Shown: in pieces, positions 1-31,412 of the stretch
Layout: the number at the start of each line of letters is the position of its first letter
Numbering within the stretch: the first letter of the stretch is position 1
The notes under the pieces: model-generated
The model's database searches: none
What the model was told of the DNA's origin: nothing
The model's input: only the letters and a program-made list of their open reading frames with translations
IMG/VR virus record: IMGVR_UViG_3300031758_000350
Location: 1 to 31,412 of that record
DNA: 31,412 nt
DNA from: a virus
Strand: one strand, 5' to 3'
Translations under genes and position numbers: made by a program

Positions 1-656
1 AACTCAACAAATGATGAATCAGGGTTATCCGTCACAAGTGCCTTAATCACACGCTGATAGGGTTGTAATCGTACAGGCTTCTTATCATTGCTGATGTACT
101 TCTCCTTGACCCATCCAGGCGAAGGGTTGCAGGTCATCAGTATCTTAGGGATCAGCCCGTAATGACTTAACCTGTAACGGATTCGGGAGTTTACGATGTC
201 GAAAGCCTTTTCAGTGATTTCATTCGCCTCATCTATAAAAGCATCGGTGAACTCAGTAGAACCCAATGAAATAAAATCAGGATCAGATGGGTAAAGAAAC
301 AAGTCTTTAAGAATTGTCTGCGATCCGTTTGCCCAGTTGATGGTGTGTTTCTGTGAATTGTATGTGAAGTCCTGACCTATCTTGTAGCCAAGTAACTGAG
401 CCACATTCATGTAAGTGACCAAAGTGGACTGTTCGAGGTTGCTGATCTTACTTCGCCCGATCAATCCCCGTGAGCCTGGATAGGTGGTTCTTCGGGTGAT
501 GTGCCAAACGCAACCGAGATAAGACTTACCACCTCCAGCACCACCACCGTAAAGTATCTCAGTTGTTTTTTGATCCTCTAAAATATACCACGCCTCAGTC
601 TGTTTCAGGCTTAACCGTAGGGTCGAGGATAATGGTTGGCTTAACGATAGACTCAC
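1..656 (-). CDS. terL: Terminase large subunit (TerL), C-terminus cut by window edge
   Basis: Packaging motor ATPase. The reverse strand reads an open frame with the Walker A motif GGGAGGGKS (about 35 residues in), followed by a Walker B-like segment AFIDEANE and a coupling-type motif MTCNPSPGW. This is the classic TerL ATPase core; the nuclease domain lies beyond the left edge. No ATG precedes the Walker A motif. The frame is closed upstream by a TAA, and the first usable start is GTG at 656, inside the small terminase gene. The N-terminus would therefore overlap TerS by about 62 bp, which suggests translational coupling. CTG codons slightly downstream are an alternative start. Identity is secure; the start is not. 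Confidence 0.92.
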   Translation of the reverse strand, partial: MSLSLSQPLSSTLRLSLKQTEAWYILEDQKTTEILYGGGAGGGKSYLGCVWHITRRTTYPGSRGLIGRSKISNLEQSTLVTYMNVAQLLGYKIGQDFTYNSQKHTINWANGSQTILKDLFLYPSDPDFISLGSTEFTDAFIDEANEITEKAFDIVNSRIRYRLSHYGLIPKILMTCNPSPGWVKEKYISNDKKPVRLQPYQRVIKALVTDNPDSSFVE

Positions 657-885
657 CTTTGCTTGTTAGGTCAATGTTTGTTGATGCTACTTTACCGATG
701 ATTCGCTCAGTGAGTGACAGGTATATCTTCAAAGCCTCTGCCGGATCATCTTCCGCAGTACGGTCTAACCACTGCTGAACCTTATCAAAGTTACCATCGG
801 CAAACTCCTTGAAACGCTCTCTAAGTTCCTGAGTGACAACGTTTGGAGTGCCTTTGGTTCGTCCGCCTGTCTTCTGTCCTTTCAT
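595..885 (-). CDS. terS: Putative terminase small subunit (TerS), 96 aa
   Basis: Probable DNA-recognition partner of TerL. It is short and basic at the N-terminus with the GGRTKGTPN motif, followed by helices (residues about 18-65) and a disordered tail. The KGQKTGGRxKGTPN opening recurs in small proteins just upstream of TerL in Bacteroidota phages and in DUF5681-like phage proteins. It sits directly upstream of TerL and overlaps its N-terminus. The assignment rests on motif and position; no separate winged-helix domain can be proved by eye. Confidence 0.7.
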   Translation of the reverse strand: MKGQKTGGRTKGTPNVVTQELRERFKEFADGNFDKVQQWLDRTAEDDPAEALKIYLSLTERIIGKVASTNIDLTSKGESIVKPTIILDPTVKPETD

Positions 886-910
886 CTATTTGTATCTACT
901 TTAGAGCCAA

Positions 911-1141
911 TCACTTATGCGGATTACACCTCACCACTTTACGGATGGGAAGGTTACCGGACATATAAGCACGGTCTTCATCGTAAACTGCTCCCGTGCA
1001 GTCAATCAGGTCATCTATCTGAACTTCAGCACCTGTTGGGTAGTACTTAGTAATGGTCACAGTACACTGACGGCAGTTGTATCCGTCATCCTTATCACAC
1101 CCCACAAAAATAAGTCCAAGTATTGCGATCAGGTATCTCAT
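911..1141 (-). CDS. Small predicted lipoprotein, 76 aa
   Basis: Begins with a short charged N-terminus, a hydrophobic stretch (residues 3-13) and a lipobox-like LIFVGC with Cys15, followed by DKDD, which is typical of an exported lipoprotein. The mature part has four further cysteines, two of them in CRQC. Its ATG overlaps the stop of the upstream 41-aa gene (ATGA), so it is co-translated in the packaging operon. Phage lipoproteins of this size often act in superinfection exclusion, but nothing here proves that role. Function unknown. Confidence 0.65.
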   Translation of the reverse strand: MRYLIAILGLIFVGCDKDDGYNCRQCTVTITKYYPTGAEVQIDDLIDCTGAVYDEDRAYMSGNLPIRKVVRCNPHK

Positions 1142-1263
1142 TTCTTACCTCGTTTAATCTTGCCTGACTTTTGAAGTGATGATGTACAGATAGCGTAGGC
1201 TGATGATTCCTTCACCCCCTGACCCTTTAACTTCCGTACACAATCTTCTAAGGCTTTCGGCAT
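1138..1263 (-). CDS. Small phage protein with SSAYAIC motif, 41 aa
   Basis: Encodes a 41-residue basic protein with the segment KESSAYAICTSSLQKSGK. Similar short 'SAYAIC' proteins are common in phage and prophage genomes near terminase genes; their function is not known to me. The ATG lies only four bases after a strong Bacteroidota -7 box (TATATTTGC, 1276-1268), so the mRNA is probably leaderless or nearly so. The stop overlaps the ATG of the lipoprotein gene. No other start codon exists in the frame, which supports this unusual promoter-start spacing. Confidence 0.6.
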   Translation of the reverse strand: MPKALEDCVRKLKGQGVKESSAYAICTSSLQKSGKIKRGKK

Positions 1264-1267
1264 GGGT

Positions 1268-1283
1268 GCAAATATAATCAATT
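1268..1283 (-). promoter_or_regulatory. Late-type promoter box upstream of packaging genes
   Basis: On the reverse strand it reads AATTGATTATATTTGC. It contains the Bacteroidota -7 consensus TAnnTTTG and matches the box shared by the capsid and tail-tube leaders (20180-20197 and 29778-29795) in 15 of 16 positions. No TTG lies at the usual -33 spacing. It overlaps the end of the VRR-NUC gene. Confidence 0.65.
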
Positions 1284-1730
1284 TTGAGCCATGTAGGTGG
1301 TGTAAAGTGAAAAGAACTGATCGAAGTCCTTTACAATCCAGTAAGTGCCTCCTGAACGCTCTATTCGCTCCTGGAAGGCACGTTGAGCGTCGGATTGCTT
1401 ATCCTTGCCAACCTTAACCTCAATCCAAACAGGCCGAGCCGTACCGTTGCGGTTGATGTTAGCTGATATGTCTGCGATACCCTTCACCTGAGTTGATGGT
1501 CTGTAATAGCCTCCGTTCACATGGGCTTTCTCTTTAACCCAAGTTCCCTGATTGTTAATCCGTGTCGCAAAGTGACCGGAAAGATTCAGAAAGTCCACAA
1601 TAGCCTTAGTCAATCCATTAGCCGTAGTTGTCTTGATCGGTTTCACTGGTCTAAGGTGGTCGGGGAAGTTAGGGTACTTCTCACGGTTGGCTCTTTGATA
1701 TAACTCCTGAAGTTGTTGTTTGGGGGTCAT
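1278..1730 (-). CDS. VRR-NUC domain nuclease, 150 aa
   Basis: Small PD-(D/E)xK-fold nuclease. The core spans roughly residues 35-140: a helix with FLNLSGHFATRINNQG, then GIADISAN (catalytic Asp region, about 84-91), WIEVKVGK (the E-x-K dyad at residues 104-106), and QSDAQRAFQERIERSGGTYW. This order and the final 'GG-x-Y-x-I-V' strand are characteristic of stand-alone phage VRR-NUC proteins, which are structure-specific nucleases acting in replication, recombination or packaging. It lies between the putative origin and the terminase genes and has its own -7 box four bases before the ATG. Confidence 0.85.
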   Translation of the reverse strand: MTPKQQLQELYQRANREKYPNFPDHLRPVKPIKTTTANGLTKAIVDFLNLSGHFATRINNQGTWVKEKAHVNGGYYRPSTQVKGIADISANINRNGTARPVWIEVKVGKDKQSDAQRAFQERIERSGGTYWIVKDFDQFFSLYTTYMAQN

Positions 1731-1733
1731 GTG

Positions 1734-1742
1734 GCAAAGATA
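1734..1742 (-). promoter_or_regulatory. -7 promoter box (TATCTTTGC) for the VRR-NUC gene
   Basis: The reverse strand reads TATCTTTGC, then CAC, then the ATG at 1730. The match to TAnnTTTG is exact, and the spacing implies a leaderless or nearly leaderless transcript. There is no TTG at -33. Instead the upstream DNA carries tandem GTAAC repeats, which could recruit an activator or repressor. Confidence 0.55.
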
Positions 1743-1744
1743 GT

Positions 1745-2007
1745 ACAGTAACGCCCTGTTACGCTCTGTTACGCTATTGTTACACTCTCTGTTACACTTA
1801 ATATATTAATTATTAATTAATTATAAAATTTGTAACAGTGTAACAGACTTTTTACCCTTTTTTTATATTTTTTCTTAAATTTTTCAATAAAACTCCAATA
1901 GGTTTGGTCATTTTTGGCGTTACAGCGTTACACTTGACTTAACCGATTGAATATAAATAAAATAGCCGTAACAGGACTCTGTCACGGCTAAGTTTGTAAC
2001 TGTTACA
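1745..2007. repeat. GTTAC/GTAAC repeat region with AT-rich core: candidate replication origin
   Basis: Intergenic DNA holding at least eleven GTTAC or GTAAC pentamers: GTAAC at 1748, 1832, 1840, 1968 and 1996, and GTTAC at 1758, 1768, 1779, 1791, 1919, 1927 and 2002. Several sit in longer repeats: CTGTTACGCT twice in tandem (1756-1775), GTAACAGT-type copies 8 bp apart (1832-1847), and the palindrome GTAACTGTTAC (1996-2006). Between the clusters, 1798-1890 is almost pure A/T. Iterons flanking an AT-rich stretch next to the primase and helicase genes are the usual layout of a phage origin. The 1748-1795 copies may also act as operators for the VRR-NUC promoter. Confidence 0.55.
1953..1989 (-). 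terminator. Rho-independent terminator after the helicase gene
   Basis: In the leftward transcript an 11-bp stem (AGCCGTGACAG / CTGTTACGGCT, one G-U pair, 4-nt loop AGTC) spans 1989-1964 and is followed by ATTTTATTTAT. It lies about 25 bp past the helicase stop codon. The stem incorporates one of the GTAAC repeats. Confidence 0.75.
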
Positions 2008-2013
2008 CTTTTT

Positions 2014-3546
2014 TCAGAACGAAGGCTCTTCTGCATCCACTTTATCCAGTTCACTTAATTGAAAGTCAGAGCGTTTGAATGTAAACACCCTACCGATTCG
2101 CCTTGTTACAGAGTCACCGTCAAAAGGAGTGTATCTTTCCGGTTTTGACGGTAAAAAGTGCATTTCATCCTTCAAAACCTTCAATAAATAAGCGTTTGTA
2201 ACGGCATTATTACGGTCAAAAAAGCGTTTTTTTATGTCCAAAACGGTGCATTTTACCTCATTTAAGTGGTTATTTTCCATAAAAAACTGCTCAATTTCGA
2301 TGAATAATTCCTTTCTGAGCCATGACCATGACTCTTTTTGAATGTCATTTAACTGATCATTCTTCAGTTGATCGGCAGTAAACACCATCCTTGAGCGTCT
2401 AAGATTAGGCATTTCGATCTGCTTTAGGTACTTAAGAAAGTAAGGTATTTCGTTTCTAAGGTCGGTTTCGATGTTGGTGTTAATGGAGTCAATTACCGGA
2501 ACTTTCCTGATCCAGAATCGGATCTCTTCTTCGTCTATCCGCATAAAGTCCTTTTCTTTATTGGTGCAGATAATGACCTTACCATAGAATGGGATGGAGT
2601 AATTAGCCACAAACTTCTGATTGACAGATATAGTCTTAGCCGTAGCGATTGACTTTAGTTTTTCAACCGCATGGGATTTATCAATTACGGTTTCATCCAG
2701 TGCTATGATGTTTTTTGTGGCGTAGATGGAGTTGAATTGCGAGTTTAGGTCTTCCGGATTAATCTGAGTAAAGTTATCCCCGAAAATAATCTGCATCCAG
2801 TTGAGGAATGTAGTCTTACCCGTCTGACGCTCCCTTGAAACAAGGCAAAGTATTGGAAGAGGTTGGCGTGGTCGTTCATAGAGTATTTTGATGTACTGAA
2901 TCCCCATCTGAATTTGATTACCGAATATGTGTCGAAGTAGGTTCATTGATACCGGTATCTGAGTTTCATTAACATCAGCTTCGTGCGGTATGTGGCTGAA
3001 AGGTGAGTAAAGGTTGTAACAGGAGTCAATGACCTGCTCAAACTTTGAGTTATCAGGTTCTATGATAAAGTCATCAAATGCAGGAAGGATCTTTAATAAG
3101 GTGTTGGTATGGTCTTCTTTGATGGTTTCTTTCTTCCATCCTTTAATCACCTTACGGACTATGCCGTATCGGTCTGTTTTGTTGATAATCTTAAAGTAAT
3201 CAGTACCCACCCTTATATAAGGTATATGAGCGTGAAGGAACTTATGTTCGACCCATGTGATACAGGCACGGTGGTTGGACTTGAACTTAACCCGTGATAG
3301 TAGCATAAACTTGGTATACTTCTTATCAACGGGTAGTCCGAGTTCATTGTTACCAGTCACCACAAGCATATCCCCTTTAATAGAGAATGACTCCTTGCCT
3401 GACTTATGGTTGACAATGGTCTTATCATTTATCCATTCAAGGTTTTTAACCCCATCGAAGCACTCCTGCCAGGTATGGTGCAAGTTCCAGTAGTCAACGG
3501 CATTGAGGTCAATGTCGTGTTCAGGTTTGATAAATTTGTGCTTCAT
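2014..3546 (-). CDS. Replicative helicase, SF3/DUF5906-type phage primase-helicase C-terminal protein, 510 aa
   Basis: ATP-dependent DNA helicase for phage replication. Central AAA+/SF3-like motifs in order: Walker A SRERQTGKTTF (about 237-247), Walker B IIALDE (280-285), motif C GKVIICTNKEKDF (322-334) and an arginine region EEEIRFWIRK (340-349). The N-terminal 200 residues have no recognisable primase motif; that activity is probably supplied by the neighbouring gene. The C-terminal part (about 390-510) is helical and may include a winged helix. The start overlaps the stop of the primase gene by 4 bp (ATGA), so the two are coupled. The origin-like repeat region lies directly downstream. Confidence 0.85.
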   Translation of the reverse strand: MKHKFIKPEHDIDLNAVDYWNLHHTWQECFDGVKNLEWINDKTIVNHKSGKESFSIKGDMLVVTGNNELGLPVDKKYTKFMLLSRVKFKSNHRACITWVEHKFLHAHIPYIRVGTDYFKIINKTDRYGIVRKVIKGWKKETIKEDHTNTLLKILPAFDDFIIEPDNSKFEQVIDSCYNLYSPFSHIPHEADVNETQIPVSMNLLRHIFGNQIQMGIQYIKILYERPRQPLPILCLVSRERQTGKTTFLNWMQIIFGDNFTQINPEDLNSQFNSIYATKNIIALDETVIDKSHAVEKLKSIATAKTISVNQKFVANYSIPFYGKVIICTNKEKDFMRIDEEEIRFWIRKVPVIDSINTNIETDLRNEIPYFLKYLKQIEMPNLRRSRMVFTADQLKNDQLNDIQKESWSWLRKELFIEIEQFFMENNHLNEVKCTVLDIKKRFFDRNNAVTNAYLLKVLKDEMHFLPSKPERYTPFDGDSVTRRIGRVFTFKRSDFQLSELDKVDAEEPSF

Positions 3547-4442
3547 AGGTAAAGTGGGTTTTGAATACCTTTTTTAATCATTGTTTCAGCGGTCTTTTTA
3601 TAGACTTTTGGCTTTTGGGATAGGTACTGATTGGATTCAATGAGGTTAAATATTATGTCAAGAGCATCATCAAACGCTATGTAACCTGCACCGATGTAAC
3701 CACCTAATGCAAATGAAGCTGCTCTTAATTGCGGATGTCCGTTGTTTGTTATCTTATCAATAGCCGATTCGATCACACGGTAAACCCGTGACGGGTTGGA
3801 ATCGTATTTGTATTGAACTTTCTTAGGTGGTATGACTGGCTTGTACTTTTGCTCCCATTTAATAAGGCAGTCACCGTAGTAAATGTCAGGGTCATAGGAT
3901 AAAAAAAGTGGCAGTACTGCATTTTTAGGAGCAATGTCAAAGTTCTTATATTTACCTAAGTCAGATAGGTGTTGAATGCCGTCAAAGTATTGTTTGTATT
4001 CATCTACGGATTCGCACTGAGGTATGTTGACTAAAGCCCTGACCCCACACTTTGAAGCGGATAGCCATGAGCCGATGATAAATGGGTAGTCATTAAACAG
4101 ATGCTCCTTTAGTTCCTGCGCTTCAGATTGTGTTAGATGATCGAAGTCAAGTGGCATCAGTCCGGTGAACTGAGTTATGGATGAGTAGCACCGTTTATCG
4201 GACACTATCACGGCAGGAGTGAATGAATAAAGTGATGTCTTTAGTTTCGCTTTCAGTTCCATGTCACCGGATAGTTCAGCCAGTTTAATCTGATTGAATA
4301 CTTCTTTGATTTCGGGCTTTGGGTCTTTGATAGCCTGAAAGAATTGGTCAAGGGTAACGAATCCAATGGGTGTGGAGTCCTTGATGTTAGCCTTGTAGTA
4401 TTGGAATTTTATTTCGGCAGAGGTGGTTTTTACCATGACCAT
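3543..4442 (-). CDS. BT4734/VirE N-terminal-type primase, 299 aa
   Basis: Probable replication primase. Residues about 70-210 match the BT4734-like/VirE-N domain pattern: FTGLMPLDFDHL (92-103) carrying the acidic Asp-x-Asp metal site, then a helix, a strand and SWLSASKCGVRALV (125-138), like the 'S-x-S-G-x-G-x-(K/R)' segment of that family. The domain is common in Bacteroidota mobile elements and phages, paired with a DUF5906/VirE helicase as here. The C-terminal third is helical. Two nearby ATGs (4442 and 4436) are possible starts; the first overlaps the upstream nuclease stop by 13 bp. Confidence 0.8.
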   Translation of the reverse strand: MVMVKTTSAEIKFQYYKANIKDSTPIGFVTLDQFFQAIKDPKPEIKEVFNQIKLAELSGDMELKAKLKTSLYSFTPAVIVSDKRCYSSITQFTGLMPLDFDHLTQSEAQELKEHLFNDYPFIIGSWLSASKCGVRALVNIPQCESVDEYKQYFDGIQHLSDLGKYKNFDIAPKNAVLPLFLSYDPDIYYGDCLIKWEQKYKPVIPPKKVQYKYDSNPSRVYRVIESAIDKITNNGHPQLRAASFALGGYIGAGYIAFDDALDIIFNLIESNQYLSQKPKVYKKTAETMIKKGIQNPLYL

Positions 4443-4963
4443 GATTTTATAGATTGATTTATTTTATTATAGTTAGTCAGGTGCAATCCACCTAAAATAG
4501 ACCATAATGTATAATTTGAAAAAATAAAAGCAGTATCTGAGTTGTTTATTTTTATGACTTCACCAATATTTAAAGCACCCAAAAAACCATTAAAAGTATG
4601 ATGGGTACAACCTTCAGTATGCCTTATTTTATAATAACTTTGATTGTTATAATTATAATAAAGATCCTTATCAATAGTTTCAAAAACATTTCTTGATATT
4701 GATGGAATTAATAAAATTATTAATCTGTCACCATCAAATGTTGAAACTGAATATCTGTTTGCTTGAAGAATTGTCTTACCGACTTCACTACCTCTTTTTT
4801 TATCATGATATTTTGCTTCAATTCCAAATTTAATATAATTATTATTTTTTAAACTTAGAACCATATCAATCCTATTTTTATGTGAGTCATCCCATACCTC
4901 TCTTTTTATATCGAAAAAATTACCAAATTTTCCTACAAATTGATCAACTAATTCTTTTTCCAT
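4430..4963 (-). CDS. Putative PD-(D/E)xK nuclease, AT-rich, 177 aa
   Basis: The N-terminal half shows a restriction-endonuclease-like core: a helix, then NRIDMVLSL (Asp33), a strand with GIEAKYHD (E49-x-K51), and a helix with Gln67 in LQANRYS. This is the layout of PD-(D/E)xK enzymes that act on DNA ends or foreign DNA. The C-terminal half (FNGFLGALNIGEV, SILGGLHL) is not recognised. The gene is much more AT-rich than the replication genes it precedes, and a structured RNA sits between its promoter and its ATG, both of which suggest recent acquisition. Possible roles are host DNA degradation, defence against competitors, or recombination. Confidence 0.6.
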   Translation of the reverse strand: MEKELVDQFVGKFGNFFDIKREVWDDSHKNRIDMVLSLKNNNYIKFGIEAKYHDKKRGSEVGKTILQANRYSVSTFDGDRLIILLIPSISRNVFETIDKDLYYNYNNQSYYKIRHTEGCTHHTFNGFLGALNIGEVIKINNSDTAFIFSNYTLWSILGGLHLTNYNKINQSIKSWSW

Positions 4964-4974
4964 TATTTTAATTT

Positions 4975-5099
4975 AAAAACCCTGACGGAGTTTCACTTAA
5001 TCGGTGGGAAGGCGTTCGACTGCCTGATGCCGTTAAGATCCACCCCGTCAGGGTTGGTTGTGAAGATCTGATTTGGGATTGTCGAACTTTTCCCGATCT
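4975..5099 (-). ncRNA. Structured RNA / leader with 11-bp closing stem and predicted kissing loops
   Basis: Read leftward from the promoter at 5108-5100. Hairpin A: AGATC/GATCT (5099-5095 with 5068-5064) plus GGGA/TCCC (5094-5091 with 5078-5075), with a 12-nt loop containing GTTCGAC (5087-5081). Domain B: an 11-bp stem AACCCTGACGG/CCGTCAGGGTT (5055-5045 with 4988-4978) encloses GGTGG/CCACC (5044-5040 with 5007-5003) and an AGGC/GCCT hairpin whose loop holds GTCGAAC (5020-5014). The two loop heptamers are perfectly complementary. The closing stem ends in TTTTT, so the RNA could end there as a free transcript of about 120 nt or act as an attenuator for the nuclease gene (ATG at 4963). It does not fit a tRNA fold. 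Confidence 0.6.
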
Positions 5100-5108
5100 G
5101 CAAATATA
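5100..5108 (-). promoter_or_regulatory. -7 promoter box (TATATTTGC) for the structured RNA and nuclease operon
   Basis: Exact TAnnTTTG match on the reverse strand, immediately after the stop codon of the upstream 62-aa ORF. The nearest TTG is 24 bp upstream, longer than the usual 19-21. It would start a transcript near 5095, at the first base pair of hairpin A. Confidence 0.5.
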
Positions 5109-5297
5109 CTAAAGTTCTACCATTACATCCATCAACTTTTCAAGTGTTGTCTGACATGGTTTGATTACGGTTATCTTACCGTCTTGGTAATGGGCTAATG
5201 ATTTGATGATGATCACGTTGAGTTCTTTGTCTAATTCCGCTGACCAGATGCGGATTGATTGCGAAGTATTGGGCTGAGTTGTATCGTCCTGAGTCAT
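5109..5297 (-). CDS. Hypothetical protein, 62 aa
   Basis: Small protein with a polar, Thr/Gln/Asp-rich N-terminus and a more ordered C-terminal half (KELNVIIIKSLAHYQDGKI, then a helix). It starts inside, and in a different frame from, the GTG-started ORF at 5388-5176. Its stop abuts the promoter of the structured RNA. No family recognised. It is the better of the two overlapping candidates by start codon and composition. Confidence 0.45.
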   Translation of the reverse strand: MTQDDTTQPNTSQSIRIWSAELDKELNVIIIKSLAHYQDGKITVIKPCQTTLEKLMDVMVEL

Positions 5298-5388
5298 ATT
5301 GAATTACCTGTTGTATTGCTATGTAGTGAGTTTCAGCGGTGACGGTGTGTGTCACGCCTGATGGTGATATGATGCGGTAGGTGTTCAC
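5176..5388 (-). CDS. Hypothetical protein, 70 aa, GTG start, overlaps next ORF
   Basis: The N-terminal 32 residues look like a genuine small beta/alpha domain (NTYRIISPSGVTHTVTAETH, then a helix ending QQVIQYD). The rest is low-information and runs through 122 bp of the 62-aa ORF in another frame. The only start is GTG. Either both are real overlapping genes, or they are one gene split by a frameshift near 5297 (natural or from sequencing). Function unknown. Confidence 0.35.
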   Translation of the reverse strand: MNTYRIISPSGVTHTVTAETHYIAIQQVIQYDSGRYNSAQYFAINPHLVSGIRQRTQRDHHQIISPLPRR

Positions 5389-5450
5389 GGGCGGCTAAGG
5401 TAAAATACCTGAAGCAATAATGTCAAATAAAGTTTTCAACAATGAATTGT

Positions 5451-5459
5451 GCAAAATTA
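5451..5459 (-). promoter_or_regulatory. Candidate leftward -7 box (TAATTTTGC)
   Basis: Exact TAnnTTTG match on the reverse strand, 63 bp before the first leftward start codon. No TTG at -33. It lies in the divergent region (5389-5557) that separates the two gene arms. Confidence 0.35.
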
Positions 5460-5465
5460 ACACAT

Positions 5466-5475
5466 TGATATATCA
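5466..5475. promoter_or_regulatory. TGATATATCA palindrome between divergent promoters
   Basis: Perfect 10-bp palindrome lying between the leftward and rightward -7 boxes, where one bound regulator could affect both arms. A short palindrome in AT-rich DNA can arise by chance, and the same 10-mer recurs inside a coding region at 12218-12227. Confidence 0.25.
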
Positions 5476-5493
5476 TTAATGGGGATTTGTGCC

Positions 5494-5502
5494 TAATTTT
5501 GT
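5494..5502 (+). promoter_or_regulatory. Candidate rightward -7 box (TAATTTTGT) for the early operon
   Basis: Exact TAnnTTTG match about 55 bp before the ATG at 5558 and 17 bp before an in-frame ATG at 5519. No TTG at -33. It is the only candidate seen for the long rightward operon that begins here. Confidence 0.4.
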
Positions 5503-5557
5503 GAAACAAGCCTGTACAATGCCCCTACCGCTGAAGCGTCTTATAAAATCTAAAAAG

Positions 5558-5833
5558 ATGAATCACTACAATCTGACTGAGGAAGATGAGAAAATAGTCA
5601 AGCATCTGATTGATTCCGGTAATTATAGGATAAAGGTCACACATCGCATACCTCCAATGTGGACAATCTATGAGCCACAGGTAGCAGGTATGTTATGGGG
5701 CTGGAATACTATAAATACTTTGGGTGATGCAGCTTTTGATACTTATAGTGTTTTAAGTGAGATTCAAGAGGCTAAATACCGAATATTAAAACACTATTCA
5801 TTAAATAATGTAACAGTCGAATACATTAAGTAA
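5558..5833 (+). CDS. Hypothetical protein, 91 aa
   Basis: First gene of the rightward operon. Begins MNHYNLTEEDEKIVKHLIDSG and has a Trp/Gly-rich middle (PPMWTIYEPQVAGMLWGWNT) and a helical C-terminus. The ATG at 5558 follows an A-rich stretch typical of Bacteroidota starts. In-frame starts at 5519 (ATG) and 5489 (GTG) would add 13 or 23 residues, but the second would begin upstream of the candidate -7 box. Its stop overlaps the next ATG (TAATG). No family recognised. Confidence 0.6.
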   Translation: MNHYNLTEEDEKIVKHLIDSGNYRIKVTHRIPPMWTIYEPQVAGMLWGWNTINTLGDAAFDTYSVLSEIQEAKYRILKHYSLNNVTVEYIK

Positions 5834-6216
5834 TGCCTCGCTACAAACGCTTCAGCCACAAGGAACGCCCGTTTGTCTTGCACGTTTTTGTTGACTATGC
5901 ACCAAGTGACATAGCCGAGAAAATGAACAAGGTGAAGTCAAGCAGTCGTGTCAAGGGTATCGTGTTTGAACCGGATCACTTTGAACTGAGCGACTCAGAC
6001 GAGGCGTGTACGTTTGAAGTGGATGAGGTGTTGCCTGGTCATTACTGCTTAGTCCTACGCCATCCGCCCGTGAAGGTTGGAACGATTGCCCACGAACTAA
6101 TCCACATCATCGCCCGTCACTTCCGTTACATTGGAACGCCACTGACTATTGACACAGAGGAAAGTTATGCCTATATGATGAGTTGGCTGATGGATGAGTT
6201 AAATACTTACTTATGA
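5833..6216 (+). CDS. Zincin-like metallopeptidase-fold phage protein, 127 aa
   Basis: Contains the zinc-binding HExxH helix within TIAHELIHIIARHF (about residues 84-97) and a downstream acidic helix EESYAYMMSWLMDE that could supply the third ligand (Glu). The N-terminal half is a beta-rich region. Small stand-alone HExxH proteins of this kind are frequent in Bacteroidota phages; substrate unknown. The start overlaps the preceding stop and its own stop overlaps the next gene by 4 bp. Confidence 0.65.
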   Translation: MPRYKRFSHKERPFVLHVFVDYAPSDIAEKMNKVKSSSRVKGIVFEPDHFELSDSDEACTFEVDEVLPGHYCLVLRHPPVKVGTIAHELIHIIARHFRYIGTPLTIDTEESYAYMMSWLMDELNTYL

Positions 6217-7361
6217 AACCAAAGACCTGTAAAGAGTTAGTGATTCAATGGTGCGATGCTAACTTAGTGTCAGCCGAATCAGAGTTACTGAAACAAGGTG
6301 TACGCATCACCAACGATATGGTAGCTGACTTGATGCAAAAGTCACTACCTGACACGGGTTTTTCATGGGAAACTTATAAGAAGTGGATTACTATTTATAG
6401 GAGGGGCGGAATTGTTCGAACTAAGGAGCAACCCGAACTATCCGAAATCATCGGACAAATGGCAGACAACAGACGGGAGACATCCAGTGTTTTTGTGGTT
6501 AAGAACGACCCGCTTGACCTCGATCCGCTTGGTATTGCACCACCTGATCCCGAAGAGATCGACATCAAAAAGATGATGTTTGATGTACCTGATACCTACT
6601 CAAACTACCAAGCCCCGATTAAGTTGGATGGGTACGGCAATAAGTTCGGGATAGTGTCGGACATCCACTTCCCGATACATGACAGGAGTGCGGTATTGGC
6701 TGCTCATAGTTACCTAAAGAAAGAGAACATTGACTGCCTAATTCTTCTTGGTGACATCATGGACACAGGTAACCTGACCCGTCACGCTTTGAGAAAGAAG
6801 CTGAGATATACATGGCGTGAGGAATTGGAGGTTGGACGGGCTTATATCAGGTCATTGAGGGTATTGTTTCCTGACATTCCGATTGTTTACTTTGAAGGCA
6901 ATCACGAGCAATGGTTCACTCAGTTTATCGTTCGTCAGGCAGTTCAATTGGATGGTGACTATATTTTTCAGGAGCGATTGGAACTGGAGGCGCACAAGAT
7001 TGAATGGATAGCAGAGGAGCGATTGGGTAAGATTGGCGAGTTATACATCCATCACGGTCACAGATTAGGCGTGGGAGGCGGTATGAACGTGGCGCAGAAG
7101 TTACTGGATAAGCATGGGGTGAACCTTGTTGTGGGTCATTTTCATAGGGCGATGGAGGCGAGTAAGCGATCCCTTGACGATAAGGTTCATGCGGTGTGGG
7201 TTAATCCGTGTTTGGCTGACCTTCACCCTGACTACAACCCTCACGGCAACGGTAATCAAGGCTTCGGGGTGGTGGAGTTATCATCTGACGGGCGGTTCAT
7301 GATGCGACAGTACAAGGTGATGAATGGTAAGGTGCTTGGCGAAAAGGAGTTGTACGGGTAG
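6213..7361 (+). CDS. Calcineurin-like metallophosphoesterase, 382 aa
   Basis: Two-metal phosphoesterase. All family motifs are present in order: SDIH (149-152), GDIMD (180-184), GNHE (229-232), HHGH (280-283) and GHFH (308-311). An N-terminal region of about 130 residues precedes the catalytic domain, with a helical segment (1-65) resembling a small DNA-binding or HTH unit (MVADLMQKSLPDTGFSWETY) and a Pro/Asp-rich linker. Phage proteins of this class may act as DNA repair nucleases (Mre11/SbcD type), DNA-end processors or nucleotide phosphatases; the substrate cannot be told here. It ends the first block of the rightward operon. Confidence 0.85.
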   Translation: MKPKTCKELVIQWCDANLVSAESELLKQGVRITNDMVADLMQKSLPDTGFSWETYKKWITIYRRGGIVRTKEQPELSEIIGQMADNRRETSSVFVVKNDPLDLDPLGIAPPDPEEIDIKKMMFDVPDTYSNYQAPIKLDGYGNKFGIVSDIHFPIHDRSAVLAAHSYLKKENIDCLILLGDIMDTGNLTRHALRKKLRYTWREELEVGRAYIRSLRVLFPDIPIVYFEGNHEQWFTQFIVRQAVQLDGDYIFQERLELEAHKIEWIAEERLGKIGELYIHHGHRLGVGGGMNVAQKLLDKHGVNLVVGHFHRAMEASKRSLDDKVHAVWVNPCLADLHPDYNPHGNGNQGFGVVELSSDGRFMMRQYKVMNGKVLGEKELYG

Positions 7362-7467
7362 AGCGAAGACCGACCACCAATGTACCTGTAACAGCAGTAT
7401 AACAGCACAAGACTAACGTAAAATTATCCCCTACAATATCAGCACTTTATAAATTATTTGTACAATA

Positions 7468-7482
7468 CCACTTGACAAGTGG
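7468..7482. promoter_or_regulatory. 15-bp perfect palindromic operator over the promoter
   Basis: CCACTTG-A-CAAGTGG, a perfect inverted repeat with a single central base. It covers the -33 TTG (7472-7474) of the promoter below. A repressor bound here would block RNA polymerase. The XRE protein at 11818-12009 or the HTH proteins at 9980 and 11639 are candidate binders. Confidence 0.55.
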
Positions 7483-7502
7483 GAAAATGGGTGTATATTT
7501 GC
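7472..7502 (+). promoter_or_regulatory. Strong Bacteroidota promoter (TTG-N19-TATATTTGC)
   Basis: TTG at 7472-7474, exactly 19 bp, then TATATTTGC at 7494-7502: a consensus match for the Bacteroidota housekeeping sigma factor. The ATG of the 73-aa gene lies 19 bp downstream after an A/C-rich leader. The surrounding 7362-7521 gap holds nothing else recognisable. Confidence 0.85.
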
Positions 7503-7521
7503 CGAAACAAACACAAACAAA

Positions 7522-7743
7522 ATGACACACTACCAAGATTTAATTAGTAAAGCCACATCAGTAACTAACTTAACTGATTTAAATGAAATTGAAGATTATA
7601 TGCGAAATGTATATTTTCATTCAACATTAGATTGGCAAACTAAAGCACAGTTAAATAAGGCAGCAAGGCAGTCTTGGGGTGAAATTAAATTTATGCGATC
7701 AGAAGAAGGAAAGGCATATCTTGCTAAGTTTTATAATTCTTAA
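7522..7743 (+). CDS. Hypothetical protein, 73 aa, own promoter
   Basis: AT-rich gene directly behind a consensus promoter with an operator. The product is predicted helical (DLNEIEDYMRNVYF; TKAQLNKAARQSWGE). No family recognised. Its base composition differs from the surrounding genes, which suggests acquisition as an independently transcribed unit (moron-like) or a strongly expressed early gene. Confidence 0.65.
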   Translation: MTHYQDLISKATSVTNLTDLNEIEDYMRNVYFHSTLDWQTKAQLNKAARQSWGEIKFMRSEEGKAYLAKFYNS

Positions 7744-7752
7744 CACACAGAT

Positions 7753-7902
7753 ATGCACCTCTCACTCCACCTCCAACAAATCCGCTCGGCAATGGCACAC
7801 TATGCCAAACAAGCCGATGCACACCCTGAACAACGAGCGTACTATCAGCAGTTGTGGCAACAGGAAGTTAATAAGTTACACCAAACACTACGATTCAAAT
7901 GA
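7753..7902 (+). CDS. Hypothetical protein, 49 aa
   Basis: Short helical, Gln/His-rich protein (begins MHLSLHLQQIRSAMAHYAKQ). It starts 10 bp after the preceding stop, and its stop overlaps the ATG of the next gene (ATGA), which supports it as real despite its size. A longer ORF in another frame across this stretch appears to be a shadow. Function unknown. Confidence 0.5.
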   Translation: MHLSLHLQQIRSAMAHYAKQADAHPEQRAYYQQLWQQEVNKLHQTLRFK

Positions 7903-8102
7903 CCCTCCACATCGAAGACATGAACAGGGCGATCATCAAAGGTCATCCCGTCAAGGTAGAACACGACTACCAAATAAGGGGCTACATTAACAACTCCCTT
8001 GCCGACCGTCTATCAGCGCATCGTGCGATGACTGATGGTTACACACCGGAGCAATACCAACAGAGAGTGTTACGAACCCGCACTAAAACCGTTAAACCAT
8101 GA
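7899..8102 (+). CDS. Hypothetical protein, 67 aa
   Basis: Small basic protein (MTLHIEDMNRAIIKGHPV at the start, then RLSAHRAMTDGYTPEQYQQR). Overlaps both neighbours by 4 bp in the ATGA arrangement, so it belongs to the coupled chain of small genes. No family recognised. Confidence 0.6.
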   Translation: MTLHIEDMNRAIIKGHPVKVEHDYQIRGYINNSLADRLSAHRAMTDGYTPEQYQQRVLRTRTKTVKP

Positions 8103-8353
8103 GAGTAGCCGACCACGAAGTAACATACGAGATCGAAGCAGGTAGCCTTACATTCTTCGTTGATGTCCGCATCAAATCATATCTATACGAAGACACCTAC
8201 GATACATCAGGTTGCACTGAAACCACCCACCGCATCACATCATGGCGTTGTGAGGACGAAGATTCAAATCCCGTTCAGTTCGATGTGTTACCATCAGCGG
8301 TGAGGTTTGAGGTCGGTGAGTTGGTAGGAAAGGAGGAACTGGAGTATGATTAG
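8099..8353 (+). CDS. Hypothetical protein, 84 aa
   Basis: Acidic, beta-rich small protein (EVTYEIEAGSLTFFVDVRIK; THRITSWRCEDEDSNPVQFD). Overlaps the previous gene by 4 bp and the next by 8 bp. The pattern of alternating strands suggests a compact beta domain. No family recognised. Confidence 0.6.
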   Translation: MRVADHEVTYEIEAGSLTFFVDVRIKSYLYEDTYDTSGCTETTHRITSWRCEDEDSNPVQFDVLPSAVRFEVGELVGKEELEYD

Positions 8354-8573
8354 CCGCCGCACCGCCCTCTGTCAGCAGTTATACGACCTGTCTGAACTGA
8401 TGGATGTATTGAGTACTCAGATCAGCCAAGCGACCGATGATATGAGTAACCCATTCCACTATGTTAATGTGTTTAACAGACATGATGAGTGGAGGCATAA
8501 GATCGACATCAAGCAACGGGCGTATACCAGACTATTAGAGAGATTTCAAACAATAAAACAACAACTACAATGA
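8346..8573 (+). CDS. Hypothetical helical protein, 75 aa
   Basis: Predicted all-helical, possibly a short coiled coil (LYDLSELMDVLSTQISQ; TRLLERFQTIKQQLQ). It lies in the coupled small-gene chain immediately upstream of the recombination genes, overlapping the next start by 4 bp. Function unknown. Confidence 0.6.
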   Translation: MISRRTALCQQLYDLSELMDVLSTQISQATDDMSNPFHYVNVFNRHDEWRHKIDIKQRAYTRLLERFQTIKQQLQ

Positions 8574-9136
8574 CAGACCTCACATCAACAATTACCCCGA
8601 AGTCAGACCAACTTAACTACGATGACTTCATCGGAAAGGGGAGTATCACCATCAAAGTCACTAAGGTGACAAAGTTAGAAAGCAAAGATCAGCCAGTCAC
8701 CATCAACTACGAAGGCGATAACGGTAAGCCTTACAAACCATGCCTTTCAATGCGTAGGGTATTGGTCAGCGTGTGGGGTACAAACGCTGATAACTATGTG
8801 GGCAGAACAATAACCTTGTACGGAGATCCGTCCGTTAAGTTCGGAGGCATTGCAGTCGGTGGCATCCGTATCAGTCACATGAGCGACCTGGAGAAGCCAT
8901 TTACGATTGCCCTATCAGTCACTAAGGCAAAGCGAACCCCGTACACAGTTTATCCGATTGGTCATGTTCAGGCTACACCTGCGCCCGTTGACCCCACCAC
9001 CGCCATCGCCAAGATCACCGCCACGACCACACTTGAGGAGTTAAAGGCGGTGTATTCGGGACTGACCAAAGCAGAACAAGCACACGCTGATGTCGTTAAG
9101 GCGAAGGATGCGAGGAAGGGGGAGGTGGCTAAATGA
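8570..9136 (+). CDS. Phage recombination-associated conserved protein, 188 aa
   Basis: Residues about 20-125 form a beta-rich domain with YKPCLSMRRVLVSVWGTNAD, YVGRTITLYGDPSVKFGG and GGIRISHMSDLEKP. This combination is a recurrent uncharacterised family in phage genomes, normally next to a lambda-exonuclease/YqaJ nuclease and an SSB, exactly as here. A role in DNA recombination or single-strand handling is likely but inferred from neighbourhood. The C-terminal part (about 135-188) is an Ala/Thr-rich linker and a short helical region resembling the end of many phage recombination proteins. Confidence 0.65.
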   Translation: MTDLTSTITPKSDQLNYDDFIGKGSITIKVTKVTKLESKDQPVTINYEGDNGKPYKPCLSMRRVLVSVWGTNADNYVGRTITLYGDPSVKFGGIAVGGIRISHMSDLEKPFTIALSVTKAKRTPYTVYPIGHVQATPAPVDPTTAIAKITATTTLEELKAVYSGLTKAEQAHADVVKAKDARKGEVAK

Positions 9137-9387
9137 TTATAATAACGATTCTACTAAAGATAATAATAATCATATTATTTATAACTGCTTTATATTGTTT
9201 ATATCAACTAATAAGAAACCAAAAAATTTACAGAATAAGAATGAAGTGGATTGATAAACGTAACTGGCATTCTTATCACAAATACTCATATAATGATATG
9301 ATGTTTCCATGTAAGGATAATTGGTACGGACTTAAGTGGCCTACAGAAAGACAATATACTGAACAGGAAGGAGAAATGAAGCCATGA
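9133..9387 (+). CDS. Small single-pass membrane protein, 84 aa
   Basis: The N-terminus is one hydrophobic segment (residues 2-26, rich in Ile/Leu), followed by a basic, Tyr/Trp/Lys-rich cytoplasmic or periplasmic tail. The gene is very AT-rich compared with its neighbours. It overlaps the preceding and following genes by 4 bp each, so it is expressed with the recombination genes. Function unknown. Confidence 0.55.
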   Translation: MIIITILLKIIIIILFITALYCLYQLIRNQKIYRIRMKWIDKRNWHSYHKYSYNDMMFPCKDNWYGLKWPTERQYTEQEGEMKP

Positions 9388-9989
9388 TCATCCACCAGGT
9401 TACACAAGGCACACCCGAATGGCATCAGCTTCGGTGTGGCAAGATCACGTCATCACGCATGAAGCAACTGGTAAAGTCTGATAATCTCAGCCTGATTGAC
9501 GAACTAATAGCCGAGCAGGAGTTAGGCTACTACGAAGCGGATGACTACACAAGTCCTGAAATGGAATGGGGAACAGACCATGAAGCACAAGCGATTGAGC
9601 AGTATGAGTCGATGACGGGCGTATCAGTCACCCGTGTCGGTATGCTTCAGTCAGAGCGTTACGACCTGTTGACCGTCAGCCCTGATGGACTTGTGGGCGA
9701 TGATGGTGCGGTTGAGGTCAAATGTCCTAAGACGAAGACCCATGTGCGTTATATCAGGATGGGTGTGATACCGGCAGAATACAAGCCCCAAGTCTTACAA
9801 TATTTTTTAGTCCATGACAAACTACAATGGTTAGATTTCATTAGTTTTGACCCCCGTTTAGAGCGCAAACCGATATGGGTGAAGCGAGTGACACGGGCGG
9901 AGTTAAGGCTTGAGATTGACGATGCGTGGGCGATGGTTGATAAGTTCGTAACTAAACTAAACAAGTACAAGGAGGAGATATGGTTCTGA
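9384..9989 (+). CDS. YqaJ/lambda-Exo-type recombination exonuclease, 201 aa
   Basis: Alkaline-exonuclease-type 5'-3' nuclease of the PD-(D/E)xK fold. Motifs in order: TPEWHQLRCGKITSS (10-24), the conserved 'MEWGTDHEAQAIEQYE' helix (60-75), TVSPDGLVGDDGAVEVKCPK (97-116; catalytic Asp101, Glu111, Lys113), and an Q-x-x-Q helix YKPQVLQYFLV (about 133-144). Length matches the family. It would resect DNA ends for annealing-based recombination together with the SSB-like proteins in the operon. No separate RecT/Erf annealase is seen nearby. Confidence 0.9.
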   Translation: MIIHQVTQGTPEWHQLRCGKITSSRMKQLVKSDNLSLIDELIAEQELGYYEADDYTSPEMEWGTDHEAQAIEQYESMTGVSVTRVGMLQSERYDLLTVSPDGLVGDDGAVEVKCPKTKTHVRYIRMGVIPAEYKPQVLQYFLVHDKLQWLDFISFDPRLERKPIWVKRVTRAELRLEIDDAWAMVDKFVTKLNKYKEEIWF

Positions 9990-10282
9990 TGAGTGCCACC
10001 CTACGCCTCATCACCGCCAACGCCCACCTATCCGATGCAAGGTTAGCGCAGATGACCGGATTAAGTAGAGTGTATGTATGGAAGTTACGGAAGCGTTTCG
10101 GACTGCCTAAACCAAAGGAGAAGTACCGTGATTTAAAAACTCCGCCACTTATAATTCAGTTCATTGAACGTAACATTCATTTAAAAGGTAGAGAGTTATC
10201 TGAAAAAACGGGTCTTTACATAAACACAATTTATAAGATTAAACGTAAACTAAAACTAAATAAAAATGAAAATTCAAGGTAA
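9980..10282 (+). CDS. Protein with two helix-turn-helix segments, 100 aa
   Basis: Two HTH-like repeats: residues about 15-37 (SDARLAQMTGLSRVYVWKLR) and 70-92 (KGRELSEKTGLYINTIYKIK). Each has the 'helix-turn-recognition helix' spacing of small phage regulators. The first half is GC-richer and the second half very AT-rich, hinting at a fusion of two sources. The start at 9980 overlaps the exonuclease gene; ATG at 9989 (TGATG overlap) is an equally good start. DNA-binding regulator or initiation cofactor. Confidence 0.55.
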   Translation: MVLMSATLRLITANAHLSDARLAQMTGLSRVYVWKLRKRFGLPKPKEKYRDLKTPPLIIQFIERNIHLKGRELSEKTGLYINTIYKIKRKLKLNKNENSR

Positions 10283-10592
10283 AGTAGTACAGGTGTTGCC
10301 GACCCAAACAGGCACAAGCGCAAACGGTAAGGAATGGAAAAAGTCAGGCGTAGTGCTAAACTACAAGGATGGCGATTACGAGAAGACCGTCATGTGTACG
10401 GTGATGGGTGACAAGGTGGATGCGCTTCAGTCGGTTCAACCAGGCACAGACATCGAGGTGTCAATCAACATCGAGTCCCGTGAGTACAACGAGCGTTGGT
10501 ACACCGATGTCAAGGCTTGGAAGTGGGAAGTGGTCGGTCAGGGACAGACGGCTGCCAACGTTCAGTCAACCAACGATCCACTTCCCTTCTAA
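10266..10592 (+). CDS. DUF3127 single-strand DNA-binding-like protein, 108 aa
   Basis: Matches the DUF3127 pattern of Bacteroidota: KIQGKVVQVLPTQTGTSANG at the N-terminus, a central VMGDKVDAL, and the signature NIESREYNERWYTDVKAWKW (about 66-85). The fold is OB-like, and the C-terminus ends NDPLPF, like the acidic/hydrophobic protein-interaction tip of bacterial SSBs. It lies just downstream of the exonuclease, so it probably coats single-stranded DNA during replication and recombination. Confidence 0.85.
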   Translation: MKIQGKVVQVLPTQTGTSANGKEWKKSGVVLNYKDGDYEKTVMCTVMGDKVDALQSVQPGTDIEVSINIESREYNERWYTDVKAWKWEVVGQGQTAANVQSTNDPLPF

Positions 10593-10690
10593 TGTCTAAC
10601 CCTAACCGCACCGATATAGAAGATGTCATCGCCAGTGTTTGCATTGGCGTGGCACTTCTGTTGGTGTTGGTGCTAACGATGATGAGATGA
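10592..10690 (+). CDS. Membrane mini-protein, 32 aa
   Basis: Starts at the TAATG junction with the preceding gene and ends at the ATGA junction with the methyltransferase. A polar N-terminus (SNPNRTDIEDV) leads into one transmembrane helix (about residues 13-31) ending MMR. The exact coupling on both sides supports translation despite its size. Function unknown. Confidence 0.5.
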   Translation: MSNPNRTDIEDVIASVCIGVALLLVLVLTMMR

Positions 10691-11364
10691 ACCGACCTAT
10701 CCGTGTGCTTGTGGCTTGTGAGGAATCAGACGAAGTTCGTTCAAGGTTTGAGGCTATGGGTTTTGATGCCTGGAGTTGTGACCTTCAACCTAACCGAAAC
10801 CCAAACGCAAAGCACTTTCAATGCAGTGTGTTTGACATTATTAATGACGGGTGGGATTGCATGATCGCCTTTCCTCCGTGTACACATCTTGCGGTTAGTG
10901 GTGCTGCCTGGTTTGAACAGAAGCGAAAAGACGGAAGACAACAGGAAGGTATTGATTTCTTTATGGCTATGATTAATGCACCGATTGAAAGAATAGCGGT
11001 TGAGAATCCGGTTGGTATTATGAGTAAACTTTACAGGAAACCCGATCAGGTCATTCAACCTTATTATTTTGGTGATAAGGCTCAGAAAACAACCTGCCTA
11101 TGGCTAAAGAACCTACCTCATCTGTATCATAACTCAGCCCCTAATTTATTTGACCAAACAGTTACACATACGGATAAGGGCGAGTTTTTTGAATGGATTG
11201 ATGGCAAGACGGGTAAAACAAAGAAACAACCACTTTGGTATGCACAGGCATTAAATTTACCGCCAAGTGAACGGGCTAAAGTACGATCAAAAACATTCCC
11301 AGGTATCGCCAACGCTATGGCTAGTCAATGGGGTGATTACTTAATCAAACAACACAACCGATGA
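10687..11364 (+). CDS. Phage-type DNA cytosine methyltransferase-like protein, 225 aa
   Basis: Starts at ATG 10687 (ATGA overlap); a longer reading with an upstream GTG runs through the membrane mini-gene and is rejected. Motifs: VLVACEESDEVRSRFEAMGF (SAM-site region, motif I), CDLQPNRNP, FPPCTHLAVSG (motif IV with the catalytic Cys of C5 methyltransferases) and ERIAVENPVGIM (motif VI ENP). It lacks a long target-recognition domain, as in the short 'DNA cytosine methyltransferase' proteins common in phages. It probably modifies phage DNA against host restriction; whether it is catalytically C5-specific cannot be confirmed. Confidence 0.75.
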   Translation: MNRPIRVLVACEESDEVRSRFEAMGFDAWSCDLQPNRNPNAKHFQCSVFDIINDGWDCMIAFPPCTHLAVSGAAWFEQKRKDGRQQEGIDFFMAMINAPIERIAVENPVGIMSKLYRKPDQVIQPYYFGDKAQKTTCLWLKNLPHLYHNSAPNLFDQTVTHTDKGEFFEWIDGKTGKTKKQPLWYAQALNLPPSERAKVRSKTFPGIANAMASQWGDYLIKQHNR

Positions 11365-11630
11365 ACATACACCTATCAAGTGAACACTATTGGGAGATCA
11401 CCCACGAAGGGATGCTATTCTACTGCTCCGTGACGGAGGTGGACGGTAAGTTTTGGTGCGGGAAGTGCCACTGCAAGAGTCAGAACGAATACAAGCGTCA
11501 CGGCTCACCAAAGCGAAAGGAGTTAAGGGATGCAGCCGGAAAGATGGCGGTGGAATATAGCAAGATGGCAAGGCGAGGCGAGTGGGTCAATGAGATTGTG
11601 CCTAAGTTTACTAACACGAACATCCTATAA
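11361..11630 (+). CDS. Hypothetical protein with Cys cluster, 89 aa
   Basis: Residues 22-39 contain CSVTEVDGKFWCGKCHC, a possible metal site, followed by a basic helical C-terminal half (KRKELRDAAGKMAVEYSKMARRG). Overlaps the methyltransferase stop by 4 bp. It may be a small zinc-binding nucleic-acid protein, but no family is recognised. Confidence 0.5.
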   Translation: MNIHLSSEHYWEITHEGMLFYCSVTEVDGKFWCGKCHCKSQNEYKRHGSPKRKELRDAAGKMAVEYSKMARRGEWVNEIVPKFTNTNIL

Positions 11631-11638
11631 GAACACCT

Positions 11639-11821
11639 ATGAACAAAACAACCGAACTAATCCACGCCTACCTTGAACAAGGTGGCAATCTAAAGAACCT
11701 GCTGATGGCAACTGGCATAGACGAATCGACCTTCAGGGATAAACTTGAATGGTCAAAATGGGATTCAATCGAATCACGTGACATCCGCAGAACAATCAAA
11801 GAATGGGAGGAAGCACAATGA
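11639..11821 (+). CDS. Small HTH-like protein, 60 aa
   Basis: Residues about 5-35 (ELIHAYLEQGGNLKNLLMAT, then ESTFRDKLEW) fit a helix-turn-helix of the homeodomain-like type. The rest is a charged helix. It overlaps the XRE gene by 4 bp (ATGA), so the two putative DNA-binding proteins are co-expressed. Confidence 0.45.
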   Translation: MNKTTELIHAYLEQGGNLKNLLMATGIDESTFRDKLEWSKWDSIESRDIRRTIKEWEEAQ

Positions 11822-12009
11822 GTTTACATTTGAAGATTAAGTATTTAGCCCGTCAGAAGGGTAAGAGCATCGGTGAGGTGGCGGAATCAATCGGCACTAC
11901 CCGTCAGAACTATTACCACATCACACGGGCGGAGGTGATCAGTTTCAAGCAGTTGAAAAAGATAGCCAAGTGCCTGAGTGTTAATGTGTGTGATATTGTA
12001 TCGAAGTAA
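11818..12009 (+). CDS. Cro/C1-type (XRE) transcriptional regulator, 63 aa
   Basis: Compact HTH-3 domain covering almost the whole protein: LKIKYLARQKGKSIGEVAES (helices 1-2), TTRQNYYHITRAEVISFKQL (recognition region) and KKIAKCLSVNVCDIV (helices 4-5). ATG 11818 is preferred over an upstream GTG. Likely regulator of phage genes; the palindromic operator at 7468-7482 is a candidate target. It lies at the end of the rightward operon. Confidence 0.75.
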   Translation: MSLHLKIKYLARQKGKSIGEVAESIGTTRQNYYHITRAEVISFKQLKKIAKCLSVNVCDIVSK

Positions 12010-12131
12010 TGGCAACAATGACTCTTTTAGATCAGGTGCGTGAAGTGATGGCACAAAAGGATAAATCACATTCACAGATTACCGATGAGATCATTAAAAT
12101 AATTGAAAACTATGAAAAACAATTTACTTAA
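12009..12131 (+). CDS. Hypothetical helical protein, 40 aa
   Basis: Begins at the TAATG junction after the XRE gene. The short product is a predicted helix pair (MTLLDQVREVMAQKDKSHSQ; TDEIIKIIENYEKQ). It overlaps the following ORF by 20 bp in another frame. Function unknown; support is positional only. Confidence 0.4.
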   Translation: MATMTLLDQVREVMAQKDKSHSQITDEIIKIIENYEKQFT

Positions 12132-12327
12132 CCAATGGTCACGAATCCACAAGTACCGGAGCGAACTAAACAACCTGCTTTATTCTGATGAGATGTTGAC
12201 CCGTAGTGAACGCAACTTGATATATCATGAGATCAGCCGTGTGGGGTGGTGGTTACAACAGACATCTAAACGTATCAATATTCAGATGGTAGATGTTAGT
12301 GACTGGGGTGGGGAGAGTGGTTACTGA
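12112..12327 (+). CDS. Hypothetical helical protein, 71 aa
   Basis: ATG 12112 is preferred to an upstream TTG. Predicted helical, basic N-terminus (MKNNLLNQWSRIHKYRSELN) and a second helix HEISRVGWWLQQTSKR. Last gene of the rightward arm; its stop overlaps the stop of the leftward lysis operon by 7 bp, so the two transcripts converge with no room for a separate terminator. Confidence 0.5.
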   Translation: MKNNLLNQWSRIHKYRSELNNLLYSDEMLTRSERNLIYHEISRVGWWLQQTSKRINIQMVDVSDWGGESGY

Positions 12328-12875
12328 CCCCTCCGCACTGACCCCATCCACCCGACACTAACCGACCGATCAGTTCCGATTGTGCCAAAGACAACCGACC
12401 CTGACTTGAACCGATAGCCACCACCGACTGAGAACACAATATCCTGGCGGTTGACATTAGCCACCCCACCGTACACCAACCCCGACCTGACCGATGTGTG
12501 GTATTCTGTTACTGTCTGCACGGGGATATTCAACCGCCATCTGATGTCCCGTGACTGGATCATATTACGACTAACAGACTCACTAAGCCAAATAGAAACA
12601 GAATCCGTATGAATCGAATCATTATAATTCACCTGAGCGAAATAAGCCCTGAGAATCTCGGACGTATCAATCGAAGCCGGAATGGGCTGAATGATGACCT
12701 GCGGGGTCTTAGATGGCGGGACATTCACGGTAATCGGTGGGAGGTAGGTAGTGTCCCTGATCACCGTAGTGGGCTGACCGAAAGGATGCCGTCTGATGTC
12801 TTTGTAGACATACAAGCCGATGCCGAGTACTGCGAATCCGAGAAGGATGTATAGGATGTGGAGGTAGGGTTTCAT
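12321..12875 (-). CDS. Membrane-anchored protein of the lysis region, 184 aa
   Basis: One N-terminal transmembrane helix (YLHILYILLGFAVLGIGLYV) followed by a periplasmic, Pro/Thr-rich and then beta-rich region (SGLVYGGVANVNRQ; SVVFGTIGTDRSVSVGW). ATG 12875 sits one base after the holin stop (TAGCATG) and is preferred; ATG 12896 would add 7 residues. Similar single-TM proteins at the end of Bacteroidota phage lysis modules may act as spanin-like envelope linkers, but no lipoprotein partner is seen here. Role tentative. Confidence 0.5.
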   Translation of the reverse strand: MKPYLHILYILLGFAVLGIGLYVYKDIRRHPFGQPTTVIRDTTYLPPITVNVPPSKTPQVIIQPIPASIDTSEILRAYFAQVNYNDSIHTDSVSIWLSESVSRNMIQSRDIRWRLNIPVQTVTEYHTSVRSGLVYGGVANVNRQDIVFSVGGGYRFKSGSVVFGTIGTDRSVSVGWMGSVRRGQ

Positions 12876-12876
12876 G

Positions 12877-13200
12877 CTATTGAATGGTTGTGTCATCAGC
12901 GTCTATGTCGGTCAAGTCCTCCGTCCTTCTGTTGGTCTGATAGATGTCATCTGAATAGTAGTTAGGGTCAGGACGCTTGAGGATTGCTACGATGTGTTCA
13001 GCTTTTAATATACCCCATCCGACCAGTATAACGATGGCGATAACGGTCAGGGTGATACTATCAAGGACATAACTGAAGAACAACTGAAAAAACCAAGTGA
13101 CCACAAACATAGCCGTAAACGCAAAGATGGTAATCCTTTGAAAACTGAACTTACCATCCCTACCCTTTACTGATTCGTGTAGCCATCTGAATGGTTTCAT
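12877..13200 (-). CDS. Putative holin, 107 aa
   Basis: Two hydrophobic segments (about residues 22-44, ITIFAFTAMFVVTWFFQLFF, and 48-66, ITLTVIAIVILVGWGIL) separated by a short turn, with a charged acidic C-terminal tail. Size, topology and position immediately after the NNNPGNLR protein fit a holin that would permeabilise the inner membrane at lysis. No sequence family is recognised; overlaps its upstream neighbour by 4 bp. Confidence 0.65.
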   Translation of the reverse strand: MKPFRWLHESVKGRDGKFSFQRITIFAFTAMFVVTWFFQLFFSYVLDSITLTVIAIVILVGWGILKAEHIVAILKRPDPNYYSDDIYQTNRRTEDLTDIDADDTTIQ

Positions 13201-13577
13201 CTAAGGTGTCTGATAACTCTGTCGTAGTACTTGAAGTCCTCCTGCATCGAGATAACATGAGCAACCCGTGTCAACCCGTTTTTTGATACTATGATTTTCA
13301 AAGGCGTGTCGGGTGTGCATAACAAGTGATGGCAGAAAAACTTTAAATATCCGTTGGTATTATTCTCGTTTGGCGGGGCGTACTTAAAAATGAACTGAGC
13401 CGCAGTAAGTGACCGTTTCGCATCCAACACTACCTGCCTTTTAAGGGCGTTGAACCCATCCTGTGGCGTAGGAAACCGAGCGAACCCCTTATCTCCTAAC
13501 ACCGCATTCGTCTGACCTGCGAAACGGAGGTTGCCAGGATTATTGTTCCTGTCAGCGAGTGTAGGTCTGTTAACCAC
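13197..13577 (-). CDS. Phage lysozyme/structural-lysin-like protein (NNNPGNLR), 126 aa
   Basis: Begins with the NNNPGNLRFAGQ signature, followed by GFARFPTPQDGFNALKRQV and FIFKYAPPNENNTNGYLKFF. This pattern defines a small phage protein group linked to peptidoglycan-degrading virion or lysis proteins. A catalytic Glu is not obvious in the signature. Position next to holin and DUF5675 genes supports a cell-wall role. Overlaps both neighbours by a few bases. Confidence 0.6.
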   Translation of the reverse strand: MVNRPTLADRNNNPGNLRFAGQTNAVLGDKGFARFPTPQDGFNALKRQVVLDAKRSLTAAQFIFKYAPPNENNTNGYLKFFCHHLLCTPDTPLKIIVSKNGLTRVAHVISMQEDFKYYDRVIRHLR

Positions 13578-13989
13578 GAATTATCTGTATTTGGCAAGGT
13601 TCGTTAAACTTTGACATAAACAATCCCATCGCTTTACGGGAGTTCAACACATTATGAGCATCACGGCTCATGCCAAGTAGGATGCAGCCTTCCGTATGCA
13701 GGTGATGATTGCCTGAATGAACCCTGATACCTCTGAACCCTTTGACACCTAACAACTCAGGAAGCATAGTCCTGAATCGGGGCGAGTAGGTCATTTTAAC
13801 GGGATAAACACCCATAGGTATAGCCGTGTGGTTCTGAACTTTTATCTGACGGATTGTATCGGTCGGTTGCGACTGATCCAATCCCCTGTCACGATCTTCA
13901 AGCGTATAACAAAAGAACTCCCCGTCAATCAGCAGTTCACCGATTGTTTCGTGTCGGTTGAATGACCTTCGTATGAGGGTCAGGTTCAT
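13570..13989 (-). CDS. DUF5675-family protein, 139 aa
   Basis: Full-length match by eye to DUF5675: LTLIRRSFNRHETIGELLID, FFCYTLEDRDRG, IPMGVYPVKMTYSPRF, GFRGIRVHSGNHHLHTEGCI and LLG. The H-x-G...H-T-x-G-C segment resembles the active site of L,D-transpeptidase/YkuD enzymes, which suggests peptidoglycan cleavage or remodelling. This gene is a candidate endolysin component. It is frequent in the lysis region of Bacteroidota phages. Confidence 0.75.
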   Translation of the reverse strand: MNLTLIRRSFNRHETIGELLIDGEFFCYTLEDRDRGLDQSQPTDTIRQIKVQNHTAIPMGVYPVKMTYSPRFRTMLPELLGVKGFRGIRVHSGNHHLHTEGCILLGMSRDAHNVLNSRKAMGLFMSKFNEPCQIQIIRG

Positions 13990-14264
13990 TAATTTTGATT
14001 AAACAAAGTTGATGACCGTGTGGCTGATATGAAAGCAGGGTGTCTGCGGATAGACTCTACATCTAACTCTACCCGTTCAATGCGTGAGGTCTGTTCACGA
14101 TCAATCAGGTGTTGCTGAACGTGGCTCTCATACATTACATCTACTTTGCGGTCTATCTTCATAGCGAAGTAGGCGATAGTTGCTATCATTCCCCCGATGA
14201 TCCATCGGTAGATAGCGGTGCTTTGGTCTTTTGACATATTCTTAATCATGGGCAGAATAGGCAT
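13989..14264 (-). CDS. Membrane protein with coiled coil, 91 aa
   Basis: One transmembrane helix (about residues 19-36, YRWIIGGMIATIAYFAM) followed by a charged heptad-like region (DREQTSRIERVELDVESIRR). Several in-frame ATGs exist near the start (14264, 14249, 14240). The topology resembles small phage holin-associated or 'hemolysin XhlA-like' proteins, which fits its position just before the lysis genes. Confidence 0.5.
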   Translation of the reverse strand: MPILPMIKNMSKDQSTAIYRWIIGGMIATIAYFAMKIDRKVDVMYESHVQQHLIDREQTSRIERVELDVESIRRHPAFISATRSSTLFNQN

Positions 14265-14285
14265 CGGGGGTAATTGCCTGTAATA

Positions 14286-15734
14286 TTATCTTGAAACGGG
14301 TTTAACACAGATGGCATTCGCTCCGGCATTGAATCCACAAGCCTCACGAAGCGTCACAACACCCTGATCGAAGTTACTCAGAACAGAGGCAAATGAACGA
14401 AGCGGATCATCGCAGTTCTCAAACTGCCATGAAGCACCAGCCATGTGACGGAACTTGTTAGCACCTGCGGGGAATCGTCCTGATGATATGTCACGGATGA
14501 CGATTTGCGGATAGCCACCACCTTCAACACGGACACAAGCACCGTTGACACCGAACTGAGGGGCATCGAGTACATGGGTCATAGTGGAGGAACGGATCAC
14601 TACTTGAGCATCCGACACCGTGCCGTTACATTCAAAGTGGTAGCGGTATAGTTTAAGACCAGTCGAAGTAGGTGACATGGAAGCATAGTCGATGCCTCTG
14701 TTGACTGACCCACCTTCAACAACGGGGTAGTCGATGACACAACCTGAAGCGTCATAGATACCGATGCCGATGTTAGTACCCGCACAATAGACACGGCAAT
14801 GGGATAGGGTTGTGCCGTTACTGCATGAGTTGGATGTGGTAGCATTAGCCCAACGACCCTGACCTGAACGAACTATGAAACCATCTGTACAACCGTTAGC
14901 CTCGCATTCTTCAATGATAGTTCGTAGCCCGAAGGTAACATCCATGAACCGCTTCATTTCACCGCCCCATATCTGCTCGAATTTAGCACCTTCCCAAGCA
15001 AATAGGTCAATACCTGTCTGTTGCTTTCCCCACCCTTGAAGAATAAGGTTAGACATCTTAATCTTACGCTGAGTGTACTGACCTTCCGCTTGTGCGGTGT
15101 CGGTAGGGACGGGTGATGAGAAGAAGGTGAACGGTGTTTGGTTTATGGCTTGTAGTTTAGCCCACCCTTCTATGTTGGTATAAAGGTGATCGGGTGCGAT
15201 GGTCAGCCCTGATGATAACTTGTAAGTCCCTGCGAGTTCGATCTTTTTGCCCGTTGTTTTCTGTTCGTTCAGTGCCGCCTGAAGGTTAGCAGTATCATCC
15301 GACCCGTTTGGGGTCACATAGATGCGACCAGGCGAACCGACTACCGTACCTGAACCGCCTGAACCAGGTGCGCCCGTATCACCCTTTGCTCCTTGCGGTA
15401 TGCCGAAGTTGAAGTTAAGGGTAGCCACATTTGGGTCAGGGTTCGTGTCCGTCACTTGAACCGTTGCAGGAGATCCCGCAGCGAGCGTTGTGACGGTGAC
15501 TGTTCCTACTGTGACGGTTGCATCCTTGCCGTCCTGACCGGGTGTGCCTGGAGTACCAGTACCACCTGAAGCGGTTAGAATTGGGTTCGTGACTTTTTCC
15601 CAAGAGTTATTCCAAATAAAGGTATCTCCGTTATCGAGTACCATCAGGTCACGGAGTTGGTAGAATGATGATGGTCGGGTGGTGGGAAGCGTATCCCTGA
15701 ACCACAGTCGGGCGTTGGTGAGGTCGTATTGCAT
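14286..15734 (-). CDS. Tail spike with collagen-like linker and beta-helix domain, 482 aa
   Basis: Receptor-binding or depolymerising tail protein. Residues 1-50 form an N-terminal attachment region. Residues about 55-135 contain Gly-X-Y repeats (GTPGTPGQDGKD; PQGAKGDTGAPGSGG). From about 135 (VTPNGSDDTANLQAALNEQ) comes a right-handed beta-helix of the pectate-lyase/tailspike type with KKIELAGTYKLSSGL. The remainder is repetitive beta strands. It lies upstream of the lysis genes in the same operon. Polysaccharide specificity cannot be predicted. Confidence 0.75.
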   Translation of the reverse strand: MQYDLTNARLWFRDTLPTTRPSSFYQLRDLMVLDNGDTFIWNNSWEKVTNPILTASGGTGTPGTPGQDGKDATVTVGTVTVTTLAAGSPATVQVTDTNPDPNVATLNFNFGIPQGAKGDTGAPGSGGSGTVVGSPGRIYVTPNGSDDTANLQAALNEQKTTGKKIELAGTYKLSSGLTIAPDHLYTNIEGWAKLQAINQTPFTFFSSPVPTDTAQAEGQYTQRKIKMSNLILQGWGKQQTGIDLFAWEGAKFEQIWGGEMKRFMDVTFGLRTIIEECEANGCTDGFIVRSGQGRWANATTSNSCSNGTTLSHCRVYCAGTNIGIGIYDASGCVIDYPVVEGGSVNRGIDYASMSPTSTGLKLYRYHFECNGTVSDAQVVIRSSTMTHVLDAPQFGVNGACVRVEGGGYPQIVIRDISSGRFPAGANKFRHMAGASWQFENCDDPLRSFASVLSNFDQGVVTLREACGFNAGANAICVKPVSR

Positions 15735-15736
15735 AT

Positions 15737-16786
15737 TTATGAGCAGGTTATTTGGGTTCGTGTCATTGTAGAGTAATCAAATGGTGCTTTTTCAATTTCA
15801 ATAGAATCGAGTGCAATGTTTGGAGTAACTGAATAAAACGGCACATTATAAACCTGAATAGTATAGGTTGTACCATCGTATGAGGCATTAGTAGTAATTA
15901 CTCCACCAAACACCGATGATAGATATTCATTCAGAGATGTTTCAAGATTAGCCTCATCAGTCAACAGGTTAGATGATAACGGTGCTTGAACTCCAAGCCC
16001 GTTGATGCTATACAGAATCGCATCAGGATAGGTCACAAGGTCAATGTCAAGAGTAAACTCATAGCATCGGAACTCCTGTTCAGGACAAGCGGGTGCGGTC
16101 GCTAACCAAGTCATCGGTACTTGACCTGATCCGTAGTCAATTTCCCAGTTAGAGAGAATCAAAGCAGGTGCGTATATGTAAAAACCACCAACGAAAGCCG
16201 AACCTGAGTAGATAATAGAAAGGTAAGGATAAGTTACCTGAAGCGTCTGAATGTCAAGGTTAGAGTTACACGTAACACCTGCACCACCTTCAGGATAGAT
16301 GACAAACCCACCTGATATGTCAGCGTCATCCCAATACCAACTACACGGCACTTCCCCAAAAGGTTCAACGTTGTATCGGCAACCTTCGGGTGAAACGAAA
16401 GTTACTTCGATGTAGTACACGGGGTTGTCAAATGCAACAGTTGTAGATCCACCTGTATAAGATACACCATTAACAATTACTTGCCATCCGTCAAGTCCTT
16501 CATATTCAAAATCCTCAAATGTGCCATTGACATCTTGGACAGATTGAAAGTCCGCATGATAATTCCATCCAGTTAATTCGTTCCATTCGTATAAAGCCGT
16601 ATTGATACGAGGGGCAACATCATCATAAAGCAAGTAGAACTCACAACCGCTTGGCGGGTCAGGTAATTCAGCAGGATCGGTGACAGTTCCGCAGATAGCC
16701 TTACATGACAGATCGGGTATCACACCCGTGATACTATCGATGAAGTAATTCCGACCGCAGCAGCGGTTTCCTATTCTAATACCCAT
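15737..16786 (-). CDS. Cys-rich probable tail or fibre protein, 349 aa
   Basis: N-terminus is RIGNRCCGRNYFID, followed by Asp/Pro-rich and Gly/Tyr-rich beta segments with many further cysteines (KAICG, SGCEF, EGCRY, EVPCSW, TACPEQEFRCYEF). It lies between the neck-like genes and the tail spike, suggesting a structural tail or adaptor role. No catalytic motif and no family recognised. It overlaps the next upstream gene by 11 bp. Confidence 0.5.
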   Translation of the reverse strand: MGIRIGNRCCGRNYFIDSITGVIPDLSCKAICGTVTDPAELPDPPSGCEFYLLYDDVAPRINTALYEWNELTGWNYHADFQSVQDVNGTFEDFEYEGLDGWQVIVNGVSYTGGSTTVAFDNPVYYIEVTFVSPEGCRYNVEPFGEVPCSWYWDDADISGGFVIYPEGGAGVTCNSNLDIQTLQVTYPYLSIIYSGSAFVGGFYIYAPALILSNWEIDYGSGQVPMTWLATAPACPEQEFRCYEFTLDIDLVTYPDAILYSINGLGVQAPLSSNLLTDEANLETSLNEYLSSVFGGVITTNASYDGTTYTIQVYNVPFYSVTPNIALDSIEIEKAPFDYSTMTRTQITCS

Positions 16787-17342
16787 AGCAAACTTCGTTA
16801 ATACAATCTGATTGAACGGTGAACACTATATCAAAATCAATAGCAATGTAAGACAATCGGAAGTGCATCTGATAATCGAATCCCTTGACCTCTTGCGACC
16901 AAATATTAAGCGAATCTGTATCATAAGAACTGACATTAAGATCAACGGACTGAACATTTGTTGCCGTGTAATCAGCGTCAAGTATTGGCAGAATCTCATA
17001 GAATAGTCTATCATCCGAGAACGGTGAATCATGCAGGTTCGACTTCGGCACACCTAACACCATCCGCATCGGGTATGTGATACGGAGTAAGGTAATATCA
17101 TCACAGGCGGTAACGGATGGTAGAGGTGAGTCAGCAATAGATACCCCACCACGCTTACGGATATATCCCGCACCGTTCACATCAAAGTCCTGCACCTGAA
17201 TGTTCTCACCGCCTCCGATGTAGTAAGCGGGAAAGGTCAGATCATCACGCCTGATCAGTTCGCAGTATTCGTAGAACTTATTGACCAGTCCTGATGAAAT
17301 CAGTGCATCCTTTACGGAACATAGTACGTCTTGTAAAATCAT
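16776..17342 (-). CDS. Probable tail-completion / minor virion protein, 188 aa
   Basis: Order (capsid, connector, gp10-like, this gene) and length correspond to the tail-terminator position of siphophage operons. Features include ILQDVLCSVKDALISSGLVN at the start, YYIGGGENIQVQDFDVNGAG, and a beta-rich C-terminus ending in CYGY. No motif proves the role. Translationally coupled to the preceding gene by a 4-bp overlap. Confidence 0.5.
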   Translation of the reverse strand: MILQDVLCSVKDALISSGLVNKFYEYCELIRRDDLTFPAYYIGGGENIQVQDFDVNGAGYIRKRGGVSIADSPLPSVTACDDITLLRITYPMRMVLGVPKSNLHDSPFSDDRLFYEILPILDADYTATNVQSVDLNVSSYDTDSLNIWSQEVKGFDYQMHFRLSYIAIDFDIVFTVQSDCINEVCYGY

Positions 17343-17929
17343 TGTTCTAAGAGCCTCCTGATCTCTGCCGTAGCGACACGGTAAAAGGTGTCACGTTCCT
17401 GTTTTGAGAGTTTGAATATTGTTTTGTTGAAGTGTGCCTCGTTGCCCCGTGCTTTGTCATTATTCAGTTCAGGCAGCTTCGTGAATCTGAATACATATTC
17501 GTTGTTAGCAACCTTAAACGGATCAAGGTTTTCAATCGGACGTGAAAAGTCAGAACGCATCTCTCCGGTGAAGTTAAGGTTTACGTTGTCGGTTGGTAAA
17601 CCTTGAGCCGACCTAAGTCCCTTCCAACCTTCAAAGTATGATGTCTTGCGGACACGGGAGGGATTGGTCTTAAACTCAGTGTTCCCGTTTTTCCCTTTTA
17701 GTGGATTAAATCCACCCTTATTACGGGTTGCAGTCTTATCAGGGTTAATCCAAATATCCTTAGTCGAATACGACCCGATGTTACTGTCATCACTTGCCTG
17801 ACCTTTATCAAAGATCCTCTGAGCCATCTGACCATGAGCCGATGCCGTAGCATCCCGCAACGGTTTATCATCCGACTGAAGTCGGTCAATCTTTCTGCGG
17901 ATGGATATAGCAAACTCTTCAGCGGTCAT
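17339..17929 (-). CDS. HK97 gp10-like / neck protein, 196 aa
   Basis: The N-terminal helix (ISIRRKIDRLQSDDKPLRDA) and the segment NFTGEMRSDFSRPI (about 117-130), then HFNKTIFKLSKQERDTFYRV, resemble head-tail joining 'virion morphogenesis' proteins. The position two genes after the capsid gene agrees. Starts within the stop of the preceding gene (4-bp overlap). Confidence 0.6.
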   Translation of the reverse strand: MTAEEFAISIRRKIDRLQSDDKPLRDATASAHGQMAQRIFDKGQASDDSNIGSYSTKDIWINPDKTATRNKGGFNPLKGKNGNTEFKTNPSRVRKTSYFEGWKGLRSAQGLPTDNVNLNFTGEMRSDFSRPIENLDPFKVANNEYVFRFTKLPELNNDKARGNEAHFNKTIFKLSKQERDTFYRVATAEIRRLLEQ

Positions 17930-18909
17930 GGCAGTACAATAGCGTGGCGAACGGGTGAATCACACTGATAGCAAACGGATGATGTAGGTAGGTGAACCGA
18001 TTTGATGATATTGCCGAATGTTTCCTGGTACTTCATCAGATGCCAGTTCATGTTAGCAGTCATCAAATCGGAGTTAGTGTTAGTCGTGTTGTTAGAACGA
18101 ACCGATGGCGATACCATCAGCCCTCTGCGGTAAATCTCAGCAGCGACCTTGTATGCCAACGGAAGCGACAAAGTCCGACTGAACGGACACAACCAACCAT
18201 ACTGATCACAGGCGAGTGAATACTGAAGCCCAAGCCCTGATGTGTGTTGAACGGATTGACCTGTTGTGTAGTTCCACCCATGAATGTGAGTGTATGGTGT
18301 TGACCTTCCATAGTTACCACAACAGACCGACTCCCGTGCGATGGTGCGGTAGGGTGCAATGCCTGTTGAATTGTAACCGATGAAAAGTGTGCGAGGTCGT
18401 TTGGATGATGCGTATAGTTTGTTGACAGTCTGCTCAATCACATCGCCTGAAGTGGATGCGATGGTCAAGGTGTTAAGCACCTCATCCGTGTCAAGGTCAA
18501 TGAACTGAATAGTAACATTGCCCGTATAACCTAAGAAAAGAGATAACGACTTGACTTCAATGTTCATGAAGTTAGCCGTATTCTTTAGGTCTATCTTGAC
18601 TCCGACCACATCGCCCGAAGCGGTCAGTAGTTCCTTTGTCTTGGCAGGGTATCCTGTGTTGCCGTTTTCGATTAGTGACTTCGGCTTAATCGACTTGGCG
18701 AAGTAACCATATACTTCACTTGCCATTGCCTTTGCTTCAGTGCGGATGGTAGCCTCTACGAGCGACCGCACGGTAGCGAAGTCACCCGTTATGATGTCTT
18801 CTATTTGTTTCTTTGAAAGTCCTATGTCATTCAGGTAAGTCCCTGAAAATGGTGTTTCGGGAGTGCAGTATTCCCGAAGTGTTACTATTGAATCAAAGCA
18901 GTCTGTCAT
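17926..18909 (-). CDS. Probable head-tail connector / structural protein, 327 aa
   Basis: First gene after the capsid gene and its terminator-like hairpin. Residues 1-75 are helical (QIEDIITGDFATVRSLVEAT), then a beta domain (about 95-170, VKSLSLFLGYTGNVTIQFID), then a Cys-rich middle (SVCCGNYG, ACDQYGWLC) and a helical region with a VCYQC motif near the end. No family recognised; a connector or head-completion role is inferred from position. Confidence 0.5.
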   Translation of the reverse strand: MTDCFDSIVTLREYCTPETPFSGTYLNDIGLSKKQIEDIITGDFATVRSLVEATIRTEAKAMASEVYGYFAKSIKPKSLIENGNTGYPAKTKELLTASGDVVGVKIDLKNTANFMNIEVKSLSLFLGYTGNVTIQFIDLDTDEVLNTLTIASTSGDVIEQTVNKLYASSKRPRTLFIGYNSTGIAPYRTIARESVCCGNYGRSTPYTHIHGWNYTTGQSVQHTSGLGLQYSLACDQYGWLCPFSRTLSLPLAYKVAAEIYRRGLMVSPSVRSNNTTNTNSDLMTANMNWHLMKYQETFGNIIKSVHLPTSSVCYQCDSPVRHAIVLP

Positions 18910-18919
18910 TGTATTGGAG

Positions 18920-18954
18920 TTTTAATAAGGGATGGGGTTTACAGACCCCATCCC
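18920..18954 (-). terminator. Terminator-like hairpin after the capsid gene
   Basis: In the leftward transcript a perfect 10-bp stem GGGATGGGGT/ACCCCATCCC (18954-18945 with 18938-18929, 6-nt loop) is followed by TTATTAAAA, a weak U-tract. It lies between the capsid stop and the next start. Partial termination would make capsid mRNA more abundant than the downstream neck and tail genes. Confidence 0.65.
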
Positions 18955-18979
18955 ATTGGATTAGACAAACTGATACGGA

Positions 18980-20050
18980 TTAAGGATTGGTTACCTGAAT
19001 ACCGTTAGCGAAAGTAACCCCTTCCATCGGATGACCAGCAGGATAAAGATCGTTAGGCAGTCCAACGGTCTTAGTGGTAGCGGTCATGATGATTGAGATG
19101 TCACCGCAATCCTCTTTGATGATAAGGTCAACAGGGATGCCAGTGATAGGGTCAGCGACAACGGTTTCAAAGTAGTTGCGGTAGGTCATATCCAAAGCAG
19201 CAAAGCCTGAGATGTCCAGTGCAGGTCTTCCCCAAGTAGCAGTCAGCAGTTGGATAGAGTTAGACTGCAACATCAATGATACGTTGTTACCGAACTCCTG
19301 TGCTACATAGTAGTCATAAACTACTGCCTCACCGAACTGTTCAGCGATGGCAAGAGCATCAAGTCCATCCTGAGTGCAGCATCCTACGTTAAGCAATCTC
19401 CAAGCAGTCCAAAGGTCGATACCGCCTGTGATCAGGGTAGGGGCACAGAAACCAGTCAGCACCTTCGCAGCGTTCACACGCTCGAACCAAGCCGGATCAT
19501 TCTTATCGTTGGCATCTTTGGTGGCAACTTCAAGGAAGTCATCAGCAGTCAGCCATGAAGGATCTACGGCATTGGAGTAAGTTCCCAGCAGTGGGTTCAG
19601 TTCAGCAGCTTGTTTCTCAGCAACGGCAGGGATCAAACCGTCAAGCATATTAACAAGGGTGTCGAAGATGATAGTACCATCTGACTTGCATGACTCATTC
19701 CAGTCAGCGAGGTTGACTTTACGCTCGATACGAAGACCGTCAGTGCAGTCGATAGTATAGGTAGCGTAGTTGTCACCTTGCTCGGTGGTAGCGGTACAAA
19801 CCTTATCACATGACTCTACTGCAGTCACATCGGACACGGGAGCAGGTTGTGTATAGGTCAGCTGAACTGTTCTTTTCTTGCCTGTTACGGGCTGAATCAA
19901 CTGAGAGATACCGGAGCGATTGATTGGAGAGTTAGTCCAGATCAGGGTAGGGGTTTGCACTCTTCGGGTAGAAGGGCAGGTGTTGAAATAACGTACCAGT
20001 TCTTCCTGAAGTGCAGGACATGGCGTTATAGTGTTATTAAACGTTGACAT
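18980..20050 (-). CDS. Probable major capsid protein, 356 aa
   Basis: Identified by position (directly after the scaffold), by size, by its own strong promoter and structured leader, and by flanking terminators on both sides, as expected for the most abundant virion protein. The sequence is beta/alpha mixed without recognisable catalytic motifs. Unusual: ten cysteines (residues 11, 25, 81, 85, 102, 121, 202, 224, 225, 315), suggesting disulfide or metal cross-links. No HK97-fold family match can be claimed by eye. Confidence 0.7.
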   Translation of the reverse strand: MSTFNNTITPCPALQEELVRYFNTCPSTRRVQTPTLIWTNSPINRSGISQLIQPVTGKKRTVQLTYTQPAPVSDVTAVESCDKVCTATTEQGDNYATYTIDCTDGLRIERKVNLADWNESCKSDGTIIFDTLVNMLDGLIPAVAEKQAAELNPLLGTYSNAVDPSWLTADDFLEVATKDANDKNDPAWFERVNAAKVLTGFCAPTLITGGIDLWTAWRLLNVGCCTQDGLDALAIAEQFGEAVVYDYYVAQEFGNNVSLMLQSNSIQLLTATWGRPALDISGFAALDMTYRNYFETVVADPITGIPVDLIIKEDCGDISIIMTATTKTVGLPNDLYPAGHPMEGVTFANGIQVTNP

Positions 20051-20089
20051 TTGTATGTGAAAGTTAAATGGTTAAAGATTAAAATGTAA

Positions 20090-20158
20090 CCCTATTCAAG
20101 TGGCAGGGAAGCCAAATAAGATTACCCCATTTAAAGATGCCAGGAGTGACGGCAAATG
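20090..20158 (-). ncRNA. Capsid leader with two tandem H-type pseudoknot modules
   Basis: Module 1 (20158-20124): stem UGCC/GGCA (20154-20151 with 20141-20138); loop ACUCC (20147-20143) pairs with GGGGU (20128-20124). Module 2 (20118-20090): stem UGGC/GCCA (20114-20111 with 20104-20101); loop CCCU (20108-20105) pairs with AGGG (20093-20090). Both begin with AUU before the stem and have a linker of the CUUnAA type between the stem and the second helix. The same pair of modules, with compensating base changes, precedes the tail-tube-like gene (29693-29765). The transcript from the promoter at 20190-20182 would carry both before the ATG at 20050. Confidence 0.65.
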
Positions 20159-20179
20159 ATGCGACCTAAAGCACATCGG

Positions 20180-20214
20180 TTGCAAAGATAATCAATTATA
20201 ACTGAATGTAGCAA
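20180..20214 (-). promoter_or_regulatory. Late promoter for the capsid gene (TATCTTTGC)
   Basis: Reverse strand AATTGATTATCTTTGCAA (20197-20180) is identical over 18 bp to the tail-tube promoter at 29795-29778. The -7 box is TATCTTTGC (20190-20182); a TTG at 20214-20212 lies 21 bp upstream. Transcription would begin near 20176. Confidence 0.8.
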
Positions 20215-20223
20215 GTCAATTGA

Positions 20224-20256
20224 ATAAAAAAACCCCACCGGAGCGACACGGTGGGG
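20224..20256 (-). terminator. Rho-independent terminator after the scaffold gene
   Basis: Leftward stem CCCCACCG/CGGTGGGG (20256-20249 with 20240-20233) with an 8-nt loop and a run of seven T followed by ATT. It isolates the scaffold transcript from the capsid promoter 35 bp further on. Confidence 0.9.
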
Positions 20257-20285
20257 CGGAGAAAAGAAACAAACAACAGAAGCGA

Positions 20286-21140
20286 TTACAATAGATTATC
20301 AAACATCGGGTTCACCCTACGCTTTCCACTTGGTGCAGGTGGTTGGTACTGAGTTCGTGCGGGTTGACCTGCCTGTGGTGTCGGCTGACCGACTCCCTGT
20401 GGCACGGGCTTACCTGACTGCGGATTCTCAGCAAAGATATTGAATTTTTTTGCTGCTTCGACAAATACTTCTTCAGGTGCTTTCCACTCATCCGCTTTCT
20501 TTTCAGATCGGATGCGGTTACCTGAAGCGTCCAAGACAATCGGCTTTTCCTGATCATCAAAGTCAAGGCGGTAGTTGGAACTGATGTAAGAGTTGAAGCC
20601 CTCCTTTTCAAGTTCAGTGATATTGGGCTTAAACTTAATCTTAGACATCAGATCGGTTCGGAGGTAGTTACGCTTAACATCCTTAACCTGACTGTGCGCA
20701 TGACCCTTAAAGGTTTCAAACTCAGATGCTAACTGTTTGCGCAGGTTTTCTTCCTCCGATGCCCGTTTCTGAGCCTTATCGAATTTCTCCTGCCATTCCT
20801 TGACCACATCATCACCGTTTGCTCCTGCTTTCTGTTTCAGGCTTTCAAGTTCTGACTTGAATTTACCCGTCACTTTATCAGTCAATGTCTTGAAAGTTTC
20901 GAGATTGTCAAGTTCATCGAATTCAGACAGGGTAAACTCAGCACCCAGTTCACGGGCATGGTTCAGCATCTTTTGTTTAACGACATTGGAGTGCTTACCA
21001 AGTGCAGGTTTAACAAAGCGATCGTATGCTGCTTTTTCATCCGAAACAGGCAGGTACTTTTCATGTAGTTTGGCTTTGAAGTCATCGAGTGAATTGACCT
21101 CATCAATGCCGAGATAGCCGAGAATATCCTTTGCTTCCAT
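20286..21140 (-). CDS. Capsid scaffolding protein, 284 aa
   Basis: Highly charged, with a long predicted coiled coil (residues about 78-150, FKTLTDKVTGKFKSELESLK and KAQKRASEEENLRKQLASEF), a more globular part (150-225) and a Pro/Gln-rich disordered segment (240-275), ending in a basic patch GKRRVNPMFDNLL. This is the usual architecture of a phage scaffold, and the gene lies directly upstream of the capsid gene. Overlaps the preceding small gene at TAATG. Confidence 0.8.
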   Translation of the reverse strand: MEAKDILGYLGIDEVNSLDDFKAKLHEKYLPVSDEKAAYDRFVKPALGKHSNVVKQKMLNHARELGAEFTLSEFDELDNLETFKTLTDKVTGKFKSELESLKQKAGANGDDVVKEWQEKFDKAQKRASEEENLRKQLASEFETFKGHAHSQVKDVKRNYLRTDLMSKIKFKPNITELEKEGFNSYISSNYRLDFDDQEKPIVLDASGNRIRSEKKADEWKAPEEVFVEAAKKFNIFAENPQSGKPVPQGVGQPTPQAGQPARTQYQPPAPSGKRRVNPMFDNLL

Positions 21141-21373
21141 TAGATTTCACCTCCTTTCACTACGGGTGCGGGTGTAACTTTGGGCTTTGATGCGGGTGCG
21201 GGAGTGGGTGTCGGCACGGGTACGGGCGGTGCTTCGGGCGTAGGTACACGGGTGTAGCCAAGTTTCTCAGCCGTTCCCTTTTTAACTGTGTTAGCGTTGA
21301 CGCTCACTATCTTAGGTGCGCCATACTCATCCCGCTTCCACGGGTGGTACATCTTTACTTTATTGATTCTCAT
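21140..21373 (-). CDS. Small Pro-rich protein upstream of scaffold, 77 aa
   Basis: The N-terminal 45 residues form a small folded region (KMYHPWKRDEYGAPKIVSVN; EKLGYTRV). The rest is a Pro/Ala/Thr linker (TPEAPPVPVPTPTPAPA) ending KGGEI. Similar 'structural linker' proteins sit near scaffolds in Bacteroidota phages. Its own -7 box lies at 21401-21394. Function unknown. Confidence 0.6.
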   Translation of the reverse strand: MRINKVKMYHPWKRDEYGAPKIVSVNANTVKKGTAEKLGYTRVPTPEAPPVPVPTPTPAPASKPKVTPAPVVKGGEI

Positions 21374-21391
21374 GGATTGTTGATAAATTTG
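21363..21391 (+). promoter_or_regulatory. Rightward promoter of the RHH operon (TTG-N18-TAAATTTG)
   Basis: TTG at 21363-21365 and TAAATTTG at 21384-21391, spacing 18 bp. It overlaps, back to back, the leftward -7 box at 21394-21401, so the two polymerases would compete for the same DNA. Confidence 0.5.
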
Positions 21392-21393
21392 TT

Positions 21394-21401
21394 CAAAATT
21401 A
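21394..21401 (-). promoter_or_regulatory. Leftward -7 box (TAATTTTG) for the scaffold transcript
   Basis: Exact TAnnTTTG on the reverse strand, 20 bp before the ATG at 21373. No TTG at -33; that position is adjacent to the tandem operator at 21426-21446. Confidence 0.5.
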
Positions 21402-21425
21402 ATACATTTTATTTTGAATGTTGGA

Positions 21426-21446
21426 CTAACTTAGTCTAACTTAGTC
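21426..21446. promoter_or_regulatory. Tandem 10-bp operator (CTAACTTAGT x2)
   Basis: Two perfect direct copies of CTAACTTAGT (21426-21435 and 21436-21445) followed by C; the region also reads as GACTAA-C-TTAGTC dyads. A 10-bp period places sites on one face of the helix, as ribbon-helix-helix repressors prefer. It lies 9 bp before the RHH start codon and around -25 to -45 of the leftward scaffold promoter. Confidence 0.65.
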
Positions 21447-21454
21447 CCGTAATT

Positions 21455-21640
21455 ATGCCGAGAAAACGACAAGATGCCATGTGTGTTACTGTTCACATCT
21501 GTGTCAGTAATGAAATGTCAGATATTATTGAAATTTATCAGGCTGAACTTCGCATTAAGGAAGGTCGACCATTCCGTAAGTCAGAAGCAGCGGAGATACT
21601 ATTTGAAAAGTTGGCTAAAGAGAAAGGGTTGATTGTATGA
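21455..21640 (+). CDS. Ribbon-helix-helix transcriptional regulator, 61 aa
   Basis: A basic N-terminus (MPRKRQD), one beta strand (CVTVHICVS), a helix (NEMSDIIEIYQAELRIKEG) and a second helix (RKSEAAEILFEKLAKEKG) give the length and pattern of an RHH (CopG/Arc-like) dimer. The tandem operator just upstream suggests autoregulation. Its ATGA junction with the next gene shows coupling to the membrane mini-proteins. It lies on the opposite strand to the structural genes around it. Confidence 0.65.
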   Translation: MPRKRQDAMCVTVHICVSNEMSDIIEIYQAELRIKEGRPFRKSEAAEILFEKLAKEKGLIV

Positions 21641-21735
21641 AACTATCACAACAGGGTAAAATATGGCTAATCTTACTGACATTGAGCATAATCACTTGGT
21701 CAGTTATAATCACACTTGCATGGGAACTACTTTAA
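21637..21735 (+). CDS. Single-pass membrane mini-protein, 32 aa
   Basis: Short polar start (MKLSQQGKI), then a transmembrane helix covering nearly the rest (WLILLTLSIITWSVIITLAW). Overlaps the RHH gene (ATGA) and the next mini-gene (TAATG). Small membrane proteins next to a regulator could be toxins, signalling or superinfection-exclusion peptides; nothing in the sequence decides this. Confidence 0.5.
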   Translation: MKLSQQGKIWLILLTLSIITWSVIITLAWELL

Positions 21736-21833
21736 TGATACTGGCGTTTATCGCTGCACTTGTTCTGTTACTGATCGACTCATGGGTCGGTCGTGGAAAG
21801 AAGCGTGATGATACGGAGGATTTTGACTATTAG
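21735..21833 (+). CDS. Second single-pass membrane mini-protein, 32 aa
   Basis: A transmembrane helix at the extreme N-terminus (MILAFIAALVLLLIDSWVG) followed by RGKKR and an acidic tail DDTEDFDY. Positive residues after the helix predict N-out/C-in orientation. Coupled to the preceding mini-gene at TAATG and followed by a terminator. Function unknown. Confidence 0.5.
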   Translation: MILAFIAALVLLLIDSWVGRGKKRDDTEDFDY

Positions 21834-21857
21834 TGTTTGAGGTTTGTAGTTGGTCAC

Positions 21858-21885
21858 GCCCGACCCCGTAAGGTCGGGCTTTTTA
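21858..21885 (+). terminator. Rho-independent terminator of the RHH operon
   Basis: GCCCGACC/GGTCGGGC, 8 bp (21858-21865 with 21872-21879), 6-nt loop CCGTAA, followed by TTTTT. It closes the small rightward operon. There is no U-tract on the opposite strand. Confidence 0.9.
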
Positions 21886-21908
21886 ATCTAATGTAAATTT
21901 TATAAGAT

Positions 21909-22151
21909 ATGGATAATTCATTTGAACAATTATTAAAGGAAACGAGTGATGTTAGAGATAAGATTGATGAATTAGAGAGATTCAAGAAATCTAAAAGTAT
22001 AAAAAAGGATAAAGAGGAAAGTTTGTTAATAGGAATACAGATTCAAGCAATGAAAACCTTGCATTATGTATTGTATGAAAGGACTTGTATCGCTCTTAAT
22101 CGTAAGGACTACAGCCCTAACTCCCGCCTCTCAAAGTCATCAGGCTCATAG
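21909..22151 (+). CDS. Hypothetical coiled-coil protein, AT-rich, 80 aa
   Basis: Charged helical protein (EQLLKETSDVRDKIDELERF; QIQAMKTLHYVLYERT). AT-rich up to about 22105, where the frame enters the opposite-strand head gene; the last 14 residues overlap that gene's end. The real protein may have been extended by this fusion into reverse-strand DNA. No promoter is clear. Function unknown. Confidence 0.45.
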   Translation: MDNSFEQLLKETSDVRDKIDELERFKKSKSIKKDKEESLLIGIQIQAMKTLHYVLYERTCIALNRKDYSPNSRLSKSSGS

Positions 22152-23059
22152 TACCCCAGTTCAACCGCCCGTTTAACATCATCCAACGGCACGGCAAACA
22201 CCGACACGGGCATGATTGTATGGTTGCAGTTGTAACCTCCGGCATAGGTCAGGATGTTGTCCTTGTTCGTTTCCTCGTTACGCCCCTGCCATGATCCTTT
22301 CTGTGGCGTTTCAAATCCAGGTGTTTTGCGACCCTCACCCCACAACTCAATCTCTTTAATGTGAAAATACTTGCCGTACCTTTCACGGCAGAACGCCCGT
22401 GTGGTCTTCATCCGACCGCCTGAGTATAGATACCATTCAAATTCATACTCTTTGGCATACACTTGCGTCACCGACCTGTCAGCAATCCCAAAGGTATCTA
22501 AGGCGATGGATCGAGAGTACCGCATCAGCCGACTCTCTACCTCATCCGACCCTTCGATAAACTCCCGAAGTCCTGATAGCGTTTCAGCAAAGGTCTGATT
22601 ATTCACCACTGCCGTTTCAACGATGTCACGGATAGGGTATAGAAACTCGCTATCCGCAGCACGGTTGATCAGCAGGTCAACGGCATTACGCTTGGACTGC
22701 TCTACTATCGCAGCGATCACGGTCGGGGTGGTCGTGACATCAAAGGCTTTAGCGAAGTATGTGATGTTCAACTCAGCCTGAGTGTCGAAACCTTTGGCGA
22801 ACTCAGTCAGCGCACGGGTGTACTCTGAACCGACCATCACTTGCTTTAGTTGCTCGTTGATCTGAGCAGCCAGTCGGATGTTCTGTTCAGTCACCGCAAA
22901 CCGCCCGTCAACTATTTCAAGTTGATTGAGTAGTTCGACTAACCCCGCATAAATTTCCTTCTCCGACCTCTTGACCCCCGTTAAAAACTTATCGGGGATG
23001 TCATCGAGGTTGGCGTTCTTTTCAAGGATTATCTTATAAAAATCAGGTTGCTGAGCCAC
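22109..23059 (-). CDS. Phage head morphogenesis protein (Mu gpF-like), 316 aa
   Basis: The C-terminal domain has the family pattern: FEWYLYSGGRMKTTRAFCRE (about 208-226), GKYFHIKEIELW (229-240), W-x-G...N...LTYAGGYNCNHTIMPVS (257-286). The N-terminal two thirds are helical, as is usual for the minor capsid protein that follows the portal. Overlaps the end of the portal gene by 17 bp. Confidence 0.8.
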   Translation of the reverse strand: MAQQPDFYKIILEKNANLDDIPDKFLTGVKRSEKEIYAGLVELLNQLEIVDGRFAVTEQNIRLAAQINEQLKQVMVGSEYTRALTEFAKGFDTQAELNITYFAKAFDVTTTPTVIAAIVEQSKRNAVDLLINRAADSEFLYPIRDIVETAVVNNQTFAETLSGLREFIEGSDEVESRLMRYSRSIALDTFGIADRSVTQVYAKEYEFEWYLYSGGRMKTTRAFCRERYGKYFHIKEIELWGEGRKTPGFETPQKGSWQGRNEETNKDNILTYAGGYNCNHTIMPVSVFAVPLDDVKRAVELGYYEPDDFERRELGL

Positions 23060-24923
23060 TTGCTATTGCATTAACTAATGATTGCGGTGAGGTAGGTCGT
23101 GATGCCCTTGATGATGCAGCAACCGACTGAGCCTTCGCCACTAACTGATCAATCTGAGCCTGTATATCCTGATCGAAGTAGGACGGGTTCTCTCTGACCA
23201 AGTCCATCACAAACGAAACGGCTGAGTCGTGAAGCACCACTTCCCAATCAGAGATAACGCCACGTGCTAACTTCATAGTCACTTCTTCGTCATCCATCGT
23301 CAGGAGCCTGTCAGACTGAACAATCAGGTTGAACGCTGAAGCTGATTCAAGTTGATTGTAAAAGAGAGTCTTAAGATACTTCAGTACAATCGTATGCACC
23401 ACAAACGGAGGCAGACCATTCTTAATAGCCAAACTGATCTCCATCAGGTAGTCATATTCAGTCTTGAAGTCAAAGGTTATCGGAGGTGTCAGGATGAACT
23501 CCTGTGGCTCACCGTAACGCTCAATACCTATCCAGTACAGGATAAACTCACCGACCTCGAACTGCTGATCTATGATAGGCTTAATAAAGGCATACAAAGC
23601 CTTCTCATCTATCACCATACCCGTAGCGGTCATATCTTCAGCACCTTGTACCTGAGTGGATGTGTCACGGATATGAAGCACACGCCTCGCCTCACGGATA
23701 TGTGCATTCACCTCATCACGGGTGAACTGAGGCACATCAACCGATGGGGCAACGTAGTACATCGCAGGTTGTGATGCCTTCAGTTCACCTGGATCACCAG
23801 GTTGTTCAGGCTTCATCAGCATCACCCCGTATGGACTGATACGATCTTTTAAGCCCGACCCACCACACGAAGGGCATTTCATCTGCACTCCCGTTTCATA
23901 GTTATCGAACCAACCACGCCCGTCACAACATTTGATCTCACCACCGAGTTCCATCTTATGCTCACAGATGTTACCCGTCATCACACGATAGGGAAACATC
24001 GTAGTAGCCTTAACACCTCTGAGCATATTAGCGTCAATGATCGCCTCATCAAGTGCCGGAACAACGTAACTGAACGGACTAACGTAAGCGATCTCACCGT
24101 TACGGTATTCAGGTATTCCACCTAACACCTTAACGGGTATCTCGCCTCTGTCGTGTCGGTAGTATTCAACCACATCGAATGTCATATCTGACTTACGACC
24201 CGTTTGGATGATCTTGTAGATAGCGGTCTGATCGTATAGTTCGTAAACAAACCCTTCACGGACACGGGTGTTACCGTATTCGACCATTGACTTCTCATCG
24301 GTCAGAAACAAGTAGTACTCATTGTCCTCATATGAATGTAACTGAGCGCAGGAGTAGTAGTGCGGTATCGGTTCAAGCAGATCGGATGACATGACCATCT
24401 GACCATCGACCTCTTCAACAGGTATGGACTCAGGCTTGACCACTATGTAACCCATAGCGTCAATCATCGACACAAGCGGAATAACCTGCTTTTGGTATTC
24501 CTCCCATGACATTTTAATCTGAGTCTTCTTCAGTCCTTTCTCCACATACCACCTGAACCCACCCTCCTGACCTTCGTCATTCGGGAACTCTATAGCCCAG
24601 TTATTGTCAGCATAGGCACGTTTAATAGTGTTCTGCCAATCGACTGCAACGGGTAGGGTGATCTGCTTGTAGTTCATCTCTACATACCTACGCTCGGCAT
24701 CGGTCATGTTTGGCGCACGGTGTTCGATCAGTCGGTATGGGTAAGTGCCTCTGATAGCGTGAACACGGATTTCTTCCATAGCATCCACGTTCTGCCAGTA
24801 GCCTTCATAGTATTCGTGCTTAGTTTCCTTTCGCTTAATGAAAGGCAAGTCACCAAAGTCGGTTTTCTTTTCAATCTTCAGCACACCTTCAACGATGTCC
24901 TGAATCTGATTAATAGTTAGCAT
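23043..24923 (-). CDS. Portal protein with inserted Cys-rich (zinc-ribbon-like) segment, 626 aa
   Basis: Identified by size, by position before the gpF-like gene, and by portal-like features: a basic, aromatic N-terminal region, ITLPVAVDWQNTIKRAYADN, and a long C-terminal helix/acidic region. Residues about 320-355 contain C320-x-H, C332C333, and C350-x-x-C353 with GRGWFDNYETG between, followed by GGSG, which resembles a DnaJ-type zinc site placed in the middle of the protein. Ends in a Ser/Ala-rich tail. Confidence 0.75.
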   Translation of the reverse strand: MLTINQIQDIVEGVLKIEKKTDFGDLPFIKRKETKHEYYEGYWQNVDAMEEIRVHAIRGTYPYRLIEHRAPNMTDAERRYVEMNYKQITLPVAVDWQNTIKRAYADNNWAIEFPNDEGQEGGFRWYVEKGLKKTQIKMSWEEYQKQVIPLVSMIDAMGYIVVKPESIPVEEVDGQMVMSSDLLEPIPHYYSCAQLHSYEDNEYYLFLTDEKSMVEYGNTRVREGFVYELYDQTAIYKIIQTGRKSDMTFDVVEYYRHDRGEIPVKVLGGIPEYRNGEIAYVSPFSYVVPALDEAIIDANMLRGVKATTMFPYRVMTGNICEHKMELGGEIKCCDGRGWFDNYETGVQMKCPSCGGSGLKDRISPYGVMLMKPEQPGDPGELKASQPAMYYVAPSVDVPQFTRDEVNAHIREARRVLHIRDTSTQVQGAEDMTATGMVIDEKALYAFIKPIIDQQFEVGEFILYWIGIERYGEPQEFILTPPITFDFKTEYDYLMEISLAIKNGLPPFVVHTIVLKYLKTLFYNQLESASAFNLIVQSDRLLTMDDEEVTMKLARGVISDWEVVLHDSAVSFVMDLVRENPSYFDQDIQAQIDQLVAKAQSVAASSRASRPTSPQSLVNAIASGSAT

Positions 24924-24943
24924 CTTATGTTGTGTTAGTTGGT

Positions 24944-24994
24944 TTATCTACCTGGTCTTGGGCGGGGTCTTCCGCATGGTTTACAAGCCTTCAT
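24944..24994 (-). CDS. Micro-ORF MKACKPCGRPRPRPGR (16 aa)
   Basis: Starts in the ATGA junction with the glycosyltransferase stop and ends 20 bp before the portal start. The peptide has CxxC and an RPRPRP tail, like a minimal metal- or RNA-binding motif. It fills the only gap between these genes. Support is coupling and composition only; it may be chance. Confidence 0.25.
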   Translation of the reverse strand: MKACKPCGRPRPRPGR

Positions 24995-25746
24995 ATCTTT
25001 ATGATTTTAGTGTCATCTCCATAACCTGCTGCCGTTGGTGGTAGCAGTACTGATACGGGTTGTGGGAACTCCTTTAGCGTCTGAAGTTTATACCAGTTCT
25101 GAAGCAGTCCCTGATACCCTTTGTAGTATTTCTCCTTAAATGCAACATCATTCTCGAAGTAATACGAGTAATGATCAAACGATAGTTCCGATTCAAGCGT
25201 CTTATCCCTTCTGAACATTAAAGGCGGTTCGTGACTGATGAACTTCTGACCACGCCAACGAAACAGACGGCATATCGAACCTGACCCCCACCGACCTTCA
25301 GCGATCAGTCCATCACCTACGAAGTGACGGAACTTAAAAGCCATCTGTAAGCATGGTGACCAGAACAGGGTTGACTCAGCCTTCTCAATCGTTTCAATCT
25401 CCCATTGTTCATCCACATCCACCTGCCAAAGCCATCCACGTTTTACCTTAGTGCGGATCATATCAACCGCCTTGTTCACCTGTTCATCCTTAGACTTAAA
25501 AGGCACTTTGGATGAAAAGAACATAACGTGCTTATTCTTACTTGCCACCTCCCGCATGAACTCAGTCGTGCCGTCTGTGGATGATGGTGATAACTTCAAG
25601 GTATTACACCACCTTGTTGAACCACCCGCCTGACTAAGCCCATCTACAACAGCCCAATAATCAAAGTTCTTGACCATAAAGTCCGTGAACCCGTTGTGCT
25701 GAAGGTGATGCAGCCCGTTGTAAATAATCGTAACGGCTACCCTCAT
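24991..25746 (-). CDS. Glycosyltransferase family 2-like protein, 251 aa
   Basis: N-terminal strand VAVTIIYNGLHHL, nucleotide-binding region WAVVDGLSQ, SSTDGTTEFMREV, and WLWQVDVDEQWE (about 105-116) with the metal-binding DxD. This fits the A-type glycosyltransferase fold. The C-terminal half (RWGSGSICRLFRW; SFDHYSYYF) resembles the acceptor region of such enzymes. It is the first of three sugar/methyl enzymes inside the structural operon, so the likely acceptor is a phage virion protein or a host surface glycan. Confidence 0.7.
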   Translation of the reverse strand: MRVAVTIIYNGLHHLQHNGFTDFMVKNFDYWAVVDGLSQAGGSTRWCNTLKLSPSSTDGTTEFMREVASKNKHVMFFSSKVPFKSKDEQVNKAVDMIRTKVKRGWLWQVDVDEQWEIETIEKAESTLFWSPCLQMAFKFRHFVGDGLIAEGRWGSGSICRLFRWRGQKFISHEPPLMFRRDKTLESELSFDHYSYYFENDVAFKEKYYKGYQGLLQNWYKLQTLKEFPQPVSVLLPPTAAGYGDDTKIIKI

Positions 25747-25832
25747 CAGTTACAGAGATAGGTGAATTTGTGCATAGAAAGAACGCAAGTCATAGCGATG
25801 AAGTCGGTGTTATAGCAAGTCCGATACATCAT
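25746..25832 (-). CDS. Micro-ORF between methyltransferase and glycosyltransferase, 28 aa
   Basis: Fills the 64-bp gap: begins with two ATGs inside the methyltransferase gene and ends at a TGATG junction with the glycosyltransferase start. The peptide is Cys- and Tyr-rich (MMYRTCYNTDFIAM at the start). It could serve only to couple translation. Low support. Confidence 0.25.
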   Translation of the reverse strand: MMYRTCYNTDFIAMTCVLSMHKFTYLCN

Positions 25833-26496
25833 CCAAACCTCCACGACCGGATACTTTGACAATGACGCTTCCAAATTTCTCATCAGTAGAGAATACCTCT
25901 GTGAATCTTTCATCTGCTTGTATAATTTGCAAAGTGTCATAGTGCTTAACGTGGTTAGTATCATCGAGTGCGAGGTAGAATGTATGATCATCAGGTACAA
26001 GCGTCATCAGGTGCTTGAACTCAATCAGCCCCATGTGACCTGCTGAGTCAAGTATTACAAGGTCAGGTCTAAAGTCAACCTTACTCATGGCGTAACGTAA
26101 CATATCATCAGGCACATTGAACATAATCTCACGGGTGTAAAGTCCATCCCTTACATTGGGCTGATGGTCTATGATGACCCAATCAGGCACATCGAAGGTT
26201 GATGATACAGGCTTCATGGAGTTAGGTACGGATATTCCTAATAGGAAATTAATGCCTGAATCAGCGTTATTCTTCTTAGCGATCCGATGATGAGCAGGGT
26301 TGACTTCGATTGAGTAAACATCTTCGCCTCCCGTCATTCCGTTACGGATGGCACGGGTAGTGCCTGTTCCGTGATACGATCCTGTTTCGATGATACGTTT
26401 CAGCTTCTCAGTCCATATCAGATCGGTGATAGCGTCCATAAACGCTGAACCTGCAGCCATACCTTGCTTAACTACCTCCTCTGCTATCCTCATCAT
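25810..26496 (-). CDS. SAM-dependent methyltransferase, class I, 228 aa
   Basis: Motif I ETGSYHGTGTTRAI (about 37-50) and motif II YSIEVNPAHH (61-70) define the SAM-binding Rossmann fold. Later strands include DWVIIDHQPN and DLVILDSAGHMG (145-155), and YLALDDTNHVKH (about 172-183). The pattern resembles small-molecule or sugar O-methyltransferases (cephalosporin-hydroxylase/TylF-like) rather than DNA methylases. It lies between two glycosyltransferase genes, so it probably methylates a sugar. Confidence 0.75.
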   Translation of the reverse strand: MMRIAEEVVKQGMAAGSAFMDAITDLIWTEKLKRIIETGSYHGTGTTRAIRNGMTGGEDVYSIEVNPAHHRIAKKNNADSGINFLLGISVPNSMKPVSSTFDVPDWVIIDHQPNVRDGLYTREIMFNVPDDMLRYAMSKVDFRPDLVILDSAGHMGLIEFKHLMTLVPDDHTFYLALDDTNHVKHYDTLQIIQADERFTEVFSTDEKFGSVIVKVSGRGGLDDVSDLL

Positions 26497-26662
26497 GCTT
26501 CATTTTAGCAATCATTTCACTAATTATATTACCCACATGGGCTTCATTGCGCCAGTTCACCACACGCTCAGACTTCTGTTCACTCGATAGCGATACAACA
26601 CTAATAAGGATTGATTCGTGTTCAACCGATATATTAATGTTATACAGATCCCCTTTTTTCAC
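26468..26662 (-). CDS. Hypothetical protein, 64 aa
   Basis: Small charged protein with a beta start (LYNINISVEHESILISVVSL) and a helical end (GNIISEMIAKMKHDEDS). Overlaps both neighbours, so it belongs to the same transcript as the glycosyltransferase cassette. No family recognised. Confidence 0.5.
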   Translation of the reverse strand: MKKGDLYNINISVEHESILISVVSLSSEQKSERVVNWRNEAHVGNIISEMIAKMKHDEDSRGGS

Positions 26663-26904
26663 GAGTTGATATAATCTGACATTAACTTTTCCATGTTACT
26701 GAATGACTCTAATACTTCAAACTCATCACCGTTGTAATCAACTATATTGATCACATCATAGCCGTTAGCCGTTCCCGCATCAAAGAATCTTGACACGGTT
26801 GATAAGTCCATCCATAACTTTGACTCTGAGATTACTCCAGTCACCCCCATTGACTCAAGCTGAGTGTCACGGGTGAATATCTTAAACTTGTGCCACTTGC
26901 TCAT
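26659..26904 (-). CDS. Hypothetical protein, 81 aa
   Basis: ATG 26904 is preferred; the frame is open further upstream, but that part is the shadow of the large glycosyltransferase gene. The product is compact and acidic (SKWHKFKIFTRDTQLESMGV; FDAGTANGYDVINIVDYNGD; EVLESFSNMEKLM). Overlaps the fusion gene by 23 bp. Function unknown. Confidence 0.55.
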   Translation of the reverse strand: MSKWHKFKIFTRDTQLESMGVTGVISESKLWMDLSTVSRFFDAGTANGYDVINIVDYNGDEFEVLESFSNMEKLMSDYINS

Positions 26905-29098
26905 AGGTGTTCCATTTTTTGGTGAGTATGGTTCTGTCCCACTGGTTGGGGACTTTGTCGGTAACGTAGTAGTGGAGATCACCTGTAATATCGCATCTGT
27001 CCGCAAAGTTGACAAGGGAGGAGTCGATGGCGTGGATTTCCGCAGCCTTTTCAATGACCTTGCGCCAGTCGAATATAGTGTAGTCACCCACCTTCCTAAA
27101 CTGAACAACACGAAGATCAGTGCGTACATCAGCAGCAGTGCCATAATCAGAGTCATTGTGAACAAGAGCGTAACCACCCGAAGCATCACCAATAACCAAG
27201 TGATATAACTCTTCTTCCCTTTGGTAGTTCCTTTCGTAATTAAGGCTACCAATCTCAGATAACGGAACTTCAGCGATTTCATATTTCAGTGTTACGAATG
27301 AATCCAATTGTTTCTGCCGTGATAGCCATAAGCGGTGTGATGGTGACTTGTGGTTAAGTCCGAATGAAAGATCAACGGTCTTATCATAGTACCCTTCAGC
27401 CCTTTCAACTGGTGTCACATACGGCACGAAGTTAAACAGGGTGTGGTACTCTTTTTGGACTAACCATTCAACTTTATATCCCCTGTCGGAATACCATTTG
27501 GCGATCGGCAAACAGATGATAATATCCCCAACCTTGCCCGGCTGATGGAGTAACAACCGCTTCACCTGACCAATGTCAAGTACCGATGTGATCTCAATCG
27601 GCTGATACCCTCCTACCAAGCGATCTGCCTGAGTATAGGTGCGGTGATTGGATTCGTGAAGGTGGTATGTCTTTATATCTTTAGCGCAGTTCGATAACCT
27701 GTAACCCGCCATCATCGCATCATAAGCAAATCGGTTATCACAACCAGGTACTCCGAGTGGGTAGTCTGCGCCCGTGATACGGATCCGACCTTTGAACATC
27801 CATGAGTCTTGTGAATGTGAGTAGGCAAACAGTTTAGCACCGCCACCCTTGACATCGTAACGGCAGAGGGCTATCATGCAATCGGTCATATCTACCTTAT
27901 CAAGCCAGTTAATGGATGAGTCAAAGTAAATGTCCGAGTTAGCGATAATTGTGTACTCCCCACCTGCTATGTTAGCCTCTTCAATGAAGTCCTGATAGGT
28001 CGGGCGGTCGTATGTTAGGTTAACTACTTTCGGGTGATCGAACTCAGTTCCGAGATTGTATATTTTTGAAATTATGGAATTATTGATATTCGCCATCATG
28101 CAAGTGTCCAACTCTTTCTGACGGTCTGAGTTGTCAACCTTGTAATATGATGTGAACAGATACACCGATCCGTTAACGGGTGTGGTTGGTTTGGGTTGCT
28201 CCTTGAAAAAACGTTTAGCAAAAGCACCCCGTCCGAGTCCGTTGTTTTTCATCTTTGTGTTAGTTGCCTTGTTTGCGATCTTAGCCCCTGCGATCATGTC
28301 CCACTTATACGCCCGTCCAAGCGGTGCGAGAGTGCCGTCATAACCCATGACATAGGGCTTCTTGATGTTCTGAGCAGTGCCGAACATACTCAGCAGATAA
28401 TATCCCGCCTTAACCTCGCCCCATGTCCTACTGAACGAATCACCCCAATAGACAATGTTGTCAGGTATTGACGGGTCATAGCCTAATTGAGCGAGTGTGA
28501 TGTTTAGGTAAAGTTCATCAGGCTGACCACCGCCCCACTTAGACCGTAGCCGTTCAAGTGGTATGCGGTTGGAGTAGTTCGCCTGAATCCGACCAAACAG
28601 GTCACGGCAAAACTCACCCTTTCTGATATACTGAAGGCTACTCTGTGTTGCAGGTAGCCTGTGTGTGTTGTCGAAGTTATAATGTGACCAAATGACCGAC
28701 CGATCAGCCCATACCATCATCGGTAGCTTATCGGGTGCGGTTTGGTCGTACCAAGCGTGAACGTGGCAACGGTAGTCACCGCCTTTAGCCAATTCATCGA
28801 AAAGTGGTTCAAGTGGATTAAGCACTAAGCCATCCACATCCATAAATAATGTTTCCTCATAAGGCAACTTGTCGTACACCTGCATCTTCATCAGAGCAGG
28901 GTCGGACGGGGTTGACTGCATCGGAATGATCTGATCGAATAGGGTCAGATCCCTGAGTCCTTTGCGTGTTTCATCATCACAGATGATTGTCACGGGAAGC
29001 GAGGGGCTGACATGACGGATGGACATAGCAAGGTTATGAGCAGCATAGCCGTATGCCCTTGCACCCCATGTCATCATCAGCACCCCACGTGATCCCAT
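26882..29098 (-). CDS. Multidomain glycosyltransferase, three predicted modules, 738 aa
   Basis: Module 1 (about 1-270) is a GT-A-like domain with MMTWGARAYGYAAHNLAMSI, VTIICDDETRK and the DxD motif LFMDVDGL (84-91). Module 2 (about 310-500) starts VYLFTSYYKVDNSDRQKELD and has TIIANSDIYFDSSI (383-396) and GCDNRFAYDAMMAGY, like another GT-A domain. Module 3 (about 513-738) starts LLLHQPGKVGDIIICLPIAK, the hallmark of GT-B glycosyltransferases of the heptosyltransferase (GT9-like) type, with a conserved C-terminal half. It lies directly after the tail-tube-like gene without a gap. Likely role: build a glycan on virion protein. Only module 1's DxD and module 3's Rossmann start are strong. Confidence 0.7.
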   Translation of the reverse strand: MGSRGVLMMTWGARAYGYAAHNLAMSIRHVSPSLPVTIICDDETRKGLRDLTLFDQIIPMQSTPSDPALMKMQVYDKLPYEETLFMDVDGLVLNPLEPLFDELAKGGDYRCHVHAWYDQTAPDKLPMMVWADRSVIWSHYNFDNTHRLPATQSSLQYIRKGEFCRDLFGRIQANYSNRIPLERLRSKWGGGQPDELYLNITLAQLGYDPSIPDNIVYWGDSFSRTWGEVKAGYYLLSMFGTAQNIKKPYVMGYDGTLAPLGRAYKWDMIAGAKIANKATNTKMKNNGLGRGAFAKRFFKEQPKPTTPVNGSVYLFTSYYKVDNSDRQKELDTCMMANINNSIISKIYNLGTEFDHPKVVNLTYDRPTYQDFIEEANIAGGEYTIIANSDIYFDSSINWLDKVDMTDCMIALCRYDVKGGGAKLFAYSHSQDSWMFKGRIRITGADYPLGVPGCDNRFAYDAMMAGYRLSNCAKDIKTYHLHESNHRTYTQADRLVGGYQPIEITSVLDIGQVKRLLLHQPGKVGDIIICLPIAKWYSDRGYKVEWLVQKEYHTLFNFVPYVTPVERAEGYYDKTVDLSFGLNHKSPSHRLWLSRQKQLDSFVTLKYEIAEVPLSEIGSLNYERNYQREEELYHLVIGDASGGYALVHNDSDYGTAADVRTDLRVVQFRKVGDYTIFDWRKVIEKAAEIHAIDSSLVNFADRCDITGDLHYYVTDKVPNQWDRTILTKKWNTYEQVAQV

Positions 29099-29109
29099 GC
29101 AAGAGAAGA

Positions 29110-29661
29110 TTAACCGAAGATCGGGTTAGCAGTCTGAACTGCGAGGTCGTTAGACTTGAAGGTAAAGTTCACCTCATAACGGATGTACTCGGAGTTAGTG
29201 TTAGGAATAACAAGACCACCTGAGAAAGAGATCTCAGCGTCAACAAACACCTGGATGTCTGTCAGTCCTGCGGTATCGCACACCTTCATAATCATTCCAC
29301 CTACAACGTAGCCTCCGATCAGCTTGTTGACGAACTCAGTATTGTTCGTATTAACTTGAGCAGCGAAGAGAGTTCCGGTATAGACGTTATTGATTACGAT
29401 GGGAGAGCCACAGGCAGTGACGGGGTCTTGAGTTTCCTGTGTGGGGGCTTCTAAGCCTACTTTGACGTTCTCAAGAATCCAAGCGTTACCACCGTCAATG
29501 AGTGCCTGTACTTCAGCCTCATCAGTCGGGTCAGCGAGTGTCTGACCGCAGCCAATGAGTATAACCTGAGATACACCACCTTTGCGGTAGGTAGTACATT
29601 GTTCGAGAGTACTGTCAAAAGTGCCTAAGTCCTCACAGTTGTAAGCAGCACAATTTGCCAT
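29110..29661 (-). CDS. Probable major tail (tube) protein, 183 aa
   Basis: Small, neutral, beta-rich, Gly/Thr/Val-rich protein without catalytic motifs, with its own late promoter and structured leader, as expected for a highly expressed virion protein. The N-terminus is Cys-rich (MANCAAYNCED, EQC, IGCG), and the C-terminal part has FVDAEISFSGGLVIPNTNSE and YIRYEVNFTFKSND. Tail tube is favoured over head decoration because the capsid gene lies far away and a tail protein follows upstream. Not proved. Confidence 0.55.
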   Translation of the reverse strand: MANCAAYNCEDLGTFDSTLEQCTTYRKGGVSQVILIGCGQTLADPTDEAEVQALIDGGNAWILENVKVGLEAPTQETQDPVTACGSPIVINNVYTGTLFAAQVNTNNTEFVNKLIGGYVVGGMIMKVCDTAGLTDIQVFVDAEISFSGGLVIPNTNSEYIRYEVNFTFKSNDLAVQTANPIFG

Positions 29662-29692
29662 TTTAATTACAGTTTAATGTATTGATTTAAAC

Positions 29693-29765
29693 CGCTTTTT
29701 GAAGATGCCAAGCGAGGGAAGGCAAATGAATTGTCCCTTTTTAAAGTGGTCGGGGAGACCAAATG
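29693..29765 (-). ncRNA. Tail-tube leader with two tandem H-type pseudoknot modules
   Basis: Module 1 (29765-29734): stem UGGUC/GACCA (29761-29757 with 29751-29747); loop UCCC (29756-29753) pairs with GGGA (29737-29734). Module 2 (29728-29693): stem UGCC/GGCA (29724-29721 with 29709-29706); loop CGCUU (29714-29710) pairs with AAGCG (29697-29693). Each starts CAUU before the stem, and the 8-9 nt linkers both contain CUUnAA. Same arrangement as 20090-20158. In module 1 the first loop has no spare nucleotide, so its second helix may be three pairs in practice. Confidence 0.65.
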
Positions 29766-29777
29766 CGCTTTAGGTAA

Positions 29778-29795
29778 TTGCAAAGATAATCAATT
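29778..29795 (-). promoter_or_regulatory. Late promoter for the tail-tube-like gene (TATCTTTGC)
   Basis: AATTGATTATCTTTGCAA on the reverse strand, identical over 18 bp to the capsid promoter. The -7 box is TATCTTTGC (29788-29780). No TTG at -33, so the AATTGAT extension may replace it. Confidence 0.75.
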
Positions 29796-29889
29796 TAGTA
29801 AGAAAGTTACGAAAACACTACGAATATTACTAAAATGAAAATAATTGGCTACAAAATCAGTTAGTTATAATATTTTAGTAAAATAATAC

Positions 29890-29920
29890 TTGACAGAATA
29901 AAATTCAGTTGTATATTTGC
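29890..29920 (+). promoter_or_regulatory. Strong Bacteroidota promoter (TTG-N19-TATATTTGC)
   Basis: TTG at 29890-29892, exactly 19 bp, TATATTTGC at 29912-29920, 19 bp before the ATG at 29940. It resembles the promoter at 7472-7502, including TTGACA at the upstream end and GTATATTTGCC at the downstream end. Confidence 0.85.
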
Positions 29921-29939
29921 CCTATCAAAATCAAACAGT

Positions 29940-30293
29940 ATGACAACAATAGCAAAACACACGGGTTACTTCCTTATTAACGAAAAAGGTAAGTTAGAGA
30001 TGGTTACTTATGCACCTGATCAAAATTTAAGTGGTCAGAGGGCATCCGATTCTTATGCTCTTGCTCAAGGATTATTTATTGATGAAATATCTCATGATTT
30101 GTGGCTTACAGAAGTAAAGTGCCATAGAGTAGTTGGAACTCCAATGGGGTTACAAACTACTAAAGACTTGAAATGTAAAATAGTTGCAAAGCAGACTTTT
30201 AATTGGGATATGTCAAAGCCTGTTGGCGAAAGAATGAGCGATTTAAAAAAATCATCAAAATGGGATCAATGCTATGCTCTTTATGTAAAATAA
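29940..30293 (+). CDS. Hypothetical protein, AT-rich, own promoter, 117 aa
   Basis: Compact alpha/beta protein (AKHTGYFLINEKGKLEMVTY; GLFIDEISHDLWLTEVKCHR; MSKPVGERMSDLKKSSKWDQ). The gene is AT-rich, faces against the structural operon, and has a consensus promoter and terminator of its own, so it is a self-contained insert (moron-like). It may be expressed early or in the lysogenic state. No family recognised. Confidence 0.7.
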   Translation: MTTIAKHTGYFLINEKGKLEMVTYAPDQNLSGQRASDSYALAQGLFIDEISHDLWLTEVKCHRVVGTPMGLQTTKDLKCKIVAKQTFNWDMSKPVGERMSDLKKSSKWDQCYALYVK

Positions 30294-30320
30294 AACATAA
30301 AAGCAGTAAATAAATAACAT

Positions 30321-30352
30321 ACGCCACGACTCACCATCGGGGCGTTCTTTTT
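30321..30352 (+). terminator. Rho-independent terminator after the rightward insert gene
   Basis: ACGCC/GGCGT stem (30321-30325 with 30341-30345) with an inner CGA/TCG extension, followed by TCTTTTT. It overlaps the stop of the opposing leftward gene at 30351. Confidence 0.75.
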
Positions 30353-31412
30353 ATGTATGCCTATTAAACTTCTGACCGTCCGTCTTAACCCGTAGTGTGA
30401 TAACCGCAGGAGCAAGTGCGAACTGACCACCCGCCACCCATTGAGGGGTGTAGTCTTCCACTTCAGCAACGTATTCCGTAGTCACATCCTGAGCGTCACC
30501 GATAGCAAAGTGATCGCAGTCGATCATAATAGCAAGTGCATCATGAAATGTTTCGGAGGCATAGGTAGTGTGCAACTGCCAGTACTTTTCAACGCCCGAA
30601 TACACCACCCGTGCCGATCCTGTGCCTGACTTCATAATCTGTTTTTCTTTCGGGTAGGTCGGTGCGATACTGCGGATAATCGCCCGTTGCTGAAGCCTGA
30701 AACCAGTGTTAGCAAACTCAAATCCGAAAGACTCCTGATCGCAGTACGCCACCATGATCTTAGTTCTGGCGTGTGACTCGGCATAGTTCAGGCACTCAGA
30801 TACATAGGTAGCCTCGAAGGGTTCGATACGAACTGCTGATACATTGTCAATATCAACCGTTCCGATTGAACCGCCTGAGAAGTTACCGATGATTCTGACC
30901 TGTTGCGCTCCAGGTGTGTAGTTATTGATCACAATCGTATGTGTGCCGACGGTATAGAAGTACTGAGTCGCTTCCGATTGTCCAAGTATCTGAATAGCAA
31001 CCCCGTTGCGTGGGTCTGACTGAGCCGTGATGTCAAAGGACAACTCATAGTTACCCGATACGATGTCGGTGTTCGCCTGATTGGTAGCGATGGGGAAGTT
31101 AACCCACACCTCGTTACTAAGCCACAGACTGACATCATCAATCGTTCCGTCAAAGGCTGATGTCGGGGTAAAGGTCAGGTTCACCGTTCCAAACGTGGTC
31201 GGTGTTACCCGATAAGTGAACGTGTTGTTAGTGCTGACCGTGTAGGTTGTGCCGTTGCTAAGTCGAACTGATACACTCCCTGCCGTTCTTCCTGATACGG
31301 TGAACTGAACCCAATAGGCAGTACTGGTCGGTGGTGGTGGTGGTACGGGTAAACTGAGCGACTGAGTCAGCGTGGCAGTACTGCCGGGCGTGTGTTGTGC
31401 GCCACCGCCACC
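30351..31412 (-). CDS. Tail-associated protein with beta-sandwich domain, N-terminus cut by window edge
   Basis: The frame stays open to the right edge (353 residues visible). From the visible start: a Gly-rich stretch, a Thr/Ser/Leu segment, a Pro-rich linker (PVPPPPPTS), then a Thr/Val-rich beta domain with FDGTIDDVSLWLSN and repeated 'VQFTVSG', 'YELSFDIT' strands like carbohydrate-binding or jelly-roll modules. The C-terminal third (TYVSECLNYAESHARTKIMV; QWVAGGQFALAPAVITLRVK; ending QKFNRHT) resembles the tail proteins of Bacteroidota phages. Probably a tail-tip or baseplate component that contacts host glycans. Confidence 0.6.
   Translation of the reverse strand, partial: GGGGAQHTPGSTATLTQSLSLPVPPPPPTSTAYWVQFTVSGRTAGSVSVRLSNGTTYTVSTNNTFTYRVTPTTFGTVNLTFTPTSAFDGTIDDVSLWLSNEVWVNFPIATNQANTDIVSGNYELSFDITAQSDPRNGVAIQILGQSEATQYFYTVGTHTIVINNYTPGAQQVRIIGNFSGGSIGTVDIDNVSAVRIEPFEATYVSECLNYAESHARTKIMVAYCDQESFGFEFANTGFRLQQRAIIRSIAPTYPKEKQIMKSGTGSARVVYSGVEKYWQLHTTYASETFHDALAIMIDCDHFAIGDAQDVTTEYVAEVEDYTPQWVAGGQFALAPAVITLRVKTDGQKFNRHT

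Follow-up and report, generated by a model that had tools for sequence, protein, structure and literature searches.

Pseudoknotted leaders, mostly tandem, precede putative capsid and tail-tube genes in a family of probable Bacteroidota phages

Results

The window, i.e. the whole stretch of DNA analysed here, corresponds to the 31.4 kb virus record IMGVR_UViG_3300031758_000350. Its primase-associated protein is similar to proteins of Flavobacterium and Cellulophaga phages and its portal resembles that of Polaribacter phage P12002L, and on the basis of these sequence resemblances the host is likely a member of the Bacteroidota. The putative major capsid gene owes its name to its place among the structural genes and to weak matches of a low-confidence model to the HK97-type fold, and the putative tail-tube gene to a further low-confidence model, for which each fold match is weak while the best solved-structure matches are nearly all of the tail-tube fold (lambda gpV, T5 pb6, Sf11, monocin and P1). 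With AlphaFold pLDDT values of 43 for the capsid and 41 for the tube, we treat the fold matches as supporting hints only. The glycosyltransferase-like gene that follows the tube gene encodes a product that may modify virion proteins and is kept in the related locus G145 (E about 1e-152). Two CxxCxGxG zinc-knuckle-like motifs occur in the portal protein and also in the portal of P12002L.

Computational folding of the minus strand placed two compact H-type pseudoknots before the putative capsid gene (M1 and M2) and two before the putative tail-tube gene (M3 and M4, Table 1). The first-pass annotation had described four modules in these two leaders; all four are present at the stated coordinates, and a descriptor (ATT-stem-loop-stem-(N)CTTnAA) applied to both strands of the whole window matched these four only. 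Both leaders begin at an identical promoter-like sequence and continue through the modules into an unstructured A/U-rich spacer. A 9-mer located just downstream of both promoters, in opposite orientations, occurs in three exact copies in the window, the third at 2421, and is possibly a DNA operator. The strong hairpin behind the capsid stop codon could be a terminator or a 3' protector.

Table 1. Features of the window and modules in leaders of related loci (S1, stem; S2, loop-tail helix; L3, linker)
Feature	Position	Strand	Details
Hairpin after capsid gene	18929..18954	-	strong, 10 bp, GGGAUGGGGU...ACCCCAUCCC; right after stop codon, without U-run
Putative major capsid gene	18980..20050	-	356 aa; portal, protease and scaffold genes lie upstream
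Capsid spacer	20051..20089	-	39 nt, 79% A+U, unstructured, UUUAA repeats, up to start codon
M2, capsid leader	20090..20117	-	AUU-UGGC-UUCCCU-GCCA-CUUGAAU-AGGG; S1 UGGC/GCCA; loop UUCCCU; L3 CUUGAAU; S2 CCCU/AGGG
M1, capsid leader	20124..20157	-	AUU-UGCC-GUCACUCCU-GGCA-UCUUUAAAU-GGGGU; S1 UGCC/GGCA; loop GUCACUCCU; L3 UCUUUAAAU; S2 ACUCC/GGGGU
Possible 5' hairpin	20158..20177	-	GAUGUG/CGCAUC, before M1
9-mer, capsid leader	20164-20172	-	GCTTTAGGT
Promoter-like, capsid leader	20180..20195	-	TTGATTATCTTTGCAA; Bacteroidota -7 type TAnnTTTG
Intrinsic terminator	20232..20257	-	between scaffold gene and capsid promoter
Scaffold gene	20286-21140	-	
Protease gene	22109-23059	-	
Portal gene	23043-24923	-	
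Glycosyltransferase-like gene	26882-29098	-	738 aa; directly after tube gene
Putative tail-tube gene	29110..29661	-	183 aa
Tube spacer	29662..29691	-	30 nt, 87% A+U, unstructured, up to start codon
M4, tube leader	29692..29727	-	AUU-UGCC-UUCCCUCGCUU-GGCA-UCUUCAAA-AAGCGG; S1 UGCC/GGCA; loop UUCCCUCGCUU; L3 UCUUCAAA; S2 UCGCUU/AAGCGG
M3, tube leader	29734..29764	-	AUU-UGGUC-UCCCC-GACCA-CUUUAAAAA-GGGA; S1 UGGUC/GACCA; L3 CUUUAAAAA; S2 UCCC/GGGA (or CCC/GGG)
9-mer, tube leader	29767-29775	+	GCTTTAGGT
Promoter-like, tube leader	29778..29793	-	TTGATTATCTTTGCAA
G145 capsid leader, first module			UGCCC-AGUCCUGC-GGGCA-UGAACGU-CAGGAU
G145 capsid leader, second module			UGCC-AGAUACGCA-GGCA-UGAA-UGCG
G145 tube leader			UUGCCGG-GAGCCCUU-CCGGCAA-AAAGACGC-AAGGG
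G635, first module			CUGU-GCCGCGCA-GCAG-UAAA-GCGC
G635, second module			UGG-GUGCUCAA-CCA-GUUAAA-GAGCA
G555			AGGC-GACUAGUUGA-GCCU-AUCUAA-UCAAC, then second repeat with AGGA/UCCU
Subgroup (capsids 72-73% identical), first module			e.g. AUAGCGG-GACG-CUGCUAU, AUAACCG-GACG-CGGUUAU, ACAGCCG-GGCG-CGGUUGU
Part of subgroup, second module			AGGC-[..UCCGC]-GCCU-UGA-GCGGA or CAGGC-[..CCCGC]-GCCUG-UAA-GCGGG
G673 tube leader			AGCGUC-GGGGGC-GAUGCU-CUUAA-CCCC

Across 200 dinucleotide shuffles of the window the descriptor found 0.085 matches on average, one at most and never a tandem pair, although the resulting p-value is optimistic because the descriptor was written after the copies had been seen and was fitted to them. 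Scored against dinucleotide shuffles for two non-overlapping H-type pseudoknots, the two window leaders gave p=0.007 and p=0.003. The first-pass annotation had further argued that helix-preserving changes among the four copies indicate selected RNA structure. Swapping the tails among the four window loops yielded p=0.17, so these copies are by themselves insufficient to establish the loop-tail helix. This weak result is explained by three copies that all combine a pyrimidine loop with a G-rich tail, leaving M4 (UCGCUU/AAGCGG) as the sole clearly private pair. Such a value is what would be expected if the leaders held nothing beyond hairpins or mRNA secondary structure of an ordinary kind, the loop-tail pairing being a chance product of pyrimidine loops and G-rich tails, and pseudoknot-free folds do exist: in the minimum-energy fold without pseudoknots, M2 becomes part of a long hairpin with bulges. 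We nevertheless judge this explanation quite unlikely in view of the relatives' alignment, the exchange of tails among 19 modules, the scores of 16 leaders, the intergenic controls and the type-2 test presented below.

Two alternative pairings were observed in the window. The tail of M3 is able to pair with the loop of M4 instead of its own. A bulged-hairpin reading of the modules, with AUU paired to AAU and CUUn bulged, fits M2 but was not favoured, as it is weak in M3 and M4 and incompatible with S2.

Searches at the RNA level did not lead to relatives. Every match from DNA pattern scans for the module or the tandem was either rejected by the stem and tandem filter or resembled coding sequence, both in viral contigs and, among the matches listed, in genome contigs. 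A tandem covariance model made from recombined window copies with the optional U dropped gave a match in one of 395 genomes of a Bacteroidota class at E=0.003, which is chance level and indicates that the module sequence is too poorly conserved for this kind of search. Single-protein searches of viral contigs and phage records with the capsid, tube and portal found nothing close; their sole outcome was a distant portal match in Polaribacter phages P12002L and P12002S, the loci of which are without the module. A capsid search gave no match in Flavobacteriales-type genomes, and in 395 genomes of one Bacteroidota class it retrieved G145 (36% identity, E=3e-63) and G248. A profile search added seven genomes from another order, and a subgroup profile eight genomes beyond three already known. 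The gene order of G145 is that of the window (tube, glycosyltransferase, portal, protease, scaffold, capsid), while several other relatives have the portal or neighbouring genes in common with it. These loci in Bacteroidota genomes are syntenic with the window and probably represent integrated prophages.

Pseudoknots of different sequence were found in the capsid leaders of the relatives and in five further tube leaders (Table 1), and in the homologous phages the pseudoknotted leader again lies between the scaffold and capsid genes. Within the subgroup, the loop-tail helix of the first module is ACG/CGU or GCG/CGC. In nine of the ten leaders measured, a distance of 27-41 nt separates the last module from the start codon, and this spacer has an A+U content of 66-89% with practically no folding. 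As the modules stand well upstream of the start codon, the start site is not covered. The tube leader of G673 places its pseudoknot only 8 nt from the start codon, and in G605 the leader is almost absent.

In the capsid leaders of L394, L399, L400 and L402, a first pseudoknot is followed at the end by two hairpins with complementary loops (ACCCUG/CAGGGU, CCCUG/CAGGG, UACCC/GGGUA), which we regard as a candidate kissing-loop domain replacing the second pseudoknot. In L395, L397 and L398 the scaffold stop codon lies inside a terminator-like hairpin with a covarying stem (GAGGGUU/AACCCUC, GAGGGAUA/UAUCCUC, GAGGG/CCCUC).

An alignment of eight subgroup sequences of the first module showed 100% of the scored pairs to be standard and four pairs to carry substitutions in both partners, including one pair of the loop-tail helix, so that both helices are compensated. 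Sliding the pairing partners destroyed the pairing. As the sequences are related, the shuffle counts are not strict probabilities. The two-pseudoknot score reached p<=0.033 against shuffles in 14 of 16 leaders (Fisher 9e-15), the remaining two being G706 (0.066) and the capsid leader of G673 (p=0.46). At the same level 44 coding controls behaved as expected by chance and 14% of 100 intergenic controls scored, giving a Mann-Whitney value of 3e-7 for leaders versus controls, or 3e-5 with one leader per subgroup. Across 19 modules, partly picked by eye, own tails paired better than exchanged ones with p=5e-5, the limit of 20,000 permutations. Locating modules by S1 AGGC/GCCU alone (type 2) avoids the choice by eye; for this set, which includes three related tube copies, tail shuffling gave a Fisher value of 1.6e-5 and an exact permutation count of 10/5040. 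The first-pass annotation had tied its case to covariation and to homologues before structural genes elsewhere, and both were found: compensatory change is present in the eight-sequence alignment, and homologous leaders precede the same genes in other phages. Its claim of selected structure is thus upheld by the relatives, and not by the four window copies on their own. Overall, the pseudoknotted leaders are syntenic across the phage family, their helices being kept by compensatory change while sequence identity has been lost.

That capsid and tail-tube leaders share one element, as also proposed from the window, holds for further phages whose sequences differ. When a covariance model was trained exclusively on the capsid-leader module of the subgroup, it detected another copy several kilobases away in L409 (E=7e-4) and, weakly, in L405 (0.34), each directly before a homologue of the window's tube gene as identified by profile iteration. 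L408 has the same tube leader by inspection, and the tube leaders of all three continue with AGGC-..AUCC..-GCCU-L3-GGAU. By inspection, G145 likewise has one module type in its capsid and tube leaders, while no such sharing was seen in G673. Capsid and tube modules are more alike within one genome than between genomes.

Discussion

Neither the window nor the relatives matched any family of Rfam 15 at the gathering threshold, and a lax search with both window leaders gave chance-level matches only, in agreement with the initial statement that the element is not a named motif. A ligand sensor, a protein-binding feedback site and an mRNA stabiliser had also been proposed at that stage, of which the ligand sensor is disfavoured and the other two stay plausible. 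The modules do combine an H-type topology with an A-rich third strand in a compact form reminiscent of preQ1-I geometry, and tandem aptamers are known. However, the preQ1-I covariance model (RF00522) did not match the window leaders, which lack the preQ1 consensus and precede virion genes, and across the relatives the loops and linkers keep no sequence, and hence no conserved pocket, beyond A-richness. As there is also no expression platform over the start codon and no Rfam match even at lax thresholds, we consider a metabolite-sensing riboswitch with tandem aptamers highly improbable.

A closer parallel is gene 32 of phages T4, T2 and RB69, where an H-type pseudoknot in the 5' leader also stands upstream of an unstructured A/U-rich stretch reaching into the start region. 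In T4, a pseudoknot located 67 nt upstream is bound by gp32, which extends from there along the A+U-rich stretch; the mRNA is unusually stable, and the RB69 operator differs from that of T4; a 2010 review of post-transcriptional control in T4 considered this pseudoknot maybe the only viral example for translational autoregulation (PMC3014915). In contrast, the leaders described here mostly carry a tandem pair, belong to phages of probable Bacteroidota hosts and precede putative capsid and tail-tube genes instead of a self-repressing single-strand-binding protein, and any binder is hypothetical. The main rival to the reading we favour below is modelled on gene 32: an excess virion or regulatory phage protein would bind the pseudoknots, spread into the A/U-rich spacer and repress translation, thereby balancing capsid and tube synthesis. 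The layout of pseudoknot, UUUAA-rich unstructured spacer and start codon matches that of T4 gene 32 (PMC3014915), and one module type before both genes within a phage, differing between phages, would be expected of a co-evolving binder. Against such an operator stand the almost complete lack of loop and linker conservation across the family and the fact that leader copying could equally produce the within-genome similarity; we regard it as possible but doubtful. The similarity of the two leaders within a genome favours a shared binder. Such a binder could further be envisaged as the centre of a fast-evolving, phage-specific RNA regulon, in which one phage-encoded RNA-binding protein, possibly the capsid or tube protein itself, would recognise the tandem pseudoknots of both leaders and balance head against tail, with protein and RNA co-evolving so that each lineage has its own version. 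At this stage, we consider this proposal speculative and rather improbable.

Control at the level of transcription was considered as well. The put RNAs of HK022 likewise occur in pairs close to the 5' terminus of phage transcripts, though they are hairpins of lambdoid early operons and a polymerase effect is purely hypothetical here. A cis-acting antitermination or attenuation element of this kind would let polymerase pass the terminators around the capsid gene, consistent with the window's terminator before the capsid promoter, the strong hairpin after the capsid gene and the terminator-like hairpin at the scaffold stop codon of relatives. However, in the window the 11 nt gap that separates the tube gene from the gene after it holds no terminator, and most modules of the relatives have no recognisable promoter immediately upstream, which makes this explanation unlikely.

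Because the folds are kept though the sequences change almost completely, the leader pseudoknots probably help set the levels of the capsid and tail-tube proteins, to our knowledge the two most abundant proteins of the virion. That loop sequence has been lost across the family points to a function of the fold alone, and our tentatively preferred reading is a 5' domain which, through its fold, would protect the mRNA and hold the start region open. In this view the capsid or tail-tube mRNA would begin with a structural RNA domain, the leader, made up of usually two H-type pseudoknots in series, next about 27-41 nt of unstructured A/U-rich RNA and finally the start codon. Working through its fold, to which the sequence divergence among relatives is well suited, the domain would deny ribonucleases access from the 5' direction, or once processing or termination has occurred behind the scaffold gene, and would insulate the open start region, allowing unhindered ribosome loading. 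The expected outcome is long-lived, highly translated capsid and tube messages that are independent of neighbouring genes. Stabilisers of the ompA 5' UTR type similarly place a fold-dependent 5' structure before an abundantly expressed structural gene, but those are simple hairpins, whereas pseudoknots, two per leader, are found here. Several observations count against the favoured mechanism: the likeness of leaders within a genome is compatible as well with a trans-acting binder common to both, no enrichment was seen for the G673 capsid leader, G605 is nearly without a leader, the G673 tube spacer measures 8 nt, and pseudoknot-free folds compete in the window. Stabiliser and operator roles can coexist, as the T4 gene 32 leader itself sits on an unusually stable mRNA.

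Leader pseudoknots of phages are already known; a literature search that covered a minority of subscription papers returned no report of one in a phage capsid leader, and, as far as we could find, a family-wide set of mostly tandem, sequence-divergent pseudoknots ahead of capsid and tube genes is new. Such RNAs are missed by Rfam and by pattern scans, and it was synteny that revealed these leaders. Bacteroidota do without Shine-Dalgarno sequences and mRNA structure tunes initiation (PMC6847099). The leaders offer a concrete means of testing how tailed phages control the amounts of their two principal structural proteins in hosts whose translation does not rely on Shine-Dalgarno sequences, and they may provide a set of fold-defined expression parts for Bacteroidota.
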